A stretch of DNA of 64,000 nucleotides, from contig NZ_CP019082.1 of the NCBI RefSeq assembly GCF_001956985.1, forward strand, positions 4,464,001 to 4,528,000, in the 5' to 3' direction. Origin of the DNA: Paludisphaera borealis (GTDB taxonomy: Bacteria; Planctomycetota; Planctomycetia; Isosphaerales; Isosphaeraceae). The translations under genes and the position numbers were made by a program. Shown here piece after piece: positions 1-64,000 of this stretch. How positions within the stretch are numbered: the stretch's first letter is position 1; each line of letters starts with the position of its first letter. The notes beneath the pieces were generated by a model. It had not been told where the DNA came from. It saw only the letters and a program-made list of their open reading frames with translations, and searched no databases.

Positions 1-1349
1 AGCGCGGGGCGGGCGTCGTCGCCGGCGCGGGCCAGGGCGGCGACGGCGCGGCGGGCGACGGCGGGGCGGGGGTCGCCGAGCAGGGCGACAAGGTCGGCGG
101 GCGTCCGGGTCTTCCAGTCGATCGCCAGGCCACGCGGGTCGGCGACGGGTTTTGCGTCCTTGCGGCGGACGCGGTAGACGCCGCCGAGGACATCGGGCTT
201 GGAGAGCTGCGACGACGGGCAGCAGAGCTTGTACCAGCCGCCGGTGTCGACCACGATCAGGCTGCCGTCGGCGTCCTCGATCACGTCGGTCGGGTGGAAG
301 TCGAGGTCGGGACTGGTGATGAAGTCTTCATCCTTGGTCTCGAACGTCGCCCCCTTGGGCTTGAGGACGTGGCGGCCGACCTTGTGGAGGTTGAAGTAGC
401 AGGCGAAAAGGTTGTCGCGGTACTCGGCGCCGAGGGCGTCCGACTCGTACCGGGTCAGGCCGCAGGGGGCGGCGGGGCCCATGTGCAACAGGACGGGCAT
501 CAGGTTCGGGCTGGTCCACTTGTGCGAGGGGGCGTCGAGCACGCGGTTGGTCTTGCCGTAGAGGCCGCCGTAGATCGCGTGGGCGAGGCCGTCGCGAAGG
601 CCGCCGCCGGGCTGGTGGAAGAACGTGGTGCTGAAGATCCGCTCGCCGCCGGGGGTGAACGCGACGTCGACCGGGTTGTCCATGCCGCCGGTCATCACCG
701 GCTCGATCCCCGAGCCGTCGGGCCGCGACCGGAAGATGTGCGCCGCCTTGGTGACGAACGGGCTCTTGCCGGGCCGCTCGTAGGTCTGCTCGGCGAACGC
801 CCCCTTGCACCAGTAGACCCAGCCGTCGGGGCCGGCGTAGGGGCCGTGCAGGTCGTTGGCGCAGCCGGTGAGGGTCTTGCCCTGGAACCACTCGACCCGG
901 TCGTCGGCCACGCCGTCGCCGTTGGTGTCGGTCAGCTTCCAGATGCTCGGCGGGGCCGCGACGTACAGCGAGCCGTCGAGCCACATCGTCCCCTCGGGGA
1001 ACATCATCTTGTCGGCGAAAACCGTCTGGCTCTCGTACCGGCCGTCGCCGTCCTTGTCCTCAAGCCGGACGATCCGGTGGGGCTTCTCGGCCAGTTGCTT
1101 CTCGACCTTGTCGTTCGAGCCCGACGAGTCGGCGACGTACAGCCGGCCCTCCTCATCGAAGGCCGCCGTGATCGGCCGGTCGACCAGCGGCGGGCCGGCG
1201 ATCCGCTCGATCGTGAACCCCTCCGGCACCTTGAGGTTCCGCGCCTTGACAGGACCGTCCGCCCCCCAAGTCGACTGCCAGCCGATCAAAATCGTCATGA
1301 TTCCGACAACGAGCCCATCCGGAATTCGAGCCGACCGTGATCGTTTCAT
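1..1349 (-). CDS. PVC-type membrane-bound dehydrogenase-like protein, 3' end outside the window
   Basis: The gene begins at an ATG at 1349 and reads leftwards without a stop to the edge, so only the first ~449 residues are seen. The N-terminus has a hydrophobic signal segment (residues ~12-29, ending near STWGADG). It is followed by a beta-propeller of the PVC/GDH-like dehydrogenase family: blocks such as DEEGRLYVAD, DKDGDGRYE, LTDTNGDGVADD, YAGPDGWVYWCKG and IEDADGSLIVVDTGGWYK. The last part visible starts an alanine-rich HEAT-like region. Family members usually end in a CxxCH cytochrome c domain, which would lie outside the window. It should be exported to the periplasm or membrane. A weak AGGA lies ~10 bases before the ATG. 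Substrate unknown. Confidence 0.9.
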   Translation of the reverse strand, partial: MKRSRSARIPDGLVVGIMTILIGWQSTWGADGPVKARNLKVPEGFTIERIAGPPLVDRPITAAFDEEGRLYVADSSGSNDKVEKQLAEKPHRIVRLEDKDGDGRYESQTVFADKMMFPEGTMWLDGSLYVAAPPSIWKLTDTNGDGVADDRVEWFQGKTLTGCANDLHGPYAGPDGWVYWCKGAFAEQTYERPGKSPFVTKAAHIFRSRPDGSGIEPVMTGGMDNPVDVAFTPGGERIFSTTFFHQPGGGLRDGLAHAIYGGLYGKTNRVLDAPSHKWTSPNLMPVLLHMGPAAPCGLTRYESDALGAEYRDNLFACYFNLHKVGRHVLKPKGATFETKDEDFITSPDLDFHPTDVIEDADGSLIVVDTGGWYKLCCPSSQLSKPDVLGGVYRVRRKDAKPVADPRGLAIDWKTRTPADLVALLGDPRPAVARRAVAALARAGDDARPA

Positions 1350-1939
1350 GGGGAAGCGTCCTGGTGTGACAGGTCGATTGACCGCAAGCGCCAGTTAACC
1401 TTGTATGCGACCCGCGCCCCGCAAGTCAACCATCGCCGACCGCCCCCGCCGCCGTTGGGTTCGTTCGCGCCGAAAGCCTGGCGGTCTCCCCGCCCCGCAA
1501 CGCCTACCGACGGCCCCCAGGCCTCATCGCGGCCCTTCCGATCGAGTCGCCGCGATTGGGTTCGTTCGCCGCGCTCCGATCGCCGGGGGCGTGTTCTAAA
1601 CCCTGTGTTCTATGAGACTTAGTCGCAAGATCGAAATTGGCTTCGATCGCGCGGAAATCGCGCGATTTGGGTCCGTCCGCCGCCTTGTCCCGGCCGTCGA
1701 CCGACCGACCGACCAGCCCGTCGACGGCCCCGCGAATTGGGTTCGTTCGCGCGTTTCTTGCGACGCGGCTGCGCATCGCCGAAGGGCCACTCTCGCTTCT
1801 CATCGAACAGGCGGATTGCCAAAGACGCTGGACGATTGCGAGAGTCCCGCAGGATAAGTTTACGACGAGATCGCGGTCGTGATTGTTAAAACGAGACTTG
1901 ATCGAGAGATCGAAGTTCGAGAACGGCTTTTCTTTCCGC
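1350..1939. other. Intergenic region rich in a short repeat, no convincing gene
   Basis: About 590 bases between two leftward genes. Short open frames exist on both strands, but they overlap one another and their amino-acid content (runs of R, P and the string RTNP) merely reflects a repeated DNA motif. The only structure I see is the four-copy TTGGGTTCGTTCGC repeat listed separately. Confidence 0.6.
1455..1750. repeat. Four spaced copies of TTGGGTTCGTTCGC
   Basis: Exact copies at 1455-1468, 1556-1569 and 1737-1750, and a degenerate copy (TTGGGTCCGTCCGC) at 1667-1680. Three of the four copies (those at 1556, 1667 and 1737) are preceded by a CGCGA-type sequence; the first is preceded by GCCG. 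The spacing of 69-111 bases is irregular. The reverse complement, GCGAACGAACCCAA, recurs at 56.4-56.6 kb, so this is a dispersed intergenic repeat rather than a local tandem array. Confidence 0.8.
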
Positions 1940-2429
1940 TCACCGCTGGCCCGGCATCTCAGCGACGGTGGTGCGGTCGCTGGAGAAAGAGGCGCTGCGG
2001 AGTCGAGAGTTCTTATCCGGTTCCCAATTCGTCTGCCCCTTCGTGTCGAAGCTCAGATGGATCAGCGCCTTGGACATGGAGAAGCCCGTGGGCTGAGGAG
2101 GGGCTCCCCCCCTCGCTGGCCATTTCCATGACGATCCTCGGCGATCGCACATTGTAGGTCTGGTACATGTAATGCCCGTTCCCTTCGGAATCTCTGAGCG
2201 AGGCGTTTGTGCCCCCTCTGAGCCAGGACCGCTCCAGACCGAGGATGTCACGAGTCTGTTCCCAGGTCATGCCCCGCCGAAGTCGGTTGATGCGCGCCGG
2301 AATGCCCCGTACGACGAATCGAGGGGGAATCCCGTCCCAGAACTCCTCCACAACGAAGAGGCCGAGCGCGAAGATCGCAGTAATGAGCAGCATCGTGCGC
2401 ATACTGAACCGGGATCTTGGATGTCGCAT
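1940..2429 (-). pseudogene. Small membrane-anchored hypothetical protein, frameshifted in a G7 tract
   Basis: The ATG at 2429 opens a frame starting MRHPRSRFSMRTMLLITAIF, a basic leader plus one transmembrane helix (~residues 10-27) of a type common in planctomycetes. The frame as sequenced stops at 2013 after 138 residues. Downstream of a run of seven C on the + strand (2106-2112; G7 on the coding strand) its third codon positions become AT-rich. The neighbouring frame (PPQPTGFSMSKALIHLSFD..., ending at the TGA at 1940) has almost all G/C at third positions. Removing one G joins the two into one ~162-residue protein with a soluble domain. It is therefore a pseudogene, a phase-variable gene or a sequencing error. 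Function unknown. Confidence 0.65.
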
Positions 2430-2535
2430 GGCCGGGAATCTCGCGAGGAACGGTGTGTTGCGTCGCTGAGTCCAATCATCACCGATAGGGTCGGGACGAA
2501 CGATCGAGGGGTCGGAACGGGCCCAGGCGAACCCT

Positions 2536-2580
2536 CAAAACAAAAAGCCGCCTCGCCGGGAGATGCCCAACGAGGCGGCC
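2536..2580 (-). terminator. Rho-independent terminator of the glycine-zipper gene
   Basis: A perfect 9-bp stem GCCGCCTCG (2548-2556) / CGAGGCGGC (2571-2579) with a 14-base loop. On the minus strand it is followed directly by CTTTTTGTTTT (complement of 2537-2547). It lies 37 bases past the stop of the leftward gene at 2617. Confidence 0.87.
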
Positions 2581-2616
2581 ATTGCATTATTGGATGATCT
2601 TGAATTCGCGTCGAAC

Positions 2617-3153
2617 TCACGGCTTCCAGGTGCCGGCGTTCTTCTGCTTGCGGATATGACAACTGCGATCGTAGGCGTCCTTGACCGCCCCGCGAGCGCG
2701 TTCCCATTCCAGTTCGCCGCGGTCCTTCACGTTCGCCCAATCGCGCTTCAGGTCCGTTTCGACGTCGTCGAATTTGGTTTCGCCGTACCTGTGCTCGGCT
2801 TCCGCCCCATAACGGTAGGCGGGAAGATGCGTCTCGAACGTGTCGCCCTGGCGGACGTACGGGCGAGTCTTGTAGTTGTCGCGCAGCCAGTTGTCCTCGG
2901 TCGTGGGGTCGATGAGTTCGCCGACGCCCTTGCCGGCGTATCCGCCCGCGACCGCACCGACCGCGGCTCCGATCGCAGCGCCGACCGGCCCGGTGACGGC
3001 GCCGACGGCCATGCCGCTGGCCGCTCCCGCGATGGCCGCGCCGATGCCGGTTTCCACGGGGTGGGAACCAGGCGCATTCGTGATCGGATCGGGATTCCGA
3101 TCGCCACGGGGAGGGACGTCGACGCTTTTTTGCGGATTGCGTGTATCAGCCAT
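2617..3153 (-). CDS. Glycine-zipper protein, 178 residues
   Basis: Starts at the ATG at 3153 with GAGGA eight bases upstream. Residues ~36-78 form a glycine/alanine zipper (GIGAAIAGAASGMAVGAVTG and onward), typical of proteins that insert in or lie against membranes. Before it is a polar, proline-rich start with no signal peptide. After it come repeats of aromatic/acidic type (DNWLRDNYKTRPYV, PAYRYGAEAEHRYG, WERARGAVKDAYDR) known from small stress-associated proteins in many bacteria. No enzymatic motif is visible. It is a single-gene unit with its own terminator. A structural or stress role is inferred only from the family resemblance. Confidence 0.8.
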   Translation of the reverse strand: MADTRNPQKSVDVPPRGDRNPDPITNAPGSHPVETGIGAAIAGAASGMAVGAVTGPVGAAIGAAVGAVAGGYAGKGVGELIDPTTEDNWLRDNYKTRPYVRQGDTFETHLPAYRYGAEAEHRYGETKFDDVETDLKRDWANVKDRGELEWERARGAVKDAYDRSCHIRKQKNAGTWKP

Positions 3154-3524
3154 GGTATTCCTCGATTCGATTCAGGGATGTTTATCGAACTATCCCCGCT
3201 GGAACTGATTTCCGGCGGGGTCTGGCTGATGAATTAGCAATTCCGACGCCGACGAGATCGCTTTCCGTCGAAAATCTCGACAAGCTCAAGATGGGTTTCG
3301 GGGTGATGGGATGGTTATTGTAGCCCGCCTCTGTTAGCCCGGTCTCACGCCCAGCGACAGGCCCCGTCTACAATCCGGAGTCGGTCCCACGGCCAGCGAA
3401 CGCATGCTCGCAACTGTCTGCCGCGGGGCCGGATCCGCTCGTTTCGCCGCCGGGCTCGGGCGGTTATCATGGCGGCGTCCGGGGGACCCGTTCCATGGTC
3501 GGCGGCCGATTCGGAGGTGTGCGG
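3154..3524. other. Intergenic region between divergent genes
   Basis: About 370 bases. It should hold the promoter of the leftward glycine-zipper gene. An imperfect hairpin with arms CCCCGCTGG and CCGGCGGGG lies at about 3194-3220, some 40 bases upstream of that start. I see no clear -35/-10 pair and no gene. Confidence 0.5.
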
Positions 3525-3770
3525 ATGACGGCGGAAGCGTTGAGGGCGAAGGTCTTCGCGGAACTTGAAGCGGTCGGCTTCCGACCGGCGAAATCGTTGC
3601 CCGATCCCGACCTGGGACAGGCGATCCGCCCGCCGGACGAGATCGCCGCGCGGCTCCTGACGCTCGACTCGGTGTTCACCTGGGCGGCCTTCTCCGGGGT
3701 AGACGTCGTTCACGGCGGCGCGATTCACGAGAGGAGTTCACTTCCCGAGTCGGCTTTGCAAATGGTCTAA
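3525..3770 (+). pseudogene. Probable truncated remnant, N-terminus resembling DUF4272-type proteins
   Basis: The ATG at 3525 has GGAGGT seven bases upstream, a better start than the ATG at 3495. The first ~60 residues (MTAEALRAKVFAELEAVGF..., IRPPDEIAARLLTLDSVFTW) are GC-rich at third positions and look like a genuine domain start, resembling the N-terminus of DUF4272-like proteins. After AFSGVDVV the frame loses coding character and stops at 81 residues, about a third of the expected family length. No continuation is visible in the other frames. A six-base tandem repeat (CTGCGA, about four units) follows near 3788-3811. I infer a 3' deletion. The family assignment is from memory and uncertain. 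Confidence 0.4.
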
Positions 3771-3854
3771 TGTGTCGCCGTAAAGCCGCGACTGCGACTG
3801 CGACTGCGACCGAGGCCGGGATGGGCCGGTTATTCACGAGTCGGACGATTGCTC

Positions 3855-5207
3855 ATGTCTCTTCACCGTTTGCTCGATCGTGAGCGCACGATCGCCCCGC
3901 CCGGTTTCAACCGCTGGCTGATCCCTCCCGCCGCGCTGGCCGTCCACCTTTGCATCGGCGAGATTTACGGCTTCAGCGTCTTCAACGGGCCGCTGACCCG
4001 GATCGTGGGCGTCGACCACTCGATCGAGGGGCGGGACTGGACCATCCCCCAGGTCGGTTGGATTTATTCAATCGCCCTGATCATGCTCGGGCTCTCCGCC
4101 GCGATCTTCGGTCGGTGGGTCGAGCGCGTCGGCCCGAGGAAGGCGATCTACGCCAGCGCCTGTTGCTTCTGTTCGGGCCTGTGGCTGTCCGGCCTGGGCG
4201 TCGCCCACCACGACATCCGGCTCCTCTATCTCGGCTACGGCGTCGTCGGCGGGATCGGGCTGGGGCTCGGCTACATCGCGCCGGTGTCGAGCCTCGTCAA
4301 GTGGTTCCCCGACCGGCCGGGCATGGCGACGGGCCTGGCGATCATGGGGTTCGGCGGCGGCGCCCTGATCGGCGCTCCGCTCGGCGTCGAGCTGATGGGC
4401 TACTTCAAGTCGTCCTCCTCGGTCGGGGTGGAGGAGGCGTTCGTGGTGATGGGAGGCGTCTACTTCGTCTTCATGATGTTCGGGGCGTACACCTTCCGCG
4501 TGCCCGCGCCGGGGTGGCGGCCGGAGGGGTTCGTCCCCGCCGTGAAGCCGAAGAAGCTGGTCACGCACGCGGACGTCTCCGTCGATCTCGCCTGGAAGAC
4601 GCCGCAGTTCTGGCTGCTTTGGGGGGTGCTCTGCCTGAATGTGACGGCCGGTATCGGCGTGCTCGGCCAGGCGTCGCTGATGTGTCAGGACATGTTCGGC
4701 GTCCCCGCGGCGGTCGGCGGCGGTTTCGCGGGGTTGCTCAGCCTGTTCAACATGGCCGGCCGGTTCCTCTGGTCGACGACCTCCGACCTGACGGGCCGCA
4801 AGGCCGTCTACGGCGTCTTCTTCCTGCTCGGGGCCGTCCTCTATGCGCTCGTCCCCATGGCCCAGAAGTATCACAGCGTGGGCCTGTTCGTCGTGCTCAC
4901 GACCCTGATCATCTCGATGTACGGCGGCGGCTTCGCCACGATCCCCGCCTACCTCCGCGACCTGTTCGGCGCCATGCACCTCGGCGCGATCCACGGCCGC
5001 CTGATCACCGCGTGGTCGATGGCCGCGGTCCTCGGCCCGCAGTTGGTCAACTACGTCTCGACCTACCGGATCGCGCACGGCGTCCCCAGGGCCGAAGCGT
5101 ACAACGCGACGATGTACCTGATGTCCGGCCTCCTGTTGCTCGGGTTGGTCTGCAACCTCCTCGTCCGCCCCGTGGACGAGCGGTTCCATCACCGAGTCGA
5201 GACTTGA
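3855..5207 (+). CDS. MFS transporter, oxalate/formate antiporter (OFA) family
   Basis: 450 residues, twelve predicted transmembrane helices in two halves. Typical OFA features are visible: IPPAALAVHLCIGEIYGFSV in helix 1, the loop motif GRWVERVGPRKA after helix 2, WFPDRPGMATGLAIMGFG around helix 5, and DLTGRKAVYG in the second half. It should move a small carboxylate across the inner membrane; the real substrate cannot be read from the sequence. The ATG at 3855 is preferred over a TTG six bases upstream, though neither has a strong ribosome-binding site. A 53-residue membrane protein follows 32 bases later, as is usual for this transporter type. Confidence 0.88.
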   Translation: MSLHRLLDRERTIAPPGFNRWLIPPAALAVHLCIGEIYGFSVFNGPLTRIVGVDHSIEGRDWTIPQVGWIYSIALIMLGLSAAIFGRWVERVGPRKAIYASACCFCSGLWLSGLGVAHHDIRLLYLGYGVVGGIGLGLGYIAPVSSLVKWFPDRPGMATGLAIMGFGGGALIGAPLGVELMGYFKSSSSVGVEEAFVVMGGVYFVFMMFGAYTFRVPAPGWRPEGFVPAVKPKKLVTHADVSVDLAWKTPQFWLLWGVLCLNVTAGIGVLGQASLMCQDMFGVPAAVGGGFAGLLSLFNMAGRFLWSTTSDLTGRKAVYGVFFLLGAVLYALVPMAQKYHSVGLFVVLTTLIISMYGGGFATIPAYLRDLFGAMHLGAIHGRLITAWSMAAVLGPQLVNYVSTYRIAHGVPRAEAYNATMYLMSGLLLLGLVCNLLVRPVDERFHHRVET

Positions 5208-5239
5208 TCGTCCTCCCAGACCCGAGCCGGAAAGAATCC

Positions 5240-5401
5240 ATGGATCGCCCCCGGATGAAGTCCTCGGCGCTGTTGATCGCGGCTTCCTGGCTCCTCGTGC
5301 TGATCCCGCTGGGATGGGGCGTCTACCAGAGCGTGGTCAAATCGCTGCCGCTGTTCCAGGCGCCTGATGCTTCGAAAGCGATATCATCACCCAAGGAATG
5401 A
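5240..5401 (+). CDS. MFS transporter small subunit, 53 residues
   Basis: Begins at an ATG at 5240 with a GGAAAGA-like site upstream. It encodes a basic N-terminus, a single hydrophobic helix (SALLIAASWLLVLIPLGWGVY, ~residues 9-29) and a short polar tail. Tiny one-helix proteins of this type, with the (W)-L-x-(V/L)-x-(I/V)-P-L-x-W-G-(V/I) pattern, are known to follow OFA-family MFS genes and are annotated as a small subunit. It ends in an ATGA overlap with the next gene, so translation is probably coupled. Too short for routine gene finders. Confidence 0.75.
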   Translation: MDRPRMKSSALLIAASWLLVLIPLGWGVYQSVVKSLPLFQAPDASKAISSPKE

Positions 5402-6180
5402 ACAAAGACATGAGCCGACATGAACTGAAGAACAAAGTGGCCGTCGTCGGCGGCGGAGCGAAGAACCTGGGCGGGCTGCTGAGCGTCCGGCTCGCGGAGC
5501 GGGGCGCGAAGGTGGTGGTCCACTACCACGGCGACGCGACGAAGGGGGACGCCGAGAAGACCCTGGCGACCATCAAGAACGCGGGGGGCGAGGCGGCCGC
5601 CGTCCAGGGGGACCTCACGAAGCCGGCCAACGTCGCAGGGCTGTTCGAAGAGGCGGTCGAAGCGTTCGGCGGCGTCGACTTCGCCGTCAACACGACGGGT
5701 CTGGTGATCAAGAAGCCGATCGTCGACGTCACCGAGGACGAGTTCGACCGTAGCTTCGCCGTCAACGCGAAGGCCGCCTTCTTCTTCATCCAGGAGGCGG
5801 GCAAACGGCTCAACGACGGTGGCGCCATCTGCACGATCGTCACGTCGCTGCTCGCGGCCTACACCGATTCGTATTCGATCTATCCCGGCAGCAAGGCGCC
5901 GATCGAGCATTTCACCCGAGCCGCGTCGAAGGAGTTCGGCGGTCGCGGGATCTCGGTGACGGCGCTCGGTCCGGGGCCGATGGAAACTCCGTTCTTCTAC
6001 GGCCAGGAGACCAAGGAGTCGGCGGCCTACAATCAGACGGCCGCCGCACTCAGCAAGTTCACCAAGACCGGCCTAACCGATATTGAGGACATCGTACCGA
6101 TCGTCCTCTTCCTGATCACCGAAGGTTGGTGGATCACCGGCCAAACGATCTTCGCCAACGGCGGCTACACCACGCGGTGA
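5398..6180 (+). CDS. Short-chain dehydrogenase/reductase (SDR)
   Basis: 260 residues, normal for a classical SDR. A Rossmann fold with the nucleotide motif GGGAKNLGG (~residues 18-26) and the NNAG-position motif NTTG. The catalytic tetrad region shows S (VTSLL) followed by Y-x-x-x-K in YPGSK. The end has the family's GQTIFANGGY. It should reduce or oxidise an alcohol/carbonyl with NAD(P)H in the cytosol. The start overlaps the small transporter subunit by four bases (ATGA). A second ATG at 5410 is possible. The coupling suggests that the enzyme acts on what the transporter imports. Substrate unknown. Confidence 0.88.
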   Translation: MNKDMSRHELKNKVAVVGGGAKNLGGLLSVRLAERGAKVVVHYHGDATKGDAEKTLATIKNAGGEAAAVQGDLTKPANVAGLFEEAVEAFGGVDFAVNTTGLVIKKPIVDVTEDEFDRSFAVNAKAAFFFIQEAGKRLNDGGAICTIVTSLLAAYTDSYSIYPGSKAPIEHFTRAASKEFGGRGISVTALGPGPMETPFFYGQETKESAAYNQTAAALSKFTKTGLTDIEDIVPIVLFLITEGWWITGQTIFANGGYTTR

Positions 6181-6240
6181 GCCGCCCCGGATGCCTCGCG
6201 CGGTTTGCTATTGGGTTGCACACAGGCCGAGGCCGAATTC

Positions 6241-6380
6241 CCTTCTCCCCGCCAGCGGGGAGAAGGTGCCCCGAAGGGGCGGATGAGGGGTCTTCAATCG
6301 CCCTGGCGTTCGACGAATCCCGATGACGCCCACCCCTTCTCCGGCCTTCGGCCGCCTTCTCTCGCAAGGGGAGAAGGTAT
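6241..6380. repeat. CCTTCTCCCC hairpin element, full length, between convergent genes
   Basis: The left end is a perfect 11-bp stem, CCTTCTCCCCG (6241-6251) / CGGGGAGAAGG (6256-6266), with a four-base loop. Then come a second small hairpin (GCCCCGAAGGGGC) and GGATGAGGGG. The right end (about 6332-6378) has the mirrored CCCCTTCTCC...GGAGAAGG. Related copies are at 29340 and 63734, and a hairpin-only copy at 22423. It sits between the ends of two convergent genes and may serve as a bidirectional terminator. Confidence 0.8.
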
Positions 6381-6437
6381 GCTCGCGACAGCGTGTCTTG
6401 ATGGATTTCTGCAACGCAAATGCAGGCCTCGCCGACT

Positions 6438-7976
6438 TCAAGGCTTGACGGCCGCGTCGTCCCGCCGTCGTTCGATTGATTTGAGATTCTGTTCCTTGAG
6501 GGTCTGGGCTTGCGCGAGGGCTCGCTCGAAGCTCGAGATCTCCGCGTCGAGCTGGGATTTCGAGACGTATCCTTTCTCGAACATCATCTGCGCCCACGCG
6601 ACCCGCTTCTTGGCGCGGAGGATCTCCGCGGGAGCGAACATCGGGTCGACGGAGTTGGCCGGTTTCCTCGCGCCGACCTCGGCATCACCTTCCGCTCGGT
6701 CGATGATGCCCTGCATCTCGGCGAAACCTCGATCGGCGGCGTCACTGAGCGGCGCGGCGGAGAAGTCGAACAGGGTCTGGTGGGTCTCGATCACGTCGAA
6801 GAGAATCCGGTCGATCTTGTCGAGCTGAGTCTGGAGGTCGAGGAACTCCTTCCTCGCCTGATTCACGACCGGTCCTTCGTTCGTCGAGTCCTTTCGAGCC
6901 GCGTGAGCCTTGCTGGTGGTGCGTTTGAACCTAGACAAGGCTTCGTCGGCTTCCTCTTCGAGCCGTTTGAGGATCATCGCGCGCGACTTCGAGACGAAAT
7001 CCGGCGTGTCGGACGTACGGGAAGCAGGCGCGGTCGCCCGGGGCGGCTGATTCGCCTCCAGGCTGGGGCCGCGTTTTTCGTCGCCGCCCGACTGGGCGAC
7101 CGCGCCGGCGACTCCGGCGGCGGTGACGGCGGTGAGCACGATGGCCGAGGCGATTTTGAGCTTGGTGAGGAACATGGCGTAGAGCACCTCCTTGAACAGA
7201 GCGGCGACGGGCGCCGAGATCACTTTGAGCGCGACCGCCTCGCCCGTCGCGACGGCGGTTGCGGCCCGAACCGTGGATTCGACCAGGAGCGCGGCGGGCG
7301 CGTTCGGCTCGTTCCGGAAGGCCGAGGCGAGCCGGGGGGCGGCGATCAGCAGGCCGGAGGGGAGTCCGTTGCGGCGCGCGAGCCGGCCGCGGAGCAGCTC
7401 GCGGGCCCGGGCGAGCCGGGTCTTGACCGTGCCGAGCGGCCAGCCGAGCCGCCGGGCGGCGTCCTGGTGGGTCAGGCCCTGGACGTCGCAGAGGATCAAC
7501 GGCTCGCGGCACCGCGCGGGGAGGCGTTCGATCTCGTCGTGGAGCATCGCCGCGAGGTCGTCGTCGCCGTGATCGTCCGAAGTCGCGGCCGGCCGGGCCT
7601 CGGCCGTTTTCCGCTCGTGTTCGAGCCGCCGGGCCGCGTCGCGGCGGGCCCGCGCGGCGACGCGGTGCGCCACGCGATGGAGCCAGGGGCCGAGCGAGTC
7701 GCGGACCCAGAGCGACCGCGCTTTTTGAACCAGCACGAGGAACGCCGCCTGAAAGGCGTCCTGGGCGTCGTTCGGATCGCGGAGGGTCGACCGGCAGACG
7801 CGCCAGACCATCGGCCCGTGGCGTTCGACCAGAGCCGCGAAGGCCAGCTCGCCCTCCTCGCCGCCTCGGGTCGCGAACCGCTCCAGAAGCTGGCCGTCGG
7901 TTTGCTCGCCGATCGCCCCCAGATTGAAAAGCGTCCCGAGCTGCCGCAACATCGCCCCGTTCGATCGGCTCGCCAC
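6438..7976 (-). CDS. ECF-type RNA polymerase sigma factor with C-terminal transmembrane and coiled-coil extension
   Basis: 512 residues from a GTG at 7976, which has GGAGGG seven bases upstream; an ATG at 7991 is the alternative. Sigma region 2 spans ~residues 45-115 (ERHGPMVWRV, DAFQAAFLVLV, WLHRVAHRVA). Region 4 spans ~140-200 (LPARCREPLILCDVQGLTHQ, LGWPLGTVKTRLARARELLR). After it come a linker, a transmembrane helix (~271-293) and a ~200-residue polar region with coiled-coil character (QTQLDKIDRILFDVIETHQT; ERALAQAQTLKEQNLKSIER). Typical ECF factors have ~190 residues and a separate anti-sigma protein; here a membrane anchor and outer domain are fused to the sigma itself, an arrangement known in planctomycetes. 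No anti-sigma gene is adjacent. Confidence 0.9.
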   Translation of the reverse strand: MASRSNGAMLRQLGTLFNLGAIGEQTDGQLLERFATRGGEEGELAFAALVERHGPMVWRVCRSTLRDPNDAQDAFQAAFLVLVQKARSLWVRDSLGPWLHRVAHRVAARARRDAARRLEHERKTAEARPAATSDDHGDDDLAAMLHDEIERLPARCREPLILCDVQGLTHQDAARRLGWPLGTVKTRLARARELLRGRLARRNGLPSGLLIAAPRLASAFRNEPNAPAALLVESTVRAATAVATGEAVALKVISAPVAALFKEVLYAMFLTKLKIASAIVLTAVTAAGVAGAVAQSGGDEKRGPSLEANQPPRATAPASRTSDTPDFVSKSRAMILKRLEEEADEALSRFKRTTSKAHAARKDSTNEGPVVNQARKEFLDLQTQLDKIDRILFDVIETHQTLFDFSAAPLSDAADRGFAEMQGIIDRAEGDAEVGARKPANSVDPMFAPAEILRAKKRVAWAQMMFEKGYVSKSQLDAEISSFERALAQAQTLKEQNLKSIERRRDDAAVKP

Positions 7977-8315
7977 GCCTCCGCCCTCCATCCGGCCCGC
8001 GCTCGTCCCCTTCCCTCTATAGAGAGTAATGCCGTGGGCGAGGCCGATGGATTGAACTTTCCGCCGGAACCTCGCGTTTCAGGCCCGCGCCCGGACGGGA
8101 GGAGACGCCGGCATAAGATTAAGGACGTTAAATGATGTGAAAAAGAGACTGTGAAGAAGAGGTCTCGCTTGTGTGATGAACGTAATCAAACCATGATGTT
8201 CCCGCGGCAGATCGAGTGGGTGTGCCTCTTGCGATAAAAAACTGCGTAAATCGCCGGGTTGTGTCGCGATGAGGTTGAGTAAAGCGGTTGAATCTGAAAT
8301 TTTCAGGAGAGTGAA
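7977..8315. other. Divergent promoter region with a palindromic CTCTATAGAG motif
   Basis: About 340 bases between the leftward sigma gene and the rightward PEP-CTERM gene. At 8014-8028 the minus strand reads TACTCTCTATAGAGG, 38 bases upstream of the sigma start. The same 15 bases occur at 56321-56335. The right part (8110-8300) is unusually AT-rich for this genome and probably carries the promoter of the PEP-CTERM gene; I cannot name a clear -35/-10 pair. Confidence 0.5.
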
Positions 8316-9020
8316 TTGGGCGGATTTCGTCTTCGGCTTCGGGTCGCTTCCGTGGCGGCGTTTATGGGGCTTGCGGTCACGACCGGCGCTTCGGCGGACG
8401 TCGTGCTCGGCTCGTTCGACTTTAACTCGTTGCAGTTCGGCGACAGCCTTATCCAGTCCGACGGAGGGACGTTCGCCGGCTCCAACTGGCTGAACACGAC
8501 GAACGTCGATCCCGGGGCGTCGGGTTATCTGACGGGCGCCAACTTCGAGACCGGCATCGGGAACATCGGGAACTTGAGTAATCCGGTCTATACGATCCTC
8601 TATAACACGGCGATCCAGAACGGCGCGGGGTACGACCTCGGCGTCGTCACGTCGCAGTTCAGCGTCGGCGACACGATCACGCTGGCGGTCTCGACCGACG
8701 GCGGCGCGACGTTCAGCGCGGATCAAGATTTCGGGCCGGGGCTCGCCGTCGACACGGGGGTGGCGAGCTCGTATTTCTACAACGGCGGCATTGGCGGCAG
8801 CGCCAACTTGTTCGTGACGTCGATCGACCTGAGCAGCTTCGGGATCGCCGCGAATGCGTCGATCAACGCCGTCCGGATCACCGGCGTGCCGGAGCTGGAT
8901 CTGAACCGGGTCGCGGGGTTCGCCGTCGGCGCGGTCCCCGAGCCGTCCTCGCTGGCGCTGGCCGGCGTGGCTACCGCCTTCGGCCTGATCTTCGCCCGTC
9001 GCCGCCGGGCCGCGGTCTGA
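8316..9020 (+). CDS. PEP-CTERM sorting domain protein
   Basis: 234 residues. The start is a TTG at 8316 with AGGAGA six bases upstream; no ATG or GTG in frame fits. A signal peptide (residues ~5-27, ending ASADVV) leads into a ~170-residue Gly/Asn/Thr/Ser-rich domain with DGGATFS-like blocks. The C-terminus has the full sorting signal: VPEPSS, a hydrophobic helix (LALAGVATAFGLIF) and a basic end (ARRRRAAV). Such proteins are exported, then cut and processed by an exosortase. No exosortase is in the window. Function of the outer domain unknown. Confidence 0.88.
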   Translation: MGGFRLRLRVASVAAFMGLAVTTGASADVVLGSFDFNSLQFGDSLIQSDGGTFAGSNWLNTTNVDPGASGYLTGANFETGIGNIGNLSNPVYTILYNTAIQNGAGYDLGVVTSQFSVGDTITLAVSTDGGATFSADQDFGPGLAVDTGVASSYFYNGGIGGSANLFVTSIDLSSFGIAANASINAVRITGVPELDLNRVAGFAVGAVPEPSSLALAGVATAFGLIFARRRRAAV

Positions 9021-9084
9021 CGAGCGTTTGCATCGCGAAGGACGGACGCCGGCCGACCGGCTCGGGTTTCGTCCTTCGCTTCGC

Positions 9085-10629
9085 TCATGGCTTGCTCAAG
9101 AAATGGCGCTTGGTGCGGAAGGCGTCGGGGCTGTTCACGCTTCCCAGGCCGGCGGCGGGGCAGGTCAGGCAGGCGGCGCGGAGCCGGCCGTCGCGGTGCT
9201 CCGACCGCAGTTCCTCGTAGCGTTCGGAATTCCAGATTTCCTCGAACGTTTGCGATCGGATGTTGCCCATCGGCTGCTCGCCGTACCACCAGCCGCAGGG
9301 GCGCACGTCGCCGTTGGGGAGGACGCCGACCCAGTGCCAGGGGAACTGGCACCGCGACACGCGATTCTCGCCCTCACCCACGCCCACCGGCAGCGCCGGC
9401 AGGCTGTCGTTCCGGGTTGGCGCGCGGTCGGTCGATTCCAGGTCGAAATTCGCGGGGAAGTACGTGTTGATCCCGTATTCCTTGCCGATCGCCCGGGCCT
9501 CGTCGAGCATCCGGTTGCAGAGTTCCTTGTGCCCTTCGAGCGATTCCAGACGCGTGTCGGTCCCCTCGAACGGGACCAGGTGCACGCCTCCCACCGATTT
9601 GACCTGGAGATCGTTCGCCAGCCGGACGAAGTCGGGAAGCTCCGTGATGTTCGACCGCATCAGCACGAAGTTCAGGTGGAGGTGGGGGTAGGTCGATCCG
9701 ACCTGGTCGCGGACGCCCTGGATCGCCCGGATGTTGGCGAGCAGCGTTTCAAACCGTCCACCCGCCCGGATGCGCTCGTACGTTTCTTTGACGGCCGCGT
9801 CGACGGAGACGCACAGGCTCACCTTGTTCCGCGACAGCCGTTCGACGACCGCCGGCTTCAACAGCATCGCATTGGTGATCATGTAAAGGCCCGGGACGTT
9901 ATACGAGCCGGCGATGTCGAGGACTTCGCCGAGCCTGCGGTGGAGCAGCGGCTCGGTGTTGAACGAGAGCGAAACGTGCTTGCACAGAGGGAAGAGTTCC
10001 TCGGCGATCTTGGTGAAGTCCTCGATCGAGAGGTCCACCCGCTTCTGCTTGTACACCGATTCCAGGCTGAAATGACACATGACGCAACGGAGGTTGCACT
10101 GGTTGATGACGTCCATTTCCAGGTGGAGCGGACGAATCCCCAGGCGCTTGCGAATCGAGCCGGCGCGGATGATCGAGAGGACGTCGTCGTCGGCCGGAAG
10201 TTCAGCGCGGAACCGTCCCAGGTGCGAGGCGACCTCGTGTCGGGTCGGCTCGCGGAGGTAATACCGGGAATAGATCGTCTTGATCTCCGCGACGACCGGT
10301 CCGACGAGGCGCTCGTACTCCAGACCGCCGCGCAGCGAATCGCCGAGCGCGTCGAGCGCCTGAGTCTGATCCCGGTCGTGGAACTGAACCGCCCAGGCGC
10401 CGATCTCCCCGGCGCGCGGTTCGCGACCCATCATCTCGCGATACAGCGCGGCGGCCTGCTCCATGCGCTCGAGATTCGCGGCGGGACCCGGGCCGACGAC
10501 GACGACGGCCTCGTGGCGACGACCGGCTGCCCGACGGCCCGTCACCAGCGCCGAGAGTCGCCTCCCGCCACGGCGACACCTTCGAAGCACCCCACCCCCG
10601 CGATGGCGCAGCCAGGCGATCGTCATCAT
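9085..10629 (-). CDS. Radical SAM/SPASM protein with DUF4214-like N-terminus
   Basis: 514 residues from the ATG at 10629, with GGGAG five bases upstream. The radical SAM cluster motif is C178-NLR-C182-VM-C185. A SPASM-type second cluster region lies near the end (SRCQFPWHWVGVLPNGDVRP, CGWWYGE, GNIRSQTFEEIW, CLTCPA). Ahead of it, residues ~58-165 hold two units like those of DUF4214 (ALYREMMGREPRAGEIGAWA; IYSRYYLREPTRHEVASHL), a domain usually found in secreted or glycan-associated proteins. Cytosolic, by lack of a clear signal. SPASM enzymes modify peptides, proteins or sugars. The substrate is not evident and no small precursor peptide gene is adjacent. Divergent from the glucan synthase gene. 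Confidence 0.87.
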   Translation of the reverse strand: MMTIAWLRHRGGGVLRRCRRGGRRLSALVTGRRAAGRRHEAVVVVGPGPAANLERMEQAAALYREMMGREPRAGEIGAWAVQFHDRDQTQALDALGDSLRGGLEYERLVGPVVAEIKTIYSRYYLREPTRHEVASHLGRFRAELPADDDVLSIIRAGSIRKRLGIRPLHLEMDVINQCNLRCVMCHFSLESVYKQKRVDLSIEDFTKIAEELFPLCKHVSLSFNTEPLLHRRLGEVLDIAGSYNVPGLYMITNAMLLKPAVVERLSRNKVSLCVSVDAAVKETYERIRAGGRFETLLANIRAIQGVRDQVGSTYPHLHLNFVLMRSNITELPDFVRLANDLQVKSVGGVHLVPFEGTDTRLESLEGHKELCNRMLDEARAIGKEYGINTYFPANFDLESTDRAPTRNDSLPALPVGVGEGENRVSRCQFPWHWVGVLPNGDVRPCGWWYGEQPMGNIRSQTFEEIWNSERYEELRSEHRDGRLRAACLTCPAAGLGSVNSPDAFRTKRHFLSKP

Positions 10630-10951
10630 GCAACTCCCTATGGGAAGAGGTTCCGGCGCAGGCGCACTGGATTGTGCGGGCGCGTCGTGGAGCTGCTGAA
10701 CGCAGGGAAGGAAGTCGTCACGAGCCAGTCGACGCCGACACGAGAAGAGATGTTTCGATGCAGCCTAGATGACTTCGGACAATCGTGCAACCCCGTCTTG
10801 TTCTTTCGTTCGTGCGATCTCGCCCGGCCGCGCCGTCGCCCGCTCATCTCGCGTCGAGTTTTTGGTAAGATCGTCCGTGTGGCGTTGCGCATCGAGCGGA
10901 ACGGTTGCGAAGCAATCCCGAGCGCGCGCCGGGCTGGTGAGACGAGGCAGC
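10630..10951. other. Divergent intergenic region
   Basis: About 320 bases between the radical SAM gene and the glucan synthase gene. The right-hand frame is open through most of it, but the codons lack the genome's GC-rich third positions and the first good ribosome-binding site is just before 10952. It presumably holds promoters for both genes; none stands out. Confidence 0.5.
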
Positions 10952-13900
10952 ATGAGTTCATCGTTTATTGAGGCGCCCTCGGAGTCGGCCGACGACACGG
11001 AGCGGGCGCTCGTCGAGCGGCTGGACCCGAACCGCGAGGGACCGATCCGGGGCGAGCTGCTCGGGCTCGATCGGCTCGAACGGCAGGCGCGGAGGCTGGC
11101 GACGGCTTGCACGCTGGCGCCGGCGAAGCGCGCGGCCAGCCCGCTCTTGAAGCGGTTCGCCGACAACGCCAAGGTTCTCCGACGCGTCCACGGCTTGATC
11201 ACGGCCGGCGGCGAGCACATCCGTGGGATCGACGTCGAGTGGCTGCTCGACAACTTCCACATCGTCGACGACGTTCTCAAGGAAGTCCGTCAGGACATGC
11301 CGCACGGCTATGACGTCGTCCTGCCCAAGCTCGACGGGCCGGCGCTCAAGGGCTACCCGCGCGTTTATGCGATCTCGGTCGCCCTGGCCGCCCACACCGA
11401 CAGCGAACTCGACGAGGCGCGGATCAATCGGTTCGTGGCCGCGTTCCAGGACAAGGCCGCGCTGACGATCGGCGAACTCTGGGCGTTGCCGACGATGCTC
11501 CGGCTGGTACTGCTCGAAAACCTCCGGCGGCTGGCCGACCAGATGGTCTGGTCGTGGGAGGAGCGGCATCGGGCCGACGCCTGGCTGGCCCACGCCGCGC
11601 CCCTCGACGCCTCGCACCGAACCGGCGGCAAGACCGCCCCGCCGTCGTTCGGCAGGCTCAGCGGCCCGTTCGTCGCGCGGCTGATCCAGGTGCTGCGCGA
11701 CCACGGCCCTGCCGCGGCCGGCGTGCTGCAAAAGCTGAAGGCCGCGATCGAGGCGAACGGGGACGAGGCCGACAACATCGTCGACCGCGAGCACCACCGC
11801 CAGGCCGCGAACCAGGTGACGGTCGGCAACTGCGTCATCAGCCTGCGGCTGCTCTCGGCCGTCGATTGGAACGCGTATTTCGAGGAGCACAGCCTCGTCC
11901 AGGCGATCCTCCGCGACGACCCATCGGGCATTTATCCGCATCAAGACTTTCCCACGTCCGACCGCTGCCGCAAGGCCGTCGAGCGGATCGCGCGCGGGTC
12001 CCACGCCGACGAGCTGGCCGTCGCCCGCCGCGCCGTGGCGATGGCCGCCGAGGCCGGCGAACACAACCCCCGGCGCGGCAACGTCGCCTACTACCTCGTC
12101 GACAAGGGCGCCCACGACCTCGGCACCGCCTTCCACTACAAGACGCCGGTCCGCGATCGCGTGCTGAACTGGGTCCACGCGCACCCTCGATTCGTCTACT
12201 TCGGCGCGATCTTTTTGGTGATGGCCGCGATCTCGACCGCCGTCTTCATCCTTGCGGGGAGTCCCTCGCGCTTTGACTTCCTACTCGGTCTGCTCGGCCT
12301 GGCCGTCCTGATCGTCGTCAGTGAGTTGGCCGTCGGCCTGATCAACCATTTTCTGACGATCCTCTTGCCCCCCAAGGTGCTGGCCAAGCTGGAGTTCAAG
12401 GACGGCGTTCCCGACGAGTTTCGGACGTTCGTGGTCATCCCGACGATGCTCGCGAAGCTGAACAACGCGCCGGCGCTTTTGGAACGGCTCGAAATCCACT
12501 ACCTGTCGAACCCCGACCCGAACCTCCGGTTCGCACTGCTGACCGACTTCGCCGACGCTCCCCAGGAGCACATGCCCGACGATCAGAAGTTGATCGACGA
12601 CGCGCTCGCCCGCGTTCGGACGCTCAATGCGCGGTACGCGGCGGCCGGCGAGCCCGACGTCTTCTACCTGTTCCATCGGCGGCGGCTCTGGAACCCGTCG
12701 CAAGGGGTCTGGATGGGCTGGGAGCGGAAGCGCGGCAAGCTTTCGGAATTCAACAAGCTGTTGCGCGGAGATGTGAGCGGTAGTTACAACGTCTTCAGCG
12801 TTGATCCGTCGACCTTGCCTCGATTCCGGTTCGTGATCACGCTCGATTCCGACACCCAGATGCCGCGCGACACGGCGGGAAGGCTCGTCGGCACGATTGC
12901 GCACCCGCTCAACCAGCCGCGATTCGACCGCGCCAGCGGCCGGGTGGTCGAGGGCTACGGCGTACTCCAGCCCCGGGTCAGCTTCCACCTGACGGCGGCC
13001 ACGCACTCGCGGTTCGCGGCGCTCCTGGCCTCGTCGGGCGGTATCGACCCGTACTCGACGGCGGCGTCCGACGCCTACATGGACCTGTTCGACGTCGGCA
13101 GTTTCACGGGCAAGGGGGTCTACGACGTCGACGCCTTCGAGGAGGCGACGGGGTCGATCTTCCCGGAAAACCGGATCTTGAGCCACGATCTGATCGAGGG
13201 CAACTACGTCCGCTGCGGCTTGCTCAGCGACACCGAGGTGTTCGACGACTTCCCCGCGCGATACCACGCCTACGCCCGGCGCGAGCATCGCTGGATTCGG
13301 GGCGACTGGCAACTGCTGCCGTGGTTGGCTCCGCGTGTGCCGATGCCGACAGGGAGCCGGCCGAACCCGCTGCCGACGCTCGAAAGATGGAAGTTGTTCG
13401 ACAACCTCCGTCGCAGCCTGGTCCCACTCGCGCTCGTGACGATGTTGGCGTTGGGCTGGATGATCGCGCCGGGCCCGGCGTGGCTCTGGACGGTCCTCGC
13501 CCTGGCGGTGGTGGGTCTGCCGCTGGTCAAGTGGTCGACGGCCGTGACGATGGGGGCGATCCGGAGCGGATCGCTGGCGCCGTTCAAGGCGTGGCGTGAC
13601 AGCCTGCCGTCGCTGGGAGGCCAGGCGCTCCTGTCGCTCGTCCTCCTGCCCGATCAGGCCCGGCTGGCGGGCGACGCGATCGCGCGGACGCTGTACCGGC
13701 AGTTCGTGAGCGGCAAACGGATGCTCGAATGGGAGACGGCGGCGTCGGCCGAGCAGCGGCTCGGCGGCGAGCTTCGCGACTTCGCGAAGACGATGTGGCA
13801 GTCGTCGGTCATCGCGGCGTTGATCCTGGTCGCGGTTGGATGGGTTCGTCCGTCGTCCCTCTGGGTCGCCGGCCCGATCCTCGCGGCCTGGTTGCTGTCG

Positions 13901-16900
13901 CCGGTCGTCGCGTGGTGGATCAGCCGGCCGCTGCCGACGACCCAATCGCTGCTGACCGAGGCCGACCGCTTGGCGCTTCGACGGCTGACCCGGAAGACGT
14001 GGGGGTACTTCGAGACGTTCGTCGGCGACGACGACAACTGGCTTCCGCCCGACAACTTCCAGGAATACCCCGACGGCCGGATCGCCCACCGAACCTCGCC
14101 GACCAACATGGGGCTGCTGTTGGCCTCGACCCTCACCGCGCACGACCTCGGCTATCTCTCCCTCGGGGCGATGGTCGGGCGCCTGGAGAGGACTTTCGAC
14201 ACGCTCGACCGGCTCGAAACCCACTGGGGACACTTCTACAACTGGTACGACACCCAGACGTTGGAACCGTTGCCTCCTGCCTATATCTCGACCGTCGACA
14301 GCGGCAACATGCTCGGCTGCCTCGTGGCGCTGCGGCAAGGGCTGCTTGAGAAGCTCAACGCGCCGACGTTTTCGCCGGCCGTCACGGCGGGCCTGGCCGA
14401 TGCACTGAGACTGGCGATCGAGGGGGGCGTTGCCGGAACACGGTTCAAGCTGATCCTTGTCGAGCCCGGCGACGACCTTCCCGCGTGGCGAAGCCGGCTC
14501 GAACGGCTGGAGAACGAGGCGGCGCGGCTCGTCGAATCGGTCGCGTCGAAGGCTGATTCCGCGCAGCTTTGGTCGCGCCGGTTGCTGGCGCAGATCCAGA
14601 CGCACCGGGCCGATCTGGACGCGGGCGACCTGTCGCCACGCCTCAAGAGCCTGGCTGACCGGGCCGACGCGATGGGCCGGGCGATGGAGTTCGGGCCGCT
14701 GTACAAGACCGAGCGGAACCTTTATGCGATCGGCTGCAACCTGGCGCAGGGGAGGCTCGACGGCGCGTGCTACGACCTGCTGGCGTCGGAGTCGGCGTTG
14801 ACGAGCTACCTGACGGTCGCGCGCGGCGACGCCCCGCGCAAGCACTGGTTCCAGCTCGGCCGGCCGTACATCAAGGCGGCGGGCAAAATCGGCCTGATCT
14901 CCTGGGGCGGGACGATGTTCGAGTACCTGATGCCCCGGCTCTTGCTCAAGAGCCTGCCGACCACGCTGCTGGCCGAGGCCGCCCGCACGGCCGTCGCCCG
15001 CCAGATCGAGTACGGCCGCCAGCTCGGCCTGCCGTGGGGGATTTCCGAATCGGCGTTCGCCTCGCAGTACCTGGAAGGCGACTACCGCTATCAGGCGTTC
15101 GGCGCGCCGGGATTGGGCCTCAAGCAGGGGCTCGACCGCGACCGGGTGATCGCCCCCTACGCCACCGCGATGGCCACGATGGTCGCGCCGCGCGAGGCCG
15201 TCGACAACCTCAAGCGGCTGACGGCCGAGGGCGGCGAGGGGATCTACGGCTATTACGAGGCGATCGACTACACGGCCGACCGCCTCACGCCCGGCCAGCG
15301 GTCGGTTGTGGTGAAATCTTATATGAGCCACCACCAGGGGATGAGCCTCGTGGCGGTCGCGAACGTGTTGCTCGGCGACGCCATGCCGCGTCGGTTCCAT
15401 GCCGAGCCCATGGTCCGCGCGGCCGAGCTGCTGCTGCAAGAGCGCGTCCCCCGCGATACGCCGCTGATCGACGTCGACGCCGAGACCGCCGCCGAGTCGG
15501 AGGATTCCAGCGCGACCCCGGCGGAACGGCCGGTGTCGGCGAGCCTCTTGAGCCGCCGGTTGACCACGCCGGCGACGCTCGCGCCCCGGACGCATCTGCT
15601 GTCGAACTCGCAGTATCATGTGATGGTCACGAACGCCGGCTCGGGGTCGAGCGCGTGTCGCGGCGTCGACGTGACCCGATGGCGCGAAGACCCCACCCGC
15701 GAGGCCTGGGGCCAGTTCGTCTACGTCCGCGACGCGTCGAGCGGGCTGTTCTGGTCGGCCGGGTTTCAGCCCGTCTGCCGGCCGGCGGACGACGACGAGA
15801 TCGTCTTCGCCGTCGACAAGGCGTCGTTCCGCCGTCGTGACGGCGAGATCGAGACGCGGATGGAAGTGACCGTCTCGCCCGAGCAGCTCGCCGAGGTCCG
15901 CCGCCTGACCCTCACCAACCACGGCACCCGCCCGCGCACGCTCGAAGTCACCAGCTACGCCGAGGCCGTGCTGGCCTCGCACGACGCCGACCTGGCGCAC
16001 CCGGCGTTCCACAAGCTGTTCCTGGAGACGGAGTGGATCGCCGAATCGTCGGCCTTGCTCTGCCGCCGCCGTCCCAGGTCGCCGCGCGACCAGCCGCTCT
16101 GGGCCGTCCACGTGATCGCCGCCGACGGCTCGGCGCCGGGGGGCGCGGTCGAGGGGGAAGTCGGCTACGAGACCGACCGCGCCCGGTTTTTGGGCCGGGG
16201 CCGGACCCCCGCCGATCCCGCCGCCCTCGATCCGGGCTCGGCCCTTTCGGGGACGACCGGGGCGGTGCTCGATCCGATCTTCAGCCTGCGACGTCGCGTG
16301 ACGCTCGCGCCGGGCGGCTCGGCCGTGTTGGCCTTCACGACGGCGGTCGCCGACAACCGCGCCGGGGCGCTCGCGCTGGCCGACCAGTACCACGGCTTCA
16401 GCGCCGCGGCGAGGGCGTTCGAGCTGGCCTGGGCGCACCGCCAGGCCGAGCACGGGCACCGCCAGTGGTCGCCCGAGGAAGGCCATCTGTTCCAGCGGCT
16501 GGCCTCGCATCTGCTGTTCGCCGGCCCGACCCTGCGCGGTCGCCCGGACCTGCTCGAACCGGCCGAGCCGGCGCCGGTGGTTTTCAGCCGCCTCGGGCTC
16601 AACCTCCACCGGCCGATCGTCGTCGCCCGGCTGGGCGAGGCGTCCGAATTGACCACGGTCCGACAGCTCGCCGCCGCCCAGGACTTCCTGCGGATCAAGG
16701 GGCTGGAATTCGATCTCGTCCTGCTCTACGACGGCCGCGACGGCGCGCTCGACGAGCCGTTGCAAGCCCTGGCCCGCGAGGCCGGGATCTTCCTGATCCG
16801 GACGGCGGCCCTCGACGACTCGGCGCGCGGGCTGCTGCGGGCGGCGGCCCGGGTCGTCCTCGACGCCGCGCGCGGGCCGCTTTCGGCCCAGCTCGATCAC

Positions 16901-19396
16901 CTCGAATGGTCCCCGGCGCTCCCCGATCCGCTCACGGCCTCGCCCCCGGACGGCCCCTGGCGCGACACGCCCATCGCCTTGCCCGATGGCCTCCTGTTCG
17001 CCAATGGACTGGGCGGCTTCAGCGCCGACGGTCGCGAATATCTGATTCTGATCGACACTCCGGAACGGGCCGGCGGCGATCCATCAAGCCATGCGGGACG
17101 TCAGCCGTTGCCCCGCCCGGCGCTCGCGCCGGCACCCTGGAGCAACGTCGTCGCCAACCCGACGTTCGGGTTCCTGACGACCGAGAGCGGCGCGCAGACC
17201 ACCTGGGCCGGCAACAGCCAGACCAACCGCCTGACCTCCTGGAGCAACGATCCGGTCTCCGACCCGTCGGCCGAGGTCGTCTACCTCCGCGACGAGGACG
17301 CCGGACAGGTCTGGTGCCCGACGCCGTTGCCCGTCCCCTCGACCGGTCCGGTTCTCGTCCGCCATGGCCAGGGGTATACGACCTTCGAGCGCAACAGCCA
17401 CGGAATCGCGCACGAGCTGACGCTGTTCGTGGCACCCGACGCGTCGGTCAAGTTCTTCCGGCTGCGGGTCACGAACGCGAGCGGACGGCCGCGACGGCTC
17501 TCGGCCACGCTGTACGCCGAGTGGGTTCTCGGCACCAATCGCGACCGTTCGGCCATGCACGTCGTCACCGAACTGGACGCCGACACCGGCGCGATCCTGG
17601 CCCGCAACGCGTTTCGCGACGAGTTCGGCGACGGGGTCGCGTTCCTCGACGTCGACCGCCGGCCCCGGACCGTCACCGGCGACCGAGGCGAGTTCCTCGG
17701 CCGCCACGGGTCGATCGCCAACCCCTCGGCCCTCGGCCAGGTCGAGCTTTCCGGCCGCGTCGGCCCCGCCCTCGACCCCTGCGGCGCGATCCAGACGAAG
17801 TTCGACCTCGCGCCCGGCGCGGTTCAAGAGGTCGTCTTCCTGCTCGGCTGGGCCGATGGTCCGGCCGAGGCCCGCGACCTGATTACCCGCCACAAAGCGG
17901 CCGGCGCGGGGGCGGTGCTCGACCGCGTGAAAGCCCACTGGGACGCGATCCTCGGGACCGTCCAGGTCCAGACGCCCGACCCGGCCTTCGACCTGCTTTT
18001 GAACCGCTGGCTGCTGTACCAGACGACGAGTTGCCGCCTCTGGGGCCGGACGTCGTTCTACCAGTCGGGCGGGGCGTTCGGCTTCCGCGACCAGCTTCAG
18101 GACGTCATGGCCCTTTGCCACGCCGCTCCCGACGCCGCCCGCGCGCACATCGTGCTGTCGGCCTCGCGTCAGTTCGTCGAGGGGGACGTCCAGCACTGGT
18201 GGCATCCGCCGTCGGGCCGAGGGGTTCGCACGCGGTGCTCCGACGACTACCTGTGGTTGCCGTTCGCCGTCGCGCACTACATCGCGACGACCGGCGACCG
18301 GGCGATTCTCCAGGCCGTTGCGCCGTACCTCGAAGCCCCCACGCTGGCCGCCGGTCAGGACGACGACTACCGGCTGCCGGCGGTTTCCGCCCAGTCGGCG
18401 ACGCTCCACGACCACTGCGTCCGGGCGCTCGACCGCTCGGGCGAGCGCGGGCCGCACGGGCTGCCGTTGATCGGCGGCGGCGACTGGAACGACGGGTTGA
18501 GCCGGGTCGGGATCGAAGGCCGCGGCGAGAGCGTCTGGCTGGCCTGGTTCCTGATCGTCGTCCTCCGACGATTCGCCGAAGTCTGCGACGCCGACCGGGC
18601 CGAATCTTATCGCCGCCAGGCCGTCGACCTGATGGAGACCGTCGAGCGCGAGGGCTGGGACGGCGGCTGGTATCGTCGCGCTTACTTCGACGACGGCGCG
18701 CCTCTGGGGTCGGCCGCGAACGACGAGTGCCGGATCGACTCGATCGCCCAATCATGGGCCGTGATCGCCGGCGCCGACGCCGCGCGATGCGACGTCGCGA
18801 CGGCCGCCGTGCTGGAGCATCTCGTCCGCGACGCCGACAAGCTGATCTTGCTCCTCGCCCCGCCGTTCGACTGCTCGTCGCCCGATCCCGGCTACATCCA
18901 GGGCTATGTCCCCGGCACGCGTGAGAACGGGGCCCAATACACGCACGCCGCCGCCTGGGTCGTCGAGGCCGCCGCGCTCCTGGGGCGAGGCGATCTGGCT
19001 GTGAAGCTATTCGCGTATCTCAATCCGATCAACCACGCACTTTGTAAAGACGACGTCGCGCGTTACAAAAACGAGCCCTACGTCCTGGCCGGCGACGTGT
19101 TCAGCAAGCCCCCGCACGTGGGTCGGGGGGGCTGGAGCTGGTACACAGGATCGGCAAGCTGGCTGTACCGGATCGGCCTGGAAACGATCCTCGGCTTCCA
19201 CCGTCGCGGTGATCGCCTGATCATCGCCCCGCGAATTCCGGCGAGCTGGGAACGGTTCCAGATCGTCTATCGATATGGGGCGACGACCTACCGGATCGAA
19301 GTCGTCAGGTCGGACGAACGCGACGAGGAAACTCCCGAGATCATGCTCGTCGACGACGGCCGGACGCATCAGGTGCGGGTCGTGGTGACCGGCTGA
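10952..19396 (+). CDS. ndvB: Cyclic beta-1,2-glucan synthase-like protein (GT84 - glycoamylase-like - GH94)
   Basis: 2814 residues from an ATG at 10952 with GAGG eight bases upstream; the size matches NdvB/Cgs proteins (~2800). Order: N-terminal region; membrane helices ~413-475; glycosyltransferase block with FALLTDFADA (~528) and LDSDTQMPRD (~628); further helices ~824-860 and ~953-990; glycoamylase-like domain from ~1012 (TSPTNMGLLLASTLTAHDLG) to ~1440 (GIYGYYEAIDYT); then two GH94-type carbohydrate-binding units (from ~1560 and ~2023) and the GH94 catalytic domain ending ~2814, with GGGDWNDGLSRVG (~2508) carrying the catalytic Asp. In the known enzyme the GT domain builds beta-1,2-glucan on the inner membrane, and the phosphorylase domain trims length. 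The activity here is inferred. No export gene of the NdvA type is directly adjacent, but an ABC exporter starts 960 bases downstream. Confidence 0.92.
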   Translation: MSSSFIEAPSESADDTERALVERLDPNREGPIRGELLGLDRLERQARRLATACTLAPAKRAASPLLKRFADNAKVLRRVHGLITAGGEHIRGIDVEWLLDNFHIVDDVLKEVRQDMPHGYDVVLPKLDGPALKGYPRVYAISVALAAHTDSELDEARINRFVAAFQDKAALTIGELWALPTMLRLVLLENLRRLADQMVWSWEERHRADAWLAHAAPLDASHRTGGKTAPPSFGRLSGPFVARLIQVLRDHGPAAAGVLQKLKAAIEANGDEADNIVDREHHRQAANQVTVGNCVISLRLLSAVDWNAYFEEHSLVQAILRDDPSGIYPHQDFPTSDRCRKAVERIARGSHADELAVARRAVAMAAEAGEHNPRRGNVAYYLVDKGAHDLGTAFHYKTPVRDRVLNWVHAHPRFVYFGAIFLVMAAISTAVFILAGSPSRFDFLLGLLGLAVLIVVSELAVGLINHFLTILLPPKVLAKLEFKDGVPDEFRTFVVIPTMLAKLNNAPALLERLEIHYLSNPDPNLRFALLTDFADAPQEHMPDDQKLIDDALARVRTLNARYAAAGEPDVFYLFHRRRLWNPSQGVWMGWERKRGKLSEFNKLLRGDVSGSYNVFSVDPSTLPRFRFVITLDSDTQMPRDTAGRLVGTIAHPLNQPRFDRASGRVVEGYGVLQPRVSFHLTAATHSRFAALLASSGGIDPYSTAASDAYMDLFDVGSFTGKGVYDVDAFEEATGSIFPENRILSHDLIEGNYVRCGLLSDTEVFDDFPARYHAYARREHRWIRGDWQLLPWLAPRVPMPTGSRPNPLPTLERWKLFDNLRRSLVPLALVTMLALGWMIAPGPAWLWTVLALAVVGLPLVKWSTAVTMGAIRSGSLAPFKAWRDSLPSLGGQALLSLVLLPDQARLAGDAIARTLYRQFVSGKRMLEWETAASAEQRLGGELRDFAKTMWQSSVIAALILVAVGWVRPSSLWVAGPILAAWLLSPVVAWWISRPLPTTQSLLTEADRLALRRLTRKTWGYFETFVGDDDNWLPPDNFQEYPDGRIAHRTSPTNMGLLLASTLTAHDLGYLSLGAMVGRLERTFDTLDRLETHWGHFYNWYDTQTLEPLPPAYISTVDSGNMLGCLVALRQGLLEKLNAPTFSPAVTAGLADALRLAIEGGVAGTRFKLILVEPGDDLPAWRSRLERLENEAARLVESVASKADSAQLWSRRLLAQIQTHRADLDAGDLSPRLKSLADRADAMGRAMEFGPLYKTERNLYAIGCNLAQGRLDGACYDLLASESALTSYLTVARGDAPRKHWFQLGRPYIKAAGKIGLISWGGTMFEYLMPRLLLKSLPTTLLAEAARTAVARQIEYGRQLGLPWGISESAFASQYLEGDYRYQAFGAPGLGLKQGLDRDRVIAPYATAMATMVAPREAVDNLKRLTAEGGEGIYGYYEAIDYTADRLTPGQRSVVVKSYMSHHQGMSLVAVANVLLGDAMPRRFHAEPMVRAAELLLQERVPRDTPLIDVDAETAAESEDSSATPAERPVSASLLSRRLTTPATLAPRTHLLSNSQYHVMVTNAGSGSSACRGVDVTRWREDPTREAWGQFVYVRDASSGLFWSAGFQPVCRPADDDEIVFAVDKASFRRRDGEIETRMEVTVSPEQLAEVRRLTLTNHGTRPRTLEVTSYAEAVLASHDADLAHPAFHKLFLETEWIAESSALLCRRRPRSPRDQPLWAVHVIAADGSAPGGAVEGEVGYETDRARFLGRGRTPADPAALDPGSALSGTTGAVLDPIFSLRRRVTLAPGGSAVLAFTTAVADNRAGALALADQYHGFSAAARAFELAWAHRQAEHGHRQWSPEEGHLFQRLASHLLFAGPTLRGRPDLLEPAEPAPVVFSRLGLNLHRPIVVARLGEASELTTVRQLAAAQDFLRIKGLEFDLVLLYDGRDGALDEPLQALAREAGIFLIRTAALDDSARGLLRAAARVVLDAARGPLSAQLDHLEWSPALPDPLTASPPDGPWRDTPIALPDGLLFANGLGGFSADGREYLILIDTPERAGGDPSSHAGRQPLPRPALAPAPWSNVVANPTFGFLTTESGAQTTWAGNSQTNRLTSWSNDPVSDPSAEVVYLRDEDAGQVWCPTPLPVPSTGPVLVRHGQGYTTFERNSHGIAHELTLFVAPDASVKFFRLRVTNASGRPRRLSATLYAEWVLGTNRDRSAMHVVTELDADTGAILARNAFRDEFGDGVAFLDVDRRPRTVTGDRGEFLGRHGSIANPSALGQVELSGRVGPALDPCGAIQTKFDLAPGAVQEVVFLLGWADGPAEARDLITRHKAAGAGAVLDRVKAHWDAILGTVQVQTPDPAFDLLLNRWLLYQTTSCRLWGRTSFYQSGGAFGFRDQLQDVMALCHAAPDAARAHIVLSASRQFVEGDVQHWWHPPSGRGVRTRCSDDYLWLPFAVAHYIATTGDRAILQAVAPYLEAPTLAAGQDDDYRLPAVSAQSATLHDHCVRALDRSGERGPHGLPLIGGGDWNDGLSRVGIEGRGESVWLAWFLIVVLRRFAEVCDADRAESYRRQAVDLMETVEREGWDGGWYRRAYFDDGAPLGSAANDECRIDSIAQSWAVIAGADAARCDVATAAVLEHLVRDADKLILLLAPPFDCSSPDPGYIQGYVPGTRENGAQYTHAAAWVVEAAALLGRGDLAVKLFAYLNPINHALCKDDVARYKNEPYVLAGDVFSKPPHVGRGGWSWYTGSASWLYRIGLETILGFHRRGDRLIIAPRIPASWERFQIVYRYGATTYRIEVVRSDERDEETPEIMLVDDGRTHQVRVVVTG

Positions 19397-19414
19397 GGAT
19401 CGTCAACCCTCTGA

Positions 19415-19508
19415 TACAAGCCCGAAGCGCCAGCGAGTGCATCGGCTCGCGGGCGTTGGGTTGAGCGGAGGCCGTCGGAATTATGCACTCGGGCGCTTCG
19501 GGCTTGTA
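19415..19508. repeat. Dispersed hairpin, CCCGAAGCGCCAGCGAGTG family, diverged copy
   Basis: The left arm TACAAGCCCGAAGCGCCAGC begins at 19415; the mirrored right arm, with mismatches in its inner half, ends GCTTCGGGCTTGTA at 19508. It lies 18 bases past the stop of the glucan synthase gene, in a convergent spacer. Other copies are at 36597, 48467 and 55284, with a half copy at 36745. Confidence 0.85.
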
Positions 19509-19628
19509 TATCAGGGGCCTGGCCAACCGGCGTTTCATTCGCCGGCGCCTCGGCCCCACCGCGAAGCGTAATTCCGTGTCGATTCGATCACGAGGTGATG
19601 TCGAACGCGTTGTCATGAATGAATGCGC

Positions 19629-19910
19629 TCAGCGCGTTCGGAGCAGGCCTCGCATTTGGAGGTGGCTGGCCGGGAGGGAGCCTTCTTTGAGCATCCGCGT
19701 GAGTTTGGTTTCGACGACGTGGGCGGGCCGGAGGCCGGAGCGCTCGTCGACGACGAGGGCCTCTTCACGCGGGGCCGGAGTCCGGCGGTCGGTCGCGACG
19801 AGCCGCGACGGCGACGGCCTGCGGACGCTGGGCGCGTCGACGGGCTGCGGGGCGATGGTCGATTCCGCGGCGATCAACAAGGAACTCAAGTAACCCTCTC
19901 TTTGAGTCAT
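19629..19910 (-). CDS. Small hypothetical protein, 93 residues
   Basis: Reads leftwards from an ATG at 19910, which overlaps the stop of the upstream frame in an ATGA; a TTG at 19889 behind AGAGAGGG is an alternative start (86 residues). From residue ~12 on, nearly every codon ends in G or C, a strong coding signal here. The protein is soluble, proline/arginine-rich in the middle (APSVRRPSPSRLVATDRRTP) and ends in an amphipathic stretch (VVETKLTRMLKEGSLPASHL). No known domain recognised. It could be an intact small gene or the 3' remnant of a larger one. Confidence 0.5.
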   Translation of the reverse strand: MTQREGYLSSLLIAAESTIAPQPVDAPSVRRPSPSRLVATDRRTPAPREEALVVDERSGLRPAHVVETKLTRMLKEGSLPASHLQMRGLLRTR

Positions 19911-20077
19911 AAAACAGATCCTTCCTGCAAAGCCTGACGAAACGTCCTGCGATAGGGCGTAGCAATCAGTGCGCCGAATGGCGGTTTTTTCAGGCGATCC
20001 CGCGATGTGACGAGAAGAAATCGCCCGGCACCATCCGTAAACAAGTGTTTAACATGAATTGTGTAAACCTCGAACAT
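19907..20077 (-). CDS. Possible very small basic protein, 56 residues
   Basis: An ATG at 20077 opens a frame that ends in an ATGA overlap with the next small gene. The product is basic with aromatic residues (MFEVYTIHVKHLFTDGAGRF, then VTSRDRLKKPPFGALIATP), reads like a folded protein and has few low-complexity runs. Third positions are only about half G/C, unlike neighbours, and no ribosome-binding site is clear. The frame is open further upstream. The 280 bases between here and the ABC gene at 20358 show nothing else. Low confidence; possibly transferred DNA. Confidence 0.3.
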   Translation of the reverse strand: MFEVYTIHVKHLFTDGAGRFLLVTSRDRLKKPPFGALIATPYRRTFRQALQEGSVL

Positions 20078-20357
20078 CCGGTCGCCGGTCCGGTCTCCAC
20101 CGGGTGATCGTCGCCGTCTCCTAATCAGTACGAATTTCAGGCCGAACTCGTGGGATAATCCGCCGCAAGTTTTTTTAATTCGGCGAATGCCTCCTCGCAT
20201 GGTCCGGTCGTCGTCCGGGAGGACGGGTCGACGAATCTTGCGGTCGCGGCGTACGATTCTTCGATGGTCGGCCTCCGGGAGACGTACCATCTCCTGGGAA
20301 CGGTGACGGGCTCGGATCGAGTCTAGCTTGCGGACGTGTTCGAAGGATGAAGCTGCG

Positions 20358-22241
20358 ATGTCGCGACAGAGTAAATGGAAGGGATTGCGGGACGTCGGCC
20401 GCGAGCTGGGGCAGATCCGCCGGCGCGGGCGGCAGGTCTGGCGGCTGGTGCCGTGGCGGCACCGTTGCGCCCTGGGATTCGCACTCGTCGTCATGTGCCT
20501 CGCCAGCGCGGCGGGCACGGCGATCCCGATCTACCTGGGCAAGCTGTTCGAGTCGGTCAACCCGTCGAACGTCCAGTCGACCGCGCGCGATCAGATCGCC
20601 CGCACCGCCGGGCTCTACCTCGGGCTGATCGGCGTGGCCTACATCGTCCGCGAGACGATGAACGTGTTCCGCCGCTATCTGGTCGAAAACACCTGCACCC
20701 GGATCGATAAGGATATGTGTGTGCGCCTGGTCGCGCACTTGATGAAGGTCGACCTCGCCTCGCTGGCCGAGGACCAGGTGGGGGCGCTCTACGGCCGGGT
20801 GACGCGCAGCGCCGATGGGTTCGTGCGGTTCTTGCGGATCAGCTTCCTCGACTTCGTCCCGGCCTTGTTCACCGGCGGGTTCGCGGTCGCCGCGACGTTG
20901 GCCAAGCAGCCGTGGATTGCACTGGCGATGGTCGGCGTCGTGCCGATCTCGCTCGGCCTGACGGTCGCCCAGCTTGTCACTCAGAAGGGCATCCGGCTCG
21001 ACCTGCTGCGGACCCGCGAGAAGATGGACGGCACGGTGGTCGAGCAGCTCACCGGCATCGACTACGTCCGCGCCGCGAACACCCACCGCCGCGAGACCCG
21101 CCGCGTGGCCAAGGCCGCCGAGACCCGCCGCGGCAAGGAGCTGCGGCACCATTTCGAGATGTCGCTGTTCGGCTGTGGCAAGGCGCTCAACGAGGGCTTC
21201 TTCCACATCCTCGTTCTCGCCTTCGCCGTCTACCTGTACCTTCAGGGGCAGATCACCCACGGCGACATCCTGACGTTCTCGGTTCTTTACTTGAACGTCA
21301 TGGCTCCTTTGAACGAGGTTCACCGGTTCATCGACGAGGCGCACGAGAGCAGCATCCGCGTGGGCGACCTGATCGAGCTGTTGCGCGAGCCTGTCGACCC
21401 GTCGTTCAAGCCTGTCGACCCCCGTACGCCGGTTCTGACCCTGGGCGAGCCGTTGTTCGTCGCCGAGGACGTCGAGGTCAAGTATCGCCACGCCTCCGAG
21501 ACCGGCCGCCCGGCGCTCAACGGGGCGTCGCTGGTGATCCGCCACGGCGAGACGATCGGCATGGCGGGGCGGTCGGGGTGCGGCAAGACGACCTGGCTGC
21601 GCGTCTTGATGCGGCTGATCCACCCAACCGGCGGCAAGGTCGAGTTCGGCGGCGTGCCGCTCGCGAGCGTCTCGCGCGAGTCGATCGGCGACCTCGTCGG
21701 CTACGTCGGCCAGAACCCGTTCGTATTCGCCGGCACGATCGCGCAGAACATCGCCTACGGATGCACCGGCGCTTCGCCCGAGGCGATCCGCCAGGCCGCC
21801 GAATCGGCCTGCATCCATCAAGAGATCCTGATGATGCCCGGCGGCTACAAGGCCCGCGTCGCCGAGCGCGGGCAGAACCTTTCGGGAGGCCAGCGGCAGC
21901 GGCTGGCGCTCGCGCGGATCTTCCTCAAGAACCCGCCGATCCTGATCCTCGACGAGGGGACCTCGGCCCTCGACAACATCAGCGAGCGGCTCGTCCAGAA
22001 GGCCATCAACGTCGCGCGGGCCGACCGCACGGTGATCCTCGTGGCCCACCGGCTGACGACCCTGCTGGAGACCGATCGGATCATCGTCTTCGAGGACGGC
22101 AAGGTCGTCGAGACCGGCTCGTACGGCGACCTCGTCCAGGCCGACGGCGCCTTCGCCGACCTCGTCCGCTCCGCCGTCTCCGGCATCCTCGACCCCGACG
22201 AGGAAGCCGTCGAGGCCGCCGGCGAACGCGAGACGAATTAG
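20358..22241 (+). CDS. ABC exporter, fused permease and ATPase
   Basis: 627 residues from the ATG at 20358 (AAGGA upstream). The N-terminal half has about six membrane helices (for example CALGFALVVMCLASAAGTAI and FHILVLAFAVYLYLQG). The ATPase half has Walker A GRSGCGKTT, Q-loop YVGQNPF, signature LSGGQRQRLALAR, Walker B ILILDEGTSALD and the switch histidine in VAHRL. This is a half-transporter working as a dimer in the inner membrane. Its position after the glucan synthase invites comparison with the NdvA/ChvA cyclic glucan exporter, but the two genes are separated by ~960 bases and two leftward small genes, so the link is inference. Confidence 0.9.
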   Translation: MSRQSKWKGLRDVGRELGQIRRRGRQVWRLVPWRHRCALGFALVVMCLASAAGTAIPIYLGKLFESVNPSNVQSTARDQIARTAGLYLGLIGVAYIVRETMNVFRRYLVENTCTRIDKDMCVRLVAHLMKVDLASLAEDQVGALYGRVTRSADGFVRFLRISFLDFVPALFTGGFAVAATLAKQPWIALAMVGVVPISLGLTVAQLVTQKGIRLDLLRTREKMDGTVVEQLTGIDYVRAANTHRRETRRVAKAAETRRGKELRHHFEMSLFGCGKALNEGFFHILVLAFAVYLYLQGQITHGDILTFSVLYLNVMAPLNEVHRFIDEAHESSIRVGDLIELLREPVDPSFKPVDPRTPVLTLGEPLFVAEDVEVKYRHASETGRPALNGASLVIRHGETIGMAGRSGCGKTTWLRVLMRLIHPTGGKVEFGGVPLASVSRESIGDLVGYVGQNPFVFAGTIAQNIAYGCTGASPEAIRQAAESACIHQEILMMPGGYKARVAERGQNLSGGQRQRLALARIFLKNPPILILDEGTSALDNISERLVQKAINVARADRTVILVAHRLTTLLETDRIIVFEDGKVVETGSYGDLVQADGAFADLVRSAVSGILDPDEEAVEAAGERETN

Positions 22242-22295
22242 AGCGGTTCACCTTTGAGTTGCGCACAGCCGGGTTATCCGGAAGACCGCATTACT

Positions 22296-22381
22296 GTAGG
22301 GGCGTCCCTTGTGGGCGCCCGAATTGCGGGGGCCGCCGCAGTCGCCGACGCCGATCGGGCGCCCACAAGGGACGCCCCTAC
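22296..22381. repeat. Dispersed hairpin with 24-bp perfect arms (GGGGCGTCCC family), copy 1
   Basis: The arms are 22297-22320 and 22357-22380. They begin TAGGGGCGTCCCTTGTGGGC and are exact inverted repeats, with a 36-base middle. A second copy at 32601 shares arms, most of the middle (GCCGCAGTCGCCGACGCCG) and flanks (CGCATTAC before; CCC-A-ACGCAA after). It lies between convergent gene ends. Confidence 0.88.
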
Positions 22382-22422
22382 GTGCGCAACCCAGACGCAA
22401 ACCGCTCTAGCGATGCGAATTC

Positions 22423-22443
22423 CCTTCTCCTCTCGGGAGAAGG
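22423..22443. terminator. Hairpin between convergent ABC and PDZ genes
   Basis: An 8-bp stem CCTTCTCC (22423-22430) / GGAGAAGG (22436-22443) with a 5-base loop. It matches the left end of the CCTTCTCCCC repeat family. It sits 25 bases before the end of the leftward PDZ gene and may terminate transcription from either side; there is no T-run. Confidence 0.45.
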
Positions 22444-22467
22444 CGTGCTCGCACCGGCTTCCGCGCG

Positions 22468-23583
22468 TCACTTCCGGTCTTCGAGGGCCTTGCGGAGGCC
22501 GTCGATCGCCTGGCGCAGCTCCTTGATCTCAGAGGCCATCTCGTCGATTCGCCTGGCTGAGGCGTCGACTCCAGCGACGGACTTGGGATTGTGCTTGGAC
22601 AGCTCGTCCCGGTAGTGGCCGACCGCCTGGCGCCATGCGAATGACGCTGACGCGTCGTTCTGGACGACGCCCGGGCGCATGACCGTTGCGCCGAGGAACG
22701 GCTCGCGCACTCTCGTCACCCTGAATTTGGTCGCCTTCTTCTCCGGGGTGATCTGCGTCGTGTGTCGCATTCTCTCTCGCAGGTATTCGATGGCGAGCGG
22801 CTTGTCGCCGTTCTTCTGCACCACCTCGGAGAGCCCCCCCTGGTCCATCTGGAGCTTCCCGGCGACGGTCAGGATCACGTCGTTGACCTTGAGATCGCTC
22901 TTGGCCGCCGGGCTGCCATCGGCGACGGCCGTGACGACCAACCCCTGATGATCCGGGATGTCGAGCTGGGCGCGCAACGCCGGCTCGAGCGCCGCGACGT
23001 TCACGCCGATCCAGAATGTCGTGGTTTCCGACGGTACCGGCCCCAGGGTGATCCGCACCTCGGGCTGAACATTCAGGTCGACCGTCATCCCCTTGCGGAG
23101 CAGGCTCAGGGTCAACCGTTTGTCGCCCGCTTGCTTGAGTTTCTGTTCGAGGTCCTCCGGCTTGTCCAGATAGACGTCGTCCAGCGTCATGAGGATGTCG
23201 TTCTCGCGGACGCCGGCCTCCCAGGCGGGACCGTGGACGCGCACCGAAGTCGCGACCAGGCCGCGACCCCTGGGCAGCTTGAGCTGGGCGCGAAGTGCGT
23301 CGTCGGGCGCGACCAGCTTGAGATCCGAATCCGGGTTCAAGTCGATTGTGAAGGCTTGCCCGGCGCCTGTGAAGACGGTGCCGGCGGGGGCGTAGTTTGT
23401 CGTGGCATAGTTCTGGGGGTAGTAGATGAAGGATGAGGCCGTGGGAGGGCCTTTGACGTCCTCCTTGACCTCCACTCCGTTCTGGTTCAACAAGACCTCC
23501 ACGGTCGCCGGCTTCGGTTCGTCGTCAACCGGCAGCGGGGCTAGGATGGACGCGACGAGCGGGAACAGCAGCAGGCGCAGCAT
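22468..23583 (-). CDS. Secreted two-PDZ-domain protein
   Basis: 371 residues from the ATG at 23583 with GAGGAGA immediately upstream; the open frame extends further back but lacks coding character. A signal peptide (MLRLLLFPLVASILAPLPV) is followed by two PDZ-like units. The first is ~90-165 (GLVATSVRVHGPAWEAGVRE, NDILMTLDD); the second is ~190-265 (GLVVTAVADGSPAAKSDLKV, NDVILTVAG). The C-terminal ~40 residues form a coiled coil (RRIDEMASEIKELRQAIDGL). No protease triad is visible, so it is a binding or sensor protein rather than an HtrA. It is third in an operon after a sigma factor and its likely anti-sigma factor, which suggests a role in envelope stress sensing. Confidence 0.82.
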   Translation of the reverse strand: MLRLLLFPLVASILAPLPVDDEPKPATVEVLLNQNGVEVKEDVKGPPTASSFIYYPQNYATTNYAPAGTVFTGAGQAFTIDLNPDSDLKLVAPDDALRAQLKLPRGRGLVATSVRVHGPAWEAGVRENDILMTLDDVYLDKPEDLEQKLKQAGDKRLTLSLLRKGMTVDLNVQPEVRITLGPVPSETTTFWIGVNVAALEPALRAQLDIPDHQGLVVTAVADGSPAAKSDLKVNDVILTVAGKLQMDQGGLSEVVQKNGDKPLAIEYLRERMRHTTQITPEKKATKFRVTRVREPFLGATVMRPGVVQNDASASFAWRQAVGHYRDELSKHNPKSVAGVDASARRIDEMASEIKELRQAIDGLRKALEDRK

Positions 23584-23656
23584 CAGATTCTCCTCGGTAA
23601 AGGGAGCGAAGGGGATCGTCGAAGCCGTCACGGAGGCGTCCGCGAGGGGCGATCGA

Positions 23657-24337
23657 CTACAGCGGTTCAGACCCGACGTAACGCAGGCGGACCTGGTCGA
23701 CGGGCACGACGACTTGACGGCCGTCGGCGAGGGGCATGGCGACGAGTTCGCGCTCCTGGTCGAGCGCATAGCCTTGGCGTTCCAGGGCGGCGCGCTCGCG
23801 GTCGGAGACGGGCATCGGCTGATTCATCAGCCATTGGGAATCGAGCCCCGGGCCGGCGAGGATCGGAACGTCGGCGGTCGGCGCATCGGCCGATCCGGTC
23901 GCGAACCGAAGCCGGGCGACCTCCCGGATCGCGGGGGGCGGATCCGGTCGAGCCGCTTCGGGCTCGTCAGCCTTCGCAACGGTCTCGACCGGCTCGTCGT
24001 GAGCCACGAGCGTCGGCGCTGGCACAATCGGCCGTTCGTCGCGTCCGCCGGTCAGCCAGCCCATGCCGAACGCGACGAGGGCGGCGGCCGCCGCGAGGGT
24101 CGTCCGGACGCGCTTCGAGCGCGCTGTCGGAGCGGGGCCGATCTTTAGGCTCGTTTGAGGCCGGCTCGGTTCGCGGAGGACGTCGCCCCAGGTCTGGGCT
24201 TCAAGGAAGGCGAGCGCGCAGCGCTTCCAGCCGTCGGGCTCGGCGTCGAGCCGGTGCAGGGCGTCGCGAAGCTGGGCGGGGGAGAGGCCGCCGTCGACGA
24301 TGCGGTCGATGGTCAGGTCGAGGTCGGCGTCAATCAT
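23657..24337 (-). CDS. Putative membrane-bound anti-sigma factor
   Basis: 226 residues; its ATG at 24337 overlaps the end of the sigma gene by eight bases. The cytosolic N-terminal ~75 residues include a short helical region (DLTIDRIVDGGLSPAQLRDA; RCALAFLEAQTWGDVL) like the sigma-binding part of planctomycete anti-sigma factors. A single transmembrane helix follows (~79-98, TLAAAAALVAFGMGWL), then a periplasmic proline-rich part and a small domain (VPVSDRERAALERQGY-like region, REVARLRF). No CHCC zinc motif is present. The assignment comes from topology and gene order, not from a recognised family. Confidence 0.7.
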   Translation of the reverse strand: MIDADLDLTIDRIVDGGLSPAQLRDALHRLDAEPDGWKRCALAFLEAQTWGDVLREPSRPQTSLKIGPAPTARSKRVRTTLAAAAALVAFGMGWLTGGRDERPIVPAPTLVAHDEPVETVAKADEPEAARPDPPPAIREVARLRFATGSADAPTADVPILAGPGLDSQWLMNQPMPVSDRERAALERQGYALDQERELVAMPLADGRQVVVPVDQVRLRYVGSEPL

Positions 24338-24863
24338 GGCTTGGGTCCTTGAAGTCGGTCGCGAGGGATTCGAGCTGCGCCCGCAGCCGTCGACGCGCCC
24401 GCATCAGCCGGGTCTCGATCGCGGGGATGCCGACGCCCAGCAGTTCGGCCAGCTCGCGAGCGCTCCAGCCTTCGCCATACTTGAGGGCGAGCAGGTCGGC
24501 GTCACGCGGGGGCAAGCTCCGCAGGGCGTTCTGGACGATCTCCCGGCGTTCGTCGTGCAACAGCCAGACCAGCGGCGAGGGGCCGGGGGCCTCGTCCGGC
24601 GCGGGCCGAAGTGTCGCGCAGCGGTCGACCAGCGACCTCCTCCGGCCCGCCTTGCGGCGGTAGAGGAGCGTCTGGCGGACGGCGAGCCGGTAGAGCCAGC
24701 CGACGACCCGCCCGGGGTCGAGCAGGGGGGACCGCTGGGCCACGACGGCCAGGGCCACCTCTTGCATCACCTCGTCGACCCCCTGCGGCTCGCGCAGCCG
24801 GGTGGCGACCACGCGCCGCAGCCAACCGTCGTGGGCCGATAGTACGTCCCCCCAGTCGGGCAT
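24330..24863 (-). CDS. ECF RNA polymerase sigma factor
   Basis: 177 residues from the ATG at 24863 (GAGGG seven bases upstream); an ATG at 24911 lacks such a site. Region 2: HDGWLRRVVATRLREPQGVD, EVMQEVALAVV, RVVGWLYRLAVRQ. Region 4: SLPPRDADLLALKYGEGWSA, RELAELLGVGIPAIETRLMR. Region 4 binds the -35 element and region 2 the -10. The following gene overlaps it and encodes the likely anti-sigma factor, then a PDZ protein, so the three probably form a self-regulating unit on the minus strand. The promoter it recognises is not apparent. Confidence 0.9.
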   Translation of the reverse strand: MPDWGDVLSAHDGWLRRVVATRLREPQGVDEVMQEVALAVVAQRSPLLDPGRVVGWLYRLAVRQTLLYRRKAGRRRSLVDRCATLRPAPDEAPGPSPLVWLLHDERREIVQNALRSLPPRDADLLALKYGEGWSARELAELLGVGIPAIETRLMRARRRLRAQLESLATDFKDPSHD

Positions 24864-24988
24864 GGTCGAGCCCTCGGTTCCAATCCGTTGTTTGGGGTCC
24901 AACTCGCTCATGGTGCAAAGAAAGTTGCCGCCACCGGCGAGATCCTTGCAGGGAGCGGAGGTATTTTCGGAGATCGCCGCCCGAGATC

Positions 24989-27070
24989 TTATCGGCGCGG
25001 CTTGATCGGGGCGGGCAAGATGGTCTGCGTCGGCGCGAGCTTGAGCCAGTCGAGGCCGACGAGGTAGCTGGTGCTTTTGGGGTTTTTGCCGGCGATGGTG
25101 AGGCTGAGGACGTGCGTGCCGGCTTCGAGCGAGAGGACGCCGAGCGCGGCGGCCCCGGAGTGGACGACTCCCGGTGCGTAAAGATCGATCGGCCGGCCGA
25201 GGTCTTTGCCGTCGAGGGCGAGCTGGACCATCGCGTAGTCGGGAGCCTTGGTGAACCCGCCCCAGAGGGCGTAAGTGCCGTCCTGCTCGACGCGAACCTC
25301 CAGGTCGAGCCGCGCGCCGGGCTCGCGGACGATCCAGAAGAGCTGCTGCGCACCCGACCAGGCGTCACCGAACTGGGTCATGTCCTGGTTGTGGACGTCG
25401 CCGGCCGTCTTGCCGCGCACCTTAAGGCTCTCGGCCTCGATCGCGCCCGGCTCGCGGTTCACCGGCGGCCGGGGGCGGACCGTCCGGCTCGACAGGTTGG
25501 GTACGTCGGGGGCGATCGTCGCCCCGGGCGCGGCGTAGAAGTAGGCGAGGGTCCCGTACTGGATCGTCACGGCCTCCCAGTGCCAGACTTCGATATCGAA
25601 GTCGAGCGACTTCTGGAACGGCACGGAGTCGAGGATCTGGTGCCGGACGTTGCTGGTGTTCCCCTTGCTCCCCGGCCCGTCGCTCCGCGTCTGGCTGTGG
25701 AATGGGTTCATGTAAGGATGCGTATCGCCCCAGGCGTAGCCGAAATAGTCTTCGGTGCCGGTGCCGAACGTGCTGGGAAACTTCTCGCCGTCGACGTAGA
25801 TCTTCTCGTCCCCCTCGCCCCACCAGGCCGGAGTCGGGTTGTAGATGTTGCACAACAGGCCGACGAACCGCCCAGCCCCGCCCTTGACCCGAAGCGCCGG
25901 CCAGTCGAGCGTGCCTTCGGCCTTCTTGGTTCGCAGGACCTCGTCGCTCCGCCATCGGGCGTGGAACGTGAGCTTGCCGGCGTTCGAGGGATCTTCGTGG
26001 ATGTTCGCGCGGATCACGACGTCCGCCGCGTGATCCGATTGATTTTTCAGGCCGATCCGTGCTGAGTGTTGGTAAGGCATGTGCCACCGCGCGATCATCG
26101 CGGCGCTGTCGCCGACCTCGTTGACGGCCATCTGGAAATGATTGAGCCCCGGCCCGCTGCCGAAGAAGTCGCCGAGCGGCGTGGCGACCTGCGGCGTCAC
26201 CGCGTCGTCGAACGTGATGGTCAATAACGTGCGGGCCAGGACGTCGGCGAGGGCGTCGTCGTCGAGATTCGACCGCGAGATTTGGCAGAGCAGAGCGGTG
26301 ATCGCGCCGGGGCGGTCGCCGGGGTTGCGGGTGGGGATGATCTCGGTGGAGTGGCCCGGCCGCAGTCTGAACGGCTGCGATGCCGCCAGGTCGCCCGAGA
26401 ACCGCGCCAAGGGCGATTCCAGCAGCGCGCGGCGTGTGTTCGCGATCGTCCCACCCGCCCGCGCGAGGACCTCGGGCGAGTAGCTTTCCACCTGGGTGTT
26501 CTTGGGGAGCGTCGTCACGTTCACCTGGTAATACTGGTCGCCCTTGGTGGTCGTGATCTTGATCGCCCGGGCGAACGGGAACGGAAAATACAGGTTGCGC
26601 CCGCGCGAGGCGTCGTGGCCGAACGGGGCCGAGAACGGCTCGATTTCGCCGTTGGTGATGCTCGCAAACGGCCCGGCGAGCGCCGGTTTGTCGGACCCGT
26701 CGATGTAGATCCGCAATTCGCCGTCGGGGTTGGCCGACCAGATCCGCGAGACGTAGCCGGGGCCCTTCGATTCGGCAAGCACCCATTCGCGATGGCCGCT
26801 CTCGCCTTCGACCCGCAGGTAGTGGCCGCGATCGCCGTTGGCGAACGGGTTGACGATCGTGTCGCCTTCGAGCTTGCTGGCGCGGTCGTAGCTGGAGAAC
26901 ATGACCGAGCGCTCGCCGGCGGCGGGAGGCTGGGCGAGCCACGAGAGGTCGACCATCCTCCGCAGCAGGCTCTCCACCGTGACCGTCGGCCCGTCGTCGG
27001 CCCGGGCGGGCGCCGCGAGCGCGCCCGCGACGGCGAAACACAGCAAGCAGCGTCGAGCTACGTTGGACAT
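24989..27070 (-). CDS. GH172-type (DUF2961) glycoside hydrolase, secreted
   Basis: 693 residues from the ATG at 27070 (GAGGAG upstream). A signal peptide (residues 1-~24, ending APARADD) precedes the DUF2961/GH172 core (~residues 35-500), with YDRASKLEGDTIVNPFANGD, GPGYVSRIWSANPDGELRIY, DGEKFPSTFGTGTEDYFGYA and AWWGEGDEKIYVDG; the acidic residues of GTGTEDYF and GEGDEK lie where this family keeps its active-site acids. The last ~150 residues look like a beta-sandwich sugar-binding domain. Characterised GH172 enzymes act on alpha-fructofuranosides or D-arabinofuranosides. Substrate here unknown. Divergent from the lactonase gene with a 188-base shared upstream region. Confidence 0.85.
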   Translation of the reverse strand: MSNVARRCLLCFAVAGALAAPARADDGPTVTVESLLRRMVDLSWLAQPPAAGERSVMFSSYDRASKLEGDTIVNPFANGDRGHYLRVEGESGHREWVLAESKGPGYVSRIWSANPDGELRIYIDGSDKPALAGPFASITNGEIEPFSAPFGHDASRGRNLYFPFPFARAIKITTTKGDQYYQVNVTTLPKNTQVESYSPEVLARAGGTIANTRRALLESPLARFSGDLAASQPFRLRPGHSTEIIPTRNPGDRPGAITALLCQISRSNLDDDALADVLARTLLTITFDDAVTPQVATPLGDFFGSGPGLNHFQMAVNEVGDSAAMIARWHMPYQHSARIGLKNQSDHAADVVIRANIHEDPSNAGKLTFHARWRSDEVLRTKKAEGTLDWPALRVKGGAGRFVGLLCNIYNPTPAWWGEGDEKIYVDGEKFPSTFGTGTEDYFGYAWGDTHPYMNPFHSQTRSDGPGSKGNTSNVRHQILDSVPFQKSLDFDIEVWHWEAVTIQYGTLAYFYAAPGATIAPDVPNLSSRTVRPRPPVNREPGAIEAESLKVRGKTAGDVHNQDMTQFGDAWSGAQQLFWIVREPGARLDLEVRVEQDGTYALWGGFTKAPDYAMVQLALDGKDLGRPIDLYAPGVVHSGAAALGVLSLEAGTHVLSLTIAGKNPKSTSYLVGLDWLKLAPTQTILPAPIKPRR

Positions 27071-27258
27071 GGATGGAACTCCTCGCGAATCGATCGGGCG
27101 CGTTCCTTGTCTTCCCTCGCACTCCCACCATCGAATCAAACACGGGGGCGGCTGGCAAGGACCAGGCCCGAGCTTGAGGTTCTTGCCGGTGGATGGAGCC
27201 TGTGATACCGTCGATTCGCGGATCTTTGAGACACGCTCGGCGCGCGGGAGGTTGATCG

Positions 27259-28464
27259 ATGACGGTTGCACGATGGTTGATGGTTGCTCGCCGGGCGGTC
27301 CTGGCGTCGATGGCGGTCCTGGCGTCGGTCGGTGGAACCGTGGCGACGGCGGCCGACGGCGCCGAGCCGAAGTCGTACTGGGTCTATGCGGGCTCGTACA
27401 CCAACAGCAAGACGCCCAGCGAGGGGATTTACAAGTTCGAGCTTGACGCGGCGACGGGCAAGCTGACGCCCCACGGGCCGGCGGCGAAGCTCGCGAACCC
27501 TTCGTTTCTGGCCGTGCATCCGAACGGTAAGTTCCTGTACGCGGTCAACGAGGTCGAGACGCTGAACGGCGAGAAGGGGGGCGGCGTGACCGCCCTGGCT
27601 CTCGATCCCGAAACCGGCGCGCTGCGGGTTCTCAATCATCAGTCGACGAAGGGCGGAGCGCCTTGCCACCTGACGGTCGACGCCAAGGGGCGGAACGTCC
27701 TGGCGGCGAACTACGGCGGCGGCAGCGTCGCCTGCCTGCCGATCGCCGAAGATGGAACCCTGAAGCCGGCGTCGACGTTCATCCAGCACGAGGGCAAGAG
27801 CGTCGACCGTTCGCGCCAGGAAGCGCCGCACGCGCACTCGATCAACCTCGACCGCGCCAACCGGTTCGCGCTCGCGGCCGACCTCGGGCTCGACAAGGTG
27901 CTCGTCTACAAGTTCGACGGCGACCACGGCAAGCTGACGCCCAACGACCCGCCGTTCGCCAAGATCAAGCCGGGGACGGGCCCTCGTCACCTCGCCTGGC
28001 ATCCTTCGGGCGGCTTCGCGTACGTCATCGGCGAGATGGGCAACACCGTGACCGTCCTCAAGTACGACGCCGCGAAGGGCGTGCTCGACGCGATCCAGAC
28101 GATCGGCACGCTCCCCGCCGATTTCCACGGCAAGAGCTGGACCAGCGAGATCGTCGCGCACCCGACCGGCAACTTCGTCTACGGCTCGAATCGCGGCCAC
28201 GACAGCATCGCGATCTTCACTGTCGAGGCGTCGACCGGCAAGCTCAAGGCGACCGGCCATCAGCTCACCGGCGGCAAGACCCCGCGCAACTTCGTCGTCG
28301 ACCCGACCGGCCGCTGGCTGCTGGCCGAGAACCAGGACTCCAACACGATCGTCGTCTTCAGCATCGACCCCCAGACCGGGGCGCTCGCGCAGGTCGGCGA
28401 GCCGGTGGCGTCGCCGATGCCCGTCTGCATCCGGATGATCCCGAAGCCGGCCGCCGGCAAGTAA
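27259..28464 (+). CDS. Secreted lactonase, 7-bladed beta-propeller (6-phosphogluconolactonase-like)
   Basis: 401 residues, ATG at 27259 with GGAGG eight bases upstream. A signal peptide (to ~residue 33, TVATAADG) is followed by repeating propeller blades of the Pgl/lactonase family: YAGSYTNSKTPSEGIYKFEL, NPSFLAVHPNGKFLYAVNE, PHAHSINLDRANRFALAADL, GPRHLAWHPSGGFAYVIGE, NFVVDPTGRWLLAENQDSNT and the closing GEPVASPMPVCIRMI. The Pgl enzymes of this fold hydrolyse 6-phosphogluconolactone in the cytosol; a secreted version more likely acts on other sugar lactones or is structural. It is followed 19 bases later by the SprT-like gene, probably in one transcript. Confidence 0.88.
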   Translation: MTVARWLMVARRAVLASMAVLASVGGTVATAADGAEPKSYWVYAGSYTNSKTPSEGIYKFELDAATGKLTPHGPAAKLANPSFLAVHPNGKFLYAVNEVETLNGEKGGGVTALALDPETGALRVLNHQSTKGGAPCHLTVDAKGRNVLAANYGGGSVACLPIAEDGTLKPASTFIQHEGKSVDRSRQEAPHAHSINLDRANRFALAADLGLDKVLVYKFDGDHGKLTPNDPPFAKIKPGTGPRHLAWHPSGGFAYVIGEMGNTVTVLKYDAAKGVLDAIQTIGTLPADFHGKSWTSEIVAHPTGNFVYGSNRGHDSIAIFTVEASTGKLKATGHQLTGGKTPRNFVVDPTGRWLLAENQDSNTIVVFSIDPQTGALAQVGEPVASPMPVCIRMIPKPAAGK

Positions 28465-28483
28465 CCCGGAGCCGGACGCGGAC

Positions 28484-29305
28484 ATGAGCGACGACGGATG
28501 GCTGGACGGGCCGGGCCCGGGACGCGCGCGCCAGGCGCGGCTGGTGTCGCTGTTGTACGCGCCCGACGACGTCGCCGCTCGATCGCGGCGGATCTACAAC
28601 GCCGTGATCGAGCAGTCGGCCCAGATCCACGCCGGCGACTTCAAGGTCGTCGGCGTCGACGATTTGCAGTTGCTGTTCCGGCTGTACGACCGCGAATTCT
28701 TCCGCGAGCGGCTTGCGGAGATGCTCGCGGAGGACCGCGCGTATCCGATGGGCTTCCGGCTCTCGAAGCGGCTGACCCGGGCCGCCGGTCAGACGATCCG
28801 CCAGATCCGCCGGGTGAAGGCCGGGGGCAAGGTCGTCGACGACGTCGAATACGAGATCTCGGTCTCGACCACGCTGTTGTACAGCACGTTCCAGCACGTC
28901 GAGCGCGAGGTGATCGTCGGCGGGCTCGTCTGCCGCGACCGGCTCGAAGCCCTCCAGCGGATCATGGAGCACGAGCTGCTGCACCTCGCCGAGTTCCTCG
29001 GCTGGGGCCGGTCGAACTGCTCGGCCGATAATTTTCATATGCTCTCGCGTCGCATCTTCGCGCACGAAGGCGTGACGCACGACCTCGTCACCCCGCGCGA
29101 GCAAGCCGCGGCGGCCTACAACGTCCGCGTCGGCGACGTCGTCGCCTTCGAGATCGACGGCGCGCGCCGCCACGGCCGCGTCAACCGCATCACCCGCCGC
29201 GCCACCGTCCTCGTCGAAAGCCCCCAAGGCGAGCCCTTCACCGACGGCCGCCGCTACCTCACGTTTTACGTCCCGCTGCCGCTGCTGCGGAAAGTGGGCG
29301 GGTGA
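28484..29305 (+). CDS. SprT-like zinc metalloprotease-fold protein with C-terminal SH3-like domain
   Basis: 273 residues, no signal peptide. Around residue 163 the sequence EHELLHLAEFLGWG gives a zinc-binding HExxH, followed by the SprT-like spacing NCSADNFHMLSRRIFAH where a third ligand would lie. Residues ~60-150 form the mixed fold that precedes the motif in this family (YDREFFRERLAEML, FRLSKRLTRAAGQTIRQIRR). The last ~65 residues (VRVGDVVAFEIDGARRHGRV, RRATVLVESPQGEPF) read as a small beta-barrel of KOW/SH3 type. Likely a cytosolic peptidase or nucleic-acid-associated protein; the fused barrel is of the kind that binds nucleic acid. Confidence 0.7.
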   Translation: MSDDGWLDGPGPGRARQARLVSLLYAPDDVAARSRRIYNAVIEQSAQIHAGDFKVVGVDDLQLLFRLYDREFFRERLAEMLAEDRAYPMGFRLSKRLTRAAGQTIRQIRRVKAGGKVVDDVEYEISVSTTLLYSTFQHVEREVIVGGLVCRDRLEALQRIMEHELLHLAEFLGWGRSNCSADNFHMLSRRIFAHEGVTHDLVTPREQAAAAYNVRVGDVVAFEIDGARRHGRVNRITRRATVLVESPQGEPFTDGRRYLTFYVPLPLLRKVGG

Positions 29306-29339
29306 TCAAGTCATCAAGAAGACGAATGTGGCAATCATC

Positions 29340-29430
29340 CCTTCTCCCCCGGGAGAAGGTGCCCCGCAGGGACGGATGAGGATCGTGGGATTTCGAGATC
29401 CGTGATGCAAGCGACGACCCTCATCCGGCC
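29340..29430. repeat. CCTTCTCCCC hairpin element, truncated copy
   Basis: A 9-bp stem CCTTCTCCC (29340-29348) / GGGAGAAGG (29351-29359), then GTGCCCCGCAGGGACGGATG and a ~50-base middle almost identical to the copy at 63734 (shared TCGTGGGATTTCGAGATCCG). It lacks the right-hand hairpin. It lies between convergent genes and may act as their terminator. Confidence 0.8.
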
Positions 29431-29432
29431 GT

Positions 29433-32400
29433 TCAACGCCCCGCCGCCGGCGCCTCGACCTGGCCCTTGGCGGCAAGGTAGGCGAAGAGGTCGCGGATCT
29501 CCTGGTCGGTGAGGCGTTCGAGCTGGCCTTCGGGCATCATCGAGACGTTCGACGGCTTGAAGTCCTCGATGTCTTCGCGGGCGAGGATGATGCGTTCGTT
29601 GGCGGTCTGGATGGTCAGGGTGCGGTCGTTCTGCTCGCGGATGATCCCCGAGATCAGGCGGCCGTCGGCAGTCCCGATGGTCGACACGGTGTAATCGCGC
29701 GCGACGGTCGCGCTGGGGTCGAGGACGTTCTCGAGGATGTAGTCGGCGTTCGCCCGGTCCGAACCCGTCAGCTCGGGGCCGACGTCGCCGCCGCCGTCGA
29801 ACAGCTTGTGGCACTGGAAGCAGGTCCGCTGGAACAACGCGCGGCCGCGAGACGGATCGGCGGGCTCCTTCGAGGCCAGAACCGACTTGTATTTAGCGAT
29901 CAGCGACGTCTTGTCGGCCGACGTCGGCCGGATCGTCCCCCAGACCGTTTCGAGCCGCTTAGCCACGTTCGCGTCCTTCAGAGCCAACAATTGACGGGCC
30001 GCCGTGACGCTCACGTCCCGGCGCGGGACGACGCCCTTCTCGACCGCGTCGAGCAGCGCGAGCGCCCAGGAGGGCCGGGCCGAGAGCGTGGCGACCGCGT
30101 CGTCGCGCTCGGCCTCGGTCAGCCCCGCATAGGCGTCGAGCACGACTTTCGGCGTGTCGGCGTCGGTGTACGCGGCCATCGAGCGGAGGGCTAGCCCCCG
30201 CATCGCGGCGTCGCTCAGCAGGCTGCGCAGCTCGACGCCGAGGCCGGGCACGCGACGCTCGACCAGCGTGCTCAAGGCGCGGGCGCGGCGGTCGGCCGGC
30301 GTCTTGGCGTCGAGGGTCGTCGCGCGGAGGGTGGCGATGGCCTTGGGTTCGTCGAGGATCACGGCTAAACGGAGCGCCTTTTCGAGCACGCTCGTGTCCT
30401 TGGTCGCGGCCAGCCCGGCGTAGATCTCGGCCCAGCCCTCGGGACGGGGGACCTGCTTGCGGCCTCGAAGCGCGTCGAGCACGCCGTCGAGCACGTCGCC
30501 CCGGACGTCGTCGCGGTCGAGCTTGAGGACCGGCCCGAGGGCCGCGAGCCCCTTGGCGGCGTCGGCCGTCACCACGCGACGCGCCAAGAAGTTGCGAAGC
30601 ATCGGCAGTTGCACCCGCGTCGTCCATTCGGCCGCGCGATCGAAATCGGCCGCGGCGAGGGGCTCGACGCCGTACCAGGTCATCAGCGGCAGCATCGGGT
30701 CGGCGGGGTCGATCTTGGCCGAGGCGAGGACCTCGGCGAGCGGCCAGCGATCGGCGACCGGAATCCGTTGCAGGGCCGACGCCAGCGCGAGCCGGACGCG
30801 CGGCGAGGCTTCGTCCTTCGCCAGAGTGGTGAGCCGGGCCGCGACGGGCGCCGAGATCGAGCCGGCGTCGCCGAGCAGCCGGACCGCCCAGCCGCGCACC
30901 GATTCGTCGCGGTCGGTCAGGATTCCGAGGAGCGCCTTCTCGTCGAGCGCGCCGACGGCGTACAGCGTCCAGAGCGCCCGCAGGCGGCGGGTGGTCTCGG
31001 GGTTGTCGCGGAGGATCGTATTGAGGACGTCGCGCGCCTTGGACACATCGCCGCCGGCGATTGCCCGCTCTTGCAGCAGCCGCCGCGCGGTGCGGACGTA
31101 CCACTCGTTCTTGTGGAGCTGGAGCTTGGCGAGCTCCTCGTCGGACTGCTTGGCGAGGTCGACCTTCACGGGCTTGGGATCGCCGTAGCTAAGCTTGTAG
31201 ATGCGTCCATTTTCGCGGTGGGCGTTGTCGGCGTCGTTCTCATGGCATTCGCCGATGTCCGCCCAGTCGGTGAAGTAGACGGCGCCGTCGGGGCCGTACT
31301 TGAGTTCCAGGCCGCGGAACCAGACGTCGTTGCCGTTCAGGAGGTCGGGCTCGTGGTGGGCGACGTAGCCCGATCCCTTGCGTTCGAGGCGGTCGTGGTT
31401 GACGCGGTGGCCGTGGATGTTGAAGGTGTACGCGCCGTTGCGGTAGCTGTCGGGCCAGTTGTCGCCGAGGTAGACCATCGCGCCGACGTGCGCGTGGCCG
31501 CCGCCGACCTCGCTGTGCTTGGCGTGGTCCTTCCCCTCGCGCGACTCGGTCCAGTGGCCGCCGGCCCAGTGCAGGTGGTCGGCGCAGGTGGGGATCAGGC
31601 CGTACGAATTGACGACGAAGTCCTCGCCGAACATCCGCTGAAACCGCGCGCCGGGGACGACGTGGAACAGGTGCGGGATCACGCAGTTGGTGATGAACGC
31701 CTCGCCGTAATCGTCGAAGTCGAGGCCCCAGGGGTTGGTCGTGCCGTGGGCGACGGCCTCGAAGACCTGGCGCGTCGGGTGGTATCGCCAGACGCCGGTG
31801 TTGATCGGCGTGCGATCGCCGTCGGGCGTCCCCGGCCGGCCGACGCGCGAGTTCGAGAGGATGCCGTTGCACCCCCAGAGCCAGCCGTCGGGACCCCATT
31901 TCAGGGCGTTGAACATATTATGCTGAGCCTTCACGTCCCAGCCGTCGAGCGCGACGACCGGCGCCGAGTCGGGCTTGTCGTCGCCGTCGCGGTCGGGGAT
32001 GAACAGCAGGTTGGGCGTGGCGCAGAGCCAGACGCCGCCGTGCCCCAGCTCGATCCCGGTGAAGCTCGTGCCGCCTTCGTAGAAGACGGTGCGGCGGTCG
32101 AACTTGCCGTCGCCGTCGGAGTCTTCGAAGATGACGACGCGGTCCTTGCCGTGCGGTCCGCCCAGCCAGATCGGATACGAGAAATTCTCGACGACCCAGA
32201 GCCGTCCCCGGGGGTCGATCGTGAAGGCGATCGGCTGGACGACGTCGGGCTCGGCGGCGAACGGCGTGACCTTGAAGCCGGGCGGAATGATCATCCGCGC
32301 GGGGGCTTGATCAACGGGGACCGGCAGCGACGTCGCCGGCGGCTCGGCCGCGTTCGAGAGCGTTGCAACCGCCAGGGCGAGCCCGGCCGCGAAGGTCGAC

Positions 32401-32435
32401 AAGGTGAGGGAGGAACCGTGTCGCACGGTCATCAT
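29433..32435 (-). CDS. PVC-type dehydrogenase with HEAT repeats and C-terminal cytochrome c domain
   Basis: 1000 residues from the first of two ATGs (32435, 32432). A signal peptide (to ~residue 29, TLSNAAEPP) is followed by the PVC propeller domain (~45-430: DPRGRLWVVENFSYPIWLGG, GPDGWLWGCNG, NGRIYKLSYG). Then comes a HEAT-repeat region (~450-850) and a cytochrome c/HEAT-associated domain with the heme-binding C-F-Q-C-H at ~871-876. It ends in the LTDQEIRDLFAYLAAKGQVE block of this cytochrome family. It should be periplasmic and pass electrons through the heme; substrate unknown. It is a full-length relative of the gene cut off at the left window edge. Confidence 0.92.
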   Translation of the reverse strand: MMTVRHGSSLTLSTFAAGLALAVATLSNAAEPPATSLPVPVDQAPARMIIPPGFKVTPFAAEPDVVQPIAFTIDPRGRLWVVENFSYPIWLGGPHGKDRVVIFEDSDGDGKFDRRTVFYEGGTSFTGIELGHGGVWLCATPNLLFIPDRDGDDKPDSAPVVALDGWDVKAQHNMFNALKWGPDGWLWGCNGILSNSRVGRPGTPDGDRTPINTGVWRYHPTRQVFEAVAHGTTNPWGLDFDDYGEAFITNCVIPHLFHVVPGARFQRMFGEDFVVNSYGLIPTCADHLHWAGGHWTESREGKDHAKHSEVGGGHAHVGAMVYLGDNWPDSYRNGAYTFNIHGHRVNHDRLERKGSGYVAHHEPDLLNGNDVWFRGLELKYGPDGAVYFTDWADIGECHENDADNAHRENGRIYKLSYGDPKPVKVDLAKQSDEELAKLQLHKNEWYVRTARRLLQERAIAGGDVSKARDVLNTILRDNPETTRRLRALWTLYAVGALDEKALLGILTDRDESVRGWAVRLLGDAGSISAPVAARLTTLAKDEASPRVRLALASALQRIPVADRWPLAEVLASAKIDPADPMLPLMTWYGVEPLAAADFDRAAEWTTRVQLPMLRNFLARRVVTADAAKGLAALGPVLKLDRDDVRGDVLDGVLDALRGRKQVPRPEGWAEIYAGLAATKDTSVLEKALRLAVILDEPKAIATLRATTLDAKTPADRRARALSTLVERRVPGLGVELRSLLSDAAMRGLALRSMAAYTDADTPKVVLDAYAGLTEAERDDAVATLSARPSWALALLDAVEKGVVPRRDVSVTAARQLLALKDANVAKRLETVWGTIRPTSADKTSLIAKYKSVLASKEPADPSRGRALFQRTCFQCHKLFDGGGDVGPELTGSDRANADYILENVLDPSATVARDYTVSTIGTADGRLISGIIREQNDRTLTIQTANERIILAREDIEDFKPSNVSMMPEGQLERLTDQEIRDLFAYLAAKGQVEAPAAGR

Positions 32436-32600
32436 GGAGTGCTCCGAGTGTGGCTGGTGAACGACTACGTTCGAGGCGACGCAAGGCGTCGCGGCGGGGA
32501 GGCCGATTCTCGTCTTCTATCATAATCTCGGATGCATGGGAACCGACAGGGGCCGGCTTCCTCGCCGAGACTCGGCGACCGGCGGAAGCCCGCATTACCG

Positions 32601-32683
32601 TAGGGGCGTCCCTTGTGGGCGCCCGAATCGCGGGAGCGCCGCAGTCGCCGACGCCGCTTGGGCGCCCACAAGGGACGCCCCTA
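32601..32683. repeat. Dispersed hairpin with 24-bp perfect arms (GGGGCGTCCC family), copy 2
   Basis: The arms are 32601-32624 and 32660-32683, identical to those of the copy at 22297. The middle and the first bases of both flanks are conserved too. It lies between the start of the PVC dehydrogenase gene and the end of the LssY-C gene. Confidence 0.88.
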
Positions 32684-32709
32684 CGTGTGCAGCCCAAACG
32701 CAATCTGAG

Positions 32710-33603
32710 CTAATTCTCATTCGGTTCCGAATTCGACCGGGAATCGAGCAGCGGCTTGAGCGCCGACCAGAGCTGTTCCTTGAGGTCGATGATCGGCGGG
32801 TTGTCGAGTTCCTCGGGGGACGTCGTCGCGGAGTCGGCGGCCAGGACGCCGACGGTCAGTTCGCCGTCGGTGTAGTACAGGTCGCCGCCGCCGTTGCGGC
32901 CCAGCAGGGTCGCGCCGACGCCGGTGACCTGGTACAGAACTTTCAGCCGCCCCGCGCGGCGGAGGTCGGCGATCAGGCCGTCGCGCTCGGCGTCGACGTC
33001 GGGGGCGATGTGGTGGGTGATCTGCCCGGTGCGGTGGCTGAGGCCGACGCTGCGGTCGAACGTGACCGCGCCGATCCAGAGCGGCAGGCCGTCCTTGCCC
33101 AGGTCGGTCGACTTCCAGAACCGGACGTGATGCCTGTGCCGCGCGCTGTCGCCGGCGGGCTTCTCGAACGCGAGGTCCTGCTTCCGCCCGAACACGAACA
33201 ACGGGCTGACCGGGGCCTCGGGATACGGCCGATCGCGGATCACGCTGCTGGCGATGGCGATGCTTGTCCGCAGCGTCACCGGGTCGGCCGGGTCCCAGCC
33301 CGACTGGACGATCGCGTCGACCAGCTCCTTCTCACCGCCGATCAACCCCACGTTGAGCGGATCGCCGGGAATCCCCTGCGCCGTCACGGTCGTCTTGGGC
33401 GCGTTCTCCATCGCCGGCTGATGCTCGTAGTGCTTCCACAAGAACGGCAAGATCAAATAAGCCGCCGCCAACCAGACCACGACCACCACGCCGAGGATTT
33501 TAAGTCCTCTGACCGTCCAGCGCCGCTTCCTCGACCGGACGACCGTCGCGGTCGTCGTCGTGGTCGCAGCCGTCGCGTCCTCGCCGCCTTGATCGTCGGT
33601 CAT
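32710..33603 (-). CDS. LssY C-terminal domain protein, membrane anchored
   Basis: 297 residues. A basic, threonine-rich start is followed by one transmembrane helix (~residues 34-54, ILGVVVVVWLAAAYLILPFL) and a ~200-residue outer domain of the LssY-C type: GDPLNVGLIGGEKELVDAIV, GWDPADPVTLRTSIAIASSV, RKQDLAFEKP, RHHVRFWKS, GAVTFDRSVGLSHRTGQITH. LssY was named from Legionella; the domain's biochemical role is not established. It sits alone on the minus strand, with repeat elements downstream. Confident as to family, not function. Confidence 0.82.
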   Translation of the reverse strand: MTDDQGGEDATAATTTTTATVVRSRKRRWTVRGLKILGVVVVVWLAAAYLILPFLWKHYEHQPAMENAPKTTVTAQGIPGDPLNVGLIGGEKELVDAIVQSGWDPADPVTLRTSIAIASSVIRDRPYPEAPVSPLFVFGRKQDLAFEKPAGDSARHRHHVRFWKSTDLGKDGLPLWIGAVTFDRSVGLSHRTGQITHHIAPDVDAERDGLIADLRRAGRLKVLYQVTGVGATLLGRNGGGDLYYTDGELTVGVLAADSATTSPEELDNPPIIDLKEQLWSALKPLLDSRSNSEPNEN

Positions 33604-33742
33604 GCCGGCCTCAATCCGCTGTCAAATCTCGGGAATGTCGTCGTTTCCGAGTGTACCCGACGCCCGGCGCAGACGGCCAGAAGGGCGTTGCTGCTGAAGG
33701 CCCTCAACCCGTCGATCGACGTCCGCATGTTTTAGCTCTGGG

Positions 33743-36433
33743 TCAAGGGGCTGGTTGTCGGACGCGCGGTCGATAGGGGTTGGGGTCGGGAGGACCCTTC
33801 CGCAGCTCGAACCGCAGCCGGGTCGGCTTGCCGGGGGCGAGCTCGACGGGCTCGCTTTGCGCGGGGGACGCTTCGTAGCCGTACGTTCGGGCGGCGAAGG
33901 GGTCGAACCAGCTCGTGACCGGCTCGCGCATGCCGCCGAAGTGGAAGCGATAACGCCGACCGGGGGCGGGGGCGACCGTAGCGTGCAACTCGCCCTTCTC
34001 GTCCGTCCAGGCCGTCCGCAGCACGGTCGAGACGTCTTCGGCGGACCTGGACTTCTCGTCGGGCGGGCCCTCGGCGGTCCACCAGAAGAAGACGTCGGGC
34101 ATCGGCTTGCCCGTGCCGGTCTCGACGGCTTCGATGATCAATTCGGCGCCGACCTTCTGGCGGATTTCGAGGGGCGAGGGGGTCTCGCCGGGCTTGACGT
34201 CGATGGGATCTTGGTAGGTCGGGAGATAGCGGGAGCGAGCCGGCGGGTTGGAGATGAGATAGACGTGCTCCCCCGGCGGCGAGTGGAGTCGGATCTTGCC
34301 CGCGTCGTCGGTATCGCCTGACTCGGAGGCCCCGAGTTCCGCACGCATCTGAATGTGGGCTCCGGCGACGGGCTTGCCGTCGTCGTCGGCGAGGACGAGC
34401 ACGTCGATCGGCCGGAGCTTCGGGACGGTGATCGTGACCGGACTCGTCCGCGCCTGGTGCGTTCCAAGAAAGATGCTCCCGACGGAGGTCGGTTTGTGGT
34501 CCTGATCCGGCCCGTCGACGGTCGCGGCGAAGAGGCTGAACTCGGTGCGGGTCGACTCGGGACGCGTGACGACGAGCGAGTAGCAGAACCGCTCGGTGAG
34601 CCCTTCGATCCGGAAGCCGCCGTCGGCGCCGGTCTGGGAACGACCGAGGCCGTCGGGCAAGACGTTCCATTCCAAGTCGTCGATATTGCCCGCCTCGCGG
34701 CCGTCGGCGTCGATCTCCGCATGGTTGACGACCCGAACCTTCGCGCCCGGGATCGGCTCGCCTCGTTCGTCGACGATCCGGCCGTGCAGGGCGGCCGCCT
34801 TGCCGAACTTCAGGTCGAGCGTGACGTTGGACTGTAAGAAGAGATGGCCCTGACCGCCGTTCTCATCCAGGTTCTCGGGGTTGAACTGCCACATCGACAA
34901 CCCTCGGCCCCAGGCGATCCCCTTGCCGGGCGCCTCGCCCGAGACGAGGAACCGGATATGGGGGGGCATTGCCTGGTTCGGGAGCAACTTGCTCGAGGTC
35001 AGGACCGGCAGATGGATGCCCCGGAAGTCGTATCCTCCCTCGGCGTCGGTCGTGGTCGTGGCGGCCGGTTTCACACCTTCGCGCGTGACGGCGTAGAGCG
35101 TGACTTTGGCCTTCGCGATCGGCTCGCTCCGCTCGTCGCGCGCCGCGCCCGAGACGCGCGCGGCGATGGTTTCGGGGATCGGCGTGAACAGGTAAGGCTC
35201 GGGGCTGCCCGGCGCGATCGCCATCTTCGTGAACGCCCTCCCGACCTTGGGCGCCTGTCGGCCGCGCTCCGGAGCGGCCGGAGCGTGCTTCGCCTCGGGC
35301 TGCTGGGGATGCGGTGGGACGAACGTGTTCTGAAGCTCGACCACGGCTTGCTTGCGGAGCCCGGGGTATCGCTCGGTCCAGAGGGCGTTGTATTTCGCCG
35401 ACAGCTCGGCCTTGCGCCGCTCCAGGGCCTTGCGGGCCGGGCCGTCCTGGACCTTGGCGGTTTCAAGGTCCGTCGCGGACATCTCCTCCATCAAGGGGGC
35501 GACGTCGGGGGCGTTCGCGAAATCCTGGCCGATGCGGGCGTCAACGCGCCACGGCGCGAACTCGTCCGCACCGGTGAGGATGCGCCGACGGAACTCGTCG
35601 TAGTGCTCGCTCCAGGCGGCGTGATACTTCGTCCACAACTCGTCCTGGCGTTTCTCAGCGGCCGCGAGAGCCGGGTCGAGACGTCCTCGGCCCGCTCTCC
35701 TGGCTTCCACCACATCGCGATCGGCCGCCTGGACATCCCATATCAGCCGTCCCAGGGCGGGGTCGCGTTGGAACTCACTGGTGATCTTGCCTTCGAGATC
35801 GTCCGGCGCGCCTTCCTTGATATTGGCGAGCACCCGCCGACGAAGCTCGGCATAGCGCTCGTTCCAAAGCGTGTTGTACTTCGCAGTAAGATCGGACTTC
35901 AGCTCCGCGGCGGCCTTGAAAGCCGCATCCGCATGGCCGCGCCCCTCATTGGCGAGCCGGTCGATATCCTGATCCACGGCGACGATGGATTGGACCAAGG
36001 CGGAGACGATGGAGTCGGCCTTGAACAGGCTTTGGATTCGGGCTTCGAGTTCCAGGTCGCGCGGAGCTTCCGCGATCACCTCGGCGGGCGCCCGCCGACG
36101 GATCTCGTCGTAACGCTCGGTCCAGAGGGCGAAGTATTTCGCCATCAACTGATCCTTGCGCGTTGCGATCGCCTTGACGGCCGGCTCGGCGTCCGCCCGG
36201 CCCGCGCTCCGAGCGTCGTAGTATTCTCCGTCCGTCGCGATGACGTCGCGGATCAAGGCGGCGACGTCGGGGGTGCGTTGGAATTCGCCCTGAATCCAGG
36301 CGTGGAGCTGTTCCGGCGACCATCGAGGGGATGCGGGGCTTTTCCCCTGCTCCTGACAGTATGCGGCGAACACGATCGCCGGGACGGCCAGGGTCGAAGC
36401 GACGAGGGCGATGGCGGAGCGCGAGGCCTTCAT
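33743..36433 (-). CDS. Secreted protein: four-copy repeat domain plus carboxypeptidase-regulatory-like domains
   Basis: 896 residues from the ATG at 36433, with GGAGGAACCCGCC directly upstream. A signal or anchor helix (MKASRSAIALVASTLAVPAI) is followed by four related ~84-residue units at ~44-114, 129-200, 213-284 and 297-361. Each has F-x3-P...L near its start and ends in K-Y-x-x-(L/A)-W-x-E-x-Y-x-x-(L/I/F)-R-(R/K); no known domain recognised. From ~420 come carboxypeptidase-regulatory/CNA-B-like domains (ETIAARVSGAARDE; GRIVDERGEPIPGAKVRVVN; RPIDVLVLADDDGKPVAGAH), ending EPVELAPGKPTRLRFELRKG. The C-terminal ~470 residues are a paralog of the BlaR1-type protein encoded next upstream. The frame upstream of the start keeps a remnant of its M56 domain. 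Probably periplasmic. Confidence 0.85.
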   Translation of the reverse strand: MKASRSAIALVASTLAVPAIVFAAYCQEQGKSPASPRWSPEQLHAWIQGEFQRTPDVAALIRDVIATDGEYYDARSAGRADAEPAVKAIATRKDQLMAKYFALWTERYDEIRRRAPAEVIAEAPRDLELEARIQSLFKADSIVSALVQSIVAVDQDIDRLANEGRGHADAAFKAAAELKSDLTAKYNTLWNERYAELRRRVLANIKEGAPDDLEGKITSEFQRDPALGRLIWDVQAADRDVVEARRAGRGRLDPALAAAEKRQDELWTKYHAAWSEHYDEFRRRILTGADEFAPWRVDARIGQDFANAPDVAPLMEEMSATDLETAKVQDGPARKALERRKAELSAKYNALWTERYPGLRKQAVVELQNTFVPPHPQQPEAKHAPAAPERGRQAPKVGRAFTKMAIAPGSPEPYLFTPIPETIAARVSGAARDERSEPIAKAKVTLYAVTREGVKPAATTTTDAEGGYDFRGIHLPVLTSSKLLPNQAMPPHIRFLVSGEAPGKGIAWGRGLSMWQFNPENLDENGGQGHLFLQSNVTLDLKFGKAAALHGRIVDERGEPIPGAKVRVVNHAEIDADGREAGNIDDLEWNVLPDGLGRSQTGADGGFRIEGLTERFCYSLVVTRPESTRTEFSLFAATVDGPDQDHKPTSVGSIFLGTHQARTSPVTITVPKLRPIDVLVLADDDGKPVAGAHIQMRAELGASESGDTDDAGKIRLHSPPGEHVYLISNPPARSRYLPTYQDPIDVKPGETPSPLEIRQKVGAELIIEAVETGTGKPMPDVFFWWTAEGPPDEKSRSAEDVSTVLRTAWTDEKGELHATVAPAPGRRYRFHFGGMREPVTSWFDPFAARTYGYEASPAQSEPVELAPGKPTRLRFELRKGPPDPNPYRPRVRQPAP

Positions 36434-36490
36434 GGCGGGTTCCTCCAGGTTGAGGATGCGACCGACGCGATCGTGGCAGTGCTCGCGCTC
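36434..36490 (-). pseudogene. Remnant of an M56 (BlaR1) peptidase domain
   Basis: In frame directly before the ATG at 36433, 19 codons read EREHCHDRVGRILNLEEPA. The intact gene upstream has REREHCCDRI at its residues 266-273 and, ~45 residues later, DRIRRILNPEEPAM. The remnant joins these two pieces, so a paralog has lost the intervening segment and everything before EREHC. The upstream break lies just to the right (36491 onward), in a region with the dispersed hairpin repeat. Confidence 0.75.
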
Positions 36491-36596
36491 GTCACCTCTG
36501 ACTGGGCTCATTGTCGCCGGAGCGATGCGTGGGGTCAAATCGCTCTGCATCGTCGAGAGACGAATCCGGCTCGCCGCCCGGCCGGCCAGGTCCGAA

Positions 36597-36675
36597 TACA
36601 AGCTCGAAGCGCCAGCGAGTGAATTCCCGAGCCGAGCACCGGGGAACATTCACTCGCTGGCGCTTCGAGCTTGTA
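36597..36675. repeat. Dispersed hairpin, CCCGAAGCGCCAGCGAGTG family
   Basis: Inverted arms (CGAAGCGCCAGCGAGTGAAT and its complement) flank a ~24-base middle, bounded by TACAAGCT and AGCTTGTA. The bases just before it (CCAGGTCCGAATAC) are shared with the copy at 48467, so the repeat unit extends leftward. A half copy lacking its right arm is at 36745-36771 (AGCCCGAAGCGCAAGCGAGT). The rest of the 363-base gap 36434-36796 shows nothing else besides the M56 remnant. Confidence 0.85.
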
Positions 36676-36796
36676 TCGGTGCATGCCCTCGCGGGAGTAT
36701 TTTCAGAGCAATCGGTCATGCCGCCCACGGACCGGAGTTTTCATGGCAGCCCGAAGCGCAAGCGAGTGAATGGTTTTGCGTTTGCTGATGTGGTGA

Positions 36797-39415
36797 TTAA
36801 GACGCCTTCCCCTTCCGCAGCTCGAACCGCAGCCGGATCGGCTTGCCGGGGACGAGTTCGACGGGCTCGCTCTGGGCGGGGGTGGCTTCGTAGCCGTGCT
36901 TCTCGGGGGCCGCCGGCGAGAACCAGTCTCGGTTCGGCGCGCCCATGCCGCCGAAGAAGAAGCGATGGCGACGGCCGGGCCTGGGAGTGAGCAGGCCGCG
37001 GAGTTCGCCTTTTTCGTTCGTCGAGGTCCGCTCCAGAACCTCCACGAGATCGTCGCCGGGTTCGATCTTTTGGTCGGGCTGGTCGTCGTCGGTCCACCAG
37101 AAGAAGACGCCGGGGATCGGCTTGCCCGTGCCGGCCTCGACGGCTTCGATGATCAATTCGGCGCCGGGCTTCTGGCGGATTTCGAGCGGCAGGGGGGCGT
37201 CGCCGGCCTCGACGACCAGGGGGCCTCGGTTGGTACGAAGATAGCGTGAGTTCTTCGGCGGGCTCGAGCCCGTAACCGCGTATTCGCCCGGCGGCAGGCC
37301 GAGGCGGGCCTTGCCCGAGGCGTCTGTGATTCCCTCCGCGACGAAACCGGTCGACCACCACGGGCTGCCCAGACGGACGTCGGCGCCGGCGACCGGCTTG
37401 CCGTCGTCGTCGCCCACGACCGACACGTCGATCTGACGTACGTTCGGAAATTTGATGATAAGTGGATTCGTCCGCGCCTGGTGGGATCGGGGCGCGAAGT
37501 CGGGCCCTATGGGCGGCTCCTCGTGCGTCGCGTCCGGGCCGTCGATGGTCGCGGCGCGGAGGCTGAGCATCGTGTTCGGCGACTCGGGGCGATTCACGTT
37601 GAGGTAGTAGCAGAATCGCTCGGAGAGCCCTTCGAGCCGGAAACCGCCGTCGGCGCTGGTGGTCGTCCTGCCGACGCCGTCGGGCGGGAGGCGCCAATCG
37701 TATCCTTGGAAGACGCCCGTCTCGCGCCCCTCCGCGTCGAGCGAAATGGCGGTGCCTACTTGAACCTTCGCGCCGGCGACCGGCTCGCCGCGCTCGTTGA
37801 CCACCTTGCCCTGGAGGACGGCCGCCTTGGCGAACGTCAGATCGAGCGAGACGGGCTCGCCCAACGGCAATCGCCCCTGGATGTCATTCGGATGAGGATT
37901 CTTGACCGCGTAAATCGACGGCTGCTTGCTCCAGGCGATCCCCATGCCGGGCGCCTGGCCGAGAATGAAGCACGGGGCGTGGGGCGTCTGTTCCTTGGGG
38001 AACGGGTGGCCGTTGAACGAGGTCCAGACAGACAGGCGGGCGTCGCGGAATTCGTAGCGACCGGAGGCGTCGGCCACAGTCGTGGCGACCGGCCTCATTT
38101 TCAGGCCTTCGCTCGTGATGGTGTAAAGCGTGAGGCTCGCCCCCGCCACCGGCTCGCCCTGTTCGTCGCGGGCGACCCCCGACACGTTGACGGGTATCGA
38201 TTCGGGAATTGGTCCTGGCTCCCAAGATCCGGCGTCGGGCTTGATCGCCGCCTTCTTCACGTACCGCTCCCCACTCGATTGTCTCGGTTGGCGGAAATCG
38301 GGGACGAACGGCTTCGCCTCCGCGTTCGTCTCGGGCGGCTGGGACGACGGCTGCTGCCCGTAAGCGACGAGCAACAGCGCGGGGACGGCCAAGGTGGATG
38401 CGGCGAGGGCGACGGCGGATCGCGAGAGCTGCATGGCGGGTTCCTCCGGGTTGAGGATGCGACGGATGCGGTCGACGAGGTGGTTCTGGGCCATGAACGC
38501 CCCGTGGGGGAACGGAGCGCCGGGGGACGGGGCGTCGGCGAGGACGAACAGGGCGCCGGCGTAGTCGAGCGCGCGGCCGGTGTGGTCGACGACGATGCGG
38601 TCGCAGCAGTGCTCGCGCTCGCGGCGGACCCAGCCCGACACGATCCAGACGGCCGGATGGAAGAACAGGGCCGATTCGATCACGCGCTGAAGCAGGTTCA
38701 CGAGGTTATCCCACCGCCGGACGTGGGCCAGCTCGTGGAGCAGGGCCATCTCGACCTGCTCGGGACTCCAGCCCGAAACGGCCGACGCCGGCAGCAGGAT
38801 CAACGGCCGCGCGATTCCCAGGAGCATCGGCCCGGCGATCCGGTCGCAGACGCCGACGGCCACCCGCCGGCCGATCCCCAACGACCCGGCCAGGCGCGCC
38901 GAGAGCGCTGACAAATCGGGATCGCCCACGACCCGACTGCGCTGCTTCAGTCGCTCGGCGCCGAGCAATCCGGCGGCGAGATACGCGAACGTCCAGGGCG
39001 CGCCCAGAAGCCACACGCCGGGCAACGTCCGCGCGGCGAGGTTCATATAAATAATGACGTGCGAATTAAGCGATGCATCTCGCGACGGTACGACGATGGA
39101 CTCGCCGCGCTTCGGGGCCGGGAGGGCCGGGGCGAACGCGATCGGAGGGGCGGTCAACGCCTTGGATTCCCTCGGAATCGCGACGGCCGATCGCGGTCCG
39201 TCGGCGATCGTCCAGGCGATGGCGGCGGGGGCGAGGGCCAGGGCGGCGAGCGTCGCCAGCGCGAAGGCGTGGCGGACGTCGGGATGGGCCCTCCGCATCG
39301 CCCGGCGGCCGATCGCGGCGAGGGCGGTCAGCGCGGCGCCGACCCAGAGGAAATGGAGCATGGTCCAGCCGGCGGCGGTCCAGGCCGGCGAGTTCGCCCA
39401 GGTCGAGACGTTCAT
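36797..39415 (-). CDS. BlaR1-type M56 metallopeptidase with carboxypeptidase-regulatory tail
   Basis: 872 residues. Membrane helices at ~13-35, ~50-70, ~130-152 and later anchor an M56 peptidase domain with zinc motif HELAH (227-231), RRWDNLVNLLQRVIESALFF and REREHCCDR (266-272, supplying the third ligand). After the domain, a fifth hydrophobic segment (~332-350) leads to ~500 residues of carboxypeptidase-regulatory/CNA-B-like outer domains (GVARDEQGEPVAGASLTLYT; GKVVNERGEPVAGAKVQVGT). Family knowledge: M56 sensors cut the BlaI repressor on receiving a signal. The ATG overlaps the BlaI stop (ATGA), so the two are co-translated. At M328 an internal ATG (38434) has GGAGGAACCCGCC before it, the same sequence that starts the neighbouring paralog. 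Confidence 0.88.
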   Translation of the reverse strand: MNVSTWANSPAWTAAGWTMLHFLWVGAALTALAAIGRRAMRRAHPDVRHAFALATLAALALAPAAIAWTIADGPRSAVAIPRESKALTAPPIAFAPALPAPKRGESIVVPSRDASLNSHVIIYMNLAARTLPGVWLLGAPWTFAYLAAGLLGAERLKQRSRVVGDPDLSALSARLAGSLGIGRRVAVGVCDRIAGPMLLGIARPLILLPASAVSGWSPEQVEMALLHELAHVRRWDNLVNLLQRVIESALFFHPAVWIVSGWVRREREHCCDRIVVDHTGRALDYAGALFVLADAPSPGAPFPHGAFMAQNHLVDRIRRILNPEEPAMQLSRSAVALAASTLAVPALLLVAYGQQPSSQPPETNAEAKPFVPDFRQPRQSSGERYVKKAAIKPDAGSWEPGPIPESIPVNVSGVARDEQGEPVAGASLTLYTITSEGLKMRPVATTVADASGRYEFRDARLSVWTSFNGHPFPKEQTPHAPCFILGQAPGMGIAWSKQPSIYAVKNPHPNDIQGRLPLGEPVSLDLTFAKAAVLQGKVVNERGEPVAGAKVQVGTAISLDAEGRETGVFQGYDWRLPPDGVGRTTTSADGGFRLEGLSERFCYYLNVNRPESPNTMLSLRAATIDGPDATHEEPPIGPDFAPRSHQARTNPLIIKFPNVRQIDVSVVGDDDGKPVAGADVRLGSPWWSTGFVAEGITDASGKARLGLPPGEYAVTGSSPPKNSRYLRTNRGPLVVEAGDAPLPLEIRQKPGAELIIEAVEAGTGKPIPGVFFWWTDDDQPDQKIEPGDDLVEVLERTSTNEKGELRGLLTPRPGRRHRFFFGGMGAPNRDWFSPAAPEKHGYEATPAQSEPVELVPGKPIRLRFELRKGKAS

Positions 39416-39825
39416 GCGTCGGCCTCCCGCTTCTTGGATCGCGGCTTTTCACTCTTCTCGTCGAGCAGGCGACGGATCTCGTCGCGGTCGCGCGGGCTGA
39501 GCTTGCCGGCTTCGAGCATGTGGGCCACCAACCCCTGGGCCGAGCCGTCGAAGGCCAGGTCCAGCAGCTTGCCCACCAGGCCCGACCGGGCCGATTTGCG
39601 GCTCACCCTGGCCGACCAAAGATAGCCTTTCGGGCCGTCGGCGCGCTCGACCAGCCCCTTGTCGAGCATCAGCTTCAGCATCGTCGCCACCGTGGTCGAC
39701 GCCACCGCCCGCTTGCTCTGCAAGGCCGCGCGCACCGTCCCCAGGTCGACCGGCCCCGCGTCCCACAACACGTTCAAGATCTCCAGCTCACCGTCCGTCG
39801 GCTGCATGCTCGGCGTTCTGGCCAT
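39412..39825 (-). CDS. BlaI/MecI/CopY family transcriptional repressor
   Basis: 137 residues from the ATG at 39825 (GGGAGGGA upstream). A winged-helix DNA-binding domain of BlaI type: PTDGELEILNVLWDAGPVDL, TVRAALQSKRAVASTTVATM, LKLMLDKGLVERADGPKGYL. It is followed by the dimerisation half (LVGKLLDLAFDGSAQGLVAH; SPRDRDEIRRLLDEK). The family binds a palindromic operator as a dimer and is inactivated by cleavage from its M56 partner. It is the first gene of a unit with that partner, and a candidate operator lies 44 bases upstream. Confidence 0.92.
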   Translation of the reverse strand: MARTPSMQPTDGELEILNVLWDAGPVDLGTVRAALQSKRAVASTTVATMLKLMLDKGLVERADGPKGYLWSARVSRKSARSGLVGKLLDLAFDGSAQGLVAHMLEAGKLSPRDRDEIRRLLDEKSEKPRSKKREADA

Positions 39826-39868
39826 GCGGTTCCCTCCCTCCAGTCCATTGCACGATCTCGGTGATTCG

Positions 39869-39888
39869 GATTCTAGCGAATTAGAATC
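39869..39888. promoter_or_regulatory. Candidate BlaI operator
   Basis: GATTCTAGCGAATTAGAATC: perfect 7-bp arms around a 6-base centre, AT-rich against the local background, 44 bases upstream of the blaI-like start. A wider pair TTGCACG (39848-39854) / CGTGCAA (39891-39897) brackets it but with a different centre. BlaI-type repressors usually bind such dyads in their own promoter; here this is inferred. Confidence 0.55.
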
Positions 39889-40016
39889 GACGTGCAAGAG
39901 GCGAGGCAGGATAATTCTCCGGTGATTCCGGACTCAGGGGGGGGCCGAGTTCGATTTCCGAACCCGTGGCGCCCACTGTCGGTCGGAGCGGCGTGAATCT
40001 TTAAATCTGCACGTTT

Positions 40017-42173
40017 TCAGGCGGTCGGGGTGGGGGCGGGGGGCGACGGGTCCTTGATCTGCTTGCAGGCGGCTTCGGCTTGTTTGCGGATCTCGGCGTT
40101 GGGGTCTTCGGCGAGGCGTTCGAGGGAGGGGAGGGCGTCCTTGGCGTTGCGGCCGGCGAGGCGGAGGAACTTGATGGCGAGGAGCCGGACGGCGTCTTGT
40201 TTGTGGTCGAGCATCGCGACGAGTTCGGGGATCGAGCGGGGGTCGGGGCCTCGGCGTTCGAACCGCCGGAGGCTGCGCTCGGCCGACGCGGCGTTCTCCT
40301 TCTTCTCGGCGGTCAGGATGAGGTCCGGGATGAAAATGGCGCCGCGAGGGCCGAACCGCTGGACGGCGCGCCCCGCGGCGCGGCGGACGTCGGGCGACTC
40401 GTCGCGGAGGGCCTTGACGAGATGCGGCCGGGCCGCTTCGGGGTCGAGGCCCATGCCGCCGATGGCCGTCGCGGCGGCCTCGCGCGCCGGGGCGTCGTGC
40501 GCGGCGAGAAGGGCCGACAGCGGATCGAGCGCGGGCTTGGCGGCGGGACCGAGCCGGCCGAGCGTCTGGGCGGCGAGCGCCTGGATCTTCGGCTCGGGGT
40601 CGCCCAGCATCGCGACGAGCGCGGGGACGGCCTCGGCGGCGGCCGGACCGTGGCTGCCGACGAATTCGGCGGCGGCGATCCGGACTTCGGCGTCGGGGCT
40701 CTTGAGCTTGCCGATCATGGCGGCCAGCGACTTGCGACCGAGCGGACCGAGCGAGCGGAGGACGTCGATCACCTGGCGCTGCACGCGCGGGTCGGCGTCG
40801 TCGAGGCGCCCGGCCAGGTCGTCGGCGAGTTGGGCGTCGCGCGGGGCGGTCCGGGCGAGAACGTCGACGGCCTGCCGGCGGGTCTCGGCCGAGTCGCTTG
40901 AAAGCAGTGAGCGGACCGCCGGCAGCGCCTCGCCGGCCTGCCTGCCGAGGCCGCCGACGGCCAACAGCGACGCGGCCCGGACCGAAGCGTCGGAGTCGCG
41001 CAAGACGAGCGTCAGCTTCGCGGCGGCGCCGGGAGCCAGCGGGCGAATTCGCCCCAGCGCCAGGACCGCGCCGCGGCGGACGCGCGGCGACGGGTCTTCG
41101 ACCGCCTGCAACAGCGGCTTGACGACCGGCCGGCCGATCGCCGCGAGCGCCTCGGCGATCGGCTCGATGCGGGTCTTGTCCCGGGCGAGAGCCTGAAGCA
41201 GCGCGGGGGCGGCGTCGGGGCCGTTCGCCCCGAGCAAGAACGCCGCGTGCCGCGCGACGCCGTCGTGGTCGGCGGTCAAAAGCGTTTGCAGCTCGGGGGA
41301 CAGCTTCGCGAGCAGCGGCCGACGCTCGACCAGCAGGTCGACGACCGCCAGCCGGACCGGTTCGTCGGTGCTCCGGAGGCTCTCCTTGACGACGGCCAGC
41401 AGGGCGTCGTCGTCGGCCGGCTTCAGCCGCGCCAGGGCCCGAACCGCCTCGGCCCGGACCTCCGGGGCGTCGTCGCGGGCGCGGTCGAACACGGCCCGGC
41501 GGACGCGGTCGTCGGGGGTCGACGACCAGCCGAGGGCCTCGACCGCCCGCGAGCGAGTGATGATGTTCTTGTCCGAGCATGCGGCGATTAACGGATCGGT
41601 CGCGGCCGCGCCGACGGTTCCGAGCGAGTGCGCGGCTTCGAGGCGGATGCGCTCGCTCTTGTCGCCGAGCAAGGGGATGAGGTCGGGGACGGCGGGGGCG
41701 GCGTCGGCGCCGATCCGGCCCAGAGCCATCACGACCTCGGCTTGCACGCCTTCCTTCGTCTCCTTGTCCTTGAGCAGTCCACGAAGCGGCTCGACGGCCG
41801 GCTTGCCGATCGCGGCGAGGGCCAGGGCCGATCGGTAGTCCTGGTGGGTCTCCTCGCTTCGCTGGCCGCCGTAATTCGTCTTCAGCGTGTGGACGAGCGC
41901 GGGGACGGCCGGCGCTGCGTCGGGGCCTAGGGACGTGACGGCGTCGAGGACGAGCAGGCGCACCTGGCCGTCTTTGTCGACCATCAGTCGGTCGATCAGC
42001 GCGGGCAACGCGGCGACTCGGGCGTCGCGGCCGGCGGCGTGGATGTCGGCCGCCGCCTTCCGGCGCGTCTCGACGTCATCGGCCTTCAGGTTCGCGGCCA
42101 GGTCGGCCCCTCGGGCGGAAAGACCGCAGGCGACGACGGCCAAAGCCGACCAGCTCAGCATGCGAATGGTCAC
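40017..42173 (-). CDS. Secreted HEAT-repeat protein
   Basis: 718 residues from a GTG at 42173 (GGAG seven bases upstream); an ATG at 42161 is the alternative. A signal peptide (to ~residue 23, GLSARGADL) is followed by HEAT/PBS-lyase-type repeats to the end, ~30-39 residues each (APAVPDLIPLLGDKSERIRL, EAAHSLGTVG; AVPALVAMLGDPEPKIQALA, AQTLGRLG). No catalytic motif is visible. It is probably a binding scaffold outside the cytoplasm. It starts 13 bases after the DUF1552 stop, as the third gene of the DUF1592-DUF1552-HEAT operon. Confidence 0.88.
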   Translation of the reverse strand: MTIRMLSWSALAVVACGLSARGADLAANLKADDVETRRKAAADIHAAGRDARVAALPALIDRLMVDKDGQVRLLVLDAVTSLGPDAAPAVPALVHTLKTNYGGQRSEETHQDYRSALALAAIGKPAVEPLRGLLKDKETKEGVQAEVVMALGRIGADAAPAVPDLIPLLGDKSERIRLEAAHSLGTVGAAATDPLIAACSDKNIITRSRAVEALGWSSTPDDRVRRAVFDRARDDAPEVRAEAVRALARLKPADDDALLAVVKESLRSTDEPVRLAVVDLLVERRPLLAKLSPELQTLLTADHDGVARHAAFLLGANGPDAAPALLQALARDKTRIEPIAEALAAIGRPVVKPLLQAVEDPSPRVRRGAVLALGRIRPLAPGAAAKLTLVLRDSDASVRAASLLAVGGLGRQAGEALPAVRSLLSSDSAETRRQAVDVLARTAPRDAQLADDLAGRLDDADPRVQRQVIDVLRSLGPLGRKSLAAMIGKLKSPDAEVRIAAAEFVGSHGPAAAEAVPALVAMLGDPEPKIQALAAQTLGRLGPAAKPALDPLSALLAAHDAPAREAAATAIGGMGLDPEAARPHLVKALRDESPDVRRAAGRAVQRFGPRGAIFIPDLILTAEKKENAASAERSLRRFERRGPDPRSIPELVAMLDHKQDAVRLLAIKFLRLAGRNAKDALPSLERLAEDPNAEIRKQAEAACKQIKDPSPPAPTPTA

Positions 42174-42186
42174 GGTCGTGCTCCGG

Positions 42187-43542
42187 TCAGACCGCCAGGC
42201 CGGGGAGGGGTTCGGTGCTGTCGCCGAAGTGGTCGACGGCGACGCCCGCCTGCTGGAGCAGGCTCAAGAGCAGGTTCGACATCGGGGTCTCGGGCCGGCA
42301 GGTGAAGTTCCGGCCGGTCCGCAGCGCGCCGCCCCCCTTGCCGACGGTGACGACCGGCAGGTTGACGTGGTTGTGGAGGTCGCCGTCGCTGATGCCGCTG
42401 CCGTAGAGGACCACCGAGTTGTCGAGCAGGGTCGAGCCGTCGGCTTCCTCGACCATCGTCATCTTCTCGATCATGTACGCGAGGATCGAGATATGATATT
42501 GGTCGATCGCGCGGAGCTTGCGGTTTTTCTCGGCGTCCTTGGCGTGGTGGGATAGCTCGTGGTGGCCGTCGGTGAAGCCGAGCCACGGGTAGTTGCGGTC
42601 CGACGCTTCCTTGGTGAGCATGAAGGTGGAGGCGCGCGTGCTGTCGGTCTGGAAGGCGAGGACCATCAGGTCGCACATGAGGCGCAGGTGCTCGTCGAAG
42701 TCGTCGGGCACGCCTGATGGGCGGGCGAAGCCCTCGCCGGGGAGCTTGACCGAGGCCCCGGCGCTCTGGATGCGCTGTTCGACCTCGCGGACGCCGGTCA
42801 GATACTGATCGAGCTTGCGGCGGTCGGTCGACGAGACCCGGCGGCGGATGCGGTCGGCGTCGTCGAGGACGTAGTCGAGCATGCTCTTGCGGTAGAAGTC
42901 GCGGTCGGCCACGGTCGACTGCGTGAGGCTGTTCGTCCCCTCGGTGAACAGGCGGTCGAAGACGGCCTTGGGATTCATCTCGTAGGGGGCGGGAGAGGTC
43001 GGCGTCCGCCACGAGATATGCGTCTTGTAAGCCCCGCTGTAGCCGAACGCGTTGCCCGACCGGGCCGATTCGCAGCCGAGTTCAAGGCTGGGGAACCGGG
43101 TCTGGCGGCCGACGTGCCGGGCGTAGACCTGGTCGACCGAGACGTCGACCCGGACGGCGTCTTGCGACTTGTACGCCTGGGCGCCGGTCAAGAAGCTGGC
43201 GGCCCCCTGGCCGTGGCCGCAGCCCTCGGTGTCGCCGTTGGTGAGCGCGGTGTTGTGGGTCAGGCCGTGGTAGCAGTTCAGGTATTCGCGGGCGAACGCC
43301 AGCGGTTCGAGCGTGGCGGGCAGGTCGACGAGCGCGCCTTCCCGGCTCGGGAACCACGTCGGCAGGTGGACGCCGTTGGGGACGTACCAGAAGCACATCC
43401 GGACCGGCGGCTTGACCGCCGCCGCGCCCGCCGGCGAGGCCGCCCGAGCCACCGTCGCGAGGCTCTCCATCCACGGCAGCGCAAGCGCGGCGCCCAGGCC
43501 TCGGAGCAAGGTTCGACGGGTCGGTTGCATCGTCACGTTCAT
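42187..43542 (-). CDS. DUF1552 protein, Tat-exported
   Basis: 451 residues. The N-terminus has a twin-arginine signal (TRRTLLRGLGAALALPWMES). The DUF1552 body contains KPPVRMCFWYVPNGVHLPTW, HGLTHNTALTNGDTEGCGHG, ASFLTGAQ, FPSLELGCE, GYSGAYKTHISWR and NYPWLGFTDGHHELSHH. DUF1552 proteins are found next to DUF1592/DUF1587-type cytochromes in planctomycetes; they belong to the same broad group as DUF1501 sulfatase-like proteins, but their reaction is unknown. Tat export implies folding or cofactor loading in the cytoplasm. Middle gene of the operon. Confidence 0.9.
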   Translation of the reverse strand: MNVTMQPTRRTLLRGLGAALALPWMESLATVARAASPAGAAAVKPPVRMCFWYVPNGVHLPTWFPSREGALVDLPATLEPLAFAREYLNCYHGLTHNTALTNGDTEGCGHGQGAASFLTGAQAYKSQDAVRVDVSVDQVYARHVGRQTRFPSLELGCESARSGNAFGYSGAYKTHISWRTPTSPAPYEMNPKAVFDRLFTEGTNSLTQSTVADRDFYRKSMLDYVLDDADRIRRRVSSTDRRKLDQYLTGVREVEQRIQSAGASVKLPGEGFARPSGVPDDFDEHLRLMCDLMVLAFQTDSTRASTFMLTKEASDRNYPWLGFTDGHHELSHHAKDAEKNRKLRAIDQYHISILAYMIEKMTMVEEADGSTLLDNSVVLYGSGISDGDLHNHVNLPVVTVGKGGGALRTGRNFTCRPETPMSNLLLSLLQQAGVAVDHFGDSTEPLPGLAV

Positions 43543-43603
43543 CCCTCCCGGTTATGAAGGAACTTTCAGGCGTGCTGGACGAGAGGTAGAGGAGCGGAAC
43601 GGA

Positions 43604-45934
43604 TCAAGGGGCGACGCCGCGATACTGGAAGGCGCGGCTTTCGACGATCCCGAAGACGATCCCGCGAATCTTGTAGCCGTCGCCTGCGAGCCGACCGCGA
43701 ATCTCTTCGACCGCGCAGTAGTCGGCGGGTTCCAGGCCGCGTCCAAGACCATAGGTTAGCATATTCTTCACGAGACACTGCGTGAATTTCTTGGTCGACG
43801 TCGAGCCGAGAATGTTCTTCAGCTCGCCGACGCCGGAGAATTTGCGACCCCCCGTCAGCTCGCCGGAGGGGTCGATCGGAAAGGTGCCGTCGGTCGACCG
43901 CCAGCGGCCGACGGCGTCGTAGTTCTCGAACGCGAAGCCGAGCGCGTCCATCTGCTGATGGCACGAGGCGCACTGGGGGTCGGCCCGGTGTTGCTCCATC
44001 CGGTCGCGGAGCGAGGCGGCGTCGACGGCGTGCTTGTCGTCGGCCAGCTCGGGGACGTTGGGGGGCTGCGGCGGCGGGGGCGTGCCGAGGATCTGCTGCA
44101 AGATCCACTTCCCGCGCTTCACCGGCGACGTCCGGTTCGGGTTCGAGGTCAGCGTCAGCACGCTGGCCTGCGTGAGCACCCCGCCCCGGCGGCGGTCGGT
44201 CAGCGGCGTCTTCCGGAACGCCTCGCCTTCCACCCCGTCGATCCCGTAATGGCGGGCCAGGGGCTCGTTCAGGAACGTGTAGTCGGAATCGAGCAATTCC
44301 AGCACGCTGCGATCGTTGCGGAGGACGTGGGCGAAGTAAAGCTCGGTCTCCTTCCGCATCGCGCCGCGGAGCGCGGCGTCGAAGCCGGGGAACAGGCTGG
44401 GGTCGGGGGTCGAGCCCTCCAGGCCGCGAAGCTGGAGCCACTGGCCGATGAAGTTCGCGACCAGGGCGCTCGACTTCGGATCGTCGAGCATCCGGTTCAC
44501 CTCGCGGCGGAGGTTCGCTCGCAGCGTCCCCGCGCGGGCCTCCTTGAAGAGGGCCTCGTCGGGCATGCTGCTCCAGAGGAAGTACGACAGCCGGCTGGCC
44601 AGCTCGAACTCCGAGAGCGGCCGGTCGACGCTGGCCTGGGCCTCGTCGGGCTCGATCAGGAACAGGAACCGGGGCGAGGCCAGGATCGTCGTGAGCGCGA
44701 TCTGCACCGAGCGCTCGAAGCTCTCGCCCCGGTCGTCGGCCAGCCGGAAGATCTTCAACAGGCGATCGATCTCCTCGGTCGTCGCCGGTCGGCGGAAGGC
44801 CCGGTCGGCGAACCGGGCGATCACCTCGCGCCCGCAGTCGAGCCGCGACGCGTCGCCGTATTCGGGCGTGCGGAAGAGGATGCGGCGGTGCGACTCGGGG
44901 AGGTCGGCGTCGTTGACGACGAGCGGGCCGTGGACGACCATCGAATCGACATGAAGGCCCCGGTCGCCGCCGTACCGCTGGTCGCCGCTGACGTTGTCGG
45001 CGACGGTCTTCGGCTTGGCGACGTTCTCGCTGTCCGACTGGCCGGGCGCGAGCGCGACGTGGACCATGCCGTCCCCCTCGGCGACCTTCAGCCAGTAGCG
45101 GTAGACGACCGTCTCGTCCTGCACCCGAGCGGCCTCGACGGTGCGGCGGTCCTTGCCAAAGCCGATGATGAGTCGGGGGGGCGCGACCGATTCGTCGACC
45201 CCCACCCGCACCAGGCTGAAGTTCGCCAGATAACGCCCGGGCTTGAGCTTGTGCGCGAACTCGACCGGCTTGTCGGGGGGGAGCGGGTAGGTCTGCAACC
45301 CGATCAGCTCGATCGGCGGGAACCCGGCGACGTCCGGCGGCTTGATCGCTTCGCGGAGGGCGGCCTCGGCGGCGTCGAGGTATTTCTCGACGTGCACGGG
45401 CGAGACGTTCAAGGCCGAGCCGACGTTGTCGTAGCCGAAACTGATGTCGTCGGCCGGGAAGGCCGCGGCCAGGTGGAGGTCGAGGCCCAGCAGGTCGCGG
45501 ATCGTGTTGTCATACTCTTGCCGGTTCAGCCGGCGGATCACCACCGGAGCCGACTTATCCTTGTCGCCGCACTGGGCGGCCAGGTAGTCGCTCTCGATCC
45601 ACGACGTGACCGATTCCAGCTCCGCCAGCGTCGGCCGGGGCTTGTTCGGCGGCGGCATCACGCCGGCCTCGAGCGCGTCGAGCACGCGGAGCCACGTCTT
45701 GCCGTCCTTGAGGGCCTCGGCCTGATCGGCGAACTGATCGAGGGCGATATCCCCCTTGGCGTCGCCCTCCATGTGGCAATCGATGCAGTACCGCTCGATC
45801 ATCGGCAGCGCCTTGCGCTGGAACGAATCGAGCGGCTTCGCGTCTTCCGCCCTTCCTTCCGTCGGCGCGAACGCGAACGCCAGCGCCAGGGCGAGGAGTC
45901 CTAGTCGGTCGCGGACGTGTTCCGTGGAAACCAA
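43604..45934 (-). CDS. DUF1592 domain protein with cytochrome c (PSCyt1-type) motif
   Basis: 776 residues from a TTG at 45934 behind GGAGG; this gives a clean signal peptide (LLALALAFAFAPTEGRAED). An ATG at 46036 would add 34 residues before the signal and is less likely. Heme-binding C50-ID-C53-H54 opens a cytochrome-like domain. Then follow the usual DUF1587 (VVIRRLNRQEYDNTIRDLLG), DUF1595, DUF1592 (RFLFLIEPDEAQASVDRPLS, FELASRLSYFLWSSMPDEAL), DUF1588 (RRGGVLTQASVLTLTSNPNR) and DUF1585 units. A late C-ASCHQQMDALGF motif gives a second CxxCH. Periplasmic, probably redox-linked. First gene of the operon with DUF1552 and HEAT genes. Confidence 0.9.
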   Translation of the reverse strand: MVSTEHVRDRLGLLALALAFAFAPTEGRAEDAKPLDSFQRKALPMIERYCIDCHMEGDAKGDIALDQFADQAEALKDGKTWLRVLDALEAGVMPPPNKPRPTLAELESVTSWIESDYLAAQCGDKDKSAPVVIRRLNRQEYDNTIRDLLGLDLHLAAAFPADDISFGYDNVGSALNVSPVHVEKYLDAAEAALREAIKPPDVAGFPPIELIGLQTYPLPPDKPVEFAHKLKPGRYLANFSLVRVGVDESVAPPRLIIGFGKDRRTVEAARVQDETVVYRYWLKVAEGDGMVHVALAPGQSDSENVAKPKTVADNVSGDQRYGGDRGLHVDSMVVHGPLVVNDADLPESHRRILFRTPEYGDASRLDCGREVIARFADRAFRRPATTEEIDRLLKIFRLADDRGESFERSVQIALTTILASPRFLFLIEPDEAQASVDRPLSEFELASRLSYFLWSSMPDEALFKEARAGTLRANLRREVNRMLDDPKSSALVANFIGQWLQLRGLEGSTPDPSLFPGFDAALRGAMRKETELYFAHVLRNDRSVLELLDSDYTFLNEPLARHYGIDGVEGEAFRKTPLTDRRRGGVLTQASVLTLTSNPNRTSPVKRGKWILQQILGTPPPPQPPNVPELADDKHAVDAASLRDRMEQHRADPQCASCHQQMDALGFAFENYDAVGRWRSTDGTFPIDPSGELTGGRKFSGVGELKNILGSTSTKKFTQCLVKNMLTYGLGRGLEPADYCAVEEIRGRLAGDGYKIRGIVFGIVESRAFQYRGVAP

Positions 45935-46138
45935 GCCGTGCCTCCATCCTTCGTCGTCGGTCGCGTCGGGCTTCGCGTACCTCTTGATAAGCGTATCAGC
46001 GACGAAACGAGCCTCCAAGTCCAGGAATTTCCTCAAATGCTACGACTTGCCATCCGCCCGGACTCCGAATAAGATCGTTTACAGCCGCCTATTACAAACG
46101 TCATTGAGATTTTCTTGATCGACGACCGGAGCCTACGC

Positions 46139-47146
46139 GTGTCCATCTCCGTAACGTGCGAATGCGGGCGGCGGTTCGAGATGCTGGACGAGTACGCGGG
46201 CCTTCGCGTCCGATGTCCGGGTTGTGGGGGAGAACTGACCCTGCCCGAGCCCGCGTCTCCTGGAGCGTGGCTCCTCCCGGAGGAGCCGGAGCCGACGGCG
46301 ACGAGCGGCAAGGCGATCGCGAGCCTTGCGCTGGGGGCGCTTTTCTTCTTCGCTTGTCTTAGCGGCCTGCCTGCCATCCTCATCGGCCGCGATGCTCTGA
46401 AGGACATCAACCGGAGCAAAGGGCGGCTTCGCGGCAGGGGGATGGCGATCTCCGGGATCGTCCTCGGGGTGATCGGCTGCCTGTTCACGCTCGCGATCCT
46501 GATGCCTGCGAGGCAATCGGCCCGTGATGCCGCCCGGCGCGCCCAGTGCGTCAATAATCTCAAACAGCTCGGTCTCGCGATGCACAACTATCATGACGTC
46601 AACGACCGACTCCCTGCCGCCGCGATCGTCGACAAGGACGGCAGGCCGCTGTTGAGCTGGCGGGTCGCCATCCTGCCCTACCTGGATTCGGGGTCTGTGT
46701 ACACGAAGTTTCATCTCGACGAGCCGTGGGACAGCTCTCACAATATCGCCCTGCTCGAATCGATGCCGAGCGTCTACGCATGCCCGAGCGACAGAGAATT
46801 GAAACCGGGGATGACCGGTTATCAGGTCGTCGTCGGTCCCAAAACGGCCTTCACGCCGGACTTCAAGCTGTTGCGGATCGCGGACTTCACCGACGGTACG
46901 ACCAACACCCTCCTCATCGGTGAGTCCCGCCGCGCCGTCCCCTGGACCAAGCCCGAGGATCTCCCCTTCGACGGCGCGCTCCCACTCCACGGCCTGGGCA
47001 GCCAGCACGGCTACCACAACAACTGCTTCAATGGCCTGTTCGTTAACGACTCGGTCCGGTTCCTCAAGAACAGGATCGCCCCAGGCGTTCTCGACGCGCT
47101 TCTCACTCGCAACGGGGGCGAGGTGCTCGCGCCGGACAGTTACTAG
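46139..47146 (+). CDS. Zinc-ribbon / two-TM / DUF1559 fusion protein, copy 1
   Basis: 335 residues from a GTG at 46139 with GGAG eight bases upstream; a TTG at 46115 lacks one. An N-terminal zinc ribbon (C7-E-C9 ... C26-PG-C29), then two transmembrane helices (~63-86 and ~103-123) in a DUF4190-like block (SGLPAILIGRDALKDINRSK). DUF1559 then begins as usual with ARRAQCVNNLKQLGLAMHNY and ends LLTRNGGEVLAPDSY. Ordinary DUF1559 proteins start with a prepilin helix (FTLIELL) that is cut; here it is replaced, so the protein should remain fixed in the membrane with the ribbon in the cytosol. Duplicated as the next gene. Confidence 0.82.
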   Translation: MSISVTCECGRRFEMLDEYAGLRVRCPGCGGELTLPEPASPGAWLLPEEPEPTATSGKAIASLALGALFFFACLSGLPAILIGRDALKDINRSKGRLRGRGMAISGIVLGVIGCLFTLAILMPARQSARDAARRAQCVNNLKQLGLAMHNYHDVNDRLPAAAIVDKDGRPLLSWRVAILPYLDSGSVYTKFHLDEPWDSSHNIALLESMPSVYACPSDRELKPGMTGYQVVVGPKTAFTPDFKLLRIADFTDGTTNTLLIGESRRAVPWTKPEDLPFDGALPLHGLGSQHGYHNNCFNGLFVNDSVRFLKNRIAPGVLDALLTRNGGEVLAPDSY

Positions 47147-47338
47147 AGGGGACGCAGCGATGGACCCTATGATGACATTCCCTCTCGATCGCAGTTCGCC
47201 ACGGCAGTCAAATAAGGGTCGGGAGGCTGCCGTGGTCCAGCTTTCCACCGCCGTAACGTTTGCACCCAGTCGAGCGTCGTAAATCGTCTTCCAATTACAA
47301 ATGCAGTTTTGATTCTCTTTGACGACCGGAGCCCGCTC

Positions 47339-48343
47339 GTGTCCATCTTCGTCACATGCGAATGCGGGCGGCGGTTCGAGATGCCGGACGAGTTCGCGGG
47401 CCTTTGCGTACGATGTCCGGGTTGCGGGGATGGGGTGGCAGCGCCGGAGCCCGAGCTCGCGACCTCGCCGGAGGTGCTGTTCATAGGGGACGAGCCCGAG
47501 CCGACGGCGACGAGCCTCAAGGCGGTCGTGAGCCTTGTGCTCGGTTCGCTGTTCTTCTTCGCGTGCCTCAGCGGCCTTCCGGCCATCCTCCTCGGCAGCT
47601 ACGCCCTGCTTGAGATCGGCCGAAGTCAAGGGCGGCTTCGCGGACGGGTGATGGCGATCGCCGGGATCGTCCTCGGGATGATAGGCTGTCTCTACACGTT
47701 CTCGATAGGGGATGCAGCACGCCCGCTCGCCCGGCGCGCTCAGTGTCTCAACAACCTCAAGTACATTGCCCTCGCCGTTTACAACTACAACGGGGACAAC
47801 GGCCACCTGCCCGCCGCCGCGATCACAGACAAGGACGGAAATCCGCTGTTGAGCTGGCGGGTCGCCATCCTCCCATTCCTCGAAGAAGGCGATCTCTACG
47901 CGAAGTTCCATCTCGATGAGCCGTGGGACAGCCCCCACAATTTCGCGCTGCTCGACTCGATGCCGTCCGTCTACGCCTGCCCGAGCGACGAATCCCTGAA
48001 ACCCAGGACGACTGGCTATCTGGCCGTCGTCGGCCCCGGCGCGGCGTTCGAGCCGGACTTCAAGCCGGTGCGGTTCGAGGACTTCTCCGACGGCGCCGAC
48101 AAGACGATTCTCGTCAGCGAATCTCCTCACGCCGTCCCTTGGACCAAGCCCGAAGACCTCCCATTCGATGGCGTGCTCCCCCTGGCCGTCCTCGGCAGTC
48201 ACCACGGCTCCCAGAACAACGGCTTCAACGCCTCGTTCGCCGACGGCTCTGTCCGGTTCCTCAAGTGCGCGATTCGTCCGAGCGTCCTTCACGCGCTCCT
48301 CACTCGCAACGGCGGCGAGACGTTCTCGACCGACAGCTATTAG
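47339..48343 (+). CDS. Zinc-ribbon / two-TM / DUF1559 fusion protein, copy 2
   Basis: 334 residues from a GTG at 47339 behind GGAG, as in copy 1. Same order: zinc ribbon (CECGRRFEMPDEFAG...C-PG-C), two helices with the block FFFACLSGLPAILLGSYALL, then DUF1559 (LARRAQCLNNLKYIALAVYN), ending LLTRNGGETFSTDSY. The middle (LPAAAITDKDGNPLLSWRVA) is close to copy 1. The ~45 bases before the start are also alike in both genes (ATTACAAA..., TTGA, GACGACCGGAGCC), so the duplication took the upstream region with it. Third positions are as GC-rich as elsewhere; both copies look functional. Confidence 0.82.
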   Translation: MSIFVTCECGRRFEMPDEFAGLCVRCPGCGDGVAAPEPELATSPEVLFIGDEPEPTATSLKAVVSLVLGSLFFFACLSGLPAILLGSYALLEIGRSQGRLRGRVMAIAGIVLGMIGCLYTFSIGDAARPLARRAQCLNNLKYIALAVYNYNGDNGHLPAAAITDKDGNPLLSWRVAILPFLEEGDLYAKFHLDEPWDSPHNFALLDSMPSVYACPSDESLKPRTTGYLAVVGPGAAFEPDFKPVRFEDFSDGADKTILVSESPHAVPWTKPEDLPFDGVLPLAVLGSHHGSQNNGFNASFADGSVRFLKCAIRPSVLHALLTRNGGETFSTDSY

Positions 48344-48466
48344 CGCGGCTTGCTCCTGGGACGGATCTGCGCTCAGGTCGAGGCTCGGCCTCCGAGGGAT
48401 TGACCTCCGATGTTATGATCTACCAGCAGAGGAGTATGCACGGGACGCTCGGCCTCCAGGTCCGAA

Positions 48467-48544
48467 TACCAGCCCGAAGCGCCAGCGAGTGAATTTCCGT
48501 TCGTCCGTTGGAATCCATTCACTCGCTGGCGCTTCGGGCTTGTA
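48467..48544. repeat. Dispersed hairpin, CCCGAAGCGCCAGCGAGTG family
   Basis: Perfect 22-bp arms (CCCGAAGCGCCAGCGAGTGA plus AT, and its complement) around a ~22-base middle, with TACCAG and CTTGTA at the rims and the leftward flank CCAGGTCCGAATAC shared with the copy at 36597. It lies between the DUF1559 copy 2 stop and the MOSC gene start. Confidence 0.88.
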
Positions 48545-48585
48545 TTTCGTTCAGGCGTCGGGCTTCAGGGGTTGAGGAGAGGGCC

Positions 48586-49299
48586 ATGGCTCATCCGGCG
48601 GGTTTGGTGGCTTCGATCCAGGTGGGGCGTCCGCAGCTACGCGGGAGTGAAGACGCCGACAATCCGTGGGACAGCCAGTGGTTCAGCGGGTTTTGCAAGG
48701 ACGCCGTGGCCGGGCCGGTCGCCCTCCGCTGGACGAACCTCGACGGCGACGAGCAGGCCGACCTCGTTTATCACGGCGGCGTCGACAAAGCGGTCTGCTG
48801 CTATGCGGCAGTCCACTACGACGCCTGGCGGCGCGAGCTGGAGAAGCCCGATCTGGCCTTCGGCGCGTTCGGCGAGAACTTCACGATCGACGGCCTCGCC
48901 GAGCCCGACGTCTGCATCGGCGACGTCTGGCGCGTCGGCTCGGCGGTCGTGCAGGTCTCCCAGCCCCGGCAACCCTGCTGGAAGCTCGCCCGCCGCTGGA
49001 AGATCAAGACCCTGACCCTCCAGGTCCAGCAGACCGGCCGCACCGGCTGGTACTTCCGCGTGCTCTACGAAGGCGTCGTCGCCCCGAACACGCCCCTCAC
49101 CCTCGACGACCGCCCCCACCCCGACTGGACCATCGCCCGCGCCAACCGGATCATGCACATCGATAAATCCGACCTACCCTCCGCCGCCGCCCTCGCCGCG
49201 CTTCCCCCCCTCTCGGCAAGCTGGAAAGCCACGCTTGCCGATCGGATTGAGAAAGGCGTCGAACCTAACGCAAGACGCCGGCTGGAAGGCCGGGATTGA
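48586..49299 (+). CDS. MOSC domain protein (YiiM-like)
   Basis: 237 residues from the ATG at 48586, with GAGGAGAG nearby; the frame upstream is only the dispersed hairpin. The MOSC domain (~35-155) includes TNLDGDEQADLVYHGGVDKA, FGAFGENFTIDGL, CIGDVWRVGSAVVQVSQPRQ and the conserved cysteine in QPCWKLARR. The C-terminal ~70 residues match the three-helix domain of YiiM (ANRIMHIDKSDLPSAAALAA). MOSC proteins bind molybdopterin or detoxify N-hydroxylated bases such as 6-hydroxylaminopurine in the YiiM/YcbX group. Cytosolic. Confidence 0.88.
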   Translation: MAHPAGLVASIQVGRPQLRGSEDADNPWDSQWFSGFCKDAVAGPVALRWTNLDGDEQADLVYHGGVDKAVCCYAAVHYDAWRRELEKPDLAFGAFGENFTIDGLAEPDVCIGDVWRVGSAVVQVSQPRQPCWKLARRWKIKTLTLQVQQTGRTGWYFRVLYEGVVAPNTPLTLDDRPHPDWTIARANRIMHIDKSDLPSAAALAALPPLSASWKATLADRIEKGVEPNARRRLEGRD

Positions 49300-49340
49300 G
49301 GCCGACCGGCCGGAGGGCCCTCCGCTTGTCGCGAACCGGG

Positions 49341-50129
49341 TCACGTCCCCGGATGCTTGACGCCCGCCGCCTTGGAGGCTTTGCTGATCCAGTCCATCAT
49401 GGGACGCAACGCGGCGACGTCCATTCCGCGGATCGTGTCTTCGTTCTGGTACATGCGGCCGAGCGATTTGAAGATCCCGGGGTCGCCGCCGGTGAAGGCG
49501 GTGATGAGCGCGAACCAGCGACGGGCCAGCTCGGCCGCTTGCGGGGCGGTCGGGTCGAGGCCGGCGTCCATCGCGGTTTTCACTTCGACTTGAAGCTCGG
49601 CCCACGGATTGGGCGCCTGCTGGATGACCTCCTCGCCGACCTCTTGCCGGCGCTGGTTCAGGTACTCCATCTGCTCCGGCGTGTAGTATTTCTCGATCAT
49701 CGTCATCCCCTCGATCGTGGTCAGAAACGCGTCGGCGGAGACGACTTCCGCCTTGTCCAGGGCGTCGGCGAGGGCCGTCAGCCGGCCTTCGAGGCGCTTC
49801 AGTTCGGCCACCTGGCCGCGAATCCGGTCCAGGTGCAGGCGGACCACCTGGCGCGGGTCGTAGTCGGACCGGTCCAGGTGGTCGCGGATCTGTTCCAGGC
49901 CGAAGCCCAGCAGCTTGAGCGACGTGATCTGCTGCAACCGCGCGACGTCGGAAGCGCTGTACAGCCGATGCCCCGCGCCATGGGCCGAGTCGGTCCGGCC
50001 CGACGGGCTCAGCAGGCCCATCGCGCCGTAATGGTGGAGCGTGCGGACCGTCAGGCCGGTCCGTTCGGCCAGCTCTCCCACCTTCCAGAAACGCGCCGAC
50101 GCAACCGGTTCGCCTGGTCTTCGCGGCAT
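49341..50129 (-). CDS. MerR family regulator with TipAS ligand-binding domain
   Basis: 262 residues, ATG at 50129 behind GAGGAGAGGAG. An N-terminal winged-helix MerR domain (KVGELAERTGLTVRTLHHYG, AMGLLSPSGRT, HRLYSASDVARLQQITSLKL, LGFGLEQIRDHL), a dimer coiled coil (~95-130) and a TipAS domain (~145-250: MIEKYYTPEQMEYLNQRRQE, FTGGDPGIFKSLGRMYQNED). TipAL-type proteins bind antibiotics or hydrophobic compounds and bend the promoter. The gene has its own MerR-type promoter and operator just upstream, so it is probably autoregulated; the VOC gene may be a divergent target. Confidence 0.9.
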   Translation of the reverse strand: MPRRPGEPVASARFWKVGELAERTGLTVRTLHHYGAMGLLSPSGRTDSAHGAGHRLYSASDVARLQQITSLKLLGFGLEQIRDHLDRSDYDPRQVVRLHLDRIRGQVAELKRLEGRLTALADALDKAEVVSADAFLTTIEGMTMIEKYYTPEQMEYLNQRRQEVGEEVIQQAPNPWAELQVEVKTAMDAGLDPTAPQAAELARRWFALITAFTGGDPGIFKSLGRMYQNEDTIRGMDVAALRPMMDWISKASKAAGVKHPGT

Positions 50130-50181
50130 GAGCCGATCTCCTCTCCTCGCGCCGCCTCGTTAGTCAACGCCCGTCGCAGGC

Positions 50182-50212
50182 ATGGTAAGACCTGACGCGA
50201 CGTCAGGTTCAA
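50182..50212 (-). promoter_or_regulatory. MerR-type promoter with operator in a 19-bp spacer
   Basis: On the minus strand: -35 TTGAAC (50212-50207), 19-base spacer, -10 TACCAT (50187-50182). The spacer holds nearly all of the dyad ACCTGACG-CGA-CGTCAGGT (50190-50208), which has perfect 8-bp arms. The over-long spacer with a central dyad is the hallmark of MerR-activated promoters. It lies 53 bases upstream of the MerR-TipAS start. Confidence 0.8.
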
Positions 50213-50384
50213 GTGAGTCGTGGAAGAAAAATCTTCTCGCCACTCCCGAACCCTTCAGCTTCCCTCGAAAGAGCTCCCAACCACCCCTGATATGGAGGCG
50301 CGTAGCGCCACTTTGAAGGGCGAAGCCTTCCGAATGCCGCCCGCGCGGCGGGATCGCCCATTTTTGGTTTTTACTGTACGTCTG

Positions 50385-50413
50385 TTGACTTCCTGCCGAT
50401 AGCTGATTCTAAT
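50385..50413 (+). promoter_or_regulatory. Sigma-70-like promoter of the VOC gene
   Basis: TTGACT (50385-50390), 17 bases, TCTAAT (50408-50413), followed by the VOC gene start at 50462 with AAGGAG eight bases before its ATG. The rest of the 330-base divergent region (50214-50384) shows no gene. Confidence 0.55.
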
Positions 50414-50461
50414 CCCCGAATCCGACGACGCCCTCACCAACTGCAAGCAAGGAGACCGGAC

Positions 50462-50944
50462 ATGACCAAGATGATGACCTGCCTGTGGTTCGACCGTGGC
50501 AAGGCCCGCGAGGCGGCCGAGTTCTATGCGAGCGTGTTCCCCGACAGTCACGTCGGGAAAGCTCACCCCTCCGCCGTGCACCTCCCGTCCGCGAAAGTGG
50601 GCGAGGATCTCACCGTCGAGTTCACCGTCCTTGGCCAGGCTTACATCGGCCTGAATGGCGGACCGAATTTCAAGCCGAACGAAGCTGTGAGCTTCATGAT
50701 CCTGACCGAGAACCAGGAAGAGACCGACCGGTACTGGGACGCGATCGTGGGCAACGGCGGACAGGAGAGCGCTTGCGGCTGGTGCAAGGACCGCTGGGGC
50801 TTCTCCTGGCAGATCACGCCGCGCGTGCTGCTCGAGGCGACGACCGACCCGGATCGCGCCGCCGCCAAGCGAGCGATGGAGGCCATGATGACGATGACGA
50901 AGATCGACATCGCCGCGATCGAGGCCGCACGCGAAGGCCGGTGA
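50462..50944 (+). CDS. VOC superfamily protein, PhnB-like
   Basis: 160 residues, with AAGGAG before the ATG. It resembles the PhnB/3-demethylubiquinone methyltransferase-like branch of the vicinal-oxygen-chelate fold: [80 protein letters not shown]. Members are small cytosolic dimers, some involved in resistance or binding, most of unknown role. It is divergent from the MerR-TipAS regulator, so it may be part of a response to a small toxic compound. Confidence 0.88.
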
Positions 50945-51029
50945 GCTTGACGCGCCGGCTTCCCTGGAGAAACCTAGGGTGAACGGCCGCCGCATGAAGT
51001 CCAAGAGTCAACGTCAGGGAGTCGTTTCG

Positions 51030-51518
51030 ATGAATTCGTATCGGCTTGCGCGCTCGTTCTTTATCGTCGGTCTGGCTCTGGCCGGCTTGATCGCCTCCGG
51101 TCCGTCGTCCATCCAGGGGGTGCCGGCGACGGACGACGAGGCGGTTCGCGAGGTGGTGCGAAAGTACGTCGACGCCCGCGAGGCCGCGGACCCCAAGGCC
51201 ATCGAGGGCCTGTTCACGGCCGACGCCGACCAGCTCGTCTCCGACGGGACCTGGCGGCGCGGCCGCGACGCGCTGGTTCGCGGCATGCTCGAATCCTCGC
51301 GCAAGAATCCGGCCAAGCGAACGATCGCCGTCGAGTCGGTCCGCTTCCTCGCCCCCGACGTCGCCTTGGCCGACGGCCGCTACCTGCAAGCAGGCCGCAC
51401 CGAGGCCGAGACTCGCGCCATGTGGACGACGATCACCCTCAAGCGCACGGCCGACGGCTGGAAGATCGCCGCCATCCGCAACATGCTCCCGGCCATGGCG
51501 ACGCCGGCGAAGAAGTGA
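51030..51518 (+). CDS. Secreted SgcJ/EcaC (NTF2-like) protein
   Basis: 162 residues from the ATG at 51030, with AGGGAG eight bases upstream; an ATG at 50979 would add a basic stretch with no such site. A signal peptide (residues ~6-28, [20 protein letters not shown]) is followed by a cone-shaped NTF2-like domain ([69 protein letters not shown]). Family members bind small molecules; many are annotated as oxidoreductases without proof. Probably in one transcript with the VOC gene. Confidence 0.82.
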
Positions 51519-51522
51519 GGTC

Positions 51523-52533
51523 TCATCGCTGGAACCGGAAGACGGTCTTCCAGTCGTTCTTCATGTCGACCACGAGCCAGCCGCGCGCGGGGGCTTCGTC
51601 GAGCGCCTTGGCGAGGCGGCCGGAGTGCGAGTCGCGGTCGTAGGCCCATTCGCGGTCGGCGTCGGTGTGGTGGACGATCAGGCCGAGGCGAGAGCCGGGG
51701 CCGGCGGTGGTCCAGCGGAGCAGCTCGTAGTCGCCGTCGGAGTTGCCGAACGCCGCGATCGGGCGACGTCCGGCGGCTCGATAAATGCCATCGGGCTTGC
51801 CGGCGCGGTCGTCGATGAACGCGACCTCGGGCAGACGGATCAGGACCGGCTTGCCCTCGCGCTCCTCGTAGCGGACCTTGACGGAGCTGCCGACCACCTG
51901 CTCGGGAGGCACGCCGTAGACTCACTCGGCCCAAGGGCGCATGAACTCGACGCCCCCGCCGGAGACGATGTACGTCGTGAAGCCGTTGGCCCGCAAGTAG
52001 GCCAGCAGCTCCAGCATCGGCTGATAGACCAGCTCGGTGTACGGCTTCTTGAACCGAGGATGCTCGGCGGTCGCCAGCCAATCCTCGACGATCCGCTGGA
52101 ATGCGTCGACGTCCATCCCGGTGTGCGTGGCGGCGACGATCTCGACGACCTGGTGGGTGGAAAGCGTCAAAGTCCCTTCGAGGCCGTTTTCGATCACCGA
52201 CTTGAACGGTTGCTTATCCTTCCAGTCGGGGTGCTCGGCGGCCAGGGCCTTGACGCGGTCGATCAGGAACGCGGCCTGGACGTAAGTGGGCTGCTCGCTC
52301 CAGAGCGTGCCGTCGTTGTCGAACGCCGCGACGCGGTCGGCGACCGGCACGAAGTCGGGGCCTCCTTGCTTCACGACCCGCTCCACGAAGGAGACGACGG
52401 CCCGCTTGGTCGGCGACTCATTCCACGAGGCGAGCGGATCGTCGGCGAACGCCGGGGCGGACAGCACCGACGTGAGCAGTACGGCTGCGGTCGCCGACGC
52501 GGAGCGAGACGTCATGCCCATGGCGGTCGTCAT
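51523..52533 (-). pseudogene. HAD-family hydrolase interrupted by an in-frame TGA
   Basis: From the ATG at 52533, a signal peptide (TAAVLLTSVLSAPAFADDPL) leads to a HAD phosphatase domain with motif I DNDGTLW and motif II S in YIVSGGG. At 51922-51924 a TGA follows RPWAE. The same frame continues without a shift as VYGVPPEQVVGSSVKVRYEE, then FIDDRAGKPDGIYRAAGRRP and AFGNSDGDYELLRW (motif III/IV region) to the stop at 51523. Homologs read through with a sense codon there. One base change (for example CGA to TGA) would explain it. No sign of a recoding element. Non-functional or a sequencing error. Confidence 0.75.
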
Positions 52534-52906
52534 CTGGGCGAGCCTCAGTTCATGAGAGATTGGGAACCAATCGATCAAACCCGAATTCTATCGCGGCGTT
52601 TCGTCGGGTTGCACGCGTCTTTTCATAATCCCTCCTGATGAGAAGCGTGAGCGCGAAGCCCTGTCCCTCCAGGCGGCCGAGGCTTGGCTCTCTCTTGGTT
52701 TGATATTAAATCTATTGATATAGTGGGAATTGGGGCTGATAATCCGCTCCTCTCTCCAAATGGTTTTCAACGCATTTCGCCTGGAGTGCGTTGTTTCAAC
52801 GCGTAACGCCCGTGGCATGTCGTCGCGAGGAAGGTTCTCCGATCTCCTTCCGCGGCCCGTCCACGGCCTTTCCACGGCGCAACTGGATTGTTCTCGGGAG
52901 TTTTTG
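52534..52906. other. AT-rich divergent promoter region
   Basis: About 370 bases between the broken HAD gene and the DUF1559 pilin gene. At 52697-52722 lies an AT-rich stretch with TTTGATAT and ATTGATAT 13-14 bases apart, the most promoter-like segment, but the -35/-10 assignment is not clear. I see no gene. Confidence 0.5.
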
Positions 52907-53911
52907 ATGAGAGCGCATGTGCAAGTGAAGATGGGGCGCTCTCGGCGCGCGTTCACGCTGATCGAGTTGTTGGTGGTGATCGCGATCATCGCCGTTTTGA
53001 TCGGCCTGCTGCTGCCGGCGGTGCAGGCCGCCCGCGAGGCGGCTCGGAGAGCCCAGTGCGTCAACCACTTGAAGCAGTTGGGGCTGGCGATGAGCAATTA
53101 CCACGACGCGCTCGGGTCGTTCCCCATCGGACGGCAAGGGATCAACCGACCTCCGGGAGATCCGGGTTATCGTGGCGACCCGTCCGGCTCGAAGAGTCGT
53201 CGGACGTGGGCGTGGCTGGTCCTGCCTTACATCGAGCAGGCCAACATTTCCAATGCGATCAATTTCAACCTCGCCTACTCCGACGCGACCCACGCCCAAG
53301 ACACGGCGCTGATTCCGAGAATCTCGATCTACTCTTGCCCGTCCGATCCGAATGCGGGGATCGTCAACGCGGGGGCGTTCAAATTCCCGCTCGGCAACTA
53401 TATGGTGAACTGGGGCAACACACATTACTTCCAGGGCGCCACGGAGAATCCCTACGCGGGCCCGGCCGGCGGCGACGTGGTTCCGTTTCTGGGCGCTCCG
53501 TTCTCGCTCGACCGATCGTTCGGTATTTCGAGCCTGACGGACGGGGCGAGCAATACGCTGTTGATGAGCGAGGTCATCATCGGGGTCCCCAACGGCTCGA
53601 ACCTCGACCACCGCGGCTTGCATTTCAACGACGACATGAGTTGCTCCATGTTCACGACGTACACGACCCCCAACACCAAGACGCCGGACCAGTTGAAGAG
53701 CCCATACTGCCAGTATCCATTCTCGTCGAATCCGCCGTGCATCGTGGGGCTGCCATCGTTCGCCGCCGCTCGGAGTTATCACGCCGGCGGAGTCTCAGGC
53801 TTGTTCGGCGACGGCAGTGTGCGATTCTTCAAGGATTCGATCTCCCCGCCGACCTGGCGCGCGCTCGGCACCTCGAGAGGGGGAGAGATCGTCTCCTCCG
53901 ATTCGTACTGA
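52907..53911 (+). CDS. DUF1559 pilin-like protein with prepilin signal
   Basis: 334 residues from the ATG at 52907 with GGGAG six bases upstream. A type IV prepilin leader MGRSRRAFTLIELLVVIAII marks cleavage after the residue before FTLIE (the -1 position is Ala). The body is the DUF1559 domain (AAREAARRAQCVNHLKQLGL, TYSCPSDPNAG-like block, DGASNTLLMSEV, FGDGSVRFFKDSISPPTWRA), ending GGEIVSSDSY. Planctomycetes carry dozens of these; they are thought to form pseudopili or surface structures. The sulfatase gene starts 38 bases downstream, possibly in the same transcript. Confidence 0.9.
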   Translation: MRAHVQVKMGRSRRAFTLIELLVVIAIIAVLIGLLLPAVQAAREAARRAQCVNHLKQLGLAMSNYHDALGSFPIGRQGINRPPGDPGYRGDPSGSKSRRTWAWLVLPYIEQANISNAINFNLAYSDATHAQDTALIPRISIYSCPSDPNAGIVNAGAFKFPLGNYMVNWGNTHYFQGATENPYAGPAGGDVVPFLGAPFSLDRSFGISSLTDGASNTLLMSEVIIGVPNGSNLDHRGLHFNDDMSCSMFTTYTTPNTKTPDQLKSPYCQYPFSSNPPCIVGLPSFAAARSYHAGGVSGLFGDGSVRFFKDSISPPTWRALGTSRGGEIVSSDSY

Positions 53912-53948
53912 CTCTCCAATGCTGGTACCACAACAGGGAAACGAGCGA

Positions 53949-55259
53949 ATGAAGATCCGTCCTCTTCTTGTCATGCTCATCGCGGCGTCGGCTCAATCCG
54001 CCGCCGCCGCCGCCGAGAAACCGCCGAACGTCGTCTTGATCATCTCCGACGACCACGCCTGGACCGACTATTCGTTCAATGGACACCCGCACATCCGGAC
54101 GCCTCACATCGACGGCCTCGCCGCTCAGGGGTTGACGTACCGCCGCGGCTACGTCCCATCGAGCCTCTGTTCGCCGAGCCTGGCGTCGATTCTGACCGGC
54201 AGATACGCGCATCAGCACAAGGTCACGAGCAACGACCCCCCGTTGCCGCCGGGGAAGACCGGGAAGGCCGCCTACGACGATGCGGCCTTTCGCGGGCAGC
54301 GCAAGGAGATGGTCGGGTTCATCGAGTCGATCCCGACGATCCCCAGGCAGTTGGCTCAGCGTGGGTACGTCAGTTTCGAGTCGGGCAAGTGGTGGGGCGG
54401 GAACTACAAGAGCGGCGGCTTCACGTCGGGGATGACGCACGGCGACCCGGATCACGGCGGTCGACACGGCGACGTCGGCCTGACGATCGGGCGCGAGACC
54501 ATGAAGCCGGTGTTCGACTTCATCGACGAGTCGACCGAATCGGGGAAACCGTTCTTCCTCTGGTACGCTCCGATGATGCCGCATCAGCCGCACAACCCGC
54601 CCGCGCGGCTGCTCGACAAGCACCAGAACAAAGCGCCGAGTCTTGATGTGGCGAAGTACTGGGCGATGGTCGAATGGTTCGACGAAACGTGCGGCCAGTT
54701 GCTCGACCATCTCGACGCGAAGGGGGTCGCGAAGGACACGCTCGTCGTCTACCTGTCCGACAACGGCTGGATCCAGGACCCGGCCGCCCCTCGCTACGCC
54801 CCCCGGTCGAAGCAGTCCCAGTACGACGGCGGCTTGCGGACCCCGATCATCCTCCGCTGGCCCGGGAAGATTCAGCCGGGCGAATCAGATCGACTCGCCT
54901 CGTCGATCGACCTGGCGCCCACGATCCTGGCTGCGGCCGACCTGAAGCCCGCGCCCGAGATGCAAGGCGTCAACCTCCTGGACGCGTCGGCCGTGAAAGC
55001 CCGCGAGGCGATCTTCGGCGAGATCTTCACCCATAACGCCGTCGACATCCACCGCCCCTCCACCAGTCTCCGCTATCGCTGGACCATCGCCGGCGACTGG
55101 AAACTGATCCTCCCGGCTCGTCAGAACGAGCCCGACGCCCCCATCGAACTCTACAACCTCGCCGCCGACCCGGCGGAATCGAAAAACCTGGCCGAGCAAA
55201 ACTCCTCGAAAGTCGCCGAGCTGCGCCGACTCATCACGAACTGGTGGACTCCCGGCTGA
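53949..55259 (+). CDS. Secreted sulfatase
   Basis: 436 residues from the ATG at 53949; an upstream ATG at 53919 is possible. A signal peptide ends near residue 22. Metal ligands: D34-D35 in ISDDHAW. The activation motif is C74-SPSLASILTG, so the nucleophile Cys should become formylglycine. The usual CxPSR arginine is leucine here, a variant seen in some family members. Further: WYAPMMPHQPHNPP with the catalytic histidine region, YLSDNGWIQD, GLRTPIILRWPGKI. Likely removes sulfate from polysaccharides outside the cytoplasm. Substrate unknown. Confidence 0.9.
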   Translation: MKIRPLLVMLIAASAQSAAAAAEKPPNVVLIISDDHAWTDYSFNGHPHIRTPHIDGLAAQGLTYRRGYVPSSLCSPSLASILTGRYAHQHKVTSNDPPLPPGKTGKAAYDDAAFRGQRKEMVGFIESIPTIPRQLAQRGYVSFESGKWWGGNYKSGGFTSGMTHGDPDHGGRHGDVGLTIGRETMKPVFDFIDESTESGKPFFLWYAPMMPHQPHNPPARLLDKHQNKAPSLDVAKYWAMVEWFDETCGQLLDHLDAKGVAKDTLVVYLSDNGWIQDPAAPRYAPRSKQSQYDGGLRTPIILRWPGKIQPGESDRLASSIDLAPTILAAADLKPAPEMQGVNLLDASAVKAREAIFGEIFTHNAVDIHRPSTSLRYRWTIAGDWKLILPARQNEPDAPIELYNLAADPAESKNLAEQNSSKVAELRRLITNWWTPG

Positions 55260-55283
55260 CGGTCCGGGACGCCTGGGTCAGAT

Positions 55284-55361
55284 TACAAGCCCGAAGCGCT
55301 AGCGAGTGAATCGATTCGAACGGCCGACCGGAAATTCACTCGCTGGCGCTTCGGGCTTCCA
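55284..55361. repeat. Dispersed hairpin, CCCGAAGCGCCAGCGAGTG family
   Basis: Arms as in the 48467 copy with one mismatch (CGCTAGCG in the left arm), bounded by TACAAG on the left and a changed CTTCCA on the right. It lies 25 bases past the sulfatase stop. Confidence 0.87.
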
Positions 55362-55417
55362 TTTCGCTCCCCGATCGTCCCACGGGCCATTTTCATGGCA
55401 ACCATCATGACGCCTCT

Positions 55418-55498
55418 GGGTGGCTGTGGCGGAACGCCACAGATGCGGAGGCCTCGGCCACCCTCCTGTGGCGTCGCTTCGCTCCTCCACAGCCACCC
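55418..55498. repeat. Inverted repeat GGGTGGCTGTGG / CCACAGCCACCC
   Basis: Perfect 12-bp arms at 55418-55429 and 55487-55498. The middle contains further pairing (GGCCTCGGCC; CTGTGGCG / CGCCACAG), so the whole can fold into a branched hairpin. No other full copy was found in the window. It lies in the 380-base gap between the sulfatase and SUFU genes; the rest of the gap shows nothing. Confidence 0.7.
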
Positions 55499-55642
55499 AT
55501 CGCTCCCAGACTGACGCAATTCCAGGACGGTCGGTGCTTTATGCGAACGAGAAGAATGATTTGACGAACGCGGCGGGTGAACTATGTTGGCACGACTGAT
55601 GAGGGCGAACCGCGTTGCGCAACATTCGAGAGGGAGGTCGAG

Positions 55643-56239
55643 ATGTCCGACGCCCGGGCGGCTGACGACTGGGAGGTGTGGTGGGACGCCAGGACGGCCG
55701 CCTTGGAGGACGTTCTCGGGGAGTCCGACGACGTCGTCGGGCATGCCGTGATCCCCTTCCCGTTGGGCGTCGAAGCGGGGGGCGCGGCGGACGTCCTGTA
55801 TTTTCGCAAGCACGTTCCCGGCGTCGTGACCGTGACCGCCGATTTGATCGGCAACGACGACCAGATTCCCAACGACCTCGGCAACTACGAGCTGATGATC
55901 TGCGAGCGCGACGATGCCGAGTGGGGTGCCGCGTTCATCGCCCGCCTCGCCTACTTCACGTTGCAAGCCAGGCTCAACCCCGGCGAGACGATGGACGTCC
56001 GCCCCGCGCTGCCGGAAAGCTCGACGCTCTCGGCGATCCTCCTCCTCGACTACGCTCGGTTCACGGTTCGAGGCCGGAGCGCCGGGCTGCTTTTGTGCCT
56101 CGGCATCACCGCCGATGAATTGACTGCCTGCCGTCAGGGGAGGACGGCGGACGTCGAATCGGCGCTGAAATCGTCCGGCGTCTTTCCATTCACCGATCTG
56201 AACCGGAATTCCGTCGTCGATCCGGACCGACCCTGGTGA
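55643..56239 (+). CDS. Suppressor-of-fused (SUFU) domain protein
   Basis: 198 residues from the ATG at 55643 behind GGGAGG. The central part matches the bacterial SUFU domain: GAADVLYFRKHVPGVVTVTA, DLIGNDDQIPNDLGNYELMI, CERDDAEWGAAFIARLAYFT, LNPGETMDVRPALPESSTLS. In animals SUFU binds Gli factors; bacterial versions occur as immunity proteins or in unknown roles. No polymorphic toxin gene is adjacent, so an immunity role has no support here. Cytosolic, single gene. Confidence 0.83.
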   Translation: MSDARAADDWEVWWDARTAALEDVLGESDDVVGHAVIPFPLGVEAGGAADVLYFRKHVPGVVTVTADLIGNDDQIPNDLGNYELMICERDDAEWGAAFIARLAYFTLQARLNPGETMDVRPALPESSTLSAILLLDYARFTVRGRSAGLLLCLGITADELTACRQGRTADVESALKSSGVFPFTDLNRNSVVDPDRPW

Positions 56240-56684
56240 CAGGCCGCGGAGTTCGATCCTCCCGGCGATTCCACCCGAATTTCCCCTCGTCCGCGCGCGC
56301 AATCACGGCAGTCGGGTCCATACTCTCTATAGAGGATGGATGCGCTCCTCGCGGGTCTTTGGCAACCGGGTTGCGGAAGAGGCCGAACGTCGCAAAAAAC
56401 GCGACGAACGAACCCAAATACCGATGCCCCTGGCGCGGTCGACGCACGGTATTGCGAGGCGGCGAGTGGGCCGTTCGTTCGTATAACTGGCCGATCGAAC
56501 CCAATCGCCCGCTCGGCCCGTCCGGCGGCCGAGGGAACTGATTCAGCGGGTGCGAGAGACGAAGCCGAGTGGGGAGATCGGCGCGAACGAACCCAAATCG
56601 GCGGGGCCGGTGGGCTGGGCTGGCTTGACGGTGATCCAGCCCGCGTCGTTGGAGACGCCGACGCGGGCTGGATCGAGACCGGCG
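56240..56684. other. Intergenic region with repeats and a CTCTATAGAG motif
   Basis: About 445 bases between the convergent SUFU and PEP-CTERM genes. It contains TACTCTCTATAGAGG (56321-56335), identical to the motif upstream of the sigma gene at 8014, and a cluster of GCGAACGAACCCAA repeats. No gene is supported; the open frames show the repeat-derived RTNP/NEPN strings. Confidence 0.6.
56403..56596. repeat. Second cluster of the GCGAACGAACCCAA repeat
   Basis: A clear copy GACGAACGAACCCAA at 56403-56417 and an exact GCGAACGAACCCAA at 56583-56596. In between, partial copies appear in both directions: CCGTTCGTTCG near 56471 and GATCGAACCCAATCG near 56493. This is the reverse complement of the repeat at 1455-1750. 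Confidence 0.75.
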
Positions 56685-57446
56685 TCAGGCGGCCGGGCGG
56701 CGGCGGCTGGCGGCGACCGCGCCGAGGCTGGCGACGCCCAGGCTCAGGAGGACGCCGCCGCTCGGTTCGGGCACCGCGGAGGATGTGGAGGTCATCAGGC
56801 TGACGTTGTCGACGCCGAAATTGAAGAAGAGGGTACGGTCTACCTCGGCGAACCGCAGACGCAGGGTCTCGCCGCCGTGGCTCGACAGGAAGGCGGTCAG
56901 GTCGGTCGACTGCGTCGTGTACCCGGAGACCAGCGGGTCGCCGGGGTTGGTCTGGAACAGGTTGAGCAGGACGTCGCCGGCCGCCACGCTGAAGGGGGCG
57001 GCCGCCGTCGTGATGATGTCGACTCGGGCCTGCTGGTTCGGGGCCACCGTGAAGTCGAGCGAGTCCGGCGACGCGAAGGAGGCGCTCCAATTGTGGATGA
57101 ACAGGTCGAAGCTGAGCGTCGCCGCGGTGACCCCGATCGGCACGACGAAGTCTTGATACAGGACGTGCGAACCGTTGCCGCCCTGGTCGGTCATCGCCGC
57201 AAAGTTCCCCTCCGGGGGGGCGGCGACGGGGAGGCCGTTGAGCGGGCTGCCCGTCCCCGTCTGGACGTACCAATTCCCAAAACTGTCCGGTTGATTCACG
57301 ACCGTCCAACCGGTCAGGCTGCCGCCGGCTTCGAAACCCCCGTTGCTGATCAGATCGATCGAACTGGCCGACGCGGTCTGGGCGGCGCCCAGGCCGGCCG
57401 CCAAAGCCAGGAACGCGATTTTCCGGCAGAACCTGCGAGTCATCAT
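56685..57446 (-). CDS. PEP-CTERM sorting domain protein
   Basis: 253 residues. A signal peptide (IAFLALAAGLGAAQTASASS) leads to an outer domain that begins with NGGFEAGGSLTGWTVVNQPD, a pattern of beta-sandwich, carbohydrate-binding-like modules in secreted PEP-CTERM proteins, and contains GNFAAMTDQGGNGSHVLYQD and LRLRFAEVDRTLFFNFGVDN. The end has the sorting tag VPEPSG, a hydrophobic helix and SRRRPAA. Exported and processed by an exosortase encoded elsewhere. Function unknown. Confidence 0.88.
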   Translation of the reverse strand: MMTRRFCRKIAFLALAAGLGAAQTASASSIDLISNGGFEAGGSLTGWTVVNQPDSFGNWYVQTGTGSPLNGLPVAAPPEGNFAAMTDQGGNGSHVLYQDFVVPIGVTAATLSFDLFIHNWSASFASPDSLDFTVAPNQQARVDIITTAAAPFSVAAGDVLLNLFQTNPGDPLVSGYTTQSTDLTAFLSSHGGETLRLRFAEVDRTLFFNFGVDNVSLMTSTSSAVPEPSGGVLLSLGVASLGAVAASRRRPAA

Positions 57447-57902
57447 CGGATGGTGATCCTTTACTAAGGGCGCAAATCAGTGTGATCCATTCGACCCTGC
57501 TCCACATCCGGGTTCGGAAAGCGGGACGACGACCGTCCGGGAGCGTCGGCAGTTATGGAAATCGTTTCGAGAAACCCATCAGCGGCCTTTCCAAGTCACG
57601 TCGCACAAGCAATCGGCCACGCGGCGATTGTAGCGCCCCACGTCGATTTGATAAAGAATCTGAATATATGCTAAGCCGATGTGATGCAATTTGTTTGCGT
57701 GTGATGCATTCGGGCCACTCGGTCGGGCGTTTCGTCAACGCGGAGGTCGAGAAGGGGGGCGATCCCTCGGCCGCCGCCCGGCCGACGCGGGCCGCCTGGG
57801 GCGGGCCCCCTTCGCGTATAATGGCCGAGTCGGCTCCTTCCGGGCCGGCGCGGGACGGGATCAGTCAGGGCGCGTTGTAGAGTAAAATCGAGGATCGCAG
57901 AT
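57447..57902. other. Intergenic region with a perfect -10 box before the inositol phosphatase gene
   Basis: About 455 bases between divergent genes. At 57817-57822 is TATAAT on the + strand, 81 bases upstream of the phosphatase start; no good -35 is found 16-18 bases before it. A second AT-rich patch (57650-57700) may hold the leftward promoter of the PEP-CTERM gene. I see no gene. Confidence 0.45.
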
Positions 57903-58727
57903 ATGTGGGAGACCGAGTTGAAAGTGGCCGAGGCCGCAGCGAAGGTCGGCGGGGCCGTTGCGACCCGTCATTTTCGAGGGGGGATCGAGGCGGTCGTCAA
58001 GAACGTCGGGGAGGGGGAGGGGACCTACAACATGGTCACCCAGGCCGACCTCGACGGCGAGCGCGCGATCGTCGAGGTGATCCGCGCCACGTTCCCCGAC
58101 CACGCGGTGCTCGGCGAGGAGCTGCACGGCGGCGGCGACGAGACGGCGAAGACGCTCGCCAGCGAGCACCTCTGGATCATCGACCCGATCGACGGCACCA
58201 GCAATTTCGTCCACGGAATCCCCCACTTCGGGGTTTCGGTGGCCTACTACCACCAGGGCGTCGCCGCCTGCGGCGTGGTGGGCAACCCGGTGACGAACGA
58301 CTGGTTCGCGGCGGCTCGCGGGCAGGGGGCTTTCCACAACGGCCGGCGGGCGTCGGTGGCGCCGAACCGGCGGATCGACGAGGTGCTGGTCGGGTTCGGC
58401 TACTATTACGACCGGGGCGCCATGATGGAGGCCACCCTGGCCGCCGCCCGCGAGCTGCTCCAGCGCAACAGCCACGGAATCCGCCGGATGGGTGCCGCCA
58501 CGCTCGACCTCGCCTACGTGGGCATCGGCTCGTTCGGCGCCTTCTTCGAGTACGAGCTGGCCCCCTGGGACTTCGCCGCCGGCCGGCTGTTCGTCGAGGA
58601 GGCCGGAGGCAAGGTCACCACCTGCCACGGCGAGCCCCTGCCCCTGGCCAAAACCAGCCTCCTGGCCACCAACGGCCCGCTCCACGACGATATGGTCGCG
58701 ATCATGGACCACTGGTTCAAGCGTTGA
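57903..58727 (+). CDS. Inositol monophosphatase family protein
   Basis: 274 residues, ATG at 57903 with GAGGA upstream. All metal-site motifs of the family are present: GEE (~residue 72, first metal ligand), WIIDPIDGTSNFVHG (~91-105) and WDFAAGRLFVEEAGG (~221). These enzymes remove phosphate from inositol-1-phosphate or related sugar phosphates, using magnesium in the cytosol; some members act on PAP or fructose-1,6-bisphosphate. The convergent SGNH gene ends 12 bases after its stop. Confidence 0.9.
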   Translation: MWETELKVAEAAAKVGGAVATRHFRGGIEAVVKNVGEGEGTYNMVTQADLDGERAIVEVIRATFPDHAVLGEELHGGGDETAKTLASEHLWIIDPIDGTSNFVHGIPHFGVSVAYYHQGVAACGVVGNPVTNDWFAAARGQGAFHNGRRASVAPNRRIDEVLVGFGYYYDRGAMMEATLAAARELLQRNSHGIRRMGAATLDLAYVGIGSFGAFFEYELAPWDFAAGRLFVEEAGGKVTTCHGEPLPLAKTSLLATNGPLHDDMVAIMDHWFKR

Positions 58728-58739
58728 GTCGACATCCGT

Positions 58740-60029
58740 TCAGGATTTCTCGGCCGCCTTCTCGACGACGAAATGGAACGGTCGGGGGGCCAGGATCTCG
58801 CGCTGGAGGGTTTCGATGCGTTCGTCGACCGCGCGGGTCTGGACGTCGATCGCGGCGAGCCGGGGGTGGTTGGGGAGGTGGTGGGCGAGGGCGATCCGGC
58901 TCATGGCCAGGCGGCTCCGGGCTTCGGTCAGGTCCGACAAGCTCCAGGCCTGGGCCTCCCAGGGGCTGCCGGGCTGCCAGCCGTCGGCGGTGGCCGACGC
59001 CAGGTTCACCCCCCTGGCCAGCCGGTCGGCGGCGAACTTGCCCAGCGGGCGGCCGTCGGCCTGGATCGTGTAATCGCCGGGTGGGAGGGTTTGAATCGTG
59101 AGCATGTACCGATTGATCTCGTCGGGGATCGGGATGTAGCGGTACTGAAGGGCGCCGAAGAGGCCGAGATTGAGCGGAAGGCCGTCGTCGAGACGGTCGA
59201 ACTCCAGGCGGTTCGCGTCGCCCGTCAGGTTCGTCGGCCGGCAGCCTTCGGCGGCGGTCACGCGGGGGCCGGCGGGGTCGACGGCCAGCGAGACGGACGA
59301 GACCTCGGCGGGGGCGCCCAGCCCCTTGATGATCGCGAGGGCCATCGCGAGCTGGCCCAGGTCGTTCAGATGGACGCCGTCGGCGACGTGGAGGGTGTGG
59401 CCGTCCTTGTCCTTGGGGTCGGCCTTGGCCTTGCCTTCGGCCATCCGCCGCTGGACGGCCCGCATCGACCGCTGGACGTCGATGGAGCGCCCGCCGAGCG
59501 ACCGGGCGAGGGCCATCCCTTCGTCGCACATGGTCTGCAAATAGCCGTGCTCGGCGGTCTCGGGGGCTTCGGCGGTGGCGGCGGCCGAGCAGACGTAGGC
59601 GCGGGCGCCGTGGGCCTTGCAGGCCTCGACGATGCCACGAATCCCATCAAGGTAGGCTTTCTTGTGCTCGTCGTCGGCCTTCATCCCCCAGCCGATGTCG
59701 TTGACGCCGTAGGCGACGATCACGACGGTCGGCTTGAGCGGGAAGACGTCGCGGTCGAGCCGCTTGAGGCCCCCCGAGGCGGTGTCGCCCCCCCAGCCGG
59801 CGTTGTGGAAATGGACCTTGCGGGTCGGGTAGCGGAGTAGGGTGTAGTTCTCGACGATCCGGCCGTAGGTCCGGGCCGCGGTGATGCTGTCGCCCAGGAA
59901 GACCACCGTGTCGCCGTCGCGGATCGCGTAGTCGCCGGCCGTTGCGGGGCTCGGCCCGGCGAGGCCCAGGGCGGCCGTCGCGGCCAGGATCGCGGCGGTC
60001 CAGGAGTGTCGTTCCGAAAGCCTCGCCAT
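58740..60029 (-). CDS. Secreted SGNH/GDSL hydrolase
   Basis: 429 residues from the ATG at 60029 (AGGG upstream). A signal peptide ends near residue 31 (SPATAGDY). SGNH blocks: GDSIT (Ser nucleophile, block I), NAGWGGDTASG (block II glycine), YGVND (block III Asn) and DGVHLNDLG (block V Asp/His). A ~170-residue C-terminal extension after the hydrolase fold has VSLAVDPAGPRVTAAEG and a helical end. Such enzymes are esterases or deacetylases on sugars and lipids. Divergent from the GH32 gene with a 147-base shared upstream region, so both may serve polysaccharide use. Confidence 0.88.
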   Translation of the reverse strand: MARLSERHSWTAAILAATAALGLAGPSPATAGDYAIRDGDTVVFLGDSITAARTYGRIVENYTLLRYPTRKVHFHNAGWGGDTASGGLKRLDRDVFPLKPTVVIVAYGVNDIGWGMKADDEHKKAYLDGIRGIVEACKAHGARAYVCSAAATAEAPETAEHGYLQTMCDEGMALARSLGGRSIDVQRSMRAVQRRMAEGKAKADPKDKDGHTLHVADGVHLNDLGQLAMALAIIKGLGAPAEVSSVSLAVDPAGPRVTAAEGCRPTNLTGDANRLEFDRLDDGLPLNLGLFGALQYRYIPIPDEINRYMLTIQTLPPGDYTIQADGRPLGKFAADRLARGVNLASATADGWQPGSPWEAQAWSLSDLTEARSRLAMSRIALAHHLPNHPRLAAIDVQTRAVDERIETLQREILAPRPFHFVVEKAAEKS

Positions 60030-60176
60030 GATGCAGCCCTTTCGGTCGTGTTGCGACGCGCCGGGCGGCGACCGGCTTTTCATCCCGGGCTCGGCGGTCT
60101 ATCCTCGTTGGGTCGAAACGAACCGCGACGCGGCGGTCGAGCCGCGTTGGGAAGCCATCCCTGGAGTCTGGATCTC

Positions 60177-62339
60177 ATGCTCGCAACGTTCGCCCTGATC
60201 GGCCTGCTGACCGCCTCGCCGGCCGCGACGGCCGAGGATTCGACCCGGCCGGACGTCGTGATCGCCGACTTCGAGGGCGACGACTACGGCGGCTGGAAGG
60301 CCGACGGCCACGCGTTCGGCGACCGCCCCGCCCGGGGGACCCTCCCCGGCCAGATGGAGGTCTCAGGATATCTCGGCCGGGGGCTCGTGAACAGCTTCAA
60401 CGGGGGGGACGACGCGACCGGGACCCTGACCAGCCCGCCGTTCCGGATCGACCGCCCGTACGTCAACTTCCTGATCGGCGGCGGCGGGTTCGACGGCGAG
60501 ACCTGCCTCAACCTGAGCGTCGACGGCAGGACCGTCCGCACCGCCACGGGCAAGAACCGCGAGGGGGGCGGCACCGAGGCCCTCCGCTGGGACGGCTGGG
60601 ATGTGAAGGACCTCGCCGGCAAGGAGGCGACCTTCCAGGTCGTCGACTGCCGCAAGGGGGGCTGGGGACACATCAACGTCGACCAGATCGTCCTGGCCGA
60701 CGCCTCGCGGAAGCCCGCCGAGGCCGTCCGCGCGATCGTCCTGAACCACCGCTACCTGCATCTCCCCGTCCACACCGGCGGCCCCAAGACCCGCATGAAG
60801 TTCACGATCGACGGCCAGACCGTCCGCGAGTTCGACATCGAGCTGGCCGAAGGCAAGCCCGACTTCTGGGTCTTCAGCGACCTGAAGTCGTACGAGGGCC
60901 GGACCCTCAAGATCCACGCGGGCGAGCTGGCCGACCCCAAGGCGCTCGACGCCATCACCCCGTCCGACGAGGTCCCCGACGCCGCCGGGATGTACAAGGA
61001 AAAGCACCGCCCGCAGTTTCACTTCACGTCGCGCCGGGGGTGGCTCAACGACCCCAACGGGCTGGTTTTCGATCTGGGCGCCGCCCAAGGGCAGGGTTTC
61101 GATCGGGGCGTCATTCACCTGTTCTACCAGCACAACCCGTACGGCTGGAACTGGGGCAACATGCACTGGGGCCACGCGACGACCCTCGACCTCGTCCACT
61201 GGTCCGAGTTTCCGATCGCGATCTATCCGCACGCTTACGGCGACTGGGCTTTCTCCGGCAGCGCGGTGGCCGACGTCGACAACACCGGTGGCTTCCAGAA
61301 GAGAGGGACGCCGGCTCCGCCGCTGGTCGCGGCGTACACGAGTACCGGGCGAGGCGAGTGCATCGTCTTCAGCAGCGATCGCGGCCAGACGTGGACCGAG
61401 TATAAGGGCAACCCGGTCGTCAAGCACAACGGCCGCGACCCTCGGCTGCTCTGGCACGCGGCCAGCAAGCAATGGGTGATGGCGGTCTATGACGAAGGGG
61501 AGAAGCGCCAGAGTATCGACTTCCACACGTCGCCCGACCTCAAGACCTGGACCTTCGCCAGCCGGCTCGACGGCTTCTTCGAGTGCCCCGACCTCTTCGA
61601 GCTGCCGGTCGACGGCGACCCGAACAAGACCCTCTGGGTGATCTACGCGGCCGACGCCAAGTACAAGCTCGGCCGGTTCGACGGCAAGACGTTCCACGTC
61701 GAGTCGGGCCCGGACAAGCACACGCTCTGGCACGGCAACTTCTACGCGGCGCAGACCTTCAGCGAGGCTCCGAATAGCCGTCGCATCCAGATCGGCTGGG
61801 GGCAGGGGATCACGTTCCCCGGCATGCCGTTCAACCAGCAGATGGCGCTTCCCGTCGATCTGACCCTGCGGACGACCCCGGACGGCGTCCGGATGTTCGC
61901 CGCGCCGGTGGCCGAGCTGCAATCGCTGCGTGACGCCAAGCACGACTTCTCGAACACGACCCTCGAACCGGGTAAGAACCCGCTGAGCGGCCTCTCGGGC
62001 GACCTGTTCGAAGTCAAGCTGGCCGCGAAGCCGGGCGCGGCCGAGGAGATCGAGCTGAACCTGCGGGGGACGCCGGTGATCTACGACGTCCGCAGGCAGG
62101 ACCTGGTCTGCAAGCAAATTCGGACGTTCCTGCCGCTCGTCGACGGCGAGCTGCGCTTGCATGTGTTTCTGGACAAGGGCTCGATCGAGGTGTTCGGCGG
62201 CGACGGCCGGGTGGCGGTTTCGGTGGGCGTGATCCCCGACGACGCGAACCACGCGCTGGGGGTCGCCAGCCGGGGGGGCGCGGCGAGCTTGAGGACGCTC
62301 GAAGTCTATCCGTTGCGTTCGGCCTGGATCAAACCTTGA
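60177..62339 (+). CDS. GH32 fructan hydrolase, secreted, with extra N-terminal domain
   Basis: 720 residues from the ATG at 60177. A signal peptide ends near residue 20. Residues ~28-180 form a beta-sandwich-like domain ([38 protein letters not shown]) and a linker region follows. The GH32 five-blade propeller starts ~277 with WLNDPNG (nucleophile D292), then GRDPRL (~418-423) and ECPDLF (acid/base E469). A C-terminal beta-sandwich ends the protein. The three acids are intact. It should release fructose from sucrose, inulin or levan outside the cytoplasm. It starts just upstream of rhaA. Confidence 0.9.
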
Positions 62340-62442
62340 TCGAAACGGGTGCCGGCAGGCTATGGAACGCCCGTCGCGACCGTGCGAGAATCCCCAAAAC
62401 GGACGAATCCGTCGTCCGCGTCTCTCCTTAAGGATGGCGTTC

Positions 62443-63714
62443 ATGACCGTTGCGACCAAGAACGTGGATCAGGCCTTCGCGCTGGCGAAGGAGCGTTACG
62501 CCGAGCTGGGCGTCGACGTCGACAAGGCTCTCAGCCGCCTGGCCCGGATACCGATCTCGCTGCATTGCTGGCAGGGCGACGACGTCGGCGGGTTCGAGAA
62601 CGCCGGCGAAGAGCTGGGCGCCGGCCTGGCGGTCACGGGCAACTACCCGGGCAAGGCGCGGACGGCCGACGAGCTGCGGTCCGACCTCGACAAGGCGCTT
62701 TCGCTGATCCCCGGCACGCACCGGCTGAACCTCCACGCCAGCTACGCCGAGACCGGCGGCAAGGCCGTCGACCGCGACGCGCTCGAGCCGGCGCACTTCC
62801 AGGGCTGGATCGACTGGGCGAAGTCGAACCGGATGGGGATGGACTTCAACCCCACCTATTTCTCGCACCCGAAGGCTTCCGACGGTTGGACGCTGGCCCA
62901 TCCGGACAAGGCGATCCGCCAGTTCTGGATCGACCACGGCATCGCCTGCCGGAAGATCGGCGCGGCGTTCGGCAAGGCGCTCGGCACCCCCTGCGTCACC
63001 AACGTCTGGATTCCCGACGGCATGAAGGACCTGACCGTCGACCGCAAGGGCCCGCGCGAGCGGCTGGCCCAGGCGCTCGACGCCATGTTCGTCGATCCGA
63101 TCGACCCCAAGCTGAACCTCGACGCCGTCGAGGGCAAGCTGTTCGGCCTCGGCTCGGAGAACTACGTCGTCGGTTCGCACGAGTTCTACCTCGGCTACGC
63201 CCTGTCGCGGAAGAAGCTGCTCTGCATCGACGCCGGCCACTACCACCCGACCGAGGTGATCTCCGACAAGCTGTCGTCGGCGCTGACGTTCTTGGACGAG
63301 GTGCTGATGCACGTGAGCCGTGGCGTGCGGTGGGACAGCGACCACGTCGTGCTGCTGACCGACGAGATCGAGGGCATCGCCCAGGAGATCGTCCGGGGCG
63401 ACTACCTCGATCGCGTCCACATCGGGCTCGACTTCTTCGACGCCAGCATCAACCGCGTCGCGGCCTGGGTCATCGGCACCCGGTCGATGATCAAGGCCCT
63501 CATGCTCGCCCTGCTCGAACCGATCGACGCGCTCCGGAAGTTCGAGGCCGAGGGCGACTACACGTCGCGGCTCGCCCTTCTGGAAGACCTGAAGTCGCTC
63601 CCCTCGGGCGCGGTGTGGGACAAGTACTGTCAGAGCCGCGAGATCCCCGTCGGCCCGGCCTGGATCGCCGACGTCAAGAAGTACGAGGCCGACGTGCTGA
63701 GCAAGCGCTCGTAA
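62443..63714 (+). CDS. rhaA: L-rhamnose isomerase
   Basis: 423 residues from the ATG at 62443, with AAGGA nine bases before; an ATG at 62434 overlaps that site. It is strongly like Escherichia coli RhaA (419 residues) along its length: [136 protein letters not shown]. It converts L-rhamnose to L-rhamnulose (EC 5.3.1.14) using divalent metal; the metal ligands lie in the DAGHYHPTE and WDSDH blocks. It is followed by a likely rhamnose transporter gene. Cytosolic. Confidence 0.96.
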
Positions 63715-63733
63715 AGCAGGCCGACGCAATCAT

Positions 63734-63855
63734 CCTTCTCCCCCCGGGAGAAGGTGCCCCGCAGGGGCGGATGAGGGTCGTGGGATTTCGAGATCCGTGA
63801 TGGAAGCGACGACCCTCACCCGGCCTTCGGCCACCCTCTCCCGGGGGGAGAGGGG
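63734..63855. repeat. CCTTCTCCCC hairpin element, full copy
   Basis: Left stem CCTTCTCCC (63734-63742) / GGGAGAAGG (63746-63754), then GTGCCCCGCAGGGGCGGATG and the shared ~50-base middle. The right end has ACCCGGCCTTCGGCCACCCT and CTCTCCC...GGGGAGAGG (63835-63853). It lies between rhaA and the next gene. Confidence 0.85.
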
Positions 63856-63935
63856 AACCATCCTCATCCCGCCCGCGACTCCATGGTAAATCCCGACAGG
63901 TCATCACCACAGGCAAGAGCGATCGACATCCTCTC

Positions 63936-64000
63936 ATGACACCCAACCCATTCCTCGGCCTCATCTACCACTGGCTCGGCGGCCTGGCCTCGGGCAGTTT
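63936..64000 (+). CDS. rhaT: Start of a probable L-rhamnose/H+ symporter gene, cut by the window edge
   Basis: An ATG at 63936 opens 21 complete codons, MTPNPFLGLIYHWLGGLASG and one more, into the window end. The pattern of a short leader, then a helix with HWLGGLASGSF-like sequence, matches the N-terminus of RhaT-type symporters (ten helices, inner membrane). Together with rhaA just upstream, it suggests a rhamnose uptake and use cluster continuing to the right. Only a short piece is visible. Confidence 0.65.
   Translation, partial: MTPNPFLGLIYHWLGGLASGS

Follow-up and report, generated by a model that had tools for sequence, protein, structure and literature searches.

A BlaR1-like receptor gene and its truncated paralog

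The window, which is the whole stretch of 64 000 nucleotides that was analysed, carries a gene of 872 codons whose full-length product is an M56/BlaR1-like receptor-protease (36797..39415, minus strand, as for all features below; assigned by reading frame, Pfam and Foldseek). The protein was matched by Peptidase_M56 (PF05569, 7e-28, 98 bits with a cut-off of 31) and by CarboxypepD_reg (3e-20), which denotes carboxypeptidase-regulatory-like outer domains. A BlaI-type repressor gene (39412..39825; Penicillinase_R, 6e-25) precedes it, the stop codon overlapping the M56 start (ATGA), and the 3′ end of blaI contains the SD region (GGGAGGCCGACGC, 39416..39428) that precedes the full-length start, the ATG at 39415. 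The zinc-protease motif HELAH occupies residues 227–231 (38723..38737, read from the sequence); the two His and the Glu of HExxH did not vary across the 25 rows of alignment A1 (see below). A BlaI-like gene was present upstream on the same strand at 37 of the 38 subfamily loci with at least 700 nt of upstream sequence.

A structure model of residues 1–382 was built from 13 sequences (the window sequence and named records; mean pLDDT 79.9). It places helix alpha9, with the conserved RIRRIL and supported also by alignment, at residues 303–321 (38453..38509), a coil containing PEEPAMQLSR at 322–331 and TM4 at 332–353 (38357..38422, from the model and the BlaR1 alignment), with pLDDT values of only about 60–70 for coil and TM4. 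Foldseek returned six PDB matches under E 0.001, every one a BlaR1 and the best being S. aureus BlaR1, with modest TM-scores (best 0.46 by query length). Alignment with S. aureus BlaR1 (8exs/8exp) identifies the helix that follows codon 328 as the final membrane helix. The sequence-only reading had called it a 'signal-like helix', and this is corrected here: it is TM4 of the M56 domain. Met328 is predicted by the model to lie in the coil between alpha9 and TM4, 4 residues ahead of TM4; S. aureus BlaR1 has Leu at this position. Three criteria, namely an M56 domain with HExxH, a BlaR1 fold with TM4 and an adjacent BlaI, were all satisfied by the window gene. The sensor-domain criterion failed, with no Pfam match to a penicillin-binding (transpeptidase-like) sensor domain in the window protein, and the gene is BlaR1-like but not a BlaR1 beta-lactam sensor proper.

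The ATG at 38434 (38432..38434) is codon 328 of the M56 gene and is preceded by the SD-like GGAGGAACCCGCC (38435..38447), as had been claimed; 545 codons remain behind it (36797..38434), which would encode TM4 and the outer domain as a second product inferred from reading frame, Pfam and conservation. Anti-SD duplex energies were −10.3 kcal/mol for the gene's own start at 39415, −9.5 kcal/mol at 38434 and −9.3 kcal/mol at 36433, the start of a paralog, so that by this measure the window gene bears two canonical start signals, 39415 and 38434. The anti-SD CCTCC was found at three 16S ends of the same genome. Two exact copies of GGAGGAACCCGCC were present in the window, 38435–38447 and 36434–36446, and no others; with two mismatches allowed there were 7 matches, versus 6.1 expected by shuffling. 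The pattern GGAGG-N5-10-ATG occurred 12 times in the window on both strands, and a single SD-ATG instance is therefore not beyond chance. The weight for the internal start rests on conservation and not on the lone window instance. A chance origin of the internal SD-ATG was considered and was ruled out by conservation among relatives; the instance in the window alone would not have sufficed.

The paralog is a free-standing gene of 896 residues (33743..36433; reading frame, Pfam, identity) that uses the same ATG as its start and shares 53% identity over 491 residues with the intact gene's outer domain; its SD region lies at 36434..36446. The claims that it opens with the same SD-ATG and that it is a free-standing copy of the second product both held, the latter on frame, M56 remnant and tree, and the cause of the shared start is common descent. 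The paralog's frame extends upstream of 36433 through EREHCHDRVGRILNLEEPA (36434..36490), an M56 C-terminus in shortened form, and it is therefore a truncated copy with an inherited SD. The identical SDs at 38434 and 36433 thus reflect homology and are not a second independent observation; an independent origin of the paralog start was rejected because the M56 remnant marks a truncated copy. Starts farther upstream were also rejected, as the in-frame ATGs at 36649, 36550 and 36511 are weak (SD −0.7, −3.3 and −1.7, respectively; only ATGs were scored). An inverted repeat (36577–36695) lies in the region of these upstream ATGs. Together with 36748–36772 it forms a set of inverted REP-like repeats (AGCTCGAAGCGCCAGCGAGTGAAT type) between the truncated paralog and the intact gene. 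The paralog also contains four diverged repeats (35355–36184, spacing 234–258 nt, or about 78–86 codons), located between TM helix and outer domain and missing from the intact gene.

A second free-standing outer gene starting at the junction (L011) was found in another genus (G023). Its neighbours are TPP-enzyme-like and ABC-permease-like genes (translations read by eye), and no M56 gene was present among the ORFs listed around it. In the tree the window pair groups together (100/99) with L011 outside, and the two free-standing genes are not sisters. The simplest reading is that the M56 part was lost twice, separately, at the same junction, although later fusion has not been ruled out.

Conservation and strength of the internal start signal

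Alignment A1 comprised 25 rows picked for Met in the junction column, five duplicates being dropped; L011 and L031 were kept out since they have the Met but are not M56 genes. Its profile was run with hmmsearch against overlapping sets of 45 own-family, 392 phylum and 397 class genomes, and against further overlapping sets from the family of G572 (43 genomes), that of G549 (170) and the class of G202 (12). From the 130 loci collected, 55 distinct genes scored at least 281 bits and reached the junction, genes identical in the 70 residues around it being counted as duplicates. Adhaeretor mobilis and Singulisphaera sp. GP187, both in culture, are among the organisms that contributed genes. Outside the 55, the column was not reached in L030 and L089 (one gene, at a contig end) or in L115 and L125 (the broken gene of genome G464, described below).

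ATG was present at the junction in all 55 subfamily genes, the window gene counted, versus Met in none of 27 more distant M56 genes (L130 at 253 bits and 26 lower-scoring). The genes with Met scored at least 281 bits and those without it at most 253; the selection of A1 for Met concerns one column of 351 and is not expected to account for this gap. Thinning by identity was the sole correction for kinship among the 55. The invariant Met has variable neighbours: 10 different residues occur at −1 and 9 at +1. An in-frame ATG or GTG with an SD within 12 codons was found in 54 of the 55 subfamily genes and in 5 of the 27 other M56 genes. In two subfamily genes just 32 and 27 codons separate the ATG, still present, from the stop; their contigs end 129 and 124 nt past the stops, so it is uncertain whether the outer part has truly been lost.

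Synonymous randomisation was applied to the six codons before the ATG, using each gene's own codon usage, in 1000 rounds. The mean SD energy was −8.41 observed versus −5.74 ± 0.37 randomised, and no round was as strong. After thinning at 70, 60, 55 and 50% identity (46, 29, 11 and 10 genes) the observed value was reached in 0, 0, 0 and 14 of 1000 rounds, respectively, the signal at 50% being modest (z −2.2). The same randomisation at seven shifted places (200 rounds each) gave no excess; at 10 codons on either side of the junction SDs were weaker than expected. Glu codons at −5 to −3 were GAG in 52 and GAA in 8 cases, versus 1572 : 1273 elsewhere in the same ORFs. The SD was weaker than −5 kcal/mol in 2 of the 55 genes and weaker than −6 kcal/mol in 13. 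Relatives keeping the protein without SD or ATG would have refuted an internal start; with an SD of −5 kcal/mol or stronger in 53/55 and the ATG in every gene, it was not refuted.

Other positions in the same genes served as comparison. An SD reaching −6 was found at 76% of junctions versus 9.1% of 740 other in-frame ATGs (real starts included). As a yardstick at the gene N-terminus, the mean was −7.7 when the best among several candidate starts was taken (n = 40) and −5.3 for the nearest ATG (n = 39). When the 340 profile columns having 40 rows or more were scanned, columns 327 and 328 ranked first, with an SD of −5 or stronger in 96% of genes. Next came 326 and 329 (85%), whose SD is the same one, and then a column at 41%; other Met-rich columns gave 4/39, 9/51 and 5/40. 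The mRNA from −18 to +33 was less structured than its synonymous versions (−9.42 versus −11.45 ± 0.39, 60 randomisations). The SD-ATG spacing was 8 nt in 40/55, 5 nt in 11/55 and 7, 9 or 10 nt in four. SD and start codon are thus conserved, at initiation spacing and beyond the amino-acid constraint, which meets the criterion for a gene within a gene.

A constraint on the protein could be offered instead: a motif E-[DE]-x-x-M in the loop that joins alpha9 to TM4 might be needed for folding, autocleavage or TM4 insertion, the SD-like codons being accidental. For this speak the Glu at −4 in 44/55 and the Asp or Glu at −3 in 48/55, the −5.7 kcal/mol already reached by random synonymous codons for the same amino acids, and the Met retained in the two genes with tails of 27–32 codons. 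Against it, the SD exceeds what the amino acids require (0/1000) and GAG is preferred over GAA. Where Glu at −4 is missing (eleven genes), SD energies still range from −4.9 to −10.3, in part in a different register (1/1000), and SD-like purine runs are kept by means of AAG, GGA, AGG or shifted codons. The Met is moreover invariant amid variable residues in a predicted coil where S. aureus BlaR1 has Leu. This explanation was considered unlikely.

Less probable still is an SD-like pause site, at which elongating ribosomes would stall before TM4 and so aid membrane insertion without any new start. SD-like pause elements have been reported in E. coli mRNAs for membrane proteins (PMC4359368). An ATG is not needed for pausing, yet every subfamily gene has one, mostly 8 or 5 nt away; free-standing genes begin at the junction, and 22 of the 27 distant M56 genes have no such site.

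A proposed second product from the internal start

The reading preferred here is a conserved gene within a gene that yields the full receptor and a separate outer protein, either TM4-anchored or secreted. It is held to be likely (probability about 0.78), with use of the start and the short product inferred in the absence of expression data. The earlier claim that the intact gene gives two products is accordingly supported by conservation, spacing and synonymous constraint, which are shown together with the sequence itself and the natural free-standing forms; initiation by ribosomes is not shown.

Under this gene-within-gene reading, translation from 39415 would give a BlaR1-like receptor with membrane helices, a cytoplasmic zinc protease, TM4 and the outer domain, paired with the BlaI-type repressor. 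Some ribosomes would initiate at 38434 on the conserved SD-ATG and make TM4 and the outer domain only. The short product would be exported with TM4 as its signal anchor, or cleaved in the manner of a signal peptide. Its role is likewise inferred, without expression data: it may be a separate exported protein working without the protease, or it may pair or compete with the full receptor.

The window gene resembles BlaR1/MecR1 (M56) with BlaI in its M56 domain, HExxH, TM4 followed by an outer domain, and the BlaI-like gene upstream. In S. aureus BlaR1, outer fragments are released by autocleavage at S283/F284 and, behind TM4, by signal peptidase acting at G331/Q332 (PMC9834060), whereas here the outer part would come from a second start 4 residues before TM4. 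The outer domains also differ, none of those listed being penicillin-binding, and BlaR1 alpha9 supplies Arg294 to the partner's protease site, while the proposed short product would have no alpha9. In RpnL/RpnS, too, the C-terminal part is made from an internal RBS and start, shown there by mutation (PMC10327210), but these are nucleases whose antitoxins are intragenic, and neither the protein nor its role is related. An internal start likewise gives a separate subunit in Cas10d/Cas11d (as described in PMC10327210); that protein is unrelated and its short product joins the full-length complex. CheA-short is a signal-transduction protein with an in-frame internal start; CheA differs in being a soluble kinase whose short form omits the N-terminal part only. 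Nothing was found in the literature searched for BlaR1 with 'internal translation initiation' or 'internal start'. One paper (PMC5397173, with one planctomycete in its tables) places Planctomycetes among the phyla in which SD genes make up only a small fraction, and a kept SD would therefore be more telling.

If the start is used, this Planctomycetota branch of BlaR1-like genes makes two proteins per gene, missed by annotation of one protein per ORF. The arrangement would parallel, at the level of translation, the proteolytic outer fragments of S. aureus BlaR1 and offer a ready system for testing the interaction of a receptor with a free outer domain.

Outer domains behind the junction

Genome G464 (one contig; L137, 2587–5521) has a frame break: the M56 frame leaves shortly before the junction and stops behind it, and the outer ORF runs for 640 codons from the internal ATG (SD −9.3) in another frame than M56. 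As read from the sequence, this outer domain can be reached only from the internal ATG, though sequencing error is not excluded. The arrangement is what would be expected if the outer part owns its start, with the same reservation about sequencing error.

A Pfam scan at E 0.001 was performed on 53 subfamily outer parts, two being omitted as too short and many truncated near 520 residues by the flank that had been retrieved. Among 25 of the 30 families obtained were TPR models (up to 5 members per model), HlyD (3) and Poly_export (3), with single members of thioredoxin, SBP_bac_10 and CarboxypepD_reg; a penicillin-binding domain was absent from these 25. Individual M56/BlaR1-like proteins carried HlyD (L095, L101, L123), Poly_export (L124) or thioredoxin (L047) as outer part.

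One junction with diverse outer domains behind it would also suit a fusion relic, in which an M56 gene was fused to a downstream gene for an exported protein and the old start has not decayed. TM4, however, belongs to the BlaR1 fold, and a decayed start would be expected, yet the SD is above synonymous expectation in genes at most 55% identical; a relic is regarded as very improbable.

To return to the gene within a gene, HlyD adaptors and export proteins usually act as free, exported proteins, and a separate outer product therefore fits them. No transporter was recognised (translations read by eye) beside two HlyD-type genes, L123 (the third HlyD) and one gene with an export domain, nor was one found when 8 neighbouring ORFs of these loci were scanned. 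The missing transporter neighbours may speak against HlyD-type outer parts as free transport adaptors. A bolder reading, the 'cargo port', is offered only as a possibility: varied exported proteins (TPR, HlyD adaptor, polysaccharide-export, thioredoxin) would stand behind one conserved internal start, each locus making a tethered sensor copy and a free working copy from one mRNA, and the receptor would monitor its own product's state, signalling it through BlaI.

In other genomes of the family, relatives of the window gene's outer domain were also observed as fusions to sigma factors with a hydrophobic helix (L018, L031, L036, L134, L135 and L136). Sigma70_r2, r4_2 and CarboxypepD_reg were matched by Pfam in L134; the other five sigma fusions were read from translations only.
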